DNA of 64,000 nucleotides from Clostridium sp. (lineage in GTDB: Bacteria; Bacillota; Clostridia; Oscillospirales; Acutalibacteraceae). The notes beneath the pieces are model-generated. The model was not told the DNA's origin, did not search any database, and saw only the letters and a program-made list of their open reading frames with translations. Position 1 is the first letter of the stretch; every line of letters begins with the position of its first letter. The translations under genes were made by a program, and so were the position numbers. Location: positions 1 to 64,000 of the forward strand of contig JAISSW010000010.1 in assembly GCA_031272895.1 (NCBI GenBank), in the 5' to 3' direction. Of this stretch, positions 1 to 64,000 are shown in pieces.

Positions 1-2
1 CG

Positions 3-218
3 ATAGACAACATAAGCACCGCCGTGCCTACAATTATCCTCTGCGGCAGCGCAGACCAGCTTGTGCCGCCAAGCCAATTCGGCGAGCGCTTGCACACCGA
101 GCTTGACGCCCTGGGCGTATATAATAGCTACTTCCTGTTTGATGGCGCGGGACATTGGATATTCGGCGGCACAGAGGTGGCCGATGAAGTCGCTGACTAC
201 TGCGAGCTGTATTTTTAG
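3..218 (+). CDS. alpha/beta hydrolase, C-terminal fragment (5' end outside window)
   Basis: Frame open from the window edge; ...IDNISTAVPTIILCGSADQLVPPSQF...FLFDGAGHWIFGG resembles the C-terminal Asp/His region of an alpha/beta hydrolase. Confidence 0.6.
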   Translation: MDNISTAVPTIILCGSADQLVPPSQFGERLHTELDALGVYNSYFLFDGAGHWIFGGTEVADEVADYCELYF

Positions 219-222
219 GCTC

Positions 223-1062
223 TTACCCGCCAACCGCCAGTAGCAGCAAAGGCTCAACCTTAGCGTATATGCTTTCAAAATCGGCAAGCGGCAGGGGATT
301 TTGTCCCTTACCAAGCTCCACGGTGAAGCCCGGTCTGCGGAATTCGCTTATGAACCAATCCTTGTAGCCGCCGTGCGCCGCAAGTCCGCCGTTGCGCACA
401 AGACGGTAGCCCGCCGCGTCGGCAAGCGCTATCGCCATTTCCTGAGCACCCGGGATTTGCACCCCGCCGTATTCCCAATATAGCTCCTCGCCCTGGCTGT
501 GCAGCGCAAGCACACGGCTCGGGCAAGCGCTCAGCGTCAGCGCAACAAGGGCGCGGGTTTCAGGCTCACTGTTGGGGTAAGCCCCGCCGTATCTGCGCGG
601 CGCGGGACCTGTTATACCCGCGGCTATCTCCATGCGCCGCAGGGTATGCCAGCGAGCGTCAAAGTTGTGGTTAATGTCCACCCCGCGGGCGTTTGCGTTC
701 CAGCCGTCGCCGCTTTTCGCAAGGATTTCCTCAATGCTATCGGCAAAAACACCGGCGCTTTTTGCCCCGTGTATCGCTATATCCACGCCGTCCGGATTAA
801 CGAGCGGCACAAAAATCAGCCGCTTGCTTATTTGTGGCGGGGGAGGGGAGAGTCGCTCCATGAGCCGCAGCAGAACGTAGCTTGTTACCCACTCCTGCCC
901 GTGAAAGCCCGCCGCAAGCAGCACGACCTCAGAGCCTTGCCCAAGGCTATAGTATATAAGCTCGCGCCCGCAAACGCTGTATCCGAACACCTGAGCGCGT
1001 AAAATACCGCCGCCGACGGCTTGCGTTGTTGTGCTGTCGTATGGTATAATAGGCAAGGGCAT
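223..1062 (-). CDS. M14-family zinc carboxypeptidase-like protein
   Basis: 279 aa; HGQEW (HxxE zinc motif), NPDGVDIA, RGVDINHNFDARW, FTVELGKGQNPL motifs of M14 peptidases. Confidence 0.8.
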   Translation of the reverse strand: MPLPIIPYDSTTTQAVGGGILRAQVFGYSVCGRELIYYSLGQGSEVVLLAAGFHGQEWVTSYVLLRLMERLSPPPPQISKRLIFVPLVNPDGVDIAIHGAKSAGVFADSIEEILAKSGDGWNANARGVDINHNFDARWHTLRRMEIAAGITGPAPRRYGGAYPNSEPETRALVALTLSACPSRVLALHSQGEELYWEYGGVQIPGAQEMAIALADAAGYRLVRNGGLAAHGGYKDWFISEFRRPGFTVELGKGQNPLPLADFESIYAKVEPLLLLAVGG

Positions 1063-1138
1063 ATGGGCGGCACCACCTTATTTGTTTGCCGCAGTATATG
1101 CGCCGCGAGGCTTGTCACATTCGCTTTTGGAGGGGAAA

Positions 1139-1687
1139 ATGGAGCTTTTTGAGGAAACCGTAGCCCGAGAGGATATTTTTTCGGGCGTGGTGGTTGATGT
1201 CCACGTTGACAAGGTGCGCCTGTGCGATGGCAAAATTGCGCGCCGCGAGGTGGTTGACCACAACGGCGGCGTGTTGATTGCCCCCGTTACGGCGGCGGGA
1301 GAGCTGATTTTTGTCCGGCAATTCCGCTACCCCTATGGGCAGGTGCTGCTGGAGCTGCCCGCCGGAAAGCTGGAGCGCGGCGAGGAGGCGCTTGCCGCGG
1401 GGCTGCGTGAGCTGCATGAGGAAACCGGCTCCACGGCAGGACGCTGTGTGCCGCTTGGCAAGTTTTATCCCACGCCCGGCTATTGCAGCGAGGTTATACA
1501 CCTGTTTGCCGCCTTGGATTTAACCGAGGGTACCCCGCAGCCCGATGAGGACGAATACCTTGAGCTTGAGCGCATACCCCTTGAGCGGGCGGTTGAGATG
1601 GTACTTAACGGCGAAATCCCGGACGGAAAAACCCAGACCGCCATATTAAAAATCTACCTGAAGCGTGACGAGCTATTTGCCCGTTGA
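1139..1687 (+). CDS. NUDIX hydrolase (ADP-ribose pyrophosphatase-like)
   Basis: Nudix box GKLERGEEALAAGLRELHEETG; RBS GGAGGGGAAA before ATG at 1139. Confidence 0.85.
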   Translation: MELFEETVAREDIFSGVVVDVHVDKVRLCDGKIARREVVDHNGGVLIAPVTAAGELIFVRQFRYPYGQVLLELPAGKLERGEEALAAGLRELHEETGSTAGRCVPLGKFYPTPGYCSEVIHLFAALDLTEGTPQPDEDEYLELERIPLERAVEMVLNGEIPDGKTQTAILKIYLKRDELFAR

Positions 1688-4501
1688 AAGCAGCTCGCTT
1701 GCCACATCGGCATTCTCAAAGCGCATAATGCTTGCCTCAGGGGAACTGTAGCCCAGCAGGCTTACGCTGCCGTACCACACCGTTTTGCGGTCAAGCACGG
1801 CGGCGTTTTGGTGTATGCCGTCGCTCAAAAACACCTGTATTCCGTAGGAACGCAGCCCATCAATCAGCGCCGCTTCAACGGAATTTGGCGGGGCGGGGCG
1901 GGTCAGTATGCTTATGCTTACACCGTTTATCCTTGCGGCGGACAGGGTTTTGAGCAGCTTATCAATACTGCCGCGCTTCAATTTTGGGGAAAGAATAACA
2001 ATTTCACGCTTGGTGCTGCAAATATCGCGGGCAAAGTGAGCCCAAAATTCGGTGCCGTCAAATAAGCTGTTTTCGGCGCTTTTTGTGCCGCCGGTCACCA
2101 ATGCGCGGTAGCCCTGCTCCCTGTATGCTTTAATGCGCTTGTGGAACATAGCCCCAAGAATTGCGACGGACATATCCACATAATCAAAAATCATTACGTT
2201 TTTTTTGCCCGGAGTAGCCCTGTGCAGCCGACCGGCGTATTGCTGCAGCGTGCCGTGCCAGGCAACGGGTGACGCAAGAAAAAGCGAGTCAAGACGCGGC
2301 TCGTCAAAGCCCTCGCCAACAAACTGCCCGGTGGCGACCACCGCAAACTGCCCGTCCTGCGGGACTGAGCGCAGCCGCTCCAAAGCCTCGCGCTTTTGCT
2401 TTGCGCCGGCCTTGCCGGTCAGCCGAATAACCTGCGGGCAAAAATCCTCAATAGCCCCCGCAAGAGAATCAACCTGCGCCGTCAAGCGGGTCAGCACAAG
2501 CGGAATGCGGCCGTTTTGCATTGCGCGCCTCACGTCCTTAATAATCAGCTCGTTGCGCTTTGGGTCCGCCGCAAGCTGATTATAAAGCTCAGTTATATTA
2601 AGGGATTTTTCGTCAACAAAGTCCGGCAGACGGAATTGAGTGAAACGCGGGATTACAAAGCGGTCGTAGCCCGCCGCCTGTGCCTGCGCCAAGGCATTGA
2701 CACGATAACGAATGGGTCCGCACTGCATGAAAATAATCGGCTGCAAACCGTCCTTGCGTGCCGGTGTTGCGCTAAGGCCGTAAATATAGCGTGCCCTCAC
2801 CTGCCGCAAAACCCTTTCAAAGCTCACTGCGGAAACATGGTGGCACTCGTCCGCTATCACAAGCCCGTAATCACCCGGCAGCTCGTTGCCGCCCGTCAGC
2901 GATTGCATTACGGCAATGTCAACCACACCGTGCAGCTCATCCCTGCCGCCGCCAAGCCTGCCGATAAGTGACAGCTTCTTCTTGCGCCCGGATTTGCCAA
3001 GCTCAACGGGCAACTCCTCGTCGATTTCCAAAAACTGCTCAAGCGCTTTTTTCCACTGCTCCATTAGCGCCGTTGTGTGGACTAAAATCAGCGTGTTTCG
3101 CTTAAGAGAGGCAATCAAATACGCCGCCAAAACGGTTTTTCCAAAGGCAGTTGTTGCCGCCAGCACGCCGTTCTCGTGTTCAAGCATGGCATTTGCCGCC
3201 GGTATCTGCTCAGGGCGCAGGACTCCGGCAAATTCAGCCTTAAGCTCCCGTCCAAGGCTGCGTTTATCGTCAATGGCGTAGTTAACGCACGCTGTGTCAA
3301 GCAGCTCCCGCAGGGCAGCCTCACAGCCCCGCGGCAGGCTAAGCGTTTCGCGCGTTTCGCGGGAGCAATCAACTACCCGCGGCAAATCACGCGTGGGAAG
3401 GCGCTTGCGCTCCGCCATAGCAAATTCCGGGTTGAGGAAGGCGGCTAAGCGCCGCAGCGTGTTAAGCGCCTGCTGGGAAAGCCCCGCCTTTGGAATGTGG
3501 AGCATATTGGTCAGAGTAATGACTGTTTTTTCGGGGAAATCCAGCGGAGCAAGTGATTTTTTTTGCTTGCCGAACAGCCAAGGGGCGTCCTCTTCCTCCT
3601 CCCGAGCCTGAAAGAAATCGCCCATTGTGCCGCCTCCGCGCTTGACGACAGCGTCGATTTGGGCGTGCGTCAGCTTTTTTATGCCGGATAAATAGCTCCA
3701 TTGGTCGGAATAGGGGAGCAGCTCCTCGTCAACAAAAACACTTTTGCCCTGCCGACGTGCCAAGCCCTGCAGCGGCAGGGCCACGGGAGTGCCGAAAAAG
3801 CCGTGCGGCGCCGAGTCACTGCTTGGCGTTATGTGGTCATATAGCTCAAAGGGCAGCTCGTGGCGCAGAGCCATTGCGTCGGTCAGTATGGCGCTGACGA
3901 AGCTGCGGGCAAGCGCCGCCGGTACCCGCTCCTCAAAGAAGAACCAGGCGCGGGCGCTGTTTTCCCCGCTGCGCTCAACCGCCGGGCTAAGCCCGTTTTG
4001 CTCGCAAACACTGCGGAAGACCGCCAAATCCTCGCGCCAGGCGGGTTCAAAAAAGCTCAGCGCCGCAAAATAGCAGCTGTCGTCGCTCATCAGCGGGTAG
4101 AGCTGAATTATGTCGGAGCCATCGGGGCTTTTTCCGCTCAGATGGCGAAAAAAAGCGCTGCTGTCGGGCGGCACAAAGCGTCGGGAGGGGCAGTATTGGC
4201 ACTTGTATTTTTTTTTGTCGCAAACCCCGCGCGACCATTCATTAAGGCAAACGGGGGAAAAGCCGCTCTTGCCGTTATTGGCGTTATGCCACTGCTTTGC
4301 GAACACATCCTCCCGCCCGCGGAAGAGCTGCATAAACAGCGCCAGCTTTTGGTTTGACGGGCTTTTTTGGCACAGGCTGCCAACAGAGCCGTCACCCTTG
4401 CCGACCTTGCAGCCCAGCGCCGCCTTAAGCCTCTCGTTCTCGGCGCGCAGTCCGTCCAAGGTGCTTTTCAGGCTGTCATAGCTTTCCCCGTCCATCATCA
4501 A
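1673..4501 (-). CDS. TOTE-type archaeo-eukaryotic primase-like domain fused to SF2 helicase, with C-terminal PLD-like domain
   Basis: 942 aa; N-term LFMQLFRGREDVFAKQWHNANNGKSGFSPVCLNEW...ALPLQGLARRQGKSVFVDE; helicase ATTAFGKT / VIADECHH / SATPARKDG / QYAGRLHR; C-term HQNAAVLDRKTVWYGSVSLLGYSS PLD-like HxK/D-type segment. Confidence 0.8.
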   Translation of the reverse strand: MMMDGESYDSLKSTLDGLRAENERLKAALGCKVGKGDGSVGSLCQKSPSNQKLALFMQLFRGREDVFAKQWHNANNGKSGFSPVCLNEWSRGVCDKKKYKCQYCPSRRFVPPDSSAFFRHLSGKSPDGSDIIQLYPLMSDDSCYFAALSFFEPAWREDLAVFRSVCEQNGLSPAVERSGENSARAWFFFEERVPAALARSFVSAILTDAMALRHELPFELYDHITPSSDSAPHGFFGTPVALPLQGLARRQGKSVFVDEELLPYSDQWSYLSGIKKLTHAQIDAVVKRGGGTMGDFFQAREEEEDAPWLFGKQKKSLAPLDFPEKTVITLTNMLHIPKAGLSQQALNTLRRLAAFLNPEFAMAERKRLPTRDLPRVVDCSRETRETLSLPRGCEAALRELLDTACVNYAIDDKRSLGRELKAEFAGVLRPEQIPAANAMLEHENGVLAATTAFGKTVLAAYLIASLKRNTLILVHTTALMEQWKKALEQFLEIDEELPVELGKSGRKKKLSLIGRLGGGRDELHGVVDIAVMQSLTGGNELPGDYGLVIADECHHVSAVSFERVLRQVRARYIYGLSATPARKDGLQPIIFMQCGPIRYRVNALAQAQAAGYDRFVIPRFTQFRLPDFVDEKSLNITELYNQLAADPKRNELIIKDVRRAMQNGRIPLVLTRLTAQVDSLAGAIEDFCPQVIRLTGKAGAKQKREALERLRSVPQDGQFAVVATGQFVGEGFDEPRLDSLFLASPVAWHGTLQQYAGRLHRATPGKKNVMIFDYVDMSVAILGAMFHKRIKAYREQGYRALVTGGTKSAENSLFDGTEFWAHFARDICSTKREIVILSPKLKRGSIDKLLKTLSAARINGVSISILTRPAPPNSVEAALIDGLRSYGIQVFLSDGIHQNAAVLDRKTVWYGSVSLLGYSSPEASIMRFENADVASELLSTGK

Positions 4502-4507
4502 CCTCCG

Positions 4508-5323
4508 TTAAACAACGGCGCCGCCAACGTAATTGAGCAGCAGCAGACCCGTAAGCAGCGCAGCGTAAACCAGCACTGCCACAGCGTCGCCAAGACCAAA
4601 GCGGCTGCGGCTGAGCCGGGTTCTGCCCTCGCCGCCGGTGTAGCAGCGGCATTCCATCGCCAGCGCAAGGTCGTATGCCCTGCGGAAGGCGGACACCAAC
4701 AGCGGCACAAAAATCGGGATTAGCGCCCTTGCCCGCTTGAGAAGTCCGCCCGTTTCCCAATCCGCCCCGCGCGCCTTTTGCGCGTTCATAATACGCTCAA
4801 TTTCCTCCAAAAGCACGGGTATGAACCTTAGCGCAAGGGTCATCATCATCGCAAAGGTATGCACCGGCAGCTTGATTAGCCTTAGCGGAGAGAGTAGGCG
4901 CTCCAGGGCGTCCGTTAGCTGTGTGGGCGTGGTTGTGTAGGTTAAAAGTGAGCCAAGCACCACAAGACAGATTATCCTTACCGCCATAAAGCCCGCGACG
5001 CAAAGACCGCCTGAGGTTATTGTGATAAATTGCCAGCTGAAAAGTACTGAGCCGCTCTGGCGGTAAAAGACGTTCATTGCGGCGGTGAACAGCAGAACCC
5101 ACAGCAGGGGGCGTATGCTGCGGAAAACCATACGCACAGGCACAGCGGAAAGAAAAACAGCCGCCACGGAAAACAGCGCCGCCAAGCCAAGTGAGGCGAA
5201 GCTGTGGCAAAAAAAGGTAGAAACAATCAGCGCAACGCTGAGCAAAATTTTGGTGCGCGGGTCTAAGCGGTGCACGGGGGAGGAGGCACGGTAGTATTGC
5301 CCCAGCGTAATGTCAGAGAGCAT
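4508..5323 (-). CDS. ecfT: ECF transporter transmembrane component EcfT
   Basis: 271 aa; HRLDPRTKILLSVALIV N-terminus, multiple TM segments, downstream of EcfA fusion. Confidence 0.85.
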   Translation of the reverse strand: MLSDITLGQYYRASSPVHRLDPRTKILLSVALIVSTFFCHSFASLGLAALFSVAAVFLSAVPVRMVFRSIRPLLWVLLFTAAMNVFYRQSGSVLFSWQFITITSGGLCVAGFMAVRIICLVVLGSLLTYTTTPTQLTDALERLLSPLRLIKLPVHTFAMMMTLALRFIPVLLEEIERIMNAQKARGADWETGGLLKRARALIPIFVPLLVSAFRRAYDLALAMECRCYTGGEGRTRLSRSRFGLGDAVAVLVYAALLTGLLLLNYVGGAVV

Positions 5324-7037
5324 TGCCCAAGCCCCCTTTCAGCAAGGAAAATGCCGCCTGTGGGGTGTATACCGCCGCCTGCAGCTTAAGCAGTGTAAAT
5401 ATGCGCGTAATTTCAGGCAGCTCCAGCCCCAGAGCTTCAAGCTCGCCGCCGCGGGCAAAAACCTCGTCAATGCCTCCAAGCAGCACACGCTCACCACCGC
5501 AAAGCACCAGCACCCTGTCGCAAAGGGCGGCAATCTCCTCCATGGCGTGGCTGACAAGCACTACTGTGCAGCCTGTTTCCTCACGGTAGCGGCTTAAGGT
5601 TTGCCTCAGCTGCAGCTTCCCCTTGGGGTCAAGCCCCGCCGCAGGCTCGTCCAGAACCAAAATGCGCGGCTCCATTGCCATAACCCCCGCCAAGGCGGCT
5701 CGGCGCTTCTCCCCGCCGGAAAGCTCGAACGGGGATTTTGCCAGCAGGGCTGAAGATAGCCCCACACGCTCGGCGGCAAGCTCAACCCTTTTTTCAAGCT
5801 CCTTGCCCGTTAAGCCTTGGTTTTGCGGACCGAAGGCTATGTCGTCGCGCACCGTTTCGGCAAAAAGCTGGTTTTCGGGGTATTGAAAGCAAAGCCCAAC
5901 CGCAAAGCGCGCGGCGCGGCGGCTTTTTTTGCTCTCGTTTATGTCCTTGCCCTCCAGCAGAACAAGCCCCTGCGTTGGCTGCAGCAGCGCGTTAAGGTGT
6001 TGAATAAGCGTGGATTTGCCGCTGCCTGTGTGTCCAATCAGCCCAAGGCATTCACCCTTGAGCAGTTCAAAATCAATCCCGCTGATTGCAGCCACGCCCT
6101 CCTTGCTGTTTTGCGTGTAGCTGTGGCTGAGTCCCCGGCACTCCATAATAGGCTCGGTCGTGCCCGCAGGCTTTGCGGAGCCGGGTTTTTCGCTTATATC
6201 AAACGGGACACCGCTCAGGGCGTCTGCGCAGTCCTCCGGCGAAAGGCAAAGCGGAAAGTCGGGGATTTTTTCACGCAGCAGCAGCGAAAGCTCCGCGCTT
6301 TGCGGCAGGCTAAGCCCCGCTTGCTCAAGGCGCTCCCTTTGGCTGAATATTTCCCGCGGCGAACCGTCCAGCACTATCTTGCCCTGCTCCATAACAAGCA
6401 CTCGGGTGGCTTGAGCCGCTTCGTTCATGTAGTGCGTAACCATTATGATAGTCATGCCGTATTCGTCGCGCAGCTGCCGCAGAGTCGCCATAACCTCGCG
6501 CCGCCCCTGGGGGTCAAGCATGGCGGTCGGCTCGTCCAGCACCAGTACACGCGGACGCATTGCCAGCACACCGGCAATCGCCAGGCGCTGCTTTTGCCCC
6601 CCGGAGAGCCTGTGCGGCTCACGCAGGCGGTGCTCATAAAGCCCGACGGTGCGCAAAGCCCAGTCAACCCTGCTGCGGATTTCGTGCGGGGGGACACCCA
6701 AGTTCTCGGGGCCAAAGGCGCAGTCCTCCTCCACGATTGTTGAAACAATTTGGTTATCCGGGTTCTGGAACACCAAGCCCACATTGCGGCGCACATCGTT
6801 TAGGGCGTCGTCGTCAGCGGTGCTGAAGCCCGCGGCAAGCACCTGGCCGCTTTGCGGCAGCAAGATGCCGTTCATCAGCTTTGCCAGAGTGGATTTTCCG
6901 CAGCCGTTTGCCCCCAAAACCGCCAAAAACTCGCCCTCCTCAACGCAAAGCGAAACCCCATCCACAGCGGGAGGGAGTTGCTTTCCGTCCGCCGAGGAAT
7001 AGCGGTAGACGGCGTTTTGGATTTGGATTATGGGCAT
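5313..7037 (-). CDS. ECF transporter ATPase, EcfA1-EcfA2 fusion (two ABC domains)
   Basis: 574 aa; two Walker A (GANGCGKST, GHTGSGKST), two signature motifs (LSGGQKQRLA, LSGGEKRRAA), two Walker B (VLVLDEPTAMLDP, ILVLDEPAAGLDP). Confidence 0.9.
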   Translation of the reverse strand: MPIIQIQNAVYRYSSADGKQLPPAVDGVSLCVEEGEFLAVLGANGCGKSTLAKLMNGILLPQSGQVLAAGFSTADDDALNDVRRNVGLVFQNPDNQIVSTIVEEDCAFGPENLGVPPHEIRSRVDWALRTVGLYEHRLREPHRLSGGQKQRLAIAGVLAMRPRVLVLDEPTAMLDPQGRREVMATLRQLRDEYGMTIIMVTHYMNEAAQATRVLVMEQGKIVLDGSPREIFSQRERLEQAGLSLPQSAELSLLLREKIPDFPLCLSPEDCADALSGVPFDISEKPGSAKPAGTTEPIMECRGLSHSYTQNSKEGVAAISGIDFELLKGECLGLIGHTGSGKSTLIQHLNALLQPTQGLVLLEGKDINESKKSRRAARFAVGLCFQYPENQLFAETVRDDIAFGPQNQGLTGKELEKRVELAAERVGLSSALLAKSPFELSGGEKRRAALAGVMAMEPRILVLDEPAAGLDPKGKLQLRQTLSRYREETGCTVVLVSHAMEEIAALCDRVLVLCGGERVLLGGIDEVFARGGELEALGLELPEITRIFTLLKLQAAVYTPQAAFSLLKGGLGNAL

Positions 7038-7109
7038 TTATTGCGGTTCCTTTATAAAAATATTGAGGATAATTATACCATATTAACGGAGCAAGCGCAA
7101 GGCGCACAA

Positions 7110-7140
7110 AAGCGGCGGGAGTAGCTGCCCGCCGCTTTCA
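7110..7140 (-). terminator. Intrinsic terminator-like hairpin (AAAGCGGCGGG-N8-CCCGCCGCTTT then T-rich on minus strand)
   Basis: Near-perfect 11-bp inverted repeat followed by TTTTG on the minus strand, just after the small ORF stop. Confidence 0.6.
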
Positions 7141-7158
7141 AGCAGTGCCCGCAAGGGC

Positions 7159-7281
7159 TTAGACTCCAAGTCCGCCGAGGAAATCCAAAACATCGTTAAG
7201 GAACGGGGTAATATCCAAGCCGGTGAACTTAAGCACCGCTCCGGCAAAGGCCTCCGCCAGCAGCTCAAGCCAATCCAACAT
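7159..7281 (-). CDS. Small hydrophobic/acidic 40-aa protein (not in ORF track)
   Basis: MLDWLELLAEAFAGAVLKFTGLDITPFLNDVLDFLGGLGV*; RBS AAAGGAGG 7 nt upstream of ATG; consensus promoter upstream; terminator downstream. Confidence 0.7.
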   Translation of the reverse strand: MLDWLELLAEAFAGAVLKFTGLDITPFLNDVLDFLGGLGV

Positions 7282-7315
7282 AGCGGTTTCCTCCTTTCGT
7301 AGTTTCTTTGCCTTG

Positions 7316-7344
7316 ATTATATCACAACCACCGCGCTATGTCAA
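7316..7344 (-). promoter_or_regulatory. Consensus sigma-70/sigma-A promoter TTGACA-N17-TATAAT
   Basis: Minus strand TTGACA (7344..7339), 17-nt spacer, TATAAT (7321..7316), 35 nt upstream of the 40-aa ORF. Confidence 0.75.
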
Positions 7345-7967
7345 TCCGAGGAGTATAGCCCCTGCCTTGTGATGAATTCCGCGACGGCAGGGACGACATA
7401 TTCATCAATCGGCTGCCCGTTTGCAAGCATAGCGCGGATTTCAGTGGAGCTGATTACCAGCGGCTCAACGTCAATGAAGCGAACCCGTGAGCGCTCAGCC
7501 GGAGCAAGCCTGGAGTGCTTAAACGGGGCGCTGCCCTGCTCCCTGCGGGCAATGGCGAGGAAGCAGTTGCTCAAAATCGCCCGGTAGCTTTTCCAGGTAT
7601 GGAAGCTCTCAAGGCAATCCTCCCCGGCGATTATGCACCAGTTGTTGGCAAGGCTTGCGGTGCTTACCGCCTCCGGGTGGCACTGCTCTTGCAGCTCCAG
7701 TAGTGTGTCAATCGTGTAGCTTTCGCCCTCACGGCGCAGCTCGCGGTCGTCAACAACAAAGCGCTCCTCCTCGTCCGTGAAGGTCATTTCACACATCAGC
7801 AGGCGGTCGTAATCGTCCGCAAGGGGAGCGTGCTTGCCCGGCGAATGTCCGCTGGGGACAATGAACACCTTCTCCAAGCTAAGGCTGTCCGCGGCGGCGC
7901 GGGCAAGGCGCAAATGACCCAAATGCGGCGGGTCAAAGCTGCCGCCGTATAAGCCGAACTTCGCCAC
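7341..7967 (-). CDS. nadD: nicotinate-nucleotide adenylyltransferase
   Basis: MAKFGLYGGSFDPPHLGHLRLAR; ISSTEIRAML motif. Confidence 0.92.
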   Translation of the reverse strand: MAKFGLYGGSFDPPHLGHLRLARAAADSLSLEKVFIVPSGHSPGKHAPLADDYDRLLMCEMTFTDEEERFVVDDRELRREGESYTIDTLLELQEQCHPEAVSTASLANNWCIIAGEDCLESFHTWKSYRAILSNCFLAIARREQGSAPFKHSRLAPAERSRVRFIDVEPLVISSTEIRAMLANGQPIDEYVVPAVAEFITRQGLYSSD

Positions 7968-8001
7968 TTGCAGACACCTGCCTTGTATTTATTCGGACCG
8001 C

Positions 8002-8691
8002 TCAGGTGTATTCCCTGTCGTCGCTTGCGCTTGCCGGTCCGTATAGGGAAATCTCCTCACCCAAGTAGGTTGGCTCCGGTTTGATTATGCAGTACGCCAC
8101 GTCCTTTGCCCTTGCCAAAAGCTCACGCCCGTTGTTATAAATAAAGTAGCCGTAGTCGCGCGGGTCGCTTGCCACGCCATCGGCGTCCAAGCCCAAGGAG
8201 CGAGCTATATAGATTGCCCGCGAAAGGTGAAAGCGCTGCGTGATTATGAGGACTCTCTTTGCCCCAAAAACCTCCCGCGCGCGGTACATGGATTCATAGG
8301 TGGAAAAGCCTGCGTGGTCAAGGAAAATATCGTCAGGGTCAATGCCCTGCTCTACGCAATAGCGCTTCATGGCGTTGACCTCGTCGTGGTTGTCGTAGCC
8401 ATGGTCGCCGGAGAGCAGCAGCACGGGAGCCGCCCCTTGCTTGTAGCATTCAATGCCGTATTTCACCCTGTCCTCCAGCATGGGGGAAAGCGTGGTGGGG
8501 CTGTAAATCTGCGCGCCAAGCACAAGTATGCAGTCATAACCGCCCTTTGGGTCCTCCAAGCCGAGAATGCCGTCCCTTGCGGAGGCGATTACCCCGACGT
8601 TAAGTCCGCAAAGCCCCGAAAGACCGACAACCCCCAAAAGAACACAAGCCCAAAATGCCTTTTTGACGAATAAGGCAGACTTACTTAACAT
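8002..8691 (-). CDS. YdcF/SanA/ElyC-family protein (DUF218)
   Basis: CILVLGAQIYSPTTLSPMLEDRVKYGIECY...LLLSGDHGYDNHDEVNAMKRYCVEQGI...RVLIITQRFHLSRAI. Confidence 0.85.
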   Translation of the reverse strand: MLSKSALFVKKAFWACVLLGVVGLSGLCGLNVGVIASARDGILGLEDPKGGYDCILVLGAQIYSPTTLSPMLEDRVKYGIECYKQGAAPVLLLSGDHGYDNHDEVNAMKRYCVEQGIDPDDIFLDHAGFSTYESMYRAREVFGAKRVLIITQRFHLSRAIYIARSLGLDADGVASDPRDYGYFIYNNGRELLARAKDVAYCIIKPEPTYLGEEISLYGPASASDDREYT

Positions 8692-9523
8692 TTGTTTTTT
8701 TGTTCAGCATATATGCCGTGAAGTAAAGCAGCGCGGCGGAGCTGAGAAGCTGGAAGAGCATACCCGCAACACCAAAGCGCAGGCTCCAGCCCGTGGTGGG
8801 GGCGTAGTTGCTAAGCTCCTTGGGAATGTTCATTGCCTCGGGGATAAAGCCCGAATTATCCGGTATAAGGATAAATGAAAGCGGCGCGACGTTGGTCAGG
8901 TATGTAGCCAAAATATAGGTTGGAACAACAAACAGGAAAGAAAACGCAATCGCCCAAAACACGGAGTGGCTCTGGAAAGGCCTTGTATTTGCAAGGGTGA
9001 TTGAGAAGTAAACATCCGCAACAAAAACCAGCTCCTGCAGGAAGAACGAAAGCGCAACAAAGAACACCGCGCCAATCGTTGCGCCGGTGGTTGGCGCTTC
9101 AATAAAGGTAGCCAGCAGCTCCTTTATCATAATCAGTGTGTCGTTGGATTCAGCCTTGACGGCAATGTAATAGAACCCGCCGATGAAGGTTGCAAGCATA
9201 ACGAAATACGAGGAAACCATCCACACCACGCTGACAAGCGTCTTGGAGGCGAGCAGTGTGCCGCCCTTAACAGGCAGGGCGTGGCTCAGGTAGCCCTCCC
9301 GCCCGAAGAGCGAGCTGGCATAGTTGCGAATTACGCTGATGACGGTGATGAACACCAGCAAAAACGGCACAATCAGAATCAAAATGGCGGAAAAAACCTG
9401 GAGCCATTTTATACCGGCAAGCATTGCAATAACCAAAAGCCCCAAGGACACTATAGTTGCGGCATAGATGCCAACCATGCTGTGCGCGGTGGATTTTATT
9501 TCGTTTTTAATCAGTCGACCCAT
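8681..9523 (-). CDS. ABC-2 type transporter permease
   Basis: 280 aa, multiple hydrophobic segments, directly downstream of an ABC ATPase on the same strand. Confidence 0.75.
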   Translation of the reverse strand: MGRLIKNEIKSTAHSMVGIYAATIVSLGLLVIAMLAGIKWLQVFSAILILIVPFLLVFITVISVIRNYASSLFGREGYLSHALPVKGGTLLASKTLVSVVWMVSSYFVMLATFIGGFYYIAVKAESNDTLIMIKELLATFIEAPTTGATIGAVFFVALSFFLQELVFVADVYFSITLANTRPFQSHSVFWAIAFSFLFVVPTYILATYLTNVAPLSFILIPDNSGFIPEAMNIPKELSNYAPTTGWSLRFGVAGMLFQLLSSAALLYFTAYMLNKKTNVK

Positions 9524-9538
9524 TGTTTTACCCTCCCC

Positions 9539-10363
9539 TTATTCTTTGTTAAGGTCCTGAAGCAGCTTTTTGTAGGCTTCAGGGTCTGTTTTGCGCAGGA
9601 ATTCCAGCTGAGAGGAAAGCTGCCTTGCCGTTGCTTCCTGCTGCAGCACAGCCTGCTCCAGTTGATAGGGAATACCGTGCTTGCGGCAGTAGTATTCCTC
9701 AAGGCTCATGCCCTCCGCACGGATTTTCGCCACATTTTCGTCTGCAATCACGTTTCCGCCGCGAATCATCAGCGCATGGTCAAACACATTTTCAAGGTCG
9801 TGTATTTGGTGAGTGGAAATAAGCATGGCGCTGCCCTTGGGGCGGTTGCTTAAAATTGTTTGCTTAATCTCTAAGCGAGCCGCCGCGTCAACGCCGCCAA
9901 GCGGCTCGTCCATTATGTAAAGCCTTGCCTCACGGCACATTGTCAGGGCAAGCATCAGCTTTTCTTGCATACCCTTGCTCATGCTTTTAACCGGCATACC
10001 CGGCTTAAGGTTGAAGGTCTTAAGGAAGTCATAGGCCTTTTCACGGTTAAAGTCCTTGAACAGCGAGGCGATTGTTTCAATGGCGTCCTTGGCGGTCATC
10101 CAATTCGCAATGTAGCTGTGCTCCGGCAGGTAAGCCACAATAGCCTTGCTTTCCACGCCGACGGGCAGACCGTCAATGCGCACCTCGCCGCTGTAATCAT
10201 GGATAAGACCCGTAAGGATTTTTAGCAGGGAGGTTTTGCCGCAGCCGTTAGGACCAAGCAAGCCGATGATTTGCCCGTCCTCCAGGTCAAACGAAACGTC
10301 GTGCAGAACCACAGTTTTGCCGTAGGACTTATAAAGGTTCTTTACGGAAATAATGTTGGACAT
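9539..10363 (-). CDS. ABC transporter ATP-binding protein
   Basis: Walker A GPNGCGKTS, signature-like MSKGMQEKLMLA, Walker B LYIMDEPLGGVD. Confidence 0.9.
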   Translation of the reverse strand: MSNIISVKNLYKSYGKTVVLHDVSFDLEDGQIIGLLGPNGCGKTSLLKILTGLIHDYSGEVRIDGLPVGVESKAIVAYLPEHSYIANWMTAKDAIETIASLFKDFNREKAYDFLKTFNLKPGMPVKSMSKGMQEKLMLALTMCREARLYIMDEPLGGVDAAARLEIKQTILSNRPKGSAMLISTHQIHDLENVFDHALMIRGGNVIADENVAKIRAEGMSLEEYYCRKHGIPYQLEQAVLQQEATARQLSSQLEFLRKTDPEAYKKLLQDLNKE

Positions 10364-10509
10364 AGTCGATTCCTCTCATGTGCAGGTAGGATGTAGGATA
10401 ATTCTTTAGCCTAAGCAAGCTAACTAACGCATTATATCACTTTTTTCACAAAATGAAAAGGGGGTAGAGGGCATATTTTGTAAATCTTCTGTGAATAAAA
10501 AACGAAGCT

Positions 10510-12213
10510 TCAGCCAAACAGATTCTCTTCAAGCTCGTCCAAGGGGTCCGGCTCCGCGGCGGACGGAGGAGCTGAGTCGCCGTCAATATTAAATTTTACG
10601 GCGCGGCCGCAGACCTTTTCCAGCGCCGATTCCAAGCAGGCGCTGTTGATTGGCGTAGCCGCAAGCAGAGGCAGCGCCGGGTGAGCCGCTTGAATAAAGC
10701 AGGTTTTGCCCTCAATACGGGCGCTTGAACCCTTAAGCAAAGGAGCAAGGGCAGGATTGTTTTGTCCCACAAGCTCCAACACCTGCGGCCAAAAATCCTC
10801 CGGCGCCGTAAAGGCTGAGGGCTTTACTGCCGGCGCAGCAGCCTCCTGTTCGGCAGGACCCACCGGCTTTTCCGCAATCTCGTCGTCGTGGCTTTGCGCC
10901 TTTTCGTCGGCTGCGGTGTCGGCCGCTGGGGCAAGGCTATCAAGCTCTGCGCCGTCCTTTTCCGGCTCAACGGGCGGGCTTTCAATTGCCGCGGGGGTAT
11001 CGTTACCGTCGTCCTTTGCCGGTGGCTTGCTTGGTGTAAAGTCGGCGGGCTTTACAGCTCTCTTGCCCTGCGTGGGGGCGGAGGTCTTCGGCGCTGCCGG
11101 CGGGGCGCTTTCCTCTGCCTGTGTCAGCTTAATAAGCACCAGCTCCATAAGCAGGCGCTTGCCGCTGTCGTACTTCATGGCGTTCAGCGTCTGCTCCAGC
11201 TCACGGATTGCGCGGATTGAGGCGGGAAGCGGGAACAGCTCGCCCTGCCGCTTGATTTCGTCGTATTCGCCCTGGGTGCAAACCACCAAATCCCGCGCGT
11301 CCTTTAGGGTACCCGTCAGCATAAGGTGCCGGAAGTGGAACAACAGCTCGGAGCAAAGGCGTTCCATGTCGCACGCGCCGGAATAAAGCGTATGCAGCAG
11401 ACGCAGGGCGCCTGCGGTGTCCTTTGCCGCAATGCAGTCCGTTAAGGTAAAAAGGTATGAGCGGTCGGCCACACCGGCGGCGCGGCTCACCGTTTCCTCG
11501 TCTATTGTCGTTCCCGCCCCTGTGCCGTCCGCGGCGGAGATTGCGCTATCCAACAAGGAAAGGGCGTCGCGCAGGGCGCCGTCGGCAATCCTTGCAATCA
11601 GCAGCGCGGCCTCTTGGGTAAGCGAAACCTTTTCCGCGGCGGCGACCTCATGCAGTCTTGCGGCAATTTCCTCCGGCAGTATGCGGCGGAAATCAAAGCG
11701 CTGGCAGCGGGAAAGTATTGTTGCGGGGATTTTGTGTACCTCTGTTGTTGCAAGAATGAAGATGACGTGCTCCGGCGGTTCCTCGAGCAGCTTAAGAAAG
11801 GCGTTGAAGGCACCGATTGACAGCATATGCACCTCGTCGATTATGTAAACACGGTGCTTTGCCCTTACCGGCGGGAAATCCGCCTCTTCCTTTAGCTCGC
11901 GGATATTGTCAACGCCGTTGTTGCTTGCCGCGTCAATCTCCGCAACATCCAAAATCGTGCCGTCAAGTATTCCCCTGCAGCAATCGCATTCGTTGCAGGG
12001 GTCGCCGTTAGGCAGAGGATTTTCGCAGTTAACAGCGCGGGACAGTATTTTTGCGCAGCTTGTTTTGCCGGTGCCTCGGCTGCCGGTGAACAGGTACGCG
12101 TGCGCCAAACGACCGCCCGTCAGCTCGGCGCTCAAGGCGTCGGTGACGTGCTTTTGCCCGGCAAGTTCCGCAAAGCGCTGCGGTCTGTATTGGCGGTAAA
12201 GAACCCTATACAC
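10510..12213 (-). CDS. dnaX: DNA polymerase III subunit gamma/tau
   Basis: MYRVLYRQYRPQRFAELAGQKHVTDAL; GSRGTGKTS; zinc cysteines CENPLPNGDPCNECDCC; DEVHMLS. Confidence 0.95.
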   Translation of the reverse strand: MYRVLYRQYRPQRFAELAGQKHVTDALSAELTGGRLAHAYLFTGSRGTGKTSCAKILSRAVNCENPLPNGDPCNECDCCRGILDGTILDVAEIDAASNNGVDNIRELKEEADFPPVRAKHRVYIIDEVHMLSIGAFNAFLKLLEEPPEHVIFILATTEVHKIPATILSRCQRFDFRRILPEEIAARLHEVAAAEKVSLTQEAALLIARIADGALRDALSLLDSAISAADGTGAGTTIDEETVSRAAGVADRSYLFTLTDCIAAKDTAGALRLLHTLYSGACDMERLCSELLFHFRHLMLTGTLKDARDLVVCTQGEYDEIKRQGELFPLPASIRAIRELEQTLNAMKYDSGKRLLMELVLIKLTQAEESAPPAAPKTSAPTQGKRAVKPADFTPSKPPAKDDGNDTPAAIESPPVEPEKDGAELDSLAPAADTAADEKAQSHDDEIAEKPVGPAEQEAAAPAVKPSAFTAPEDFWPQVLELVGQNNPALAPLLKGSSARIEGKTCFIQAAHPALPLLAATPINSACLESALEKVCGRAVKFNIDGDSAPPSAAEPDPLDELEENLFG

Positions 12214-12371
12214 GTTATTCGCTCCAAAATGACAGTGATATTAAGCTTAATTATACATGATTTTTAAGCCAAAAGCAACACGGCGGGTATACAAATCCGT
12301 TTTTTTTTGCTATACTATTAACCTAACGGCGGCTTGCCGTTGCGTTCAAACAAATAAGGGAGGAAAAGGAC

Positions 12372-12824
12372 TTGCCGCAGAACACCCCGTTAATACAAAA
12401 CCGCAAGGCATACCACGAGTTTTTTGTGCTTGAGTCAATCGAGTGCGGGATTGAGCTGCGCGGCACGGAGGTGAAAAGCCTGCGCCAGGGCAGGGCAAAC
12501 CTTAAGGACGCCTGGTGCTCCGTGGACAGAGAGGTGTATGTTAAGGGTATGCACATAAGCCCATACGAGCAGGGCAACCGTTTCAATACGGACCCGCTGC
12601 GCCCGCGCCGCCTGCTTCTGCACAGGCGCGAGATTAACCGCCTTGCGCTGGAGATAAAAAGGCAGGGCCTAACGCTGATTCCCTTGCGGCTTTATTTTAA
12701 GAAAGGCAGGGCAAAGATAGAGCTTGGGCTGTGCAAGGGTAAAAAGCTGCACGACAAGCGAGCCGTCGCCGCGGAAAAAGGAGCGAAAAGGGAGATGGAG
12801 AGAGCGGTTAAAAGCGCGCTTTAG
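12372..12824 (+). CDS. smpB: SsrA-binding protein
   Basis: NRKAYHEFFVLESIECGIELRGTEVKSLRQGRANLKDAW...LLLHRREI...LGLCKGKKLHDKR; TTG start after GGGAGGAAAAGG. Confidence 0.95.
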   Translation: MPQNTPLIQNRKAYHEFFVLESIECGIELRGTEVKSLRQGRANLKDAWCSVDREVYVKGMHISPYEQGNRFNTDPLRPRRLLLHRREINRLALEIKRQGLTLIPLRLYFKKGRAKIELGLCKGKKLHDKRAVAAEKGAKREMERAVKSAL

Positions 12825-12857
12825 CGTAACGCTTTGCAAATAGAGAAAAACACACAC

Positions 12858-12886
12858 TTTACAAAACAGGAAAAATCCGCTATACT
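12858..12886 (+). promoter_or_regulatory. Candidate promoter TTTACA-N17-TATACT
   Basis: Near-consensus boxes with 17-nt spacing upstream of the 12933 CDS. Confidence 0.5.
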
Positions 12887-12932
12887 AAAGCGCGGCAAGG
12901 ACTTTATTTTTTTCGGCGTTGGAGGAAAGGAT

Positions 12933-13400
12933 ATGGAGTACACAATAGAAAGGGCGGACAGCACCGTGCCGGAGCTGCAGGAGGAAAAACAACGGCTCAG
13001 TGGCAAGGCGTTGTGGTATGCCGTGTTGGCGTATGTGGGGCCGCTTTGGCTGCTCGGTATGTTTGATAGGGGGCTGAAGCACAAAAAGGAGCTGCGTTTC
13101 CATGTGGGGCAGGGTATGATTCTGACAGCCGCGTGGCTTGCGGTGTTTTGCATTGTGGGCTTGGGCGGTGCCGGGCTTGGGCTGCTTATTGCGAAGCTCA
13201 CGGGCATTTCCTTTGAGGACGGATTTAAGTTTGCGGCGGACGCCTACTTTTTCCCGGCGGTTTGGGCGGTGCTGCTGGAGCTTACCCTTTTGGTGCTGGC
13301 GGTTATTTTGTTTGTGCTTACCGTTAAGGGTATAATCAGCGCGGCAAAAGGAAAAAATGTTAAGCTGCCCATAATCGGCAAGTTTGCTTTTTATAAGTAA
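12933..13400 (+). CDS. Membrane protein (DUF4870-like)
   Basis: RBS GGAGGAAAGG before ATG 12933; three hydrophobic segments; HKKELRFHVGQGMIL. Confidence 0.6.
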   Translation: MEYTIERADSTVPELQEEKQRLSGKALWYAVLAYVGPLWLLGMFDRGLKHKKELRFHVGQGMILTAAWLAVFCIVGLGGAGLGLLIAKLTGISFEDGFKFAADAYFFPAVWAVLLELTLLVLAVILFVLTVKGIISAAKGKNVKLPIIGKFAFYK

Positions 13401-13419
13401 GGAACGGGAAGACCGGCTA

Positions 13420-14346
13420 ATGACTGAGGAACAGCGGATAAAGCGCATACGCGCAGCCTCAACAGGGTGCTTGTTTTTAACGGCACTGATTTGGGGCTTT
13501 GCTTTCGTTGCCCAAATGAGCGGCACAAGCACCATGGGAGCGCTCACCTTTAACGGGGTGCGCTTTGTTTTGGGCGCCCTTGCGCTTATACCCGTCACAC
13601 TGCTGTTTGAAAAAGGCAAAAGCGACAAAAAGGAACGCCGCGACACCTTGCTCTACGGCGCGGCGGCGGGCACGGTGCTTTGCCTTGCCGCAAACCTGCA
13701 GCAGTTTGGTATTGACCTTACCCACTCGCCGGCGCGGGCGGGCTTTATTACCGGGCTGTATATGATTGTCGTCCCCGTGGCGGGCATCTTCCTTAAAAGG
13801 AAAACGACGGTCTTTACCTGGATTGGGGCGCTGTTTGCTCTGTGCGGGCTCTACGTCCTTAGCACGGGCGAGAGCGGCGGCTCGGTCAGCAAGGCGGACA
13901 TGACCAAGGGACAGCTTTTTTTGTTGGCGGGGGTTGTTTTTTGGGCGGCGCACATTCTTGTTGTGGACGGCGCCGGGGGAAAGGTGCGCCCGCTTAGGTT
14001 CTCCATGGCGCAGTTTTGGGTTTGCGCAATCGAAAGCCTTGCCGTCGCAGCCTTCACGGAGGACATAAGCGTGGAGGGCATAATGGGCGGCGCGCTGCCA
14101 ATCCTTTATTGCGGGCTGCTGAGCGTTGGGGTGGCATATACGCTCCAGGTGGTGGGGCAGCGCCATGTTGAGCCGGCGCGTGCCTCGGTTATATTCTCAA
14201 TGGAAACTTTATTTTCCGCGCTCGGAGAGATACTGCTGCTGCACAAATTCCTGCCGCCGGTCGGTTATATCGGCTGTGCGCTGATTTTTGCCGGCATAAT
14301 TTTCGCCCAGCTTAAGCCAAGGCAAAAAGCCGCAAAAAACTTTTGA
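13420..14346 (+). CDS. DMT-family (EamA) transporter
   Basis: ATG 13420 MTEEQRIKRIRAASTGCLFLTALIWGFAFVAQ; ~10 TM; VEPARASVIFSMETLFSALGE. Confidence 0.85.
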   Translation: MTEEQRIKRIRAASTGCLFLTALIWGFAFVAQMSGTSTMGALTFNGVRFVLGALALIPVTLLFEKGKSDKKERRDTLLYGAAAGTVLCLAANLQQFGIDLTHSPARAGFITGLYMIVVPVAGIFLKRKTTVFTWIGALFALCGLYVLSTGESGGSVSKADMTKGQLFLLAGVVFWAAHILVVDGAGGKVRPLRFSMAQFWVCAIESLAVAAFTEDISVEGIMGGALPILYCGLLSVGVAYTLQVVGQRHVEPARASVIFSMETLFSALGEILLLHKFLPPVGYIGCALIFAGIIFAQLKPRQKAAKNF

Positions 14347-14353
14347 AAACCCC

Positions 14354-14382
14354 TTGACAAGCGAGTAGTTTTGCAGTATAAT
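14354..14382 (+). promoter_or_regulatory. Consensus promoter TTGACA-N17-TATAAT of the S10 operon
   Basis: Perfect -35 and -10 hexamers, 17-nt spacer, ~285 nt upstream of rpsJ. Confidence 0.85.
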
Positions 14383-14389
14383 AATGCGG

Positions 14390-14667
14390 TTGCTGTGTAA
14401 AACGGCAAGCATGGCGTTGACGCGGGAGATGGCCGCGCCGGGTTCGCAGTCCGGCAGCGGGAAACTCACGCCGAGCAATGTCCGATTCAAAAACCGGGCG
14501 AACAGACTGCGGAAACAGCGGGGACAGGCTATGCCTGCCGGTCGTTGTGACCTTAAGCAGTCCTGCGAAACGCCGGGGCAATTCTCGGTATTTTTTACCG
14601 GAAACGAGATGGATGCCCGGCACTGTAGCAAGTAAGCGCTCCGCCCAAGAAATTCAGGAGGCAAGCA
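14390..14667 (+). promoter_or_regulatory. Long structured 5' leader of the S10 operon
   Basis: ~275-nt non-coding leader with multiple inverted repeats (e.g. CAGGC-TAT-GCCTG 14525-14537; GTTCGC/GCGAAC; GCAGTC/GACTGC). Confidence 0.5.
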
Positions 14668-14973
14668 ATGGCAAACAAAGTCAGAATCCGCTTAAAGGGC
14701 TATGACCACAATGTTGTGGATAAGGCCGCTGAGCAAATCGTCGAGGCCGCAAAGCGCGGCAACGCACAGGTGGCGGGACCGGTTCCCCTGCCCACGGAGA
14801 AGGAAATCGTCACAATCCTCCGCGCAGTCCACAAATATAAGGACAGCCGTGAGCAGTTTGAGCAGCGCACACACAAGCGCCTGATTGACGTTATCGCTCC
14901 CAGTCAAAAGACCGTTGAGGCACTGACCAATCTTCAGCTGCCCGCCGGCGTGGAAATCGAAATCAAGCTCTAA
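14668..14973 (+). CDS. rpsJ: 30S ribosomal protein S10
   Basis: [23 protein letters not shown]...[39 protein letters not shown]. Confidence 0.97.
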
Positions 14974-15077
14974 GGAGCCTTGATAGGGGAGGAATCCCCA
15001 AGCATTCATCGGCGCCCGCAAGGACGAAATGCTCAAGTTGGGCACAGCCCAACCAATAAGCAAGGAGGAAAACCCGA

Positions 15078-15728
15078 ATGGCAAAAGGCATCATCGGAAA
15101 GAAAATCGGCATGACGCAGATTTTCGACCCAAGCGGCAAGGTTGTTCCTGTTACGGTCATCGAAGCAGGTCCATGCCCTGTCGTGCAGGTCAAAACACTG
15201 GAAAACGACGGCTACGAGGCAGTGCAGCTCGGCTTTGGCTACAAAAAGCCCGCACGCACAACAAAGCCCCTCAAGGGACACTTCGACAAGGCGAACACTT
15301 CGCCGGCGCAAGCCCTGCGTGAATTCCGTATTAACGGCAGCGCGGATTGGCTGCCCGAAGCAGGAAAGCCCGTCAAGGCGGACGCGTTCGCGCAAGGCGA
15401 ATATGTGGACGTGGTAGGCACAAGCAAGGGCAAGGGTACTGCCGGCGCAATCAAACGCTGGAACTTCAGCCGCCTTAAGGAATCCCACGGCACAGGACCT
15501 GTTGCGCGCCACGCCGGCTCGCTGGGCGCTTGCTCAGACCCCTCGCGCGTGTTCAAGGGCAAAAAGCTTGCAGGACACCTTGGCCACGAGCGTGTCACTA
15601 TCCAAAACCTTACCGTTGTAAAGGTTGACGCAGAGCACAACCTGATTGCAATCAAGGGCGCGGTGCCCGGACCAAAGGGCGGCGTTGTGCTTATCCGCTC
15701 AGCCGTCAAGAAAGGAGGCGCTAAATAA
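15078..15728 (+). CDS. rplC: 50S ribosomal protein L3
   Basis: [44 protein letters not shown]. Confidence 0.97.
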
Positions 15729-16351
15729 TGCCAAGCGTAAAAGTCCTTAATCAGGCGGGCAAAGAGGTTGGAGAAATCGAGCTTAACGACGCAGTTTTCG
15801 GCATTGAGCCAAGCGTCCCCGCAATGCACCTTTGCGTGCTTGCTTATTTAGCAAACCGCAGGCAGGGCACACAGTCCACACTCACCCGCGCGGAGGTAAG
15901 CGGCGGCGGCAAAAAGCCGTGGCGCCAAAAGGGTACAGGCCGCGCACGTCAGGGCAGCACCCGCTCCCCGCAGTGGAAGCACGGCGGTATTGCCCACGGA
16001 CCCAAGCCGCGCAAATATAAGCTGGACGTTAACAAAAAGGTTCGTCAACTTGCAATCCGCAGCGCGCTTTCAAGCAAGGTAGCCTCCGAAGACTTCGTTG
16101 TTCTTGACGAGCTTAAGCTGGAAGAAATTAAGACCAAGGAAATCGCAAAGGTTATCGAAGCAATCGACGCGGGCAAAAAAGTGCTGTTCGTCCTTGCGGA
16201 CAACGACAACAAAATCTACCGCTCCGCACGCAATATCCCCGGCACCAACGTCGACGCGGTCATAGGCATTAACGTCTACGATATCCTTAACGCCGACACG
16301 GTCGTTGCGGTTAAGAGCGCTGTTGAAAAGCTTGAGGAGGTGTACGCATGA
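15728..16351 (+). CDS. rplD: 50S ribosomal protein L4
   Basis: GTQSTLTRAEVSGGGKKPWRQKGTGRARQGSTRSPQWKHGG. Confidence 0.97.
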   Translation: MPSVKVLNQAGKEVGEIELNDAVFGIEPSVPAMHLCVLAYLANRRQGTQSTLTRAEVSGGGKKPWRQKGTGRARQGSTRSPQWKHGGIAHGPKPRKYKLDVNKKVRQLAIRSALSSKVASEDFVVLDELKLEEIKTKEIAKVIEAIDAGKKVLFVLADNDNKIYRSARNIPGTNVDAVIGINVYDILNADTVVAVKSAVEKLEEVYA

Positions 16352-16644
16352 GTACGTTTGCACAGGACGTAATCCTGCGTCCCATTATTACAGAGGCGTC
16401 CATGGACGGCATTGCGCAGAAGAAATACACCTTTGCGGTCGCCAAGGACGCGAACAAGGTCGAAATCGCCAAGGCGGTTGAAGAGCTGTTCAAGGTGGAG
16501 GTCGCCAAGGTCAACACCCTGCGCGTCAGCGGTAAGCTGCGCCGCTACGGTAAGTACCAGGGCTACAAGCCTTCATGGAAGAAAGCAATAGTCACGCTCA
16601 CGGAGGGCTCAGGCACAATTGAGTTCTTTGAGGGCATGGTGTAA
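16348..16644 (+). CDS. rplW: 50S ribosomal protein L23
   Basis: DVILRPIITEASMDGIAQKKYTFAV; position between rplD and rplB. Confidence 0.95.
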   Translation: MSTFAQDVILRPIITEASMDGIAQKKYTFAVAKDANKVEIAKAVEELFKVEVAKVNTLRVSGKLRRYGKYQGYKPSWKKAIVTLTEGSGTIEFFEGMV

Positions 16645-16661
16645 AGGAGGGAGCTTAACAA

Positions 16662-17495
16662 ATGGCGATTCGTTTTTATAAGCCGACGACCAACGCCCGC
16701 CGTAATATGTCCACCACGGACTATTCCGGACTGAGCAAGGTGGCGCCGGAAAAAAGCCTGCTTGAGCCCCTTAAGAAGAACAGCGGGCGCAACAGCTACG
16801 GGCGCATAACGGTGCGCCACCGCGGGGGCGGCAACCGCCGCAAATACCGCGTGATTGACTTCAAGCGCGACAAAGCGGACATCACCGCAAATGTGGTAAG
16901 CTTGGAATATGACCCCAACCGTTCGGCGCACATTGCGCTGCTGGAATACGCGGACGGCGAGAAGCGCTACATTCTTGCCCCGCAAGGGCTTAAGGTTGGC
17001 GACACGGTCGTCAGCGGAGAGGGAGCGGACATTAAGCCGGGCAATGCCCTGCCGCTGTCCAATATCCCTACGGGTACGGTTATCCACAACGTGGAGCTTT
17101 ATCCCGGCCGCGGCGGTCAGCTCACAAGGGCTGCGGGCGTGAGCGCACAGCTCATGGCAAAAGAGGGCGCCTACGCACTCATACGCTTGCCAAGCGGAGA
17201 GCTTCGCAACGTGCCGTCAAAGTGCTACGCCACAATCGGTCAGGTTGGCAACATTGACCACGAGAACGTGAAGCTTGGTAAGGCGGGACGCAAGCGCAAC
17301 ATGGGTTGGCGTCCGCAGGTCAGGGGCAGCGTAATGAACCCCTGTGACCACCCGCACGGCGGCGGCGAGGGCAAAAGCCCAATCGGCCGTCCCGGACCGG
17401 TTACCCCGTGGGGCAAGCCGGCGTTGGGCTACAAGACTCGCGGCAAGAAAAAGGCATCGGATAAAATGATTATCCGCCGCCGCAACGCCAAATAA
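16662..17495 (+). CDS. rplB: 50S ribosomal protein L2
   Basis: [11 protein letters not shown]...[21 protein letters not shown]...[18 protein letters not shown]. Confidence 0.97.
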
Positions 17496-17515
17496 CAGGG
17501 AAGGAGTACACAAAA

Positions 17516-17794
17516 ATGAGCCGAAGCCTCAAAAAAGGACCTTTTGTACAGCCTAAGCTGCTCCAAAGAGTCCAAGCGATGAACGAGAGCGGTCAAAAGC
17601 AGGTACTCAAAACCTGGAGCCGCGCCTCAACAATTTTCCCCGACTTTGTGGGGCACACTTTTGCAGTCCATGACGGTCGCAAGCACGTTCCCGTGTATGT
17701 TACCGAGGATATGGTAGGCCATAAGCTGGGCGAATTCGCCCCCACACGGACGTTCCGCGGGCACGCGGGCTCCAAGACCACTAAGGGTCGTTAA
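17516..17794 (+). CDS. rpsS: 30S ribosomal protein S19
   Basis: [16 protein letters not shown]...[30 protein letters not shown]. Confidence 0.97.
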
Positions 17795-17811
17795 GAAAGG
17801 AGTGCGTGACC

Positions 17812-18156
17812 ATGGCAACTGCAAAAGCAAGTGCAACCTACATCAGAATGAGCCCGCGCAAGGTTAAGATTGTGCTGGACCTCATAAGGAACCAAAGCGC
17901 CGAAAAAGCGCTGGCAATCCTCAAGTTTACGCCAAACGCGGCGGCGGAGCCGGTACTGAAAGTGCTGAAGTCCGCAATCGCAAACGCGGAAACGAACCAC
18001 AATATGGATGCCGAGGAGCTTTACGTTTCCGAGGCGGCGGTGGGGCAGGGTCCCACGCTAAAGCGAATCCAAGCCCGCGCCCGCGGACGCTCGGACCGCG
18101 TACTGAAGAAAACAAGCCACATTTATCTCACCGTTGCCGACGGCAACGACGAATAG
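17812..18156 (+). CDS. rplV: 50S ribosomal protein L22
   Basis: ATAKASATYIRMSPRKVKIVLDLIR; operon position. Confidence 0.96.
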   Translation: MATAKASATYIRMSPRKVKIVLDLIRNQSAEKALAILKFTPNAAAEPVLKVLKSAIANAETNHNMDAEELYVSEAAVGQGPTLKRIQARARGRSDRVLKKTSHIYLTVADGNDE

Positions 18157-18173
18157 TCTGAAAGGAGGAAACA

Positions 18174-18968
18174 ATGGGTCAGAAAGTTAACCCCACCGGT
18201 CTGCGAATCGGCGTAATCCAAAACTGGGAATCCCGTTGGTATGCCGCGGACAAGAATTTCGGTTCCCTCCTTGTGGAGGACTACAAGCTGCGTGAATACC
18301 TGCTCAAGCTCCTTAAGCCCGCCGGTGTGCCGAAGATTGAAATTGAGCGCACACCCCAGCGTGTAAATATCACAATCCACTGCGCAAAGCCCGGTCTTGT
18401 TATCGGCAGGCAGGGGGCGGATATAGACAAGCTTAAGGCAATTTGCCAAAAGCGCCTTGACGGCAAGGACGTCCACCTTAATATAGTGGAAATCCGTACG
18501 CCGGATCTGAACGCAACCTTGGTTGCGCAGTCCGTTGCAAGCGCACTGGAACGCCGTGTAAGCTTCCGCCGCGCGCTTAAGCAGGCAATCGGCCGCACAA
18601 TGAAGCTGGGAGCAAAGGGGATTAAAACCCAAGTAAGCGGACGCCTTGGCGGAGCGGAAATCGCCCGCACAGAGCATTACCACGAGGGGACAATCCCGCT
18701 GCAAACCCTGCGTGCGGACATTGACTATGGCTTTGCGGAGGCGCACACCACCTACGGCGTAATCGGCGTAAAGGTGTGGATTTACAGGGGCGAGGTGCTC
18801 AACGCCAAAAACGCTCTTGCGCCAAGGACGTACGATGAACCGCGCCGCCGCGACGACCGTAACCGCCGTCCGCGCGACGACAGAAGGGCTCAAGGCGACC
18901 GCCGCCCCGGCGGTGACCGCAGGCCGCCACGCGGCGACAGAGCCCCAAGGCAAGGAGGTGCCCGATAA
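18174..18968 (+). CDS. rpsC: 30S ribosomal protein S3 with Arg/Asp-rich C-terminal extension
   Basis: [24 protein letters not shown]; extended tail [37 protein letters not shown]. Confidence 0.97.
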
Positions 18969-18973
18969 TGTTG

Positions 18974-19393
18974 ATGCCAAAACGCGTTAAGCACCGTAAG
19001 CAGCAGCGCGGACGCCTTAAGGGCAAAGCGTTGCGGGGCAACAAGGTCAACTACGGTGATTTCGGTTTGGTGGCGCTGGAGCCCTCATGGATTACAGCAA
19101 ACCAAATTGAGGCGGCCCGTATTGCAATGACACGCTGCATTAAGCGCGGCGGTCAGGTCTGGATTAAAATCTTTCCGGATAAGCCAATCACGGAAAAGCC
19201 CGCCGAAACCCGAATGGGTTCAGGTAAGGGCAGCCCGGAATACTGGGTTGCAGTGGTTAAGCCCGGCCGCGTGATGTTTGAAATCGCGGGCGTGGATAAG
19301 GAACTTGCAAGGGAAGCTATGCGCTTGGCGGCAAACAAGCTGCCAATCAAGTGCAAGTTTGTAACTAAGGAAGAACAGGAGGGCGCGCAATGA
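18974..19393 (+). CDS. rplP: 50S ribosomal protein L16
   Basis: [23 protein letters not shown]. Confidence 0.96.
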
Positions 19394-19593
19394 AGGCAGA
19401 AGAACTGCGCAAGCTCTCAGACGCCGAGCTGAGCAAAAAGCTCACGGAGCTGAAAGACGAGCTTTTCAAGCTGCGCTTTCAGGCGGCAATCAATCAGCTT
19501 GATAACCCAATGCGCATAAGCGCGGTGAAGAAAGACATTGCCCGCGTCATGACCGTTCAGCGCGATAAAGCGCTCCACGGCGCAGAAGTCTGA
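19390..19593 (+). CDS. rpmC: 50S ribosomal protein L29
   Basis: [43 protein letters not shown]. Confidence 0.96.
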
Positions 19594-19610
19594 GCAGGAG
19601 GGACAGGACA

Positions 19611-19868
19611 ATGGAAGAAAGAAACCTTCGTAAAACACGGGTAGGCACCGTCGTGAGCGACAAGATGGACAAAACCGTCGTCGTCGCAGTCAAGGACAAG
19701 GTCCGCCACCCGCTTTACAAAAAAATCGTTAACCGCACGGTGCGGTTCAAGGCACACGACGAGCAAAACAGCTGCGGAGTGGGCGACAGAGTGGAAATTA
19801 TGGAAACCCGCCCGCTCAGCAAGGATAAGCGCTGGCGCGTGGTCACCATAATCGAAAAAGCTAAGTAA
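19611..19868 (+). CDS. rpsQ: 30S ribosomal protein S17
   Basis: [24 protein letters not shown]. Confidence 0.96.
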
Positions 19869-19883
19869 GGAGGTCGGCAAGCT

Positions 19884-20252
19884 ATGATTCAACAGCAAAC
19901 TCTGCTTAAGGTTGCCGACAACACAGGCGCGAAGGAAATCATGTGCATTCGCGTTCTGGGCGGCACACGCAGGCGTTACGCAAACATCGGCGACGTAATC
20001 GTCGCCTCCGTCAAAAAAGCGACGCCCGGCGGCGTTGTTAAAAAGGGTGAGGTTGTTAAGGCAGTTGTTGTGCGCAGCGCGTTTGGCGTGCGCCGTGACG
20101 ACGGAACCTATATCCGCTTTGACGAGAACGCCGCGGTCATCATCAAGGAAGACAAAAACCCAAAGGGCACGCGTATCTTCGGACCCGTCGCCCGTGAGCT
20201 GCGCGAAAAAGAGTACCTCAAGATTCTCTCGCTCGCGCCGGAAGTTCTGTAA
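19884..20252 (+). CDS. rplN: 50S ribosomal protein L14
   Basis: [27 protein letters not shown]. Confidence 0.97.
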
Positions 20253-20264
20253 GGAGGAACCGGA

Positions 20265-20585
20265 ATGAGCAAGCTACACGTTAAGTCCGGCGATACCGTG
20301 CAGGTTATCAACGGCAAATACCGCGGCAAACGCGGCAAGGTCATGGCGGCAAGCCCTGACGAGGGCAAGGTGATTGTTGAGGGTGTTAACATCGTCACAA
20401 AGCACGTTAAGCCCCGCAAAATGGGCGACCCAGGCGGCATACTCAAAGCCGAGGGAGCGCTGTATGCCTGCAAGGTGCAGTTAGTCTGCCCCAAGTGCGG
20501 CAAGGCGACCCGCACGGGTCATAAGGTCAACGCCAAAGGCAAAAAAGTGCGCGTCTGCAAAAAATGCGGCGCGGAAATCAATTAA
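20265..20585 (+). CDS. rplX: 50S ribosomal protein L24
   Basis: HVKSGDTVQVINGKYRGKRGKVM; CPKCGKATRTGHK...CKKCG. Confidence 0.96.
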   Translation: MSKLHVKSGDTVQVINGKYRGKRGKVMAASPDEGKVIVEGVNIVTKHVKPRKMGDPGGILKAEGALYACKVQLVCPKCGKATRTGHKVNAKGKKVRVCKKCGAEIN

Positions 20586-20597
20586 GGAGGGTGCGAA

Positions 20598-21140
20598 ATG
20601 GCAAGGCTTAAAACAGTTTACGCAGAGCAAATCGCGCCCGCACTGATGAAGAAATTCGCCTACACCAGCGTTATGCAAATTCCCCGCTTGGAGAAGATTG
20701 TAATCAATGTTGGCTGCGGCGAGGCGCGTGACAATTCCAAGGTTCTGGATTCGGTTATCTCGGACCTTGGGCAAATAACCGGTCAAAAGCCGGTGGTCTG
20801 CAAGGCAAAGAAGAGCGTGGCGAACTTCAAGCTGCGCGAGGGCATGAACATTGGCGCAAAGGTGACACTGCGCGGCGAGCGTATGTATGAATTCCTTGAC
20901 CGCCTGTTCAATTTGGCGCTGCCGCGTGTGCGCGACTTCCGCGGGATTAACCCCAACAGCTTTGACGGACGCGGCAACTACTCAATGGGTGTTAAGGAAC
21001 AGCTGATTTTCCCGGAGATTGACTACGACAAGATAGACAAAATCCGCGGCATGGACATCTGCTTTGTAACAACCGCCAACACAGACGAGGAAGCCCGCGA
21101 GCTGCTCACCCTTTTCGGTGCGCCGTTCAGCCAACAATAA
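20598..21140 (+). CDS. rplE: 50S ribosomal protein L5
   Basis: [20 protein letters not shown]...[27 protein letters not shown]-type sequence. Confidence 0.97.
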
Positions 21141-21150
21141 GGAGGATAAC

Positions 21151-21336
21151 ATGGCAAAGACTTCAATGAAAATCAAACAGCAGCGTCCGGCCAAGTATTC
21201 CTCCCGTGAATACAATCGCTGCAAAATATGCGGGCGCCCTCACGCGTACCTGCGCAAGTACGGTGTGTGCCGCATTTGCTTCCGTGAGCTGGCGCACGCC
21301 GGGCAAATCCCCGGTGTCCGCAAGGCAAGCTGGTAA
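21151..21336 (+). CDS. rpsZ: 30S ribosomal protein S14 type Z (zinc-binding)
   Basis: 61 aa; [38 protein letters not shown]. Confidence 0.95.
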
Positions 21337-21351
21337 AGGAGGGGCAGAACA

Positions 21352-21750
21352 ATGCAAGTAACAGACGCAATCGGCGATATGCTTACGCGAATCCGTAACG
21401 CGAACGCCGCGAAGCACGAAGTGGTTAAGGTCCCCGCCAGCAACATTAAAAAGCAGATTGCCCAAATTCTGCAGTCGGAGGGCTACATCAAGCACTTCCG
21501 CGTGGAGGACGACGGCAAGCAGGGGATTATTACAATCACGCTCAAGTACGGCGAAAACAAGTCCCGCACAATCACGGGTCTGCGCCGAATCAGTAAGCCC
21601 GGTCTGCGTATTTACACAGACTGCGAAAATATGCCCAAGGTTATGCGCGGGTTAGGGATTGCAATCCTTTCAACCAGCCAAGGCCTTATGACCGACAAGG
21701 ACGCCCGCAAGAAGAACGTCGGCGGCGAAGTCCTTGCGTATGTATGGTGA
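21352..21750 (+). CDS. rpsH: 30S ribosomal protein S8
   Basis: [30 protein letters not shown]. Confidence 0.97.
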
Positions 21751-21764
21751 GGAGGGGATAAGCA

Positions 21765-22307
21765 ATGTCGCGAATCGGAAAGAAGCCAATCCCCGTCCCC
21801 GCGGGCGTAACGGTGACGCTTGACGGCACAACGGTTACGGTAAAGGGCAAAAACGGCACGCTTGAGCGCACATTCCACAAGAATATGAAAATCGAGCAAG
21901 AGGGAGCGGAGCTGCTTGTAACCCGTCCGGACGACAGCAAGCTCAACCGTTCGCTGCACGGCTTGACCAGGACGCTTTTGGCGAACATGGTTGTTGGTGT
22001 AAGCGAGGGCTTCAAAAAAGAGCTTGAGGTCAACGGCGTGGGCTACCGCGCAGTGAAGCAGGGCAAGCAGCTGGTGCTTAACATTGGCTACAGCCACCAG
22101 GTCTTTGTTGACGAAATCCCGGGCATCACAATCGACGTGCCCGCGCCGAACAAGGTTATCATCAGCGGCGCGGATAAGCAGCAAGTTGGTCAGTTTGCTG
22201 CTCAAGTACGCGAGAAACGCCCGCCCGAGCCATATAAGGGCAAGGGAATCAAATATGCCGACGAACGCATACGCCGCAAGGAAGGCAAAGCCGGCAAAGG
22301 CAAATAA
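21765..22307 (+). CDS. rplF: 50S ribosomal protein L6
   Basis: [21 protein letters not shown]...[24 protein letters not shown]. Confidence 0.97.
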
Positions 22308-22321
22308 GAAGGAGTGAAACC

Positions 22322-22678
22322 ATGGTAATCAGGCAGGACAAAAACAAGGCGCGCCAAAAGCGCCACCTGAGGGTTCGCGCCAAGGTAAAGGGCACAGCAA
22401 ACGCCCCGCGCCTTAACGTGTTTCGCTCTTTGAAGAACATCTACGCCCAGCTGATTGACGATGTTACAGGCGTTACAATCGCAGCCGCCAGTACGGTGGA
22501 AAAGGGCGAGGGCTACGGCGGCAATAAGGCCGCGGCGCGTGAGGTTGGCAAACGCCTTGCGGAGCGCGCGAAGGAAAAGGGCATAACAGAGGTTGTGTTC
22601 GACAGGGGCGGCTATGTGTACCACGGACGTGTGCAGGAGCTTGCCGACGGAGCCCGCGAGGGCGGACTGAAATTCTGA
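22322..22678 (+). CDS. rplR: 50S ribosomal protein L18
   Basis: [34 protein letters not shown]...[26 protein letters not shown]. Confidence 0.97.
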
Positions 22679-22696
22679 GAAAGAGAGGAAAACGCT

Positions 22697-23206
22697 TTGG
22701 CAAGGGAACAACGATTTGAACAGCCGCAGAGTGAATACGTCGAGCGCGTAGTGGCAATTAACCGCGTAAGCAAAACCGTTAAGGGCGGGCGTATCTTCAA
22801 GTTTTCCGCTCTGGTGGTTGTCGGCGACGGCAAGGGCACGGTTGGTTTCGGTCTGGGTAAATCCGGCGAGGTGCCGGACGCTATCCGCAAGGGCATTGAG
22901 GATGCAAAGAAGAACCTGACCAAAATCTCGCTTAAGGGAACAACAATCCCCCACGAGGTTATGGGCAAGTTCGGCGCCGGCTTGGTGGTGCTTAAGCCCG
23001 CCGCTCCCGGTACCGGCGTTATTGCCGGCGGCGCTGTGCGCGCCGTTGTGGAAGCGGTTGGCATTAAGGATATCCGCTCCAAATCACTGCGTTCAAACAA
23101 CGCGTGCAACGTGGTCCGTGCAACAATGCAAGGGCTGCAGCAGCTGCGCGTGGCGGAGGAGGTCGCGGCGACACGCGGCAAAACTCCCGCCGAAATTTTA
23201 GGCTAA
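22697..23206 (+). CDS. rpsE: 30S ribosomal protein S5
   Basis: [40 protein letters not shown]. Confidence 0.97.
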
Positions 23207-23216
23207 GGAGGGCGTC

Positions 23217-23426
23217 ATGGCAGCAAGAGCAAAGGCAAAAAAAGAGCAAAAGCTAAAGCTGACGCTCGTTAAAAGCACAATCGGCAGCACCAAAAAGCAG
23301 CTGGCAACAGCGGAGGCTTTGGGGCTGCGCAAAATAGGCGATGTTACCATTCAGCCGGACAGCGCCCCCACAAAGGGCAAAATCCGTGTGCTGGCACATC
23401 TGCTTAAAGTTGAGGAGGAAGCATAA
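23217..23426 (+). CDS. rpmD: 50S ribosomal protein L30
   Basis: LKLTLVKSTIGSTKKQLATAEALGLRKIG; operon position. Confidence 0.94.
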   Translation: MAARAKAKKEQKLKLTLVKSTIGSTKKQLATAEALGLRKIGDVTIQPDSAPTKGKIRVLAHLLKVEEEA

Positions 23427-23870
23427 ATGAAACTACACGAGCTTACTCCGGCGCCCGGTTCCACCAAGGAGCGCAAGCGCATTGGTCGCGGAGCGGCCAG
23501 CGGTCAGGGCAAAACGGCCGGCAAGGGTCATAAGGGTCAAAAGGCCCGCGCCGGACACGGTATGCGCCCCGGCTTCGAGGGAGGTCAAATGCCCTTGCAG
23601 CGGCGTGTACCAAAGCGCGGCTTTAACAACATCTTCCGCACGGAATATGCCATTGTTAACCTTGCGGCGCTGGAGGATGCCTATGAAAACGGCGCTACAG
23701 TCACCGCGGAGGACCTGCTGGCAAAGCGCATTGTGCGCAAGGAGCTTGCGGGAATTAAGGTTCTTGGGGAGGGCAGCCTGACCAAGAAGCTGACAGTGCA
23801 GGCAAAGGCATTCTCCGCCTCGGCTAAAGAGAAAATCGAGGCTGCAGGGGGAAAGGCTGAGGTGATTTGA
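23427..23870 (+). CDS. rplO: 50S ribosomal protein L15
   Basis: [41 protein letters not shown]. Confidence 0.97.
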
Positions 23871-23871
23871 C

Positions 23872-25248
23872 GTGCTTCAGACTATTGTTAACGCGTTCAA
23901 AATTGCGGATTTGCGCAAAAAGCTGCTGTTTACGGCGCTTATTCTGCTGATTTTCCGCATCGGCTCGGCAATTCCCGTGCCGTTCCTCAACAGTGAGGTT
24001 TTCGGCGCTTACCTTGGCACAGACGGCGGACTCTTCGACACAACGGACGGTGGCTTCCTTAGCTACCTTTCAATGATGACGGGCGACGCGTTCAATTACG
24101 GCACAATCTTTGCAATGGGCATTACGCCGTATATTAACAGCTCCATCATCATGCAGCTACTCACCGTGGCAATCCCCGCGCTTGAGCGTCTGCAAAAGGA
24201 AGGCGAGGAGGGACGCAAGAAGATTGCGTCAATCACACGTTTCGTTACGGTCGGCTTGGGCCTGCTGCAAAGCACGGCATACTACTTCTACATCCGCAGT
24301 AAGGATTACCTCTCAACAGATGTCAACGGCAATGCCTTCACAGGCGGCTGGGCGGTGTTCCAAGCGGTTGTAATCATACTTTGTTTCACCGCGGGCACGG
24401 CGCTAATCATGTGGCTGGGCGAGCAAATCAATGACAAGGGCGTGGGCAACGGTATTTCCCTTATCCTCTTCGCCGGCATTGTTGCAAGAATCCCCCAAAT
24501 GATTACCCAGTTGTTCGGCACATCAAACGGCTACCTTGCGCACGGCGGTCCGTATTACTTCCTTTCACCGCTGGCAGGGCTGCTGTACCTGTTAATGATT
24601 GCTTATATCGTCCTTATGGACAACGCGGAGCGGCGTATACCCGTTCAATACGCAAAGCGCGTGGTTGGGCGGAAGATGTACGGCGGGCAAAGCACACACA
24701 TTCCCATTAAGGTGAACATGGGCGGCGTTATGCCGATTATCTTCGCAAGCTCAATCCTCAGTCTGCCGCCGACGGTGCAAATGTTCCTTGGCGAGCGTGA
24801 ACTGAGCAACTTCTGGGAAGGCTTCTTCGGAATCTTTGACCAAACGCACTGGGCTTACGCAATAATCTACTTCGTCCTTATCATCGGGTTCGCGTATTTC
24901 TACGCCTCAATCCAATATAACCCGGTGGATATGAGCAACAATATCCGCAGGCAGTCCGGCACAATCCCGGGTATACGCCCGGGCGAGCCCACCGCCGCGT
25001 ATATACGCAAAATACTCGGAAAGCTCACACTGTTGGGAGCGCTCATGATTAGCGTCGTGGCAATCTTCCCAATTCTGTTCTCACAGATTACAACGGTGAT
25101 TTTGAAAAACGGCTTTGGCTTCCCCGACGGCATGAACATTTCATTGGGCGGCACCTCCATCATAATTGTTGTTGGCGTTGCGCTGGAAACGGTCAAGCAG
25201 CTGGAAAGCCAGATGATGATGCGCCATTACAGAGGCTTCCTCGACTAA
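23872..25248 (+). CDS. secY: Protein translocase subunit SecY
   Basis: 458 aa; FRIGSAIPVP; MGITPYINSSIIMQLLTVAIPALERLQKEGEEGRKKI; QSTHIPIKVNMGGVMPIIFASS. Confidence 0.97.
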   Translation: MLQTIVNAFKIADLRKKLLFTALILLIFRIGSAIPVPFLNSEVFGAYLGTDGGLFDTTDGGFLSYLSMMTGDAFNYGTIFAMGITPYINSSIIMQLLTVAIPALERLQKEGEEGRKKIASITRFVTVGLGLLQSTAYYFYIRSKDYLSTDVNGNAFTGGWAVFQAVVIILCFTAGTALIMWLGEQINDKGVGNGISLILFAGIVARIPQMITQLFGTSNGYLAHGGPYYFLSPLAGLLYLLMIAYIVLMDNAERRIPVQYAKRVVGRKMYGGQSTHIPIKVNMGGVMPIIFASSILSLPPTVQMFLGERELSNFWEGFFGIFDQTHWAYAIIYFVLIIGFAYFYASIQYNPVDMSNNIRRQSGTIPGIRPGEPTAAYIRKILGKLTLLGALMISVVAIFPILFSQITTVILKNGFGFPDGMNISLGGTSIIIVVGVALETVKQLESQMMMRHYRGFLD

Positions 25249-25273
25249 TGGCTACCCAACTCGGAGGACCTGC

Positions 25274-26026
25274 ATGATAGTGCTGAAAACGTCGAAGGAA
25301 CTGGCATTGATGAAAGAGGCCTGTAGGATTTCGGCAAAGGCGCTAAGGTTGGCGGGCGAAGCGGTGGAACCGGGCGTCACCACGGGCGAGCTTGATAAGC
25401 TTGTGCGCAAGGTGATTGCCAAGGAGGGGGCGACCCCTGTGTTCCTCGGTTACAATGGCTTTCCCGCCGCCGCGTGCATTTCCATAAATAACGAGGTCAT
25501 TCACGGTATTCCGAGCACAAGGCGCGTGATTCGGCAGGGCGATTTGGTCAAGATAGACCTTGGCGCAAGGCTGAACGGCTTTGTCGGCGACAACGCCGCC
25601 ACTTTCGCAGCGGGCGACATCAGCCCGGAGGCGAAGCGGCTGAGCGAAACCACGCGGGACGCCCTTTATATGGGCATACGCGCGGCGGTAGCAGGCGGCA
25701 GAATCGGCGATATTGGCGCGGCGGTTCAAAAATATTGTGAAGAGCGTGGATACAGTGTCGTCCGCCAATACACAGGTCATGGCGTCGGCGCACAGCTCCA
25801 CGAAGACCCCAGTGTCCCAAATTTCGGAACACCCGGGCGCGGCACACGGTTGCTGCCCGGCATGACACTTGCCATTGAGCCCATGGTTAACCTGGGCAAG
25901 GAGGCGGTTAGTGTCCAGCCGGACAAGTGGACCGTAGTCACGCGGGACGGCAAGCTTTCCGCTCATTTTGAGCATACCGTCGCTATAACGGCGAACGGAC
26001 CGGTAATCCTGACAAAGGAGGACTGA
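25274..26026 (+). CDS. map: Type I methionyl aminopeptidase
   Basis: MIVLKTSKELALMKEACRISAKAL; GYNGFPAAACISINNEVIHGIP; YTGHGVGAQLHEDPSVPNFG. Confidence 0.96.
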   Translation: MIVLKTSKELALMKEACRISAKALRLAGEAVEPGVTTGELDKLVRKVIAKEGATPVFLGYNGFPAAACISINNEVIHGIPSTRRVIRQGDLVKIDLGARLNGFVGDNAATFAAGDISPEAKRLSETTRDALYMGIRAAVAGGRIGDIGAAVQKYCEERGYSVVRQYTGHGVGAQLHEDPSVPNFGTPGRGTRLLPGMTLAIEPMVNLGKEAVSVQPDKWTVVTRDGKLSAHFEHTVAITANGPVILTKED

Positions 26027-26028
26027 GC

Positions 26029-26334
26029 ATGGGAAAGCCCGAAACAGCCGCGGATTTAAGCCAAACACCCGCACTTGAGCGGGGAATGGTGGTAAAATCA
26101 GCCGCGGGGCGCGACAAAGACCGACTGCTTGTTGTAACACAGGTTACGGGAGAGGGAGTTTTCCTTGCGGATGGCAAGGAGCGCCCGCTCCAAAGGCAAA
26201 AGCGCAAGAACCCAAAGCACCTTCTGCCCACAGGTTACAGCCTTGGGGAAGAAACGCTGAGGTTCAACAATCCATTGCGCAAGGCCCTTAACCGGCTGGC
26301 GGCAGAAGAAACCCAACCCACGGAGGCGACCTAA
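26029..26334 (+). CDS. KOW-domain RNA-binding protein (L14e-like)
   Basis: ERGMVVKSAAGRDKDRLLVVTQVTGEGVFLADGKERPLQRQKRKNPKHL; located between map and infA as in many Clostridia. Confidence 0.8.
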   Translation: MGKPETAADLSQTPALERGMVVKSAAGRDKDRLLVVTQVTGEGVFLADGKERPLQRQKRKNPKHLLPTGYSLGEETLRFNNPLRKALNRLAAEETQPTEAT

Positions 26335-26346
26335 GGAGGCGTCGGA

Positions 26347-26565
26347 ATGGCAAAACAGGACATGATTGAAATTGAGGGCACCGTGCTGGAGGCCCTGCCC
26401 AACGCCACATTTCAGGTGGAATTGAGCAACGGTCACCAAGTGCTGGCGCACATTTCCGGCAAGCTGCGCATGAACTACATCCGCATTTTGCCGGGCGACA
26501 AAGTAACGGTGGAGCTTTCGCCTTACGACCTGAGCCGCGGACGCATAACGTGGCGTTCAAAATAA
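26347..26565 (+). CDS. infA: Translation initiation factor IF-1
   Basis: [68 protein letters not shown]. Confidence 0.97.
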
Positions 26566-26581
26566 GCAAGGAGGATTCGCA

Positions 26582-26695
26582 ATGAAAGTCAGACCTTCTG
26601 TCAAGAAAATCTGCGAAAAGTGCAAAATCATCAAACGCAAGGGGAAAGTCATGGTAATCTGCGAAAACCCCAAGCACAAACAGCGTCAAGGCTGA
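26582..26695 (+). CDS. rpmJ: 50S ribosomal protein L36 (37 aa, not in ORF track)
   Basis: [37 protein letters not shown]. Confidence 0.97.
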
Positions 26696-26716
26696 TTTAC
26701 GGAGGTGTAACGGAAT

Positions 26717-27085
26717 ATGGCACGAATCTCTGGTGTTGATTTGCCAAGGGAAAAGCGGGTTGAGATTGGCTTGACCTACATCTTTGGCATTGGGCTTAAA
26801 ACGTCCCGCGACGTTTTGGCAGCTACCGGCATTAACCCCGATACGCGCGTGAAGGACCTCTCCGAGGACGAGGTCAGCAAGCTGCGTGAGTATATCGACA
26901 AGGAGCTGCAGGTAGAGGGCGACCTGCGGCGCGAAACCGCGTTTGACGTAAAGCGGCTGATTGAAATCGGCAGCTACCGCGGGCTGCGCCACCGCAAGGG
27001 CTTGCCCGTGCGCGGTCAACGCAGCAAAACAAATGCCCGCACACGCAAGGGTCCCAAAAAGACCATCGCAAACAAGAAGAAGTAA
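26717..27085 (+). CDS. rpsM: 30S ribosomal protein S13
   Basis: [26 protein letters not shown]...[25 protein letters not shown]. Confidence 0.97.
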
Positions 27086-27097
27086 AGGAGGCGCGTC

Positions 27098-27505
27098 ATG
27101 GCAGTTAAAGCAGGCGCAAAAAAGACGGCCGGCACACGCCGCCGCCGCGAGCGCAAGAACATTGAACGTGGAGCGGCGCATATCCAAAGCACGTTCAACA
27201 ACACAATCGTCACAATCACAGATATGCAGGGCAACGCGCTTTCTTGGGCAAGCGCAGGCGAAATGGGTTTCCGCGGTTCACGCAAATCCACTCCGTTTGC
27301 AGCCCAAACAGCCAGCGAAACAGCGGCAAAGGCCGCAATGGAGCATGGCTTGAAGTTCGTTGAGGTATACGTCAAAGGGCCCGGCAGCGGGCGTGAGGCG
27401 GCTATCCGCGCTTTGCAGACGGCAGGGCTTGAGATTACTCTCATTAAGGACGTTACGCCGATTCCCCATAACGGCTGCCGCCCGCCCAAGCGTCGCCGTG
27501 TTTAG
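27098..27505 (+). CDS. rpsK: 30S ribosomal protein S11
   Basis: [33 protein letters not shown]...[18 protein letters not shown]. Confidence 0.97.
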
Positions 27506-27524
27506 TTGAGGAGGTAAGTAGAAT

Positions 27525-28151
27525 ATGGCAAGATATACCGAGGCGGTGTGCAAGCTGTGCCGCCGTGAGGGGCAAAAGCTATTCCTCAAGGGCGACCGTT
27601 GCTACACCGGCAAATGCGCTTTCGAGCGCCGCTCCTACGCACCCGGTCAGCATGGGCAAAGCCGCAAAAAGGTTTCCGAATACGGAACACAGCTGCGCGC
27701 AAAGCAGCAAATCAGCCGCTATTACGGTGTGCAGGAAAAGCAGCTGCGCAAATATTTTGTTCAGGCTGAAAAGCTCCAGGGCATGACGGGTGAAAACCTG
27801 CTGCGCCTGTGCGAGCTGCGCTTGGATAACGTGATTTATACCTTGGGTTGGGCGTCCTCAAGGGCGCAGGCAAGGCAAATGGTCAACCATGGTCACTTCC
27901 TTGTCAATGGTCACAAGGTGGATATTCCGTCCTATCGCCTTAAGGTGGGCGAGGTCGTTTCCATTAAGCAAAAGACCCGCGAGAAGGACACATACAAGGC
28001 AGTGCTGGAGGCAAACGCTTCCCGTCCCGTGCCGGAATGGCTTGAGCAGGACCGCACGGCACTGAGCGCAAAGGTCGTTGCCACGCCGGAACGCAGCCAG
28101 ATTGCAATCCCGGTGGAAGAACACCTCGTCGTCGAATTCTACTCTAAATAA
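27525..28151 (+). CDS. rpsD: 30S ribosomal protein S4
   Basis: MARYTEAVCKLCRREGQKLFLKGDRCYTGKCAFERR...QARQMVNHGHFLVNGHKVDIPSY. Confidence 0.97.
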   Translation: MARYTEAVCKLCRREGQKLFLKGDRCYTGKCAFERRSYAPGQHGQSRKKVSEYGTQLRAKQQISRYYGVQEKQLRKYFVQAEKLQGMTGENLLRLCELRLDNVIYTLGWASSRAQARQMVNHGHFLVNGHKVDIPSYRLKVGEVVSIKQKTREKDTYKAVLEANASRPVPEWLEQDRTALSAKVVATPERSQIAIPVEEHLVVEFYSK

Positions 28152-28217
28152 TCCGCTTGAGCAAGCGTGATTTTTAGAGGGTTTGCGATTATCAGAAAGA
28201 GAGCAGGAGGGTAAGGA

Positions 28218-29174
28218 ATGACTGGAATTGAAACCCCAACCCCAAAAATAGAGGTTCTTGAAAGCGCTGAGGAGCGCAACTACTCCAAGTTTGTTGTGGA
28301 GCCGCTGGAACGCGGCTACGGCAACACCTTGGGTAACAGCCTGCGCCGTGTGCTGCTTTCCTCACTGGAAGGTTCTGCAATAACAAGTGTGCAGATTGAC
28401 GGAGTTCTCCACGAGTTTTCCACCATACCAAACGTAACGGAGGACGTGACGGAGATTGTTCTTAACCTTAAGGGCGTTGTCCTCAACGTGCTTTCGGACG
28501 AAGAAAAGACGGTCTATATCACCAAAAACGGTCCGTGCGTTGTTACCGCAGGGGATATTCAGGCGGACAGCGAGGTTGAGATTGTCAATCCGGACCATGT
28601 GATTGCAACCTTGGACGAGGGCGCTGTCCTCTCCATGCGCCTGACCTGCGACCGCGGGCAAAGCTATGTTTCCGCGGAAAAGAACAAGGAGCGCCTTAAG
28701 CCCGCCATTGGCGTGATTGCCATTGACTCAATCTACACCCCGGTTATTAAGACCAATTACATGGTTGAAAACACCCGTGTGGGGCAGATTACGGACTATG
28801 ACCGCCTTGTTTTGGAGGTTTGGACAAACGGAACAATCACCCCGGCGGACGCCGTTGCGCAGGCGGCAAAAATCCTGCGTGACAGGTTGGCAATCTTCAC
28901 AAGGCTTAGCGGCGACGCAAGCGCACTGGAAAACCTGTCAGACGTGCGTGGAATAGCGGAGGACCAGCGCGCCAATGTTTCAATCGACGACTTGGAGCTG
29001 TCTATCCGCGCCTCCAATTCACTCAAGCGCGCGGGCATTAACAACCTTAGCGCCCTGTTGGCGTGGAGCGAATCGGAGCTGAAGAAAATCCGTAACTTTG
29101 GGGAGAAAACCCTCCTTGAGGTTATTGAAAAACTACACGAGCTGGGGCTGGATTTGGCTCCCGGTCAGGAATAG
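28218..29174 (+). CDS. rpoA: DNA-directed RNA polymerase subunit alpha
   Basis: [33 protein letters not shown]-terminal domain [17 protein letters not shown]. Confidence 0.97.
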
Positions 29175-29190
29175 AAAGGAGCGGAAGCAA

Positions 29191-29634
29191 ATGCCCGGAA
29201 CTCGTAAATTAGGGCGTCCCACCGACCAGCGCGACGCAATGCTGCGCGGAATGGTAACGGCGCTGTTCGAGAGCTATGACTCGAAAGAGGGTACCGCGAG
29301 GATTGAAACAACAATCTCCCGCGCCAAAGAGGTACGCTCCATGGCGGAGAAATACCTCACCCTTGCAAAGGTGAAAACCTTGGCGAACTACCGCATGGCG
29401 CTGGCATACCTCACCAAAGAGGACGTGGTCAAAAAGCTTTTTGACGAAATCGCGCCCAAGTATGCCGACGTACCCGGCGGCTACACCCGCATTACCCGCA
29501 TCGGTCAACGGCGCGGCGACGCGGCAGAAATCGCCCTGCTTGAGCTTGTGCCTGTTAAGGTGGCTGAAGCGGCGAAGCCGGAAAAGAAAAAGCGCGCACC
29601 CCGCCGCAAGCCCGCGGCAACAGCTGCGAAATAA
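29191..29634 (+). CDS. rplQ: 50S ribosomal protein L17
   Basis: [24 protein letters not shown]; Lys/Ala-rich C-terminal tail. Confidence 0.96.
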
Positions 29635-29664
29635 GCTTTAAAGCACCGAATAAACAACAAACAC

Positions 29665-29691
29665 AAAAAAGGCGGATTGCTCCGCCTTTTT
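29665..29691. terminator. Bidirectional intrinsic terminator AAAAAGGCGGA-TTGC-TCCGCCTTTTT
   Basis: Perfect 11-bp stem, T-run; ends the alpha operon (+) and the small ORF/fusA-like unit (-). Confidence 0.9.
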
Positions 29692-29703
29692 GCTTTCCGT
29701 GTG

Positions 29704-29802
29704 TCAGTCTAACTTAATAAAGCCTAAGCTGGCAAGGAATTCTTGGAACAGCCACCAAATGTAGGCGCCCAAATCCTGGAAGAAAAGTAATGTCGGGTCC
29801 AT
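29704..29802 (-). CDS. Small hydrophobic 32-aa protein
   Basis: MDPTLLFFQDLGAYIWWLFQEFLASLGFIKLD*; RBS AAAGGAG 7 nt upstream of ATG; followed by terminator. The track's 79-aa version is an upstream extension lacking an RBS. Confidence 0.6.
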   Translation of the reverse strand: MDPTLLFFQDLGAYIWWLFQEFLASLGFIKLD

Positions 29803-29911
29803 AAAAAACTCCTTTGGATATTTAGTGGCGGGGGCGGCGGCTTGCGCAGCCCCGCGCGTGTTATATAGAAACGATTTGCAGCGCGCCGCGCCGCACCGTT
29901 TTATATAGCTG

Positions 29912-31951
29912 TCAGTCCTCTTTCTCAGCCTTCGCTTCCTCAATTACCTTTTGGGCAACTGCCGCGGGTGCGTCCTCATAGCGGGCAAACTCTAACGAGA
30001 ACGAGCCGCGCCCTGCCGTCACCGAACGCAGCACAGTGGAAAAGTCGCCCATCTCCGCCATGGGAACCTCCGCGTCAAGCTGCTGCAGCCCCGGTTCGTC
30101 AGCGGCGCCCATGCCAAGCACCCTGCCGCGCCGTTTGGTTATGTCGCCCATAATGTCGCCCAGGTTGTCGTCCGGCATAAGTGCGTGCAGTGTGCCGATT
30201 GGCTCAAGAATAGTGGGTTGTGCGTTTGGCATTGCGTTCTTGAAGGCCAAGTGTGCCGCCACCTTAAACGCCATTTCGGAGCTGTCCACAGGGTGGTAGG
30301 AGCCGAAATACAGCACAGCCTTAAGCCCAACCATTGGGTAGCCCGCCAAAAAGCCGTCCGCAATGCATTCGCGCAGACCCTTTTCAACCGCAGGGAAATA
30401 TTGCTTTGGCACGCTGCCGCCGACAATTTCCTCGTCAAATATGAAGTCCTCATCGCAGGGCTCAAAGCGGATATAAACGTCGCCGAATTGCCCGTGTCCG
30501 CCGGACTGCTTTTTGTGGCGCCCCTGTGCCTCCACCTTTTTGCGTATGGTTTCGCGGTAGGCTACCTTTGGTACCTTCAGTGTTACCTGCACGCCGAATT
30601 TATTCTTCAGCTTGCTTACTATAACATCCAAATGCTGCTCGCCCAAGCCGGAAAGCACCTGCTCACGGGTTTCCGCGTTAATAACAAAGCTTATCGTCGG
30701 GTCCTCCTCAAGCAGGCGGTGAATGCCGCTTGCAACCTTTTCCTCCTCGCCCTTTTTGCTGACCAACACCGCCATGGAAATGCACGGCGCCGGGAAGTCA
30801 AGCCCGTCTAAGGTGACGGGTTCCTTGGGGTCGGTCAGGGTGTCGCCTGTCTTAAAGCCCGCGAGCTTTGTCACAACGCCAATGTCGCCGGCAACAATCT
30901 GCGGAACATCCTCCTGCTTTTGCCCCGTTACCATAATAATTTTGCCAAGGCGCTCGCTCTCACCCGTGCGGGCGTTATACGCCGAGGTTTCGGGGGTTAT
31001 TTTTCCGCGTACCACCTTAAAAAAGCTCATCTTGCCAACAAAGGGGTCAGCAATCGTCTTAAAGCAAATGGCGGCTGTTTTTCCGTTTGCGTCGCATTTA
31101 ACATCGCCCTCGCCTGCCTTTTCGGAGGCACTCGGTATGCACTCCACAATGCCGTTAAGCAGCAGGTCAACAGCGTCCAGCGTATAACCGGAGCAGGCAT
31201 AAACGGGGTAAATGCTGCCCGCCGCAACGCCCTCTTCAAGCCCCTTGGCTATCTCCTCCTGAGTGAAGCTCTCGCCGTCAAAAAAGCGCATGAGCAACTC
31301 TTCGTCTGCGGAAGCCACTGACTCGGTGAATATGTCGCGCATTTCGGCAATCCGCCCGCCCTCGGGTATGGGTACCTCGGTTGCCTTGCCGTCAGTGTAT
31401 TTGAACGCCTTGCCCACGGAAAAATCCACATAACAGGTTACGCGGCTGTTTTCTATGAAGGGCACGACGACCGGACAAAGCTGGTTGCCGTGAACCTCCT
31501 TGAGCGCGTCAAAGGTTTTGTAAAAGGTAATATTTTCACCGTCGCAGTGGCTGATTGCAAACATTGCGCCCAAGCCGCGCTTCTGCGCCGCCTTAAAGGC
31601 TTTTGCCGCCCCAACGTCATAAACGCCGCTTGGAGCCGTAACAATAAGCACCGCCTCTGCTGCGCGGATTCCCTCCGCCATGCCGCCCGCAAAGTCAAAC
31701 ATTCCCGGGGTGTCTATTAGGTTTAGCTTTGTGTCCTCCCAAACAAGCGGGGCAATAGCCGTGGAAACAGAAGCCGCACGGCGCTTCTCTTCCGCGTCGT
31801 AGTCCGTAACCGTGGTGCCGTCAAGCACACGACCAAGGCGGTCAGTGGCTTTGGCAAGGTAGAGCATAGCCTCCGTAAGGGTGGTTTTTCCGCGCCCTCC
31901 GTGACCTGCAAGGCACACGTTGCGGATTTTTTCTGCGGTGAATGCTTTCAA
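29912..31951 (-). CDS. Elongation factor G-like GTPase (EF-G paralog)
   Basis: Likely TTG start 31951 after GAGGAGG; GHGGRGKTTLTEAML P-loop, NLIDTPGMFDF, GGHGQFGDVYIRFEP, VGLKAVLYFGSYHPVDSSEMAFKVAAHLAFKNA. Confidence 0.9.
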   Translation of the reverse strand: MKAFTAEKIRNVCLAGHGGRGKTTLTEAMLYLAKATDRLGRVLDGTTVTDYDAEEKRRAASVSTAIAPLVWEDTKLNLIDTPGMFDFAGGMAEGIRAAEAVLIVTAPSGVYDVGAAKAFKAAQKRGLGAMFAISHCDGENITFYKTFDALKEVHGNQLCPVVVPFIENSRVTCYVDFSVGKAFKYTDGKATEVPIPEGGRIAEMRDIFTESVASADEELLMRFFDGESFTQEEIAKGLEEGVAAGSIYPVYACSGYTLDAVDLLLNGIVECIPSASEKAGEGDVKCDANGKTAAICFKTIADPFVGKMSFFKVVRGKITPETSAYNARTGESERLGKIIMVTGQKQEDVPQIVAGDIGVVTKLAGFKTGDTLTDPKEPVTLDGLDFPAPCISMAVLVSKKGEEEKVASGIHRLLEEDPTISFVINAETREQVLSGLGEQHLDVIVSKLKNKFGVQVTLKVPKVAYRETIRKKVEAQGRHKKQSGGHGQFGDVYIRFEPCDEDFIFDEEIVGGSVPKQYFPAVEKGLRECIADGFLAGYPMVGLKAVLYFGSYHPVDSSEMAFKVAAHLAFKNAMPNAQPTILEPIGTLHALMPDDNLGDIMGDITKRRGRVLGMGAADEPGLQQLDAEVPMAEMGDFSTVLRSVTAGRGSFSLEFARYEDAPAAVAQKVIEEAKAEKED

Positions 31952-32232
31952 AATGGTTTCCTCCTCGTTTTGGTGATTCTGCCTAAAAATAAGTATAGCA
32001 CAAAGGCAATTAAAATGCAATTAGGCAATGTGTGCAAAAACCAAGCCCTTTTTTTGTGTAATATGCACGGAAAATAATTGCAGAGAAATCAAAAGTTAAA
32101 AAATGGTAACTTTATTTTTCTGTTATAGAAAATAGACAAATTTTTTTGTTGTAAAAATGCCCAACTGATTTGAAAAATACCACGACTTTTTTGGTTTGTA
32201 ATACGAAATTTTTGAAAACGGCCCCATTTTCG

Positions 32233-32260
32233 TTGACCTTTCCGCAAAATCTGCTATAAT
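32233..32260 (+). promoter_or_regulatory. Promoter TTGACC-N16-TATAAT of ptsH
   Basis: Near-consensus boxes upstream of HPr gene. Confidence 0.65.
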
Positions 32261-32329
32261 ATAGGGGCTAACAGGACTATATATAGCCCTATAGAGCCGC
32301 CTCTTATTTTTTTCAAGGAGTTACATCTT

Positions 32330-32593
32330 ATGTGCGTCAAAGAAGTTCTCGTCCAAAACCATGTCGGCCTGCACGCGCGGCCCGCAACCTTTTTCATTCA
32401 GCGTGCCAATGAGTACAAATCCACCATTTGGGTGGAGGTAAACGACCGCCGCGTGAATGCCAAGAGCCTGCTGGGTGTGCTTTCGCTGGGCATTATGGGC
32501 GGCACCAAAATCCGCGTGATTGCCAGCGGAGTGGACGAAGAGGAAGCCGTGGATTCCCTTGTCAGCTTGGTGGAGTCCGGCTTCGCCGAATAA
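32330..32593 (+). CDS. ptsH: HPr-family phosphocarrier protein
   Basis: HVGLHARPATFFIQRA (His15 site), NAKSLLGVLSLGI (Ser46 region). Confidence 0.93.
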   Translation: MCVKEVLVQNHVGLHARPATFFIQRANEYKSTIWVEVNDRRVNAKSLLGVLSLGIMGGTKIRVIASGVDEEEAVDSLVSLVESGFAE

Positions 32594-32605
32594 TTCGGAG
32601 CAAAG

Positions 32606-32644
32606 GAAGCCCTCCCGCGCGGTCTTGCGTGCAGGGAGGGCTTA
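32606..32644 (+). terminator. Hairpin/terminator AAGCCCTCCC-N17-GGGAGGGCTT then TTG TTTG
   Basis: Perfect 10-bp inverted repeat followed by T-rich tract, between ptsH and pyk. Confidence 0.7.
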
Positions 32645-32674
32645 TTGTTTGAAAAAACAGCATTAGGGGGGAAC

Positions 32675-34411
32675 ATGATTAAGACCAAAGTGATTTGCAC
32701 CTTGGGACCCGCGGCGGACGACAAGGAAACCATGCGGGCGCTGGTGCTGGGCGGCATGGACGTTGCCCGAATGAACTTTTCCCACGGGACGCACGAGGAA
32801 CAGCTTGTGCGCCTTAAGCTATTGCGCGAGGTTTGCGCCGAGCTGGAAGCGCATATACCCGTGCTGCTGGACACCAAGGGACCGGAGATACGCTTGGGCG
32901 TGTTCCCGAAGGGAGAGGTGGAGCTAAAGGCGGGGCAAAGCTATACACTGACCACGGAGGACGTTGAATGTGACTCCCATAGGGCTCACGTCAGCTTTGA
33001 GGGCCTGCCGCGCGACGTTAAGTCCGGCGACTCAATCCTGTTGGACGACGGGCTTGTGGAGCTTGAGGTTCAGCGGGTGAGCGGGCGAAAGATTTACTGC
33101 ACTGCCAAGAATGACGGCGCAATCGGCACGCGCAAAAGCGTCAATGTGCCGGGCGTTTCGCTTTCCCTGCCGGCGCTGACCGAGCAGGACAAGCAGGATA
33201 TCCGCTTTGCCGTGGAGAACGACTACGACTTCATTGCGGTCAGCTTTGTGCGAAAAAAAGAGGATATAGCCGAAATACGGCGTGAGCTTGAGGAAATGGG
33301 CGGGCAGGATATACGCCTTATTGCCAAGATAGAGAACCGAGAGGGCGTAGAAAATTTAGACGAGATTATCCGCGCCAGCGACGGCATTATGGTTGCACGC
33401 GGCGACTTGGGCGTGGAAATCCCTGTGGAGCAAATTCCCGTGGCGCAAAAGGACATGATTTTGCGCTGCTACCGCGCAAGCAAGCCGGTTATTACAGCAA
33501 CGCAAATGCTTGATTCTATGATTCGCAACCCGCGCCCCACCCGAGCCGAGGTCACGGACGTGGCGAACGCCATTTTGGACGGAACCTCCGCAATAATGCT
33601 CAGCGGGGAAACGGCGATGGGCAAATACCCGGTGGAATCTCTGCAAACCATGAAACGCATTGCCGAAACAACCGAAAACAGCGTGGATTACTGGGATAAA
33701 TTCCTGCGCAACGAGGTTCGCACGGAATCGGGCATTACCCACGCAATCAGCCACGCCACCTGTACCACCGCCATGGATTTGAACGCAGCGGCAATCGTCG
33801 CCGTTACAACCAGCGGCAGTACCGCCCGCAGAATATCCGGATTTAGACCCAAATGCCCCATAATTGCCGCCACCACGCGGGAAAAGGCGCGCCGCCAGCT
33901 TAGGCTGTCCTGGGGGGTTTACCCCGTGCTTGCGGATGTTGTGGGCTCAACGGACGAGCTTTTTTCCACCGCAGTGGATTGCGCGGTCAATACCGGGCTT
34001 GTGCAGAACGGCGATGTTATTGTTGTTACGGCGGGCGTGCCGCTGGGGATTTCCGGAACAACCAATATGCTCAAGGTTCACCTGATAGGCGATGTGCTGT
34101 GTAAGGGCAAGGGTATAGGTCGCCGCAGCGCCATGGGAGAGGTTTTCCGCGTGACGGACAAAAAAAGCGGCGAGAGCTTCAACCGCGGGGATATTCTTGT
34201 GGCGGAGGAGATTAACGACGCGCTTTTGCCGCTTATCCCAATTGCCGGCGGTTTGGTGCTTGACGGCGCAGACCGTGACGGTCAGGCGGCGACGCTTGCG
34301 AAGGCGCTTGAGCTGCCCGTAATAATAGAGGCGGAGGGGGCGATTCAGCTGCTGAAGAGCGGCACGGTCGTCACAGTGGACGCGGCGAAGGGCGTTGTGC
34401 GGGTCAATTGA
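32675..34411 (+). CDS. pyk: Pyruvate kinase with C-terminal PEP-utilizer mobile domain
   Basis: MIKTKVICTLGPAADDKETM; MVARGDLGVEIP; C-term GDILVAEEINDALLPLIPIAGGLVLDGADRDGQAATLAKALELPVII. Confidence 0.95.
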   Translation: MIKTKVICTLGPAADDKETMRALVLGGMDVARMNFSHGTHEEQLVRLKLLREVCAELEAHIPVLLDTKGPEIRLGVFPKGEVELKAGQSYTLTTEDVECDSHRAHVSFEGLPRDVKSGDSILLDDGLVELEVQRVSGRKIYCTAKNDGAIGTRKSVNVPGVSLSLPALTEQDKQDIRFAVENDYDFIAVSFVRKKEDIAEIRRELEEMGGQDIRLIAKIENREGVENLDEIIRASDGIMVARGDLGVEIPVEQIPVAQKDMILRCYRASKPVITATQMLDSMIRNPRPTRAEVTDVANAILDGTSAIMLSGETAMGKYPVESLQTMKRIAETTENSVDYWDKFLRNEVRTESGITHAISHATCTTAMDLNAAAIVAVTTSGSTARRISGFRPKCPIIAATTREKARRQLRLSWGVYPVLADVVGSTDELFSTAVDCAVNTGLVQNGDVIVVTAGVPLGISGTTNMLKVHLIGDVLCKGKGIGRRSAMGEVFRVTDKKSGESFNRGDILVAEEINDALLPLIPIAGGLVLDGADRDGQAATLAKALELPVIIEAEGAIQLLKSGTVVTVDAAKGVVRVN

Positions 34412-35706
34412 TGAACGAGGGCGAAGCCATTGAATATTTGCATTCGCTGCAGGCCTTCGGTGTGCGCCCCGGCTTGGAGCGCATGGCGGCGCTTTGCTCC
34501 CTTATAGCTCAGCCGCAGCTTAAAACAAGCTTTGTCCATGTGGCGGGGACCAATGGCAAGGGCAGCACCTGCGCAATGCTTGAGAGCGCTCTGCGCAGCG
34601 CGGGCTACAAAACCGGGCTGTTTATTTCCCCTTATGTTTATGACTTTTGCGAGCGCATACAGCTGAACGGCAAGCCCGTCGGCGGGGAGCAGCTGGCACA
34701 GGCCGTTGCCCGGGTGCGGGCGGCAATCAAAAAAATGCCCGCGGAGTTCTTGCCCGTCACGGAGTTTGAGGCGCTTACGGCGGCGGCTTTCTTAGTGTTT
34801 GCCGACGCCGCCTGTGATGTGGTTGTGCTGGAAACGGGGCTTGGCGGGCGCTTGGATTCCACCAACATTATTCCGCGGCCCATTTGCGCGGCAATCACCA
34901 AAATTGCCCTTGACCACACAGCGATTCTTGGCGGCAGCCTTGCGCGGATTGCCGCCGAAAAATGCGGCATACTCAAGGGCGGCACGGCGGTTATTTATCC
35001 GGAGCAGGAGCCGGAGGCTCTTGATGAAATACGCAAAAGGGCGGGGGAGAGCGGAACCCGTCTGATAATCCCCGGCGCGGACGAGTTCAGGGAGCTTGAC
35101 GCGGATTGCTACGGCACAAGTGCGGAAATCTGCGGGCTTGAAATGAAAATACCGTTGCCGGGCGCGCATATGCTCAGGAACGCCGCCGTTGCGGTTCGTA
35201 CGCTGCTTGCCTTGCGGGAGGGAGGGCTTGCAATCCCGGACGAGGCAATAGTGCGGGGCATAGAGCGGACGGCAATCCCGGCAAGAATGGAAAGACGGGT
35301 GCTCTGCGGCGTACCCGCGCTGATTGACGGCGGGCATAACCCGGATTGCGCCGCCGCCCTTGCCGCCCTGCTTAAGCGGCATTTTGCGGCTTGGCACATT
35401 GAGGCTGTTTGCGGAATGATGGGCGACAAGGACTCAGGCGGATATTTGGAATGCCTTGCGCCCCTTATTGCCCACATGGCGGCTATTAGCCTGCCGCCGC
35501 CAAGGGGTGCGAGTGCGCAAGAGCTTGCCGCAGCCGCCCGTGCGCGGGGCATAGATTGCACCGCAGAGGAAAGCCCCGCCGCCGCGCTGAAAGCCGCCCA
35601 AGGACGGCTGAGCGGCAGAGAGAGGGCGCTGCTGTTGGTCTGCGGTTCGTTTGTGACGGCACAGAGCGTTGTTGCCGCCGCCAAGGAGATTAATCAAGGA
35701 GGATAA
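34411..35706 (+). CDS. folC: Folylpolyglutamate synthase / dihydrofolate synthase
   Basis: HVAGTNGKGSTCAMLESALRSAGYKTGLFISPYVYDFCERIQ; ETGLGGRLDSTNI. Confidence 0.92.
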   Translation: MNEGEAIEYLHSLQAFGVRPGLERMAALCSLIAQPQLKTSFVHVAGTNGKGSTCAMLESALRSAGYKTGLFISPYVYDFCERIQLNGKPVGGEQLAQAVARVRAAIKKMPAEFLPVTEFEALTAAAFLVFADAACDVVVLETGLGGRLDSTNIIPRPICAAITKIALDHTAILGGSLARIAAEKCGILKGGTAVIYPEQEPEALDEIRKRAGESGTRLIIPGADEFRELDADCYGTSAEICGLEMKIPLPGAHMLRNAAVAVRTLLALREGGLAIPDEAIVRGIERTAIPARMERRVLCGVPALIDGGHNPDCAAALAALLKRHFAAWHIEAVCGMMGDKDSGGYLECLAPLIAHMAAISLPPPRGASAQELAAAARARGIDCTAEESPAAALKAAQGRLSGRERALLLVCGSFVTAQSVVAAAKEINQGG

Positions 35707-35708
35707 CC

Positions 35709-36485
35709 ATGCCCGACCAATTTTCACGCACCCGCCTGCTTATCGGGCAGAAGGGGATAGACAGGCTCAAAAGCGCCCACGTCATTGTGTTCGGCATTGG
35801 CGGCGTTGGCGGCTACGCCGTGGAGGCGCTTGCGAGAGCAGGCGTGGGGGCTATCACCCTTGTTGACGACGACAAAATCTGCCTGACGAACCTCAACCGC
35901 CAGCTTCACGCCCTGCGCCATACGGTGGGGCAATATAAGGTGGACGCCGCAGCGGAGCGTATACTGCAAATCAACCCCAAATGCGCCGTTACCGCGCGCA
36001 AGTGCTTCTTTTTGCCGGAAAACGAGGACGAGTTTGATTTTTTCCTTTATGACTACGTTTTGGACGCAATAGACACGGTTTCGGGCAAGCTTGCGCTGGT
36101 TCTTAAGGCTCAGGCGGCGGGTACTCCAATAATAAGCTGCATGGGTGCGGGCAACAAAACAGACGCCTCTGCTTTCCGTGCCGCGGATATTTTTGAAACA
36201 AGCGTTTGCCCCCTTGCCCGCGTTATGCGCAGAGAGCTGAAAGCGCGCGGTGTTAAAAGCCTAAGGGTGGTTTATTCCACGGAGCAGCCGCTTGAGCCTT
36301 ATCAGGACCCGCAATATTCCTGCAGGGGAAACTGCATTTGTCCCCCCGGCACCGCCCGCAATTGTGATATCCGCCGGCAAATTCCGGGCAGCCTTGCCCA
36401 TGTGCCGGCGGCGGCGGGGCTTGTCTGTGCCGGAGAGATTATCAACGGGCTTTTGGGGCAAGAGCGGCGGCAAAATAAAAATTAA
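35709..36485 (+). CDS. tcdA: tRNA threonylcarbamoyladenosine dehydratase (ThiF/E1 family)
   Basis: FSRTRLLIGQKGIDRLKSAHVIVFGIGGVGGYAVEALARAGVGAITLVDDDKICLTNLNRQ. Confidence 0.88.
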   Translation: MPDQFSRTRLLIGQKGIDRLKSAHVIVFGIGGVGGYAVEALARAGVGAITLVDDDKICLTNLNRQLHALRHTVGQYKVDAAAERILQINPKCAVTARKCFFLPENEDEFDFFLYDYVLDAIDTVSGKLALVLKAQAAGTPIISCMGAGNKTDASAFRAADIFETSVCPLARVMRRELKARGVKSLRVVYSTEQPLEPYQDPQYSCRGNCICPPGTARNCDIRRQIPGSLAHVPAAAGLVCAGEIINGLLGQERRQNKN

Positions 36486-36573
36486 CATTTGCGGCTTGCG
36501 TAGTTAATAAAAATATGTTAAAATTTGCGTGGCGGTTAGCGCCGCGCATTTTTGACAGGGAGCGTGTTGGAAA

Positions 36574-37686
36574 ATGAAAAAGGCGTTGAAAATTATGGGC
36601 TGTTTACTTTTATGTGTGCTGGTGGCGGCACTGGGCTTTGTTGTGTGGTACGGGCGCAACGAGGACCACCGTATTGATGAAACCGTAACAGAAAACGACT
36701 ACAGCCGTATATTGCAGGAGAATATCACCGGCAACCCGCGCGTGGTTGATATTGCCATGCTTTGCGCGCACGATGCGTTCAGCAACAAAATCACATCACA
36801 AAGTCCGCTTGACCCCAACGATGAGAACCAAATTTTGGATAACAGTGTGCTGCGCGCAATTGTGGGCGGGGTGTTCGCGCGGCAGGCAAAGGCACAAAAA
36901 AGCAACGGCTATGAGCTGGCAACCCGCGGCGTGCGTTATTTTGACGTGCGTGTGTGCTATGACGACGGTGTTTGGCAGAATATGCACTCTTTCATTTCAG
37001 CTCCGTTTGAGGAAAACCTGCGCTATTTGCTGCGCTTTTTAAGCGAAAACCCGGGTGAAATGCTTGTTGTGGATATTCAGCACCATAAGCCCCAGCCGCT
37101 TACAAGCCAAGACATGATTGACTTCATCGGCACTGTTGAGGAGGACGGCAAGAGCCTTTGGGATTATGTGAGCTATGACCCAAATGAAATTTCACTTGGA
37201 GAGCTGCGCTTTAAGGACGTAACAAAGGACGGAGCCGGCGTTGTTGTGCTTATTAAAACAGAGCAGTACGAGGGCTGTAAGTTCTACGAATATGTTGGCG
37301 AGCAGAACGAGAGCGGCGGCATTGGCAGCTATGTTGAGGGAGTCAGCGTTAGGGCAAACTGGCACAACAAGCCCAAGGTGGAGCAAATCATCGAGGGGAT
37401 TGAGAAGGAATACGCCTACCTTACGGAAAACTTTGAGCTTTACAAAAACACCTTCCGCGCAAACCAATCCCAAACAACCGCGCCGCTGGATTTGGGGCTT
37501 TTCCCCTACTGGAGCCTGCTGCACGACGCGGAGGAGAGCAACAACGTCATTCTTGCTCAGCCGGATTTTGACAAGTGGCTGGAGGTAATGCCGGTGCTGT
37601 GGACAAACAATTCGGACACAATGGTGGACGGCTATAACGATAATGTGATTGCCCGCCTTAACAGCTTTAACAGGAAGTTGAAGTAA
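36574..37686 (+). CDS. Membrane-anchored PI-PLC X-domain-like phosphodiesterase
   Basis: N-terminal hydrophobic anchor; CAHDAFS, RGVRYFDVRV, MHSF, NPGEMLVVDIQHH motifs of bacterial PI-PLC-like proteins. Confidence 0.7.
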   Translation: MKKALKIMGCLLLCVLVAALGFVVWYGRNEDHRIDETVTENDYSRILQENITGNPRVVDIAMLCAHDAFSNKITSQSPLDPNDENQILDNSVLRAIVGGVFARQAKAQKSNGYELATRGVRYFDVRVCYDDGVWQNMHSFISAPFEENLRYLLRFLSENPGEMLVVDIQHHKPQPLTSQDMIDFIGTVEEDGKSLWDYVSYDPNEISLGELRFKDVTKDGAGVVVLIKTEQYEGCKFYEYVGEQNESGGIGSYVEGVSVRANWHNKPKVEQIIEGIEKEYAYLTENFELYKNTFRANQSQTTAPLDLGLFPYWSLLHDAEESNNVILAQPDFDKWLEVMPVLWTNNSDTMVDGYNDNVIARLNSFNRKLK

Positions 37687-39482
37687 TGGAACATATCCCC
37701 TTTCAAGCCCGCAAGGAGTACCACAAATCACCCTTTGGGGCGTTGCAACGCGGCACGGAGCTTACGCTCCGTGTTGTGGTGCCGCGCGCCTGGGGCTGTA
37801 GCGCCGCACGGGTTTTGTTTGGGCGCGACGGTGAGGAGCTCTCCCCCTACCCCATGCTTTGGGAGCGAATGGAGGGGGAAAACGAAGAGTGGTGGTGCGT
37901 CAGCTTGGGAGGGGAAAAGCCAACGGGGCTTTACCGCTACCGCTTTGAGTGCGACCTGGCGCAAGGCCCCTGGTCAATCGGCGCGGGAGAGGGAGCAAGG
38001 GGAGTATGGGGCGGCGAGGACTGCTTCCCGCTGACGATATATGACGAGGAGTACCAAGCGCCCGAATGGCTTTTGGGCGGGGTTATATACCAAATTTTTC
38101 CCGACAGGTTTTGCGCAAGCGGCAAGCAAAAACAGGGAGTTCCGCGGGACAGGCTTTTGCGCGGTGATTGGGGCGGAGAGCCGCTTGCCGAGCCGATAAG
38201 GACAGGGGAGGAGCAGCCCGAAAGCTATGACTTCTTCGGCGGGGATTTGGCGGGGATAACAAAAAAACTGCCCTATCTTCATTCGCTTGGAGTAAGCTGC
38301 GTCTACCTCAACCCTATTTTTGAGGCGAACAGCAACCACCGCTACGACACCGCAGACTACTCCAAAATAGATTCACTTCTTGGAACTGAGGAGGATTTTC
38401 GCACCCTCTGCGAGCGGGCAAGGGAGCAGGGCATTGCCGTTGTTTTGGACGGTGTTTTCAGCCACACCGGCGCGGACAGCGTCTATTTCAACCGCTCCGG
38501 GCGCTATGGGGCGGGCGGAGCCTACCGTGATGTGAACAGCCCTTACCGCGGCTGGTATAAATTCGGGGATTACCCGCACGGCTACCGCTCATGGTGGGGC
38601 GTGGATATTTTGCCGGAGCTGCGCGAGGAGGAGCGCACATATATTGATTTTATCGCCGGGGAGGAGGGAATAGCCCGCAAATGGCTGCGCTTGGGGGCGT
38701 CAGGCTGGCGCTTGGACGTGGCCGACGAGCTGCCCGACTGTTTTTTGGATTCCTTTGCGGCGGCGGTTAAGCGGGAAAAGCCGGATTGCTACCTGTTGGG
38801 AGAGGTTTGGGAGGACGCGAGCGACAAAATAAGCTATGGGCAGCGGCGGCGCTATTTGCAGGGCAAGCAGCTGGATTCTGTTATGAACTACCCCTTGGCG
38901 CGGGCGATTTTGGCCTTTGCCCTTGGCGAGGAGGGCTGCGCCGAGCGCCTTGCGGAATGCTACGAAAGCCTGTGTGAGCATTACCCGCCGCGGGCGCTGA
39001 ACCTTGCCATGAACCACATAGGTACGCACGATACGATACGGGCGCTTAGCCTTTTGGGCGGCGCGGAGCTTGACGGGCGCAGGGCAATGCCTCTTACAAG
39101 GGAGCAAAGGCGCTTAGCGCTCACGCGGCTGAAAACGGCGGCGGTGCTGCAATATTGCCTGCCGGGCTTGCCCTGTGTTTATTACGGCGACGAGGCGGGG
39201 CTTGAGGGAGGGCTTGACCCCTTCAACCGCGGCTGTTTCCCTTGGGGGGAGGAGGACGCCGAGCTGACGGAGCATTACCGAGCCTTGGGCAAAATGCGCC
39301 GTGAGCACAGGGAGCTTTTCGCGTCGGCGCCGTGCGGCATATTGCAAGCGTGCGGCGGCAAAATATGCTTTGAGCGCAGGGGCAAAACCGAGCTTATGCG
39401 TGTGAGCGTAACGACGGGCAGTGAGCCAAGCTACGAGATAACTTTCACTCCAAAGGGGGACGACGGCAATGAAGGAGCCTAA
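37686..39482 (+). CDS. Glycoside hydrolase family 13 (alpha-amylase/neopullulanase-like), apparently cytoplasmic
   Basis: GVIYQIFPDRFC; HSLGVSCVYLNPIFEANSNHRYDTADY; GWRLDVADEL; LLGEVWEDA; NHIGTHDTIR. Confidence 0.9.
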   Translation: MEHIPFQARKEYHKSPFGALQRGTELTLRVVVPRAWGCSAARVLFGRDGEELSPYPMLWERMEGENEEWWCVSLGGEKPTGLYRYRFECDLAQGPWSIGAGEGARGVWGGEDCFPLTIYDEEYQAPEWLLGGVIYQIFPDRFCASGKQKQGVPRDRLLRGDWGGEPLAEPIRTGEEQPESYDFFGGDLAGITKKLPYLHSLGVSCVYLNPIFEANSNHRYDTADYSKIDSLLGTEEDFRTLCERAREQGIAVVLDGVFSHTGADSVYFNRSGRYGAGGAYRDVNSPYRGWYKFGDYPHGYRSWWGVDILPELREEERTYIDFIAGEEGIARKWLRLGASGWRLDVADELPDCFLDSFAAAVKREKPDCYLLGEVWEDASDKISYGQRRRYLQGKQLDSVMNYPLARAILAFALGEEGCAERLAECYESLCEHYPPRALNLAMNHIGTHDTIRALSLLGGAELDGRRAMPLTREQRRLALTRLKTAAVLQYCLPGLPCVYYGDEAGLEGGLDPFNRGCFPWGEEDAELTEHYRALGKMRREHRELFASAPCGILQACGGKICFERRGKTELMRVSVTTGSEPSYEITFTPKGDDGNEGA

Positions 39483-40278
39483 GCAGACACGGCAGGAATA
39501 CCGCACCGCAAAGCAGGAGCAGAGCCGCCGCAGCTTGCGAATGCTGGCAGCCTTTCTTGCGTTTTTTGTGCTGGTGGGCGGGCTCTCCGCGCTGTATTAT
39601 TGGAGGAACGCGGCGCCAAAGCTGCCAGAGGACACAAGCACAACCCAAGCGGAAACAACTTCCGAGCCGCAGCCGGGTGTGCTTGGAGCCGCGAGCTTTT
39701 TTGTTTACCTCAAAAGCACAAGCGGCCAGGCGGACGCCGCGGCGATTATAAGGGTGGACGCGGACGCGGCAAGCGCAAGCGTCCGTGTGCTGGACGCCGA
39801 GCTGCTTGAGCTGCTTAAGCAGGACGACGGGCTTTCCTCACCTGCGCAGTGCGCAATCAGCCTAAAGGAACGCAAGCTCAGCGCCAACCGACATATAATA
39901 ATTGAGGAGCGCGGCTTTAAGGATTTGGTTAACAGCCTTGGGGGGCTTGAAATAACCATGGAGGAAAAGCTGGATTTTATGTGGGACGGGGCAAAGCGCA
40001 GCCTGCTTAAGGGCAAAAACCTGCTGCGCGGGGAGAGTCTGCTGCGCTATTTGCAGTACCTTGCGCAAAACGGCGACACCGCCGCCCAGGGCGACATAGT
40101 ATGCGGCTTGTTGTCCGTGGGGCTTAACGCAAAAACCCACGCTAAGGGAGAGGCGCTGTTCGGGGAGCTGATTAACTACGTCAAAAGTGACATTACTGCA
40201 AAGGATTACGTTCAGTCGCTGCAGGCCTTGGATAATATTGCGGAAAAGGGACTGCGGACCGAAAAAAGCGGAGGTTAA
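39469..40278 (+). CDS. LytR-CpsA-Psr (LCP)-like membrane protein, apparently degenerate
   Basis: N-terminal TM; GFKDLVNSLGGLEITMEEKLDF...LLKGKNLLRGESLLRYLQYLA resembles the LCP C-terminal half. Confidence 0.55.
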   Translation: MKEPKQTRQEYRTAKQEQSRRSLRMLAAFLAFFVLVGGLSALYYWRNAAPKLPEDTSTTQAETTSEPQPGVLGAASFFVYLKSTSGQADAAAIIRVDADAASASVRVLDAELLELLKQDDGLSSPAQCAISLKERKLSANRHIIIEERGFKDLVNSLGGLEITMEEKLDFMWDGAKRSLLKGKNLLRGESLLRYLQYLAQNGDTAAQGDIVCGLLSVGLNAKTHAKGEALFGELINYVKSDITAKDYVQSLQALDNIAEKGLRTEKSGG

Positions 40279-40281
40279 GGC

Positions 40282-41514
40282 TTGGCAAAGGCATTAAGGC
40301 GTGTTTCCGCGCTGGTTATAACCCTGATTTTGCTGCTTGGCGCCTGCCAAGCGGGCGATACCCTGCGCGGGCTTGCAACGGACGTGAGTGACTTTTTTTA
40401 CTCCCTTTTGCCGCAGCAGCGGGCTTGGCAGGACCCGGTCGGCACGGAAAGAACCGACGCCGGGGGGAATAGTGAGATAGAGGCGCCGCCAAGCAGGCAC
40501 TACTACAATAGGCTGAGCGAAGCCCAAAAGCAGGCATACGAGGAAATTCTTAAGGCTATGCCGGCTTTTCCGCAGCGAATTGAGCTGCCGGAGCTGGATA
40601 AGGAGGAGCTTGCCGAAACGGTTAAGGCGTACAGCTATGATAATCCGGATAGGTTTAACCTTGGCGACAGCTACACCTTTTTAACCCAGGGCAAAAAGCG
40701 CTTTTTGGAGCCGAACTACCGCTTCGGCAAGGAAGAATATGAGATAGCGCTGCAGAAAACGCAAACCGCAATAGAAACCTTCATGAAGGTGGCTCCCGTT
40801 AACGGCAGCGACTTTGAAAAAGAGCTTGCCGTGCATGACTACCTTACCGCCCGCGTGCTTTACCAAAGCGACGGGCAGCCATACGAGGCGACGGCATACG
40901 GGGCGCTTGTGCTTGGCAAGGCCTCCTGTGAGGGCTATGCCCGAGCCGCAAAGCTCTTGCTGGAGGCGCTTGGGATTGAAAGCCTGCTGAACACCGGCAA
41001 CGCAACAAACAGCGGCGGCACTACTCAGGCGCATATGTGGAACTGCGTTAAGGTGGACGGTCAATGGTACCAGTTGGATGTGACATGGGACGACCCCGGC
41101 ACGGATAACGGCGGAGTGCGCAGGTACGACTACTTTAACCTTACGGACGCGGAGCTTGCCCTCACCCACGCCCAACGGGATGAGCTGGTGAAATGCACAA
41201 GCACGGCGGCAAATTATTTCCGCTACCGTGGGCTTTACTTCAACGAATACAACACGGCGGCAAAAAATGCCGTCTCCGCGGCGGTTAAGAACAACGTTAA
41301 GGAGGGTAATTACCAGGTGGAGCTGCGCTTCAGCAGCACGCAGGTTCTGCTTGACGAATATGAAAAGCTAATCAGTTCAACAAAGGGGGATATATACCGT
41401 ATGCTGGAAACGGCGGCGCTTGCCTCCGACGTGCGGCTTGTGACAAACGAAATCAATTACAGTCTTAACGAGCAGCTGGGAATAATACGCATAATTTTCC
41501 GCCTTAAGTACTGA
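40282..41514 (+). CDS. Transglutaminase-like domain lipoprotein
   Basis: Lipobox LLLGAC; VHDYLTARVLYQ; GKASCEGYARAAKLLLEALGIES; HMWNCVKVDGQWYQLDVTWDDP (Cys-His-Asp triad context). Confidence 0.85.
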   Translation: MAKALRRVSALVITLILLLGACQAGDTLRGLATDVSDFFYSLLPQQRAWQDPVGTERTDAGGNSEIEAPPSRHYYNRLSEAQKQAYEEILKAMPAFPQRIELPELDKEELAETVKAYSYDNPDRFNLGDSYTFLTQGKKRFLEPNYRFGKEEYEIALQKTQTAIETFMKVAPVNGSDFEKELAVHDYLTARVLYQSDGQPYEATAYGALVLGKASCEGYARAAKLLLEALGIESLLNTGNATNSGGTTQAHMWNCVKVDGQWYQLDVTWDDPGTDNGGVRRYDYFNLTDAELALTHAQRDELVKCTSTAANYFRYRGLYFNEYNTAAKNAVSAAVKNNVKEGNYQVELRFSSTQVLLDEYEKLISSTKGDIYRMLETAALASDVRLVTNEINYSLNEQLGIIRIIFRLKY

Positions 41515-41519
41515 TTTAC

Positions 41520-41549
41520 TTGACACGGACCTTGCAGTTGGGGTATACT
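41520..41549 (+). promoter_or_regulatory. Promoter TTGACA-N18-TATACT
   Basis: Near-consensus boxes upstream of the cohesin-like gene. Confidence 0.6.
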
Positions 41550-41579
41550 AATACAATAAAACATACGAGGAGAATCGCT

Positions 41580-42848
41580 TTGAAGAGGTTAAATAAAATA
41601 TTGGGCATTGCACTTACGGCAATCCTGTGTATGGCGGCGCTTGCCCCCGCGGCGCTTGCGGCGTCAAAGCTGACCGTGCGGCTTTCCGCAAGCAAAACCG
41701 CGGTTTCGCCGGGCGACAGCTTTACCGTGGCGGTTAACCTCAGCGGGGTTAACGCCGCCGGAGGAGTTATGGGAGGCGATTTCAACGTTTCCTACGATAC
41801 CTCAAGGTTTACTTATTCCTCAGCGTCGTTTGTTTCGGGCGCGGAGGGTTCAATGGCAAACGCAAGCGGCGGCAAGGTTATTGTTGCGGCAGCAGCCGGC
41901 AACGGCGTTTCTATCGTCAACAAGGACGCTACGCTTGTTACGCTCAGCTTTAAGGTTAAATCGGGCGCCGCGGCGGGCACTGCTAAATTCGAGCTTTCCC
42001 TTGGCAGCGACGGCACTTTCATCAACAACAAGATGGAGGAACTGACGGCCTCTCTTACAGGCACAAGCATAAGCGTTAAGGAAAAAGCCTCCGACAACGC
42101 AAACCTCAAAAGCCTAAAACTTGGCAATGCAACGCTCAAGCCCGCCTTTGACGCAAAAACCACCAGCTACAGCTGTGAGGTGGACTACGAGGTGGAAAAG
42201 CTGCAAATAACAGCCCTTGCGGAGGACACTAAGGCCTCTGTTTCGGTCAATAGCCCAACCCTTACGGCGGGAGCCAGCACCAAGGCGACCGTTGTTGTTA
42301 CGGCGGAGGACGGCAGCAAAAAGACCTATATCATCGTTGCGGCACGGGCGGAGGACCCCAACGCCACCACCACCGAGGAGGAAAAGAGCGACGACAACAG
42401 CCTAAAGGAGCTTAAGGTGGACGGCGCTGAGCTTAGCCCGGCTTTTAAGGCGGAGATTACCCAGTATTCGGTAAAGCTGCCCTTGGGGACGACCAAAACG
42501 GAGATTACCGCCAAGGCAAAGGACGAAAAAGCCAAGGTAGAGATTGAGGGCGACAGCGGACTGAAAATGGGAACAAACCTTGCCACAATCACCGTGACGG
42601 CGGAGGACGGCACTGTGCGTGAATACAAGCTGACCATAACCGTGGGAACGGGTGAAACTACTACCACTACAACAAGCGCCTATACGCCGGTTCTTCCCAC
42701 GGAGGAAGTGACGGAGCCGGCCGAAGAAGAGCAGGGCGGCGGCATTGCATGGTGGTGGCTGATTATTGTTTTTGTGGGCGGGCTTGCCTGCGGGGTGCTG
42801 CTGGAACACTATGTGCTGCCTATGCTGGATAAAAACCGCAGGTTTTGA
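41580..42848 (+). CDS. Secreted/anchored protein: cohesin-like domain + two cadherin-like beta-sandwich (PF12733-type) repeats + C-terminal TM
   Basis: TTG start after ACGAGGAGA; signal peptide; KTAVSPGDSFTVAVNLSGVNAAGGVMGGDFNVSYDTSRF; repeats LKSLKLGNATLKPAFDAKTTSYSCEV and LKELKVDGAELSPAFKAEITQYSVKL; C-term WWWLIIVFVGGLACGVLL. Confidence 0.75.
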   Translation: MKRLNKILGIALTAILCMAALAPAALAASKLTVRLSASKTAVSPGDSFTVAVNLSGVNAAGGVMGGDFNVSYDTSRFTYSSASFVSGAEGSMANASGGKVIVAAAAGNGVSIVNKDATLVTLSFKVKSGAAAGTAKFELSLGSDGTFINNKMEELTASLTGTSISVKEKASDNANLKSLKLGNATLKPAFDAKTTSYSCEVDYEVEKLQITALAEDTKASVSVNSPTLTAGASTKATVVVTAEDGSKKTYIIVAARAEDPNATTTEEEKSDDNSLKELKVDGAELSPAFKAEITQYSVKLPLGTTKTEITAKAKDEKAKVEIEGDSGLKMGTNLATITVTAEDGTVREYKLTITVGTGETTTTTTSAYTPVLPTEEVTEPAEEEQGGGIAWWWLIIVFVGGLACGVLLEHYVLPMLDKNRRF

Positions 42849-42900
42849 CGCGGCTTAACATCGGGGGAAAGAATTAACTTTATTATTACAAGGGATTGTT

Positions 42901-44013
42901 ATGCTGCAATTTGAAGAACTTAAGCTGGCGCTGTTGGAAAATAAGCCCAAACTGCTGCACCTGCGCGAGGCATTGGCGCTTGACGCGGCGCGGGAGGAAA
43001 TCGCAAGGCTGGAGGAGCAGAGCTCCCAGTCCGGCTTTTGGGACGATATGAACAACTCAAAAACCGTGCTGCAGCGCATTGCGCGCCTTAAGGGCAAAAT
43101 ATCGGATTACGAGGCACTTTCCTCCGCGTTTGAGGACGCCGTGGTTATGTTGGAGCTTGCGGACGAGGAAGAGGACGAATCCCTGCTGGAGGAATGCACA
43201 AGGAACAACGAGGCGGTTATTTCCCGCCTTGACGCAATGACGCTTTCCACCCTGCTTTCCGGGGAGTACGACGGGCAGAACGCCATATTGACTTTTCACG
43301 CCGGCGCGGGCGGCACCGAGGCACAGGATTGGAACGCCATGCTGGTGCGAATGTACCAGCAGTGGGGGACAAAAAACGGCTTTAACGTCAAGGTGATTGA
43401 CTTCCTTGACGGCGAGGAGGCGGGCTTTAAGTCCTGTGTGCTGGAGGTTGAGGGAGAAAACGCCTACGGCTACCTTAAGGGCGAGAACGGAGTCCACCGC
43501 TTAGTGCGTGTTTCCCCGTTCGACAGCTCGGGGCGGCGGCACACCTCCTTTGCCTCATTAGAGGTAATGCCGGAAATTGACGACACGATTGAGGTTGAAA
43601 TAAACCCGGACGACATTCAGATTGACTATTACCGCGCAAGCGGCGCCGGCGGGCAGAAGGTCAACAAAACCTCCTCTGCCGTGCGCCTTACGCACATACC
43701 CACCGGCATTGTGGTTTCCTGCCAGGTGGAGCGCAGCCAGCACCAAAACCGCGAGGTCTGCATGAAAATGCTAAAATCCCGCCTGCTTCAAATCAAGGAA
43801 AAGGAGCACTTGGATAAGATTGAGGATATCAAGGGCGTAAAGATGGAAATAGGCTGGGGCAGCCAAATCCGCTCCTATGTGTTCATGCCCTACCAGCTTG
43901 CCAAGGACCACCGCACCGGCTTCGAAAACGGCAACATTCAGGCGGTTATGGACGGCGACCTAAACGGCTTTATCAATGCCTACCTCAAAATGCAGTCCGT
44001 GCAAAGCGCCTGA
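42901..44013 (+). CDS. prfB: Peptide chain release factor 2, single continuous frame
   Basis: GAGGTEAQDW; RASGAGGQKVNKTSSAVRLTHIPTGIVVSCQVERSQHQNRE; N-terminal region present in the same frame. Confidence 0.95.
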   Translation: MLQFEELKLALLENKPKLLHLREALALDAAREEIARLEEQSSQSGFWDDMNNSKTVLQRIARLKGKISDYEALSSAFEDAVVMLELADEEEDESLLEECTRNNEAVISRLDAMTLSTLLSGEYDGQNAILTFHAGAGGTEAQDWNAMLVRMYQQWGTKNGFNVKVIDFLDGEEAGFKSCVLEVEGENAYGYLKGENGVHRLVRVSPFDSSGRRHTSFASLEVMPEIDDTIEVEINPDDIQIDYYRASGAGGQKVNKTSSAVRLTHIPTGIVVSCQVERSQHQNREVCMKMLKSRLLQIKEKEHLDKIEDIKGVKMEIGWGSQIRSYVFMPYQLAKDHRTGFENGNIQAVMDGDLNGFINAYLKMQSVQSA

Positions 44014-44056
44014 AGCCCCCGTTTAGTTGCAAGAATATTCGGCAAAGGGATAAATT

Positions 44057-44668
44057 ATGCGAATAATTGACATAACCCGCGAGCTGACAGCCGCTCCCGT
44101 CTACCCCGGCGACACTGTGCCAAGCCTGCGCCGCCTTAAGAGCATTGAAGACGGTGAGGAATATAACTATTCGCAAATAACCATGGGGGCGCACTCCGGT
44201 ACCCACGCGGACGCACCCTTGCACTTTATCAGCGGAACGCCGGACGCGCTTGCCCTGCCACCGAGCGTTTTAATCGGCGAATGTACCGTTATAGAAGTAC
44301 CGGAGGGGTTAATCACCGGGGATTATGTTGAGAGGCATTTCCCAAGGAAGCGTGAGAGGCTGCTGCTTAAAAGCGGAGGAGGAGGAAGCGAGCTGAGCCC
44401 CGACGCCGCAGAGCTTATTGCGGACAGCGGCATTCGCTTAATCGGCACGGAGGCGCTTTCAATCGGGGCGGAGGGCGGCGAAAGAAAAACACATATAGCC
44501 CTTTTGCGCCGCGGCGTTGTTATTTTGGAAAGCCTGTGCATGGACGGGGTAAAGCCCGGCAAGTATTTTCTTGTGGCGGCGCCGCTTAAAATAGCGGGCG
44601 CGGAGGCCGCCCCGGCAAGGGTTTTCCTTTTGGGCGATTACATATTCTGGACGGGGACGGTGCTGTAG
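44057..44668 (+). CDS. Cyclase/kynurenine formamidase-like protein
   Basis: DITRELTAAPVYPGDTVP; MGAHSGTHADAPLHFI. Confidence 0.85.
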   Translation: MRIIDITRELTAAPVYPGDTVPSLRRLKSIEDGEEYNYSQITMGAHSGTHADAPLHFISGTPDALALPPSVLIGECTVIEVPEGLITGDYVERHFPRKRERLLLKSGGGGSELSPDAAELIADSGIRLIGTEALSIGAEGGERKTHIALLRRGVVILESLCMDGVKPGKYFLVAAPLKIAGAEAAPARVFLLGDYIFWTGTVL

Positions 44669-45301
44669 ATGACACACATCTTTCCAAGGGAGTTTCACCA
44701 AAAAATGCTTGCTCGGCGGGTATGGAAAGGCTTCCCCGCGCTTAAGCGAGCGTTTGATGTTGCGGCGGCGGCCACGGGGATTTTTTTCAGCCTGTGGCTA
44801 ATGGGTATTATCGCCCTGCTGATTCTGCTGGAGGACGGAGCGCCCGTGCTGTTCCGCCAAACCCGTGTTGGCAAGGGGGAAAAGCCCTTTACGCTCTACA
44901 AATTCCGCTCCATGCGTAAAGATGCCCCCAATGTTGCAAGCAGGGATTTGAAGAACCCGGAGCAATATTTGCTTAAAACAGGCAAAATACTGCGCAAAAC
45001 CAGCCTTGACGAGCTGCCTCAGCTGTTTAATATCCTGCGTGGGGAAATGAGCGTAGTCGGTCCGCGCCCCTTAATTCCCGCAGAGGAGAAAATACACCTT
45101 CTGCGGCGGCAATACGGCGTTTATGACGTGCGGCCGGGAGTGACCGGCTGGGCACAGGTCAACGGGAGGGATAAGCTGCCCCTTAAGCACAAGGCCATGC
45201 TCGATAAATTCTATGTGGACCACCGCGGGATTTACCTTGATTTGCGCATACTTAAACGCACGGTGTTCTATGTTTTTGAACGCCGCGGCATAGAGCATTA
45301 A
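44669..45301 (+). CDS. Bacterial sugar transferase (polyprenyl-phosphate glycosylphosphotransferase)
   Basis: KRAFDVAAAATGI; FRQTRVGKGEKPFTLYKFRSM; LDELPQLFNILRGEMSVVGPRPLIP. Confidence 0.92.
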   Translation: MTHIFPREFHQKMLARRVWKGFPALKRAFDVAAAATGIFFSLWLMGIIALLILLEDGAPVLFRQTRVGKGEKPFTLYKFRSMRKDAPNVASRDLKNPEQYLLKTGKILRKTSLDELPQLFNILRGEMSVVGPRPLIPAEEKIHLLRRQYGVYDVRPGVTGWAQVNGRDKLPLKHKAMLDKFYVDHRGIYLDLRILKRTVFYVFERRGIEH

Positions 45302-45307
45302 AGGCAA

Positions 45308-45342
45308 AAAAGCTCACAACGCCTTTGTTGTGAGCTTTCTTT
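45308..45342. terminator. Bidirectional terminator AAAAGCTCACAAC-GCCTTT-GTTGTGAGCTTT
   Basis: Perfect stem between convergent genes, T-run. Confidence 0.9.
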
Positions 45343-45345
45343 TTA

Positions 45346-45789
45346 TTATTCCCCTACCATTACAAACAGCTGTGCGGAAATCCCGGGGTACAGCCGCAGC
45401 TCCGCGGGGTATGTGCCGTATTGCTTGATGTCCTCAACGCTGAGCTTGCGCTTGTCCGCGTCAATCCCAAACTGCTTTGAAAGCTGCTCGGCAATCTCCT
45501 TTGCGGTCACTGAGCCGAATAAGCGCCCGCCTTGGCCCGCCTTTGCGGAAACCTTGACGGTTTTGCCCTCAATCAGTGCCGCGGCAGCCTGAGCTGCCTG
45601 TGTTTCAACCTCTATGCGGTGCTTGTCCGCCGCTTGGCGGTTCTTCATCTCCGTCATGGTCTGGTTTGTTACCGCAGCGGCAAGCCCCTTGGGCAGCAAA
45701 AAATTACGCGCATAGCCGTCGGAGGCGTTGACCATTTGCCCTGTCTTGCCCAGCCCCTTAACGTCCGCCTTAAGTATAACCTTCATCAT
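45346..45789 (-). CDS. rplI: 50S ribosomal protein L9
   Basis: [36 protein letters not shown]. Confidence 0.95.
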
Positions 45790-45855
45790 TAACACTCCCA
45801 ATAATTTCTTGGGGATATTATAGCACAAAAGCGCCCCCCTGCGCAAGGCGGAACT

Positions 45856-46284
45856 TCAAGCACCCGAAGCGTTGACGCCGAATACACCGCCGGCGCCGCC
45901 GCAGCCCAGCAGCGCCGCAAATAGAAAGAGAGCTCCGACGCCAATACCCTTTGCCGCAAGCAGCAGCGCAAGGCTGAGCAGTGCGCCCTCAAGTACAGCG
46001 CAGCAAAGCCCCAGCAGCAAGCCTTTTTCGCCCTTGGCTTTTGCAACAACAAACGCCGCGAAGAAAGAGGAAAGCCCGCCGGCCAGCACGGTGATATACG
46101 GCAGCCAAGCACTTTTTATGCCCGTTGATGGCAAAAAGACCGCAAGCAGGGCGAGCAGCGAGAAAAATATTATGGCTCCCAGGCAGCCGCCAAACGCAAT
46201 TGCCTTAAGCGGAAGCCTGAGAGCCCTGTGTTCCTTTTGGCTTATTTTTACGCCGGCCTGTTCCATAGTCCTTACCTCCCGCAC
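45856..46284 (-). CDS. Small membrane protein (TIGR04086-like)
   Basis: 142 aa, four hydrophobic segments. Confidence 0.5.
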   Translation of the reverse strand: MREVRTMEQAGVKISQKEHRALRLPLKAIAFGGCLGAIIFFSLLALLAVFLPSTGIKSAWLPYITVLAGGLSSFFAAFVVAKAKGEKGLLLGLCCAVLEGALLSLALLLAAKGIGVGALFLFAALLGCGGAGGVFGVNASGA

Positions 46285-46323
46285 TCCATGGGATAGGCTA
46301 TGCCGCAGCGCCGCGCAATATGA

Positions 46324-47628
46324 CTAAAGCTCGTTTGCTACTACCTGCTCCAGGGTTTGCGCCCGGCGTATGCACTCAAGGCTGCCGTCCGCGCGCAAAA
46401 GCCACTCCGGCGCCTGAATGTGGGAGTTATAGTTGAACGGGGTCATTGCGGCGCAATAGGCGCCCGCGCCGCCAATCACAAAGCTGTCGCCGATTTGCGG
46501 CTGCGCCATTTTGCGTGTGTTAATACCGCCGCCGGGGTTCAGAGTTTGGCAATCGCCGCTTTCGCAGCAGCGCCCGGCTACCACGATTTCGGGCAGTTCA
46601 CCCTCGGGCAGGCAAAAATCGCTTGAGCGCAGGGAGCCGTCGCGCCCCACAACATAGAACGGGTGGCTTGAGCCGTAAAGCAGGGGTCTTGCGTTTACCT
46701 CCATGCCGCCGTCCAGAATCACAAAATCAAAGCCGTCCGTGCCGGTTGATTTTGAGTCTAAAACCTGTGTGACTATGTAGCCGGCGTTAGCCATAATAAA
46801 GGTGCCCGGCTCAATCTCCGTTGTCAGCTTACGCCCGGTTCTCTCAAAAAAGCTTGTCAGCTGCTGCTTTGCGTAAAGTCCCAGCGCCTCAATGTCCGCC
46901 TTTGTTTCGCCCGGCAGGCGCGCCTCCTTTAGCCCGCCCCCAAAGCTGACCGCCTCCGCGTCCGGGAAGTATTCCTCCACAAAGCCAAGCATGGTGTCAA
47001 TGTTTTTACGCCAAACCTCGGGGTCGCCGCCTGAGCCTATGTGGTCATGCACGGCGGTGAAGCGCAGCCCCATTTGCGCGGCGTATTCAAGCGCTTTGGG
47101 AATATCCGAGCGGTGAACCCCAAAGCAGCAGTATTTATCCCCCGTGTTGCGGCTTGCGGATTCCCCGCTGCCGACGCCCGGGTGAACCCTTATACTCAGC
47201 GGAATACCGTGCCTTGCGGCAAAATCGCCGACTAAATGCAGCTGCCGCAGGGAACAGACATTATAGCGCAGCCCCGCAAGCATCATATGTTCAAGGTTCT
47301 CGCGCTCCTCGCCTTGGGGTACCTCTTGGCTCGTCAGCTGAACCTTATCCGGCAAAATACCCGCCATTACGGCGCGCCTTGCCTCGTTAAAGCTGGAGGC
47401 GTCTATGCTAAGCCCCGCCTTATCAATTATCTTAAGCAGGCGGCGGCTTGAGTTCGCCTTCATGGCATAGCGCACGCGCAGACCAAAGGCGTTCGGCATG
47501 GAAAGCGCCGCCGCGCAGCTCTTCAAAATCTGCGCCTCATCATAGAGGTAGAATGGTGTTTGCTCCAGCTCACGCGCGGCGGCAAGCTGTTCGCTCGTCA
47601 GCGTGGAAAAGGTATTCAGCTTTGGCAT
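46324..47628 (-). CDS. lysA: Diaminopimelate decarboxylase-family PLP enzyme
   Basis: RYAMKANSSRRLLKIIDKAGLSIDASSFNEA; HDHIGSGG; EIEPGTFIMANAGYIVTQV; CCESGD; GAGAYCAAM. Confidence 0.85.
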   Translation of the reverse strand: MPKLNTFSTLTSEQLAAARELEQTPFYLYDEAQILKSCAAALSMPNAFGLRVRYAMKANSSRRLLKIIDKAGLSIDASSFNEARRAVMAGILPDKVQLTSQEVPQGEERENLEHMMLAGLRYNVCSLRQLHLVGDFAARHGIPLSIRVHPGVGSGESASRNTGDKYCCFGVHRSDIPKALEYAAQMGLRFTAVHDHIGSGGDPEVWRKNIDTMLGFVEEYFPDAEAVSFGGGLKEARLPGETKADIEALGLYAKQQLTSFFERTGRKLTTEIEPGTFIMANAGYIVTQVLDSKSTGTDGFDFVILDGGMEVNARPLLYGSSHPFYVVGRDGSLRSSDFCLPEGELPEIVVAGRCCESGDCQTLNPGGGINTRKMAQPQIGDSFVIGGAGAYCAAMTPFNYNSHIQAPEWLLRADGSLECIRRAQTLEQVVANEL

Positions 47629-47643
47629 ATTCTGTTTTTCTCC

Positions 47644-48714
47644 TTATTTTCTGCGTCCCTTTGCGGCGGGCTTTGCGGGAGCCGCGGTGTCGTCGTCATC
47701 GTCCTTAACGGCGATTGGCTGCTGCTTTTCAGCCAGCGCCACACGGATTTGCCTCTCTATGTCGTCCGCAAGCTCAGGGTGCTCCTTAAGGTAGTTTTTG
47801 GCGTTCTCGCGTCCCTGACCCAAGCGCAAATCCCCGCAGGAGAACCACGCGCCGCCCTTTTGCACAATGCCGAACTGGATGCCAAGGTCTACCAATTCAC
47901 CCTCGCGCACAATGCCGCGCCCGTACATTACGTCAAACTCCGCAATGTGAAACGGTGGGGCGACCTTATTCTTTACGATCTTAGCCTTTGTGTGTGAACC
48001 GATGAATTCGCCTTTGCTGTCCTTAAGGCTCTCCACGCGGCGCACGTCAATGCGAACACTGGCGTAAAACTTAAGGGCGTTGCCGCCGGTGGTTGTTTCC
48101 GGGTTGCCGTACATAACGCCTATTTTCATGCGCAGCTGGTTGATGAAAATCAAAATGGTGTTGGATTTGCTGATTGCCCCCGCAAGCTTACGCAGGGCTT
48201 GGCTCATAAGGCGGGCGTGCAAGCCAACGTGGCTATCGCCCATTTCGCCCTCAATTTCGCTTTTTGGCACCAACGCCGCAACGGAGTCGACAACAATAAC
48301 GTCCAGCGCGCCGGAGCGGGTGAGCGCCTCGGTGATTTCAAGCGCCTGCTCACCGTCGTCCGGCTGGGAAACCAGCAGGTTGTCTATGTTAACGCCAAGG
48401 TTTGCCGCGTAGACAGGGTCAAGTGCGTGTTCCGCGTCAATGAAAGCGCATTCGCCGCCCATTTTTTGCGCTTCGGCAACAACGTGCAGAGCAAGCGTTG
48501 TTTTGCCGGAGGATTCGGGTCCGTAAATCTCAATGATTCTGCCCCGTGGTAAGCCGCCGATTCCTATTGCCGCGTCCAAACCGATTGAGCCTGTGGGGAT
48601 TGCCGCCACGTTAAGGGCGCTGTTTTGACCAAGGCGCATAATGCTGCCCTTGCCGTATTGCTTTTCAATTTGGAGCAGCGCCGTTTCCAACGCCTTTTGT
48701 TTATCGTCCGCCAT
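47644..48714 (-). CDS. recA: Recombinase RecA
   Basis: [70 protein letters not shown]. Confidence 0.97.
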
Positions 48715-48834
48715 AAAATCCTCCCGCATATTTTTACTTAACCATACGCATGGAGTATAGCAGAAAATGGCACAAAATGCAAGTAGCGGGCGCAAAAGTG
48801 ACGCTGCGTCCGCCTTGCCCCGAACAGCAGCCGT

Positions 48835-51800
48835 TTAACGGGACTGCTTTCGCCTTGGCTTTTTAGCTTCTCTCAGCCTGTGCTTGCCGGCGGTGAACCT
48901 GTCAAAAACCGCAAGCAAGGCCGGCAGGATAAACAGAATCAGCAGCACGGAGCTTAAAACACCCATTGCCAGCGTTCGGCAAATCTGCCCTGAAACCGGG
49001 TCGTCGAAGCAGTAGCCCAAGCTGCCCATTGCAAGCACCATAAGCAGACCGGAGGTCAATATGGTGTGCATGGAGCCTTCATAAGCCATTGCGATTGATT
49101 CCCGAACGCCGTGACTGCGGCGGCTTTCGCGGTAATAGTTGGTGAAGAGTATGCCGTAGTCAATCGTCGCGCCCATCAATATGGCCTGCACAATCAGCAG
49201 CACAAGGTAGTATATACTAAAGCCCTGCAGCCCTATTACGGACACGGTAATAAACACGCCGCACTGCACAATCAGCACCAGCACAAGCGGCACAAAAAAG
49301 CTGCGGAAGCTAATGAGCACAATCAAGAATATTGCCAGAGCCGTCAGCACGCTGATTGTAAGCAGCTCACGGTCAAAATCGCCCTCAATCTCAAAGTTCA
49401 TCGCCGAGGAGCCGATTAGGTAATAGCGCCCCGTCAGCCCGGTTTTCAGCTTACTCGTCAGCTCGGAGAGGAAGCTTGTTGTTTCGTCTGATTCAAGCGG
49501 CAGGGTGGTGGTTAATATCAGCCGCGAGTAATTTTGCCCGCGCAGCTGCTTTACTCCGTCCTCCAGCTGAGCCTTGTAGCCGCTAATATCCGCCCTCATT
49601 TTTTCATCAATTAACCCGGTGAAGCGCGGGTCGTCAAGCAGACCGCCGGAAAGGCTGTCAAACAGCGCCTGTACGGATAGCGTTGCGTTTGGGTCGCCGT
49701 TATAAATGCTCGCGTGGTAAAGGTAAACCAGCTCCGCCATGGCTTGCTCAAAATCCGTGCCGAAGCCCCGGAGCAGGCTGCCAATCTGCTCCGCCGTCAG
49801 GGGAGTTTCAGCAACAACGGTATCAATCAGCCTTGCGGCGTTTTTTAGCTGAGCCGCGTCGCTTTCGCTGAAGCGGGAGGACATAGACGGGTCTGTCAGC
49901 ACGCTTGAGGCAACAAAATTAACAAAGTCCTGTGCGCTGATTTTCCAGCCGCTTGTGTCACCGTGCCGCAGGGTATAAAGCAGGTACAACCCGCGCATAT
50001 CACTCTTGTCCATACCAAGCAGCGCCGCCATATCCTCTGAGCTGTAGGAGCTGCCCGAAAGTGTGGCGTTGACAATTTTCCGTGCCGTCAGCAGCTGCTC
50101 CAGGTCCTGCGTGCCGCCCATAAGCTCTCCAAGCTGTTCGCTGCCCGCCGCAAGGGAATCCAGCACGGAGCGCAGCGAAAGCCGCCAAGAGTCGGCGTCA
50201 GTTTTTGCCGCGCCGTAGGTATAGAGCATTTTCACCAAAGACGGCTCCAGCCCAAGCAGGGTCGCCGTTTCGCTATAACCCCGCTTTGCTCCCAGCAGGA
50301 TTTCGCCCAAGGGGTTGTTCAAAATCAGTGCCGCGGCGTTTAGCTGCGCCAGCATGGAGGAGTCAATGTATTGCGAAAAGCTTGGGTTGTCAACAATGTC
50401 GTTGCGTATTAAAGTCACAAAATCCGGCAGGGATAGCTCCGGCGGCTCGTATTCGGCATTCTGTGAATAAGCGAACACATACATCAGCCTTGCCATTTCA
50501 GCGTCAACACCCAACAGCTCGCCCATTTCCCCGTAGCCTATTTGCGCCGTGACCCGCTCCTTGTCCGTAAGGACTTTCAGCTGTTCCAGGCGCGCAAGCA
50601 TTTCGCCGTCAAGCATGGCGGAGTATTCGGCATCTGCGGCCACCTCGTCCTTCAAAAAGCCCGCAAGGGTAGGCAGGCTCATTTTTACGCTGCCACCGCC
50701 GCCGTTTTTTGTGTAGTAATAAAGCAGCAGCTGCTTGGCCTCACTTTCGTCCATGCCGAAGAATTCAGCAAGCCCCGCCGCGTCAAGCGGGGCGGTAAGG
50801 GAGGCCTTGCTGCCAAAGCGGCGGAGCTGCTCCAACTGTGCCTTAAGCTCTTGACTGATGTAGGCGGAGAAGCTTGGGTTAGGCGCCAGCTCGTCGGCCA
50901 CAAAGCGGATAAACTCGCCGGCGCTCATCGCCGGGGCTTCTTCGCCCTTGTGGTAGTAATCATAATAGAGTATGCCAAGCATGGAGGAGTCAAGCTTAAG
51001 CTCCAAGCCCATGCTTTTAATAAAGCTTGTCAGCTCCTCCGGGCTGTATTGCTTGCCGATTGTTGTGGAGTAGCTGATTGCGCTTTTTACCTCCGGCTTT
51101 TCCTCAAGCTCGGCGGCAAGAGCCGTAACCTCCGGGTCGTCAAGGTTGTCGTACAGCAAAACCATTGTGTTTTCCGGAACAAAAACCTCCGCAATGGGGT
51201 CGTTCTGTGCGTAGGAATACGCCGTTTTTGTGTGACCCTGCAAAAACGTTGCGGTAATGAACAACGCAACAAACAGCCCCGCCAGCACCCAACGCAAACG
51301 AAAAATGCCGGAGGACAGCTTCTTTGTGGGAATGTGCAGCTGACGCTTTTTGGTTGACCTTTCCAGCAGCCTTGAAAAAATCAATATCAGCGCGGGCAGG
51401 ATTGTGAAAACGCAAAGCAGGCTGAAGAATACGCCCTTTGCCAGCACAATACCCATGTCAAAACCGATTTTGAAGCGCATAAGCAGCAAAATCAGCAGCC
51501 CAACAATGGTGGTAAAAGCGCTGCTTAAAATGGAAACGAAAGCATTTTTCATCGCGCGCCGCATTGCCAAGGGCTTGTCGTCTGTTTGGCTAAGCTCCTG
51601 CCTGTATCGGTTCATCAGAATTATGGAATAATCCATGGAGAGAACAATCTGCAGCGCCGCCGCCGTGGTGAAGGTAATGTTGGAAATCTCGCCCAAAATA
51701 ATGTTCGACCCAAAGTTAATAATCACCGCGCAGCCGATTGTAAACAGGAATAAAAACGGCTCCGCCCAAGAGGCGCACATAACCAGCAGTATAACCAGCA

Positions 51801-52296
51801 CAACCAGCACCGCAAGGGCAAGCACCCAGGTGGGTATGCCCGGCGGGGTACTGTCGTCATTGCGCAGCACCATGTTGTAGTCTGCGAATTGTGAGCTGAT
51901 TGCGTTTTCAAGGGCCTTTTCCTCCGCGGAGGCATAGGCAAAGCTTGTGTGAACCACAAAAAGTGTGTGGTTATCCTTGTTGTAGTCGGCGCTGCCCGCT
52001 TCATAATCCACACCGGAGGCGTTCGGAAGAGCGGCAAGTCCCGCCTTAATCCCCGCAGCTTCCCCGGTGGGCAGGTCGTCGAACATAACGCGGATATTCT
52101 GCGTCGTGCCGGTTTCACCGAATTCCTCGTTCATAAGCTCAAGTCCCGCCCTCATTGAGGAATCGTCCGGCAGGTACTTGGTCATGTCCGAATTTATGCC
52201 CACCATCGGGTAAAGCACCGCGCAAACCGCTGTGAACACAAGCATCAGCGCCATTATAATTATTTGGAATGTTTTGAATTTGGATTTGTTTCTCAT
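48835..52296 (-). CDS. MMPL/RND-family exporter with large repeat-containing extracytoplasmic domain
   Basis: 1153 aa; two TM bundles; TTAAALQIVLSMDYSIILMNRYRQEL and MGATIDYGILFTNYYRESR motifs. Confidence 0.9.
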   Translation of the reverse strand: MRNKSKFKTFQIIIMALMLVFTAVCAVLYPMVGINSDMTKYLPDDSSMRAGLELMNEEFGETGTTQNIRVMFDDLPTGEAAGIKAGLAALPNASGVDYEAGSADYNKDNHTLFVVHTSFAYASAEEKALENAISSQFADYNMVLRNDDSTPPGIPTWVLALAVLVVLVILLVMCASWAEPFLFLFTIGCAVIINFGSNIILGEISNITFTTAAALQIVLSMDYSIILMNRYRQELSQTDDKPLAMRRAMKNAFVSILSSAFTTIVGLLILLLMRFKIGFDMGIVLAKGVFFSLLCVFTILPALILIFSRLLERSTKKRQLHIPTKKLSSGIFRLRWVLAGLFVALFITATFLQGHTKTAYSYAQNDPIAEVFVPENTMVLLYDNLDDPEVTALAAELEEKPEVKSAISYSTTIGKQYSPEELTSFIKSMGLELKLDSSMLGILYYDYYHKGEEAPAMSAGEFIRFVADELAPNPSFSAYISQELKAQLEQLRRFGSKASLTAPLDAAGLAEFFGMDESEAKQLLLYYYTKNGGGGSVKMSLPTLAGFLKDEVAADAEYSAMLDGEMLARLEQLKVLTDKERVTAQIGYGEMGELLGVDAEMARLMYVFAYSQNAEYEPPELSLPDFVTLIRNDIVDNPSFSQYIDSSMLAQLNAAALILNNPLGEILLGAKRGYSETATLLGLEPSLVKMLYTYGAAKTDADSWRLSLRSVLDSLAAGSEQLGELMGGTQDLEQLLTARKIVNATLSGSSYSSEDMAALLGMDKSDMRGLYLLYTLRHGDTSGWKISAQDFVNFVASSVLTDPSMSSRFSESDAAQLKNAARLIDTVVAETPLTAEQIGSLLRGFGTDFEQAMAELVYLYHASIYNGDPNATLSVQALFDSLSGGLLDDPRFTGLIDEKMRADISGYKAQLEDGVKQLRGQNYSRLILTTTLPLESDETTSFLSELTSKLKTGLTGRYYLIGSSAMNFEIEGDFDRELLTISVLTALAIFLIVLISFRSFFVPLVLVLIVQCGVFITVSVIGLQGFSIYYLVLLIVQAILMGATIDYGILFTNYYRESRRSHGVRESIAMAYEGSMHTILTSGLLMVLAMGSLGYCFDDPVSGQICRTLAMGVLSSVLLILFILPALLAVFDRFTAGKHRLREAKKPRRKQSR

Positions 52297-52394
52297 GGCA
52301 AAAAGCCCCCCTTGCCGCTAAATTTTTCTCATCCACAAATATTATAATATATTCGGGGTCAAAAAGCAACAAAACGGTTTTTCCCAAAAGGCTA

Positions 52395-52423
52395 TTGACA
52401 AAAGCTGCGCGGCATGGTATAAT
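52395..52423 (+). promoter_or_regulatory. Consensus promoter TTGACA-N17-TATAAT of the feo locus
   Basis: Perfect hexamers, 17-nt spacer. Confidence 0.85.
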
Positions 52424-52429
52424 AGCGTC

Positions 52430-52447
52430 GGTTAGGCAATACTAACC
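52430..52447 (+). promoter_or_regulatory. Candidate DtxR/IdeR-like operator GGTTAG-GCAATA-CTAACC
   Basis: Perfect 6-6-6 inverted repeat immediately downstream of the -10 box. Confidence 0.6.
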
Positions 52448-52501
52448 GAATTTGCGGAGCTCACAGTCAATAAGCTGTGCCGCTGAACAGGACGGGAAAG
52501 C

Positions 52502-52714
52502 ATGATGCCCTTGACCATGGCAAAGCTCGGTGAGGAAAACTCCATAAAAAAGGTGGGGGGCAAAGAGGAAACCCGCAAGTTTTTGGCTACGCTTGGCTTT
52601 GTGCCGGGTGCGCACGTCACCGCAATCACAATAACAAGCGGCAACGTAATAGTCAGCGTCAAGGAATCGCGCGTAGCCGTTAGCCGCGAGATGGCGGCAA
52701 AAATCATGGTCTGA
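52502..52714 (+). CDS. feoA: FeoA-domain protein
   Basis: FLATLGFVPGAHVTAITITSGNVIVSVKESRVAVSREMAAKIMV. Confidence 0.85.
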   Translation: MMPLTMAKLGEENSIKKVGGKEETRKFLATLGFVPGAHVTAITITSGNVIVSVKESRVAVSREMAAKIMV

Positions 52715-52737
52715 TTACTAAAAGAAAGGGGAAACAC

Positions 52738-52959
52738 ATGACACTTAAGGAAATTAAGCCCGGCAAAACCGTAAAGGTTGCAAGCCTTGGCGGGGCGGGG
52801 GCGGTTAAGCGCCGTATTATGGAAATGGGGCTTACCCGCGGCGTAGAGCTTTATGTCCGCAAGGTTGCGCCCTTGGGCGACCCGATTGAAATAACCGTGC
52901 GCGGCTACGAGCTTTCCTTGCGCAAGGCGGACGCGGAGCTGATTGAAGTGGTAGAATAA
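52738..52959 (+). CDS. feoA: FeoA-domain protein (second copy)
   Basis: KTVKVASLGGAGAVKRRIMEMGLTRGVELYVRKVAPLGDPIEITVRGYELSLRKADAELI. Confidence 0.92.
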   Translation: MTLKEIKPGKTVKVASLGGAGAVKRRIMEMGLTRGVELYVRKVAPLGDPIEITVRGYELSLRKADAELIEVVE

Positions 52960-53010
52960 AAAGGGGCGTTGGCGGCAAGACTTCTGACGTCCTTATTTCG
53001 ACTCAAAAGA

Positions 53011-53024
53011 TTAGTCACAACTAA
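53011..53024 (+). promoter_or_regulatory. Second candidate metal-regulator box TTAG-TCACAA-CTAA
   Basis: Inverted repeat sharing TTAG-N6-CTAA with the box at 52432-52445. Confidence 0.4.
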
Positions 53025-53042
53025 CTAAAAAAGGAGAACAAC

Positions 53043-55589
53043 ATGGCAATTAAAATAGCCCTTGCGGGCAACCCCAACAGCGGCAAAACCACGCTGTTCA
53101 ACGCGCTCACAGGCTCAAACCAGTTTGTGGGCAACTGGCCCGGCGTCACGGTGGAGAAAAAAGAGGGCAAGCTCAAGGGTCACAAGGACGTTACCGTCAC
53201 GGACCTGCCGGGAATATACTCCCTTTCACCATACACCTTAGAGGAGGTTGTTGCGCGCAACTACCTGTTGGACGAGCGCCCGGACGTAATCCTTAACATA
53301 ATCGACGGAACAAACCTTGAGCGCAACCTCTTCCTGACGACGCAGCTGACGGAAATGGGCATTCCCGTTGTGCTTGCAATCAACATGATGGACGTGGTGC
53401 AAAAAAGCGGCGATAAAATCAACACGCAGGCGCTTTCCAAGGTTACCGGCTGCCCTGTGGCGGAAATATCCGCCCTTAAGGGGGAGGGGATAAAGAAAGC
53501 CGCGGAAATGGCGGTTGAGGCAGGGGAGTGGGCGGCAAAAATACGCCGCTTCCGTGAGGAAAACGACGGCGGCGAGCCTCCCGAGGGTATGGACGAGCAC
53601 CACCATGTGCACAGGCTTATGCCAAAGCACAGCTTTTCCGGCGGGGTGGAGCATACCCTTGCGCACATTGAGGAGCGGGTGCTTCACGATTTGCCGCAGG
53701 AGCAGCAGCGCTTTTACGCAATCAAGCTGTTTGAGCGCGACGAGAACATAATTGAAAAGCTGGGCTTGACGAGTGAGCAGCTTGCGCACATAGAGGACGA
53801 CATAACCCGCCGAGAGGAGGAAATGGACGACGACAGCGAAAGCATTATGACCGCCGAGCGCTACACATATATAGACAGCATAATTAAAGATTGCGTAAAA
53901 ATAAAAAACAAGGGCAAGCTCACTATTTCGGATAAGATAGACAAGGTGGTAACCAACCGCTTTTTGGCGCTGCCGATTTTTGCTTTGGTCATGTTCATTG
54001 TCTACTATATCTCCGTTACAACCGTGGGCGCGTTTGTGACCGACTGGACGAACGACGGGTTGTTCGGCGACGGCTTCCATATAACGGGAGGCGCGGCATA
54101 TGAGCAGGCAGTGGGGGAATATGACGACGCCCGCACGCAAATAGAGGCTTACCTTGGCGCGGCTGAGGAAAAGGGCATAGACACAAGCGCAATTTCCGCG
54201 GCGCTGGAGGCGGAGGAGCCTGACGAGGGCGCGGAAAAGGAGTTTATTTCCAAGGCGCAGGCGGCGGGCTTGACGGCGCAGGCGGAGCTTTTGGACGAGG
54301 ACGGAGAGCTTTCGGAAACTGTTGTTGTTGACGCAAACAGCTTTGAGAATGCGCTTACCGTTGGTGAGCCGGACCCGGCGGACTACGGCACTTGGGTGCC
54401 GGGTGTGCCGGCGCTGATGGAGCGGGGGCTTGACGCCGTCGGCTGCGCGGACTGGCTTAAGGGGCTGATTTTGGACGGCATAGTCGCCGGGGTGGGCGCT
54501 GTGCTTGGCTTTGTGCCGCAGATGTTCATTCTGTTCATGTTCCTTGCGTTTTTGGAGGCCTGCGGCTACATGGCGCGCATTGCCTTTATTATGGATAGGA
54601 TTTTCCGCCGCTTTGGGCTTTCGGGTAAGTCGTTTATCCCCATACTCATCGGCACGGGCTGCGGGGTGCCGGGCATAATGGCCTCCCGCACCATTGAGAG
54701 CGACCGTGACCGCAAAATGACCATTATGACCACCACCTTTATTCCCTGCAGCGCGAAGCTGCCCATAATTGCGCTGATTGCCGGCGCCTGCTTCAACAAC
54801 GCGGGCTGGGTTGCGGCGAGCGCCTATTTTGTGGGCATGGCGGCGATAATCTGCTCCGGCATATTGCTTAAAAAGACTAAGCTCTTCAGCGGCGACGTCG
54901 CCCCGTTTGTTATGGAGCTGCCCGCCTACCATTGGCCCACTGTGGGCAATATCCTGCGCAGCATGTGGGAGCGCGGCTGGTCATTCATCAAAAAAGCGGG
55001 AACAATTATCCTGCTTGCCACTGTTTTTGTGTGGTTCCTGTCCTCATTCGGCTGGCAGGACGGCAGCTTTGGCATGGTGGGTATGTCGGAGAGCCTGCTG
55101 GCAAGGATAGGCGGCGTAATCGCCCCCATCTTCAACCCCTTGGGCTGGGGCGATTGGAAATCCGCCGTGGCGGCAATAACGGGGCTTATCGCCAAGGAGA
55201 ATGTTGTGGGTACCTTCGGCATACTCTATAACCCCGCCCTCTCGGAGGTTGCGGAGGACGGCGCGGAGATTTGGGGTCTGCTTAAGGCGGCAATGCCCCC
55301 CCTTGCGGCGTATTCTTTCCTGCTGTTCAATTTGCTCTGCGCACCCTGCTTTGCGGCAATGGGAGCTATCAAGCGGGAGATGAACAGCGCAAAGTGGTTC
55401 TGGATTGCAATCGGCTACCAATGCCTGTTCGCCTACGCCGTGGCGCTTTGCGTCTATCAGCTGGGTATGCTAATCGGCGCGGGGAGCTTTGGTGCGGCGA
55501 CCGTTGCGGCTGTCCTGCTTGTGATTGCCTTTGGCTACCTGCTGCTGCGCCGTGAAAGGAAAGCGGGCTTAGGGCGCAAGCACAGTTGA
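53043..55589 (+). CDS. feoB: Ferrous iron transport protein B
   Basis: GNPNSGKTTLFNALTG; VTVEKKEGK; TDLPGIYSLSPYTLEE; GTGCGVPGIMASRTIESDRDRKMTIMTTTFIPCSAKLPI. Confidence 0.96.
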   Translation: MAIKIALAGNPNSGKTTLFNALTGSNQFVGNWPGVTVEKKEGKLKGHKDVTVTDLPGIYSLSPYTLEEVVARNYLLDERPDVILNIIDGTNLERNLFLTTQLTEMGIPVVLAINMMDVVQKSGDKINTQALSKVTGCPVAEISALKGEGIKKAAEMAVEAGEWAAKIRRFREENDGGEPPEGMDEHHHVHRLMPKHSFSGGVEHTLAHIEERVLHDLPQEQQRFYAIKLFERDENIIEKLGLTSEQLAHIEDDITRREEEMDDDSESIMTAERYTYIDSIIKDCVKIKNKGKLTISDKIDKVVTNRFLALPIFALVMFIVYYISVTTVGAFVTDWTNDGLFGDGFHITGGAAYEQAVGEYDDARTQIEAYLGAAEEKGIDTSAISAALEAEEPDEGAEKEFISKAQAAGLTAQAELLDEDGELSETVVVDANSFENALTVGEPDPADYGTWVPGVPALMERGLDAVGCADWLKGLILDGIVAGVGAVLGFVPQMFILFMFLAFLEACGYMARIAFIMDRIFRRFGLSGKSFIPILIGTGCGVPGIMASRTIESDRDRKMTIMTTTFIPCSAKLPIIALIAGACFNNAGWVAASAYFVGMAAIICSGILLKKTKLFSGDVAPFVMELPAYHWPTVGNILRSMWERGWSFIKKAGTIILLATVFVWFLSSFGWQDGSFGMVGMSESLLARIGGVIAPIFNPLGWGDWKSAVAAITGLIAKENVVGTFGILYNPALSEVAEDGAEIWGLLKAAMPPLAAYSFLLFNLLCAPCFAAMGAIKREMNSAKWFWIAIGYQCLFAYAVALCVYQLGMLIGAGSFGAATVAAVLLVIAFGYLLLRRERKAGLGRKHS

Positions 55590-55604
55590 AAGGAAGAGTA
55601 GACC

Positions 55605-55790
55605 ATGTTAACATTCCTCAGCGAAAACCTTGGGACGCTTGCCGTTGGCGCGGCGCTGGCGGCGCTGCTGCTGGCAGTAATTATCAGCTTGGTTAAGAAA
55701 AAGAAAAAGGGAGGCTGTGCCTCCTGTGATTGCGGCTGCGAGGGCTGCACCATGCACTGCGGAGAGGCAGAGAACCCGCCGCAGGAATAA
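55605..55790 (+). CDS. FeoB-associated Cys-rich membrane protein
   Basis: 61 aa; one TM then KKKKKGGCASCDCGCEGCTMHC. Confidence 0.85.
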   Translation: MLTFLSENLGTLAVGAALAALLLAVIISLVKKKKKGGCASCDCGCEGCTMHCGEAENPPQE

Positions 55791-55792
55791 AA

Positions 55793-55831
55793 AACAGGGG
55801 CAGGACGCCGTGTCCTGCCCCCGTTTTTTTG
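55793..55831 (+). terminator. Intrinsic terminator GGGGCAGGAC-GCCGT-GTCCTGCCCC + T7
   Basis: Perfect 10-bp stem followed by GTTTTTTT. Confidence 0.9.
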
Positions 55832-55839
55832 TTAATCAC

Positions 55840-56382
55840 TTAGGCCTGCAGCCTGCTGAACACGCGTGACTTGTTGAGCGCGGCATAAAGCGGCAGACCG
55901 CCGCCCACGCAGCAAACCAGCTGACCCAAGCCAACCAAGGCGGCATTGGTCAAAAAGGCAACAAGGGTATGCTCGTCCGTAAAGAAGAGCGTAATCTCAA
56001 AGCCGACTATGACGGCGTTAAAAACCACGGGGAAAAGCGAGCTGAGCCACGGCAGCCCCTTGAACTTTACGTTGCGGGTAAGGTAGCTGCAAATCGCCGC
56101 AAGCAGGGTAGCCGCCGTGCCGAAGAGTATATCCACAGGTCCGGTCAGCCCCATGGATACGCCAATCCAGTTGGAGAGCAGGCAGCCTACCGTTAAGCCG
56201 GGAATGGCGGCGGCCGTCAGCGCGGGGAGAATTGTCAGCGCCTCGCTGAAGCGGAACTGCACGGCCCCGTACGCTAAGTTGACGCTTGCCGCCGCAATGG
56301 TCAGGGCGGTGTAAAGCGCGGCGATGATTGCGGCCTGCGCAAGGTAGATGAGGGTTTTGCGGGTTTTGTTTTGGGTTTCCAT
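55840..56382 (-). CDS. queT: QueT-family ECF transporter S component
   Basis: AAIIAALYTALTIAAASVNLAYGAVQFRFSEALTILPALTAAAIPGLTVGCLLSNWIG. Confidence 0.85.
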   Translation of the reverse strand: METQNKTRKTLIYLAQAAIIAALYTALTIAAASVNLAYGAVQFRFSEALTILPALTAAAIPGLTVGCLLSNWIGVSMGLTGPVDILFGTAATLLAAICSYLTRNVKFKGLPWLSSLFPVVFNAVIVGFEITLFFTDEHTLVAFLTNAALVGLGQLVCCVGGGLPLYAALNKSRVFSRLQA

Positions 56383-56390
56383 GTGTTTTC

Positions 56391-56443
56391 TCCTTCAGTG
56401 TTTGTTTTTTATTATTATCCTCCGGGGAAGGTTAGCCGGGGGA
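56391..56443 (-). promoter_or_regulatory. Candidate SD-sequestering H-type pseudoknot (preQ1-riboswitch-like)
   Basis: Minus strand UCC(C)CCGG-CUAACCUUCC-CCGG(A)GGA hairpin; loop CCUUC (56431..56427) complementary to GAAGG (56396..56392) of the SD; intervening A-rich loop UAAUAAUAAAAAACAAACACU. Confidence 0.45.
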
Positions 56444-56457
56444 GAATAAACGTTTAT

Positions 56458-57267
56458 TCAGCCGTAGAGCTTGCCCATGACGTATTCAAAAAAGCGGGCG
56501 GGTACAAGCTTGCGCAAAAGCAGTATCACCTTATACATTACGCCGCAGGTAATCCTGACGGGAGGGTTGGCGGATTTTGCCAACCGCAGGCAAGCCTTGG
56601 CGGGCAGGGCGGGGGAGGCGCCGTTTTCCTCGTCGTGGGCCATGCGGGCGACCGCGCGCTCACAGGGCTGCAGGTAAGGCGAACCGGGAGGCACAGCCAT
56701 TCTGCGTGCCTTGGTGAAGCCCGTGGAAGTGTCGCCCGGCTCGACTAAGGCGGCGCGGATTCCGAATTGGCGGCACTCCATGCGCAGGCTTTCGGTGTAG
56801 CTGTCTATGGCGTATTTGCTGGCGCTGTAATGGCTTTGGTAGGGCAGGGGCAGCCGACCGGCGACGCTGCTCATCATGATTGCAAGACCAAAGCCCTGCT
56901 CACGCAGCAGAGGCAGTATGTGCCTGTTGACCCGCAGCGTGCCGAAGTAGTTAACCTCAAATTGGGCGCGCAGCTCCTCGTCGGGGGTGTCCTCGGCGGC
57001 GCCGGCAATGCCAAAGCCCGCGCAGTGCAGGACCACGCCAATGCCGCCGTTATCCTTAATATACTCCGCGGCGGAGGCAACGCTCTCCTCGTCGGTCACG
57101 TCCATGGTTAGGGGGATTATCCCCTTGGCGGAAAAGGCCGCCTCAGCCGCGCCGCGGCTTGCCGCAAATACCCGCCAGCCGTCGGCGGCAAAAAGCTCCG
57201 CGGCTGCCTTGCCGATTCCGCTGCTTGCGCCCGTTATAAGTATGCTTTTGCCGTATGGATACCCCAT
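56458..57267 (-). CDS. Short-chain dehydrogenase/reductase
   Basis: ILITGASSGIGKAAAELFAADGWRVFAASR; MMSSVAGRLPLPYQSHYSASKYAIDSYTESLRME. Confidence 0.93.
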   Translation of the reverse strand: MGYPYGKSILITGASSGIGKAAAELFAADGWRVFAASRGAAEAAFSAKGIIPLTMDVTDEESVASAAEYIKDNGGIGVVLHCAGFGIAGAAEDTPDEELRAQFEVNYFGTLRVNRHILPLLREQGFGLAIMMSSVAGRLPLPYQSHYSASKYAIDSYTESLRMECRQFGIRAALVEPGDTSTGFTKARRMAVPPGSPYLQPCERAVARMAHDEENGASPALPAKACLRLAKSANPPVRITCGVMYKVILLLRKLVPARFFEYVMGKLYG

Positions 57268-57296
57268 TGCCGTGCCTCCCCGCTAAAATAAGCCAT

Positions 57297-57314
57297 GGTT
57301 ACAAAACTGTAACC
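57297..57314. promoter_or_regulatory. Candidate operator GGTTACA-AAAC-TGTAACC
   Basis: Perfect 7-4-7 inverted repeat upstream of the SDR gene. Confidence 0.4.
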
Positions 57315-57457
57315 GGTCAGCTTTGCCCTGTTTGCAACACATTATAGCAAAAAAAGCCCCTGAAATCAAGCGGTTTTGCCGAATTGTGAAAACGCTTTTG
57401 GTAAAATTGCACAAAAAAACCATCGTGATTTCTACAAATCAGACAAAGCCAAAATGC

Positions 57458-57486
57458 TTGACAATCGCTTTCTAATGCTGTAGAAT
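57458..57486 (+). promoter_or_regulatory. Promoter TTGACA-N17-TAGAAT upstream of giant ORF
   Basis: Perfect -35, near-perfect -10, 17-nt spacer. Confidence 0.7.
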
Positions 57487-57687
57487 AAATCCGTATAGTT
57501 GCGCCCTCACACTACCCACACAAAAGTGTCACAAAGAGGGAAATACAGAGCCGAGAGGAAAAACATCACAACCAAAGGCGGTTTGCGCAAGGCGGGTCAG
57601 GTCAGGGCACGCGGAGCGTGGAGGCAAGCGCCGTGCAGAATCGGTTCATCGCAAGAGAATGAATGACATTAAGGAGTTGGTTTTTCC

Positions 57688-60600
57688 ATGTTAGCAAGAA
57701 ACATTAAGCGAATTATCCAAAAGACACGGATTCCCGCCAGACGCACGCTGAGCAGCGTGTTGGCATTTGTAATGATGCTCTCGGCGGTTGTTGTGGCGCT
57801 GCCGTTAATGGCGACGTTTATGGCGACGCTGGTTGTCAGCACCGCCGGCACAGCCGACGCGGCAAACGCCTACGGTACTGGCGTTGCGGGCATTAACGCC
57901 GCCATTAACAATGGCGACAACTACCGCGCGGCGGAGCTGTTGCCAAGCGTTTTTTTGGTTGGCGACACAAAAGGTTCGTTCACCGGGAGAGCGCAGACAT
58001 CAACCATGAGCAACCCGCGGCAGTTTAACCTCACTAATACGGTTTATGGTATTAGTTGCACCCACAAAGAAATTTATGAGTGGCTGACAGCTAAGGCTAT
58101 ACCTACCTCACTAATAACAGCTGTTACGGAGGATGTCGGAGCAACGCGAACCGAATACAGGAGTGACGGCACGGTTCTGGAAACGGTTCAGAACGTAATC
58201 CTTGACCAAGAGCCCTCGAGCGGTTCGGTCATTAAGGGCTTTGCAACCTCGCGTGCACTGCTCTATAATGACACTCGAGGTTGGAGAGGAATAACTGCGA
58301 CGCTGTCTTACGGCACTTCAGGTCAGGCTTGGTATACAAACATAACCTTAACCGGCTCGTTTTCCCCAGATGATGCCAATTTTCATACAAGCGATCCGAT
58401 CACCAATACCCAGAACTATAGCCGCAGTGTTGGCAAAGCCATTGAGGAATACGACACATGGGATGACCTGCCGGCAAGCATTGGTGTGGAAGGAAAGCTT
58501 ACGATAACCCACACGCGTGAACGCGGCAATTTGCGGGTACAGGGCGTTAGGGCGAGCAACGACTTGACAGCGTCTTCTACAAACTACGACATTACATCAG
58601 GCGTTTATCTGCGTTCTAACGATGGCAGTGCAAGCACAGGAGAATATGGAACAATCGTCCGCGCTTACTCGGACTACCTCAGCGGGCTGAGCTTCACCAC
58701 AACCAAATCTGTGGACATTAAGTCCGTGCTCAACACCTGGCGCAACAGCTCCTGGATCGGTATAAACACCACGGTTGAAAAGCTCGTTGAGCAGTTCAAC
58801 CTTGATTGGTTGGACATAATGTATGCCGGCGCTGGTAATATGTGGGACACCCAAAAGGCTATTTGCATTGGGCGGCTTGAAGAGCTTGGCATGACCAACA
58901 GCGAGGCGGTTGCCGTTTGGGATAAATACATTGAGGACGACGCGCAAGACGGCTACAAAAAAGCCTGGATGAAAAAGGTTGACGCGGCAATCGCCGTGCA
59001 CGAAGCCCTGAACGATTTGGATAAATTCTTCGTTCCGTCCGAAAACCTTAACCCCGCGGGCAGCGACCCGAACAGCGGCCTTTGGTACGGCGGCTACTAC
59101 GCCGGCCCGACCAACACCTTCCGAGACGGCGGCGCCGCTTACACCGCGGCACAGGCGCTCGCGAAGGCAAACGCAATTGCAGCAGACCAAGCTGCCGGCG
59201 GCGCGCACCTCCTTAACAAGCTGGACCGCAACGGCGACGGCGTGGTAACCTCCGCTGACCTGTGGAGTATGTATAACACGGCAGTGACCGCCTTGGACGC
59301 GGCAATTAAGGTGAGGGACGCAACAATCCCCACATCTACCGATACGGCGTCCTCCGGCAAAAGTATGCTGTGGTTCATTAACGAGTATATCGACGGCAAC
59401 CTGAACGGCGGCGAAAACTATGGGCCTGTCGGCGCGGTGCCGGGCAAGGCTGCAGGCGTTAGTTATAAGAACGGAATTGGCTACGCAAGAGCCGATTATG
59501 CGGATATTAACGCTTCCAACATAGCCGATATCAGATGGGAACCCGCCGTGTGGACTTACAACGTCAAGGCAGTCTATGCGTTTATGTCTTGGGCGGAGAG
59601 CAAGAAAGTTATCATTGACTTCTCCACCGGCAACTACGGCTTAATCGGCGACTTCCACGTCGGCGCAAACGTTGACGACGACGGCAACAGCCCGTGGAAC
59701 ACCGACATCGCCGGAATTGACCCCTGGGACATCAACCTTGCGGACGGCTTGGACTCCGGCGAGGAAGCCCAGCTCAACGTGGCGTACAGCTACAAAAACA
59801 ACCCCGCGGACCCGGGCTACGACAGCTCCAAGGCTGACGTGCTTTACTCCACGGTGCAAATAATCACGTTGATGGATTATGCTTTCAGCTATAAAACCGT
59901 TGCGGATATGCTGAAGTCAATGTTAACCCCAGATGTGTTCGCCGTCGAGTTCCCCGATTACGACAAATTGGTGGACGTTTACGACGCACTCTCCGACGAA
60001 TACACCTACCGTATCAACATCTTTAACGATATTCTCGGTCTTGCGGAAAAGAACATCAACAAAATCCTTGGTTATGAGCCTCAGTGGTATGTCTACCGCA
60101 ACTGGTTCAAGGATAACATCACCGCTCCCGCGGACCTTACCGATCTTTCTGTTTCCCAACTGGCTACCCTGTTCGGCAAACTGAAGGATAAGTACGCAGA
60201 GTACAAGGATTACGAGGCAAAGGCGTGGGTAAACACGGACGAAGATGACCCCGCGTACGGCAAGGGCTTGCACGAGCTTGACCGCGACTCGTGGTGGGAT
60301 GAAATCTTTAAGATGGCTATCCCCATGACTGTGCCGGCGGACCCGCGCAACGGCACAACCGTTCCTGAGTACAACTGGGGCAAGGCGGTTCCTTCCGTCG
60401 CAATCGACAACACCGGCTTTGAGCTGGCGGGTCGTCTGCAAACCCAGGTTGAAGCCGCAATGAAGAAGTATGAGAGCTACTCCTTACAGAATATGCTTGT
60501 GTGGGTTGCGGGGCAAGAGGGCAAAACGCTCTCCCGCGATACCACAAGCGCGGTTGCTAACTATGCCCGCGCATATGCGGTTTACTCCATGGTTTCCCAG

Positions 60601-63600
60601 GATATTATCGGTAACTTCGCCACCGAAGCGGAAGCAATTAGATACCTCAACAACACATATGTGCTGCCGCTGCAAAGCATCAACCCCGCTGTGCCGATGT
60701 ATGACAACAGCATTTACACCGGCTCAAACTACTCAAGCTGCGCCGGCGAGGGCTACACAAACGGGCGTTCCGCAATCGGCGACTACCTCTTTATAGTCAA
60801 CGTGCTGGGCAAGTACGTCAAGGAATTCCAGGCAGACCCCGTTTGGTCCAAAACAGAGTGGTACAAGAACGGCACACAAATCACCGGTACATACGTCACC
60901 CGTTACGGTGATACCGTCAACCTGCCCTCCAGCGACCCGAGCGCGGTCACAGGTCAGGACGTGGCGCGTACCACGAACGAAGACTACACAGTCACCGGCG
61001 CACAGCTCAAATCCCTGCTTGACGCGCTCGACAGCATGCTCGGCAGCGAAGGCGACCTCAGCGACATTCTCAATGCCGTGGGGCTTGACCTTAGCAGCCT
61101 CGGCTTGGGTGTTTCGGGAAAAGTCAACGCGGAAACCGTTATCAACGCGGCTGTCAATAACTACCTTTACAGCAACGAAATCGTCAACACAATAGTCAGC
61201 CTGCTTTACGGCTTGGTGCTGCCAATGTTCGAGAACGTGTTCGCGGGCTTCTCCAACATGGAACTGCCGGCTGAGCTGACAAACACCACTTTCCTTAAAA
61301 TTTACTCACTGCACACCCTGCTTGCCAACAAGGGCTCCGACTCCTTGGAAAAAAACGTTTACTATATTCCTTCGGAAAATGGTGGAAGCGACGGTAACAT
61401 ACAAAATCGTCACGGCGAGAGCAACCACAATGGTATTTCCGACCTTAAGCTCTACCCTGACCTGTTGGGCAAGGCTGTTAAGGAGTATGCTGCGGCAAAC
61501 GGCTTGACCACAACATTCCAGAACGCGGTCAGCCAGCTCATGAACCCCACAAGCTACAAAACGGAAGACGTTGGTTCAGGCGCTATCAACATTGACGAGC
61601 CACTGGTGAAGTGGGGCGCGGGCGGCGGAGCAAAGCCCACGACAGGCTACACCTACAACGTGGACACCTGGCGTGACCCGTCCATCTTCCGACCGACCGT
61701 TAACCCGGACGGCACAATCAGCTACGAATACAAGACGGACTCCAACGGCGCGTACATCAAGTCCGGCAGCGCGGACGACCCCGCGACGCTGTATCGGGAT
61801 GAATCCCTCGTACAGGACACCACAAAGCCTGTCGGCTCGCTGTACATCGACTGGGGAATCAACAGCTTGACCGGCACTGCCCGCGCAACGCAGTTCAAAA
61901 CGGCAGTCGGCGCGGCGCTTTCCGGTATCTATCCCTTGCTGCAGGCGCTACTGCTCGGCATAGACTACGTTGGCTTTAACCCCAAGGTGGGCTACCTTTC
62001 AGGAACTACCTTAGACGATATTCTGGGAGATAGCAGTAACCCGTATCCAACAGGTTGGTACTACTATGGCGGCAATAATATTCCTATCATTGTGCCGACC
62101 ATATACCTCAAACTCACTGCTGATGGCAACGAAGGCTTTGGTAAACTTGTTACCCCAATTTTGGAGCTTCTGGCAGGCTTGACCACTGGCACCGACTCGG
62201 TCTATGACGCAATACCAACAGTAGACTATCTGAAAACACTGACCTACACTAAGCCAACCAAAACTCCATTGCGCAAGGACCAGGTTGACCTTGACCAAGA
62301 CTGGGTTACTGCGGGAACTGGCACAAGAAAGCGAAACGTTGCTCACTTCGGAGGCTTCTATCTAACGCAAGCAAATATTGAAGAGAGCAAAACCACCTAT
62401 GGCGTAAGCTGCTATGGTGATGCCACTTACTGGGACACAGGCGTTCCAATGGATCAGTACGACTACACCTATAGTGCGGCGGATACAGTTGACAAGAGCG
62501 TCAAGTTTGTTAACGCTCTGTTCAAACCCATTGACGCGTTCATTGACGTGGTTGGACAAAAGCCCTTGCAGGAAATCCTGCGCATTATTCCCAACATTTC
62601 CTACGCGCTCAGCCTCGACCGCATTTCCTCGCTGCTTGAGGGTGCGCTCAAAACCACCATCACCCCGGAGGTAAATGGTTTGGTTCAATTGGGTACACCA
62701 CGCGGCTCTTGTTCTGATTTCGATACCAGCAAACTTTTGGGCGATATGCCTAACGGCGCGCTCACCGGTGGTTCAACTTTCGATACCGGCAACAAAAACG
62801 GCAACACACAGTGGAAACGCAAGACAGGTTCACCTAGCCACAGTCTGTTCATGTATGCGCAGGTTCAGATAGGGTGGGGGCTTATAGATGGCACTAAAGA
62901 CGGCACAAACGGCAAAAATGACCCGGACCCCAACCTCAGTACTGGCCACATGGAGGTCGCCAACCTTGTTGGCGCAATGGACGCCATAGAGGTGGACGTC
63001 TTCGGTATGCTTGACCTTGCCAGCCTGGGTGTCGATGCCTACCTCAAGGCAGGCTCAATAGAGAACCTGCTGCTGGGCATCATGCCCGATGCGGCGGCGT
63101 ACCTACCCAGCGACATACTCGACATGACCTTGGGCACCTACGGTCCGGTCAAGTCCTACTCAGCCATTCCGCAAAAGCGCTCCTCCTCGGTTCAGGTGCG
63201 CAACTATGTGGATACTGAGGTCTACAACCTCTTCTACGGTATCCTGCGCTCCGTGCTTAACCCCAGCACCATGGGCAAGTTCGGTCTTAACCTTGGTAAC
63301 TTCGACACCGGCACGGCAATCGCCGCCCTTATGGAGCTGCATTCACCGTATGGCAACAACACGGGCGAACCTGCCGACGGCTACGCCATGAAGGCGATTG
63401 ACTACGGCACAAGCACCGTTGTTTACAACCCGTTTGAGTTCCGCGACGCACACTTCAGCAAGGACGAGGCGGAGCGCGTAATCAATAAGATTATCGCGGC
63501 ACTTACCGGCGGCGTGTTCTTCGACCTTGACGGCATGATTGAAACCCTGCTGGGCGAGAACGTCTACAACAACGCTACGTTCGACCTTGTTGTCAACCTC

Positions 63601-64000
63601 CTGCTCAGCTACATTGGACCGGACGGGCAATTCAGCGATATTCTCAGCATGGTAACCGGCATTGTGCCTGAGCTTGCCGGTATCCTTGAGAAGTATTCAG
63701 ATAAGTATGTACCCGCAACCTACAAGAAGGTTGAGGCGAAGTACTATACCTACAAGCTCAACGCGGCGCAAACAGCGGGTGAGTACGCGGGCGAGTACAC
63801 CAAGAGTGAAGTCCTCCCGGACGGCTATGTGTTCAAGGAATCCGGACTGGAGGACGACCCGGCGACGCCTTACATTGACGAGAGCTTGGTCTGCACTAAC
63901 CCGACCCTTGCCGGCACGGACACCGCTGTTACTGATGAGGATGAGCACCCCGGTGAAGCGTGGAACTTCACCACCGCTGGCGACCCGCAGTACCCCAACT
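57688..64000 (+). CDS. Giant secreted protein of unknown function (at least 2104 aa, truncated by window end)
   Basis: ATG 57688, RBS AAGGAG upstream; frame 1 read codon by codon to 63999 with no stop; signal peptide/TM RRTLSSVLAFVMMLSAVVVALPLMATFMATLVVSTAGTADAANA. Confidence 0.9.
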   Translation, partial: MLARNIKRIIQKTRIPARRTLSSVLAFVMMLSAVVVALPLMATFMATLVVSTAGTADAANAYGTGVAGINAAINNGDNYRAAELLPSVFLVGDTKGSFTGRAQTSTMSNPRQFNLTNTVYGISCTHKEIYEWLTAKAIPTSLITAVTEDVGATRTEYRSDGTVLETVQNVILDQEPSSGSVIKGFATSRALLYNDTRGWRGITATLSYGTSGQAWYTNITLTGSFSPDDANFHTSDPITNTQNYSRSVGKAIEEYDTWDDLPASIGVEGKLTITHTRERGNLRVQGVRASNDLTASSTNYDITSGVYLRSNDGSASTGEYGTIVRAYSDYLSGLSFTTTKSVDIKSVLNTWRNSSWIGINTTVEKLVEQFNLDWLDIMYAGAGNMWDTQKAICIGRLEELGMTNSEAVAVWDKYIEDDAQDGYKKAWMKKVDAAIAVHEALNDLDKFFVPSENLNPAGSDPNSGLWYGGYYAGPTNTFRDGGAAYTAAQALAKANAIAADQAAGGAHLLNKLDRNGDGVVTSADLWSMYNTAVTALDAAIKVRDATIPTSTDTASSGKSMLWFINEYIDGNLNGGENYGPVGAVPGKAAGVSYKNGIGYARADYADINASNIADIRWEPAVWTYNVKAVYAFMSWAESKKVIIDFSTGNYGLIGDFHVGANVDDDGNSPWNTDIAGIDPWDINLADGLDSGEEAQLNVAYSYKNNPADPGYDSSKADVLYSTVQIITLMDYAFSYKTVADMLKSMLTPDVFAVEFPDYDKLVDVYDALSDEYTYRINIFNDILGLAEKNINKILGYEPQWYVYRNWFKDNITAPADLTDLSVSQLATLFGKLKDKYAEYKDYEAKAWVNTDEDDPAYGKGLHELDRDSWWDEIFKMAIPMTVPADPRNGTTVPEYNWGKAVPSVAIDNTGFELAGRLQTQVEAAMKKYESYSLQNMLVWVAGQEGKTLSRDTTSAVANYARAYAVYSMVSQDIIGNFATEAEAIRYLNNTYVLPLQSINPAVPMYDNSIYTGSNYSSCAGEGYTNGRSAIGDYLFIVNVLGKYVKEFQADPVWSKTEWYKNGTQITGTYVTRYGDTVNLPSSDPSAVTGQDVARTTNEDYTVTGAQLKSLLDALDSMLGSEGDLSDILNAVGLDLSSLGLGVSGKVNAETVINAAVNNYLYSNEIVNTIVSLLYGLVLPMFENVFAGFSNMELPAELTNTTFLKIYSLHTLLANKGSDSLEKNVYYIPSENGGSDGNIQNRHGESNHNGISDLKLYPDLLGKAVKEYAAANGLTTTFQNAVSQLMNPTSYKTEDVGSGAINIDEPLVKWGAGGGAKPTTGYTYNVDTWRDPSIFRPTVNPDGTISYEYKTDSNGAYIKSGSADDPATLYRDESLVQDTTKPVGSLYIDWGINSLTGTARATQFKTAVGAALSGIYPLLQALLLGIDYVGFNPKVGYLSGTTLDDILGDSSNPYPTGWYYYGGNNIPIIVPTIYLKLTADGNEGFGKLVTPILELLAGLTTGTDSVYDAIPTVDYLKTLTYTKPTKTPLRKDQVDLDQDWVTAGTGTRKRNVAHFGGFYLTQANIEESKTTYGVSCYGDATYWDTGVPMDQYDYTYSAADTVDKSVKFVNALFKPIDAFIDVVGQKPLQEILRIIPNISYALSLDRISSLLEGALKTTITPEVNGLVQLGTPRGSCSDFDTSKLLGDMPNGALTGGSTFDTGNKNGNTQWKRKTGSPSHSLFMYAQVQIGWGLIDGTKDGTNGKNDPDPNLSTGHMEVANLVGAMDAIEVDVFGMLDLASLGVDAYLKAGSIENLLLGIMPDAAAYLPSDILDMTLGTYGPVKSYSAIPQKRSSSVQVRNYVDTEVYNLFYGILRSVLNPSTMGKFGLNLGNFDTGTAIAALMELHSPYGNNTGEPADGYAMKAIDYGTSTVVYNPFEFRDAHFSKDEAERVINKIIAALTGGVFFDLDGMIETLLGENVYNNATFDLVVNLLLSYIGPDGQFSDILSMVTGIVPELAGILEKYSDKYVPATYKKVEAKYYTYKLNAAQTAGEYAGEYTKSEVLPDGYVFKESGLEDDPATPYIDESLVCTNPTLAGTDTAVTDEDEHPGEAWNFTTAGDPQYPN

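Follow-up and report, generated by a model that had tools for sequence, protein, structure and literature searches.

Large repeat adhesins of Gram-positive bacteria carry a signal peptide and Ig-like or serine-rich tandem repeats in variable copy number. In envelope systems of the FtsEX-PcsB/EnvC and MacB types, for their part, an FtsX-family ABC transporter is paired with an extracytoplasmic partner. Giant surface proteins are also known as a kind, for example in the insect-associated bacterium Apilactobacillus kunkeei, whose Giant1 to Giant5 are exported proteins of 3,000 to 8,000 aa (PMC12863079). In Giant1 to Giant3, alpha-helical repeats of a type not described before are predicted to build a rod, and attachment through the C terminus has been proposed for the A. 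kunkeei giants, which also show an N-terminal beta-solenoid (Giant1 to Giant4) and a C-terminal SH3b-like domain and are encoded in one five-gene cluster (PMC12863079).

The 64,000-nucleotide stretch analyzed here (the window) constitutes the first 64 kb of a 98,037-bp contig (G000:C6), in a genome of 1.30 Mb and 16 contigs that is 86% complete. The initial annotation had described a reading frame starting at ATG 57688 and staying open to the window end, for a product of at least 2104 aa, and 2,104 codons without a stop were indeed observed in frame 1. When the frame was read on in its own contig, as had been advised, the stop was reached at contig position 70656, yielding a protein of 4,322 aa with a computed mass of ∼469 kDa and a pI of 4.2. 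A stop just past position 64000 in a product devoid of anchor or secretion features was therefore not what was found, the stop lying 6.7 kb further on and the tail of the protein being conserved. A chance origin of the frame was dismissed because of its length. The promoter, a strong one, and the ribosome-binding site that had been assigned to the gene were both recovered (Table 1), with two promoter-type sites found in the 600 bp scanned versus 0.7 expected.

Table 1. Features of the giant gene and of its product (nucleotide positions in the window)
Feature	Position	Strand	Residues	Remarks
Sigma-A/70-type promoter	57458..57486	+		TTGACA-17-TAGAAT, 11/12 consensus bases
Shine-Dalgarno sequence AAGGAG	57671..57676	+		11 nt 5' of the ATG; read directly
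Giant gene, 5' half	57688..64000	+	1-2104	Whole ORF, G000:C6:57688-70656
Putative N-terminal export signal	57688..57864	+	1-59	Long hydrophobic core preceded by a basic n-region; TADAANA as the AxA-like site
Fast-evolving N-terminal region	57865..60732	+	60-1015	Orthologue comparison
EF-hand/dockerin-like calcium-loop sequence DRNGDGVVTSAD	59224..59259	+	513-524	Sub-threshold (EF-hand_5, E 0.08)
Region common to the giant and the 2,503-aa paralogue	60733..61881	+	1016-1398	Sequence comparison
Degenerate, insert-bearing ∼380-aa repeat	61882..63657	+	1399-1990	Profile match in three pieces
Five full repeats past the window		+	2118-2547, 2583-3012, 3055-3461, 3482-3878, 3929-4286	Iterated profile search

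No conserved operon was found around the giant gene. Among the orthologous loci, only two upstream neighbours recurred, namely, QueT in G001 and an SDR dehydrogenase in G002, while 3' of the gene in its contig there is what we take, going by the ORF sequences, to be a ZnuA/C/B-like zinc uptake operon. No RNA families were detected within the window by Rfam. Elsewhere in the window (48835-52296, minus strand), a 1,153-aa MMPL/RND-like membrane protein is encoded, with helical repeats such as LLGMDKSDMRGLYLLY between its membrane halves.

The signal peptide-like N terminus noted initially is of the kind expected of LPXTG adhesins, with its n-region, its AxA-like site and a core (residues 24-42) that reached a Kyte-Doolittle value of 2.61 over 19 residues. 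The hydrophobic segments that had been quoted are present in the sequence. Since those outside the signal peptide peak at Kyte-Doolittle values of only 1.6 to 2.0, they look like buried amphipathic helices and not like membrane spans. The protein ends in an amphipathic tail, GFIQFWLTIVAWFKKLFGFFFPWA, whose motif GFIxFFxxIxxFFKKIF is kept across genera; the helical hydrophobic moment of this tail was 0.41 to 0.42 in the two proteins of this genome and 0.59 to 0.81 in the others tested. Similar tails terminate other ORFs in related genomes, so the tail behaves as a separate, modular unit, and these Clostridia may be using it generally to retain proteins at the surface, as a module not described before. 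Tails such as NFFEKIIAFFRSIIDFFKNLF end the frames at L092, L093, L095, L099 and L102 (genomes G213 and G001), which range from 159 to 6,367 aa. The longest, the 6,367-aa open frame of L099 (G213:C33, near 126237), may represent a giant protein of another kind.

Sortase anchoring of the giant was rejected. The genome holds eight sortase matches, though no [LNSVI]PxTG motif is present in the last 200 residues of the giant, whose tail is an amphipathic helix. Nor was there any Pfam match to an SLH or wall-binding domain, the other C-terminal anchors proposed for inspection. Searches with Pfam, NCBIfam and PHROGs returned only sub-threshold matches, such as that to EF-hand_5. There was no clear full-length match to a characterized family, no adhesin or Ig-like repeat domain at the Pfam/NCBIfam cut-off and, in agreement with the initial annotation, no standard enzymatic domain among the Pfam matches.

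Compared by description, the window giant resembles the A. kunkeei giants in its thousands of residues, its putative export signal and its repeats, modelled as mainly alpha-helical; however, its gene stands alone, its tail is an amphipathic helix, and Pfam detected neither a beta-solenoid nor an SH3b-like domain in it. With the Gram-positive repeat adhesins it shares the signal, tandem repeats that vary in number, a surface location and a variable distal end, whereas its repeats are alpha-rich instead of Ig-like or serine-rich and LPXTG is lacking. No accessory SecA2/SecY2 genes were seen beside it.

A mostly helical domain of ∼380 residues recurs in tandem in the giant, in five good copies and a degenerate one. 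These repeats had been missed initially because they lie beyond the window, as do the paralogue, the wider family and the association of small relatives with an ABC transporter. The paralogue, of 2,503 aa, is encoded on contig C7 of the same genome and shows 24 to 34% identity over aligned blocks, the signal peptide being left out of this figure. Located 84 bp downstream of it on the same strand (L005, 2868-3806, minus) is the gene for a 312-aa membrane protein, which in our view resembles a prolipoprotein diacylglyceryl transferase; similar proteins sit upstream of a relative in G001 (L037).

To define the range of the domain, a profile built from 37 repeats was run against samples of 300 to 400 genomes each. 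Within the same family it matched 48 of 300 genomes, which belong to 21 of 135 genera, with over a hundred repeat matches in those 48 genomes. The class-wide sample gave two marginal matches only (E values of 6e-4 and 8e-4), and the phylum-wide sample gave none. In the genomes sampled, the domain would thus be confined to one family and essentially absent otherwise. The repeat had no match in Pfam or NCBIfam, nothing significant in PHROGs and nothing among PDB sequences by profile search, and our literature searches returned no account of the repeat or of the amphipathic tail. The domain, its single-family range, its size series and its transporter link appear to be new, as far as the libraries searched are concerned. 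Named genus mates are "Oscillospiraceae bacterium" metagenome-assembled genomes (MAGs), one of them from Gsp477, a sample of the termite Glyptotermes (PMC11707648), and the named relatives as a whole are Oscillospiraceae or Clostridia MAGs.

Sizes within the family differed widely. The smallest members, of ∼850 aa, contain two repeats, usually with a membrane anchor, the orthologue of the giant in G002 contains six, and the largest members reach 10,494 aa with 18 repeats and 10,638 aa with 19. Relatives sharing the repeats end in a transmembrane (TM) segment plus KKK, in VPTGD...RKKKHA or in NVDTGD...RKKKEK, and some carry accessory surface-type domains (GLUG and, in one relative, Big_2). One member (L036, G001:C99, 6838-13965) is broken by stops into several frames, probably through gene decay or faulty assembly.

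The closest orthologue, from a sister species, aligned over 3,999 residues with 57.7% identity, and pN/pS ranged from 0.24 to 0.66 per 400-residue block; on such comparisons the giant gene is judged to be real and under constraint. Identity was 37 to 40% over residues 1 to 800 and 54% over residues 801 to 1200. Conservation rose from the N to the C terminus in independent orthologue pairs, from 37% to 76% in the giant pair and from 41% to 92% in the pair of 10.5-kaa proteins. This gradient and the TM/basic or TGD...RKKK ends of the relatives suggest that the C terminus is placed at the cell, with the variable N terminus pointing outward. When 33 repeats were placed in a tree, those of the giant each paired with the same-position repeat of its orthologue. 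The first full and the last repeats clustered with units of the shorter paralogue, while the middle repeats formed a clade of their own, plus one extra in a third species. The same-position pairing and the middle clade point to old internal duplications, and not recent slippage, as the source of the long form.

As only the degenerate copy falls inside the window, two AlphaFold models were built on the sister-species orthologue (L053). The model of one repeat (27 rows) reached a pLDDT of 72.8 and a pTM of 0.55, and that of two repeats plus the tail (11 rows) a pLDDT of 65.4 and a pTM of 0.51. Both moderate models show a domain that is helical for the most part and has short hairpins. A Foldseek comparison with the PDB, of the type advised at the outset, matched no solved fold (best E value of 0.47). 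Since the models are only moderate, no shape is claimed from them; the stalk would presumably be elongated.

Taking these data together, we lean, with some reserve, towards the giant being a C-terminally held surface stalk made of a new domain and bearing a variable tip, likeliest for attachment or recognition. An extracytoplasmic location at the cell surface is well supported by sequence features, because the N terminus is signal-like and relatives end in a TM helix and a positive tail. The exported protein would be fixed to the cell surface through its C terminus, the amphipathic tail presumably keeping it at the membrane; approximately six copies of the ∼380-residue alpha-helical domain would form the elongated stalk, which would present outward the variable N-terminal region of ∼1,000 residues. 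With this tip the cell would most likely attach to, or recognize, the surfaces of the gut, particles of food, protists or cells nearby, an adhesive role being the likeliest one, and stalk length would have been gained by internal repeat duplication, with the first and last units fixed. The export-like signal, the repeats and their varying number, the conserved tail, the N-to-C gradient, the positional orthology of the repeats and the surface-type ends and accessory domains of the relatives are in concordance with the stalk. Counting against it are the lack of any recognized adhesin or wall-binding domain, the moderate quality of the models (pLDDT of 73 and 65) and the association of the simplest member, a widespread one, with an ABC transporter and not with adhesion. 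The tail is, moreover, a putative anchor, and the giant could be released instead of held. The earlier proposal of a surface or extracellular structural protein of gut Clostridia thus stands as regards its location outside the cytoplasm and its gut-clostridial origin, a structural role being conjectural.

The genomic context of the two-repeat form was different from that of the giant. In loci picked by the repeat, the two-repeat gene lay directly 5' of a gene for an ∼915-aa ABC_tran+FtsX protein in 9 of 12 cases, mostly with a gap within ∼15 bp or an overlap, and a MarR or TetR regulator often preceded the pair. In loci picked by the transporter, it was immediately upstream in all five evaluable cases, the sixth contig ending too soon. 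It directly preceded the gene of one FtsX/MacB-type ABC subfamily in 14/14 testable transporter loci. Operons with this arrangement, comprising the regulator, the two-repeat membrane protein and the ABC transporter, were observed in six genera (L111, L112, L114, L115, L116, L059-L066 and L068). A search for a phage or plasmid from which the two-repeat form might have come found none. At a threshold of 690 bits or more, the repeat-linked ABC subfamily was present in 15 of 300 genomes, all 15 of them among the 48 repeat-bearing ones; hypergeometric values for this co-occurrence were 1.4e-13 by genome and 7e-6 by genus (6/6 genera), although they overstate independence, since the genomes are related.

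Because the two-repeat form precedes the ABC gene in every testable transporter locus, the original role of the domain was probably that of an envelope partner to this FtsX/MacB-type ABC transporter, and in this adjacency the two-repeat relatives resemble the partners in FtsEX-PcsB/EnvC- and MacB-type systems, although Pfam matched the repeat domain to none of the known partners. A less likely alternative, though one of some weight, would extend this role to the giants: the repeat would be a transporter-partner domain, the two-repeat, membrane-anchored form serving an FtsX/MacB-type ABC transporter, controlled by MarR or TetR, that moves or senses a hydrophobic or peptide compound at the envelope and the giants being enlarged forms by which compounds of this sort are bound or scavenged extracellularly. 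The adjacency in both samplings, the restriction of the subfamily to repeat-bearing genomes and the strong hydrophobicity of the helices would be in agreement with it. However, adjacency and co-occurrence characterize the two-repeat relatives and not the giant, which has no ABC-FtsX neighbour at its orthologous loci and is thus not directly explained. The cognate subfamily is absent from the window genome and its genus mates, the only relative in the former scoring 362 bits and standing alone (L117, 4972-7650 reverse complement, G000:C1). Since the giant's genus lacks the subfamily, the transporter link bears on the origin of the domain and not directly on the giant.

That the giant acts on other cells, as a contact-dependent weapon or as a host or protist effector in which the repeats are a delivery scaffold for an active N terminus, seems improbable. 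The variable N terminus, the paralogues and the restriction to one gut-bacterial family would fit such a role, but Pfam detected no catalytic, nuclease or pore-forming domain, no neighbour resembled an immunity gene, and the neighbours (QueT, SDR and the zinc ABC transporter) look like housekeeping genes. An assembly or gene-calling artefact, which the single MAG contig and the incomplete genome might bring to mind, is hardly credible given the protein-level constraint, the paralogue, the many repeat matches and the sister-species MAGs carrying the same gene with shared neighbours.

The surface stalk is retained as the preferred reading of the giant. A broader proposal, which we put forward only tentatively, is that a single extracytoplasmic domain, not described before and confined to one family of gut Clostridia, works in two size classes. 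In the small class, two membrane-anchored copies would be the partner of an FtsX-type ABC transporter; in the large class, the domain would be the unit of surface fibres reaching 10,600 residues, kept at the membrane by a new, transferable amphipathic C-terminal tail that unrelated surface proteins would use as well. Giant proteins of bacteria are poorly understood, and here their growth can be tested directly within one bacterial family, from a two-copy form of ∼850 aa to a 19-copy form of 10,600 residues. Some of the largest ORFs of these gut genomes are built from the domain, which is nevertheless missing from Pfam and NCBIfam as searched here. The operon tie of its small form to an ABC transporter offers a concrete experimental way in to what the domain does, and surface retention by the transferable amphipathic tail may be a mechanism that has gone unrecognized.
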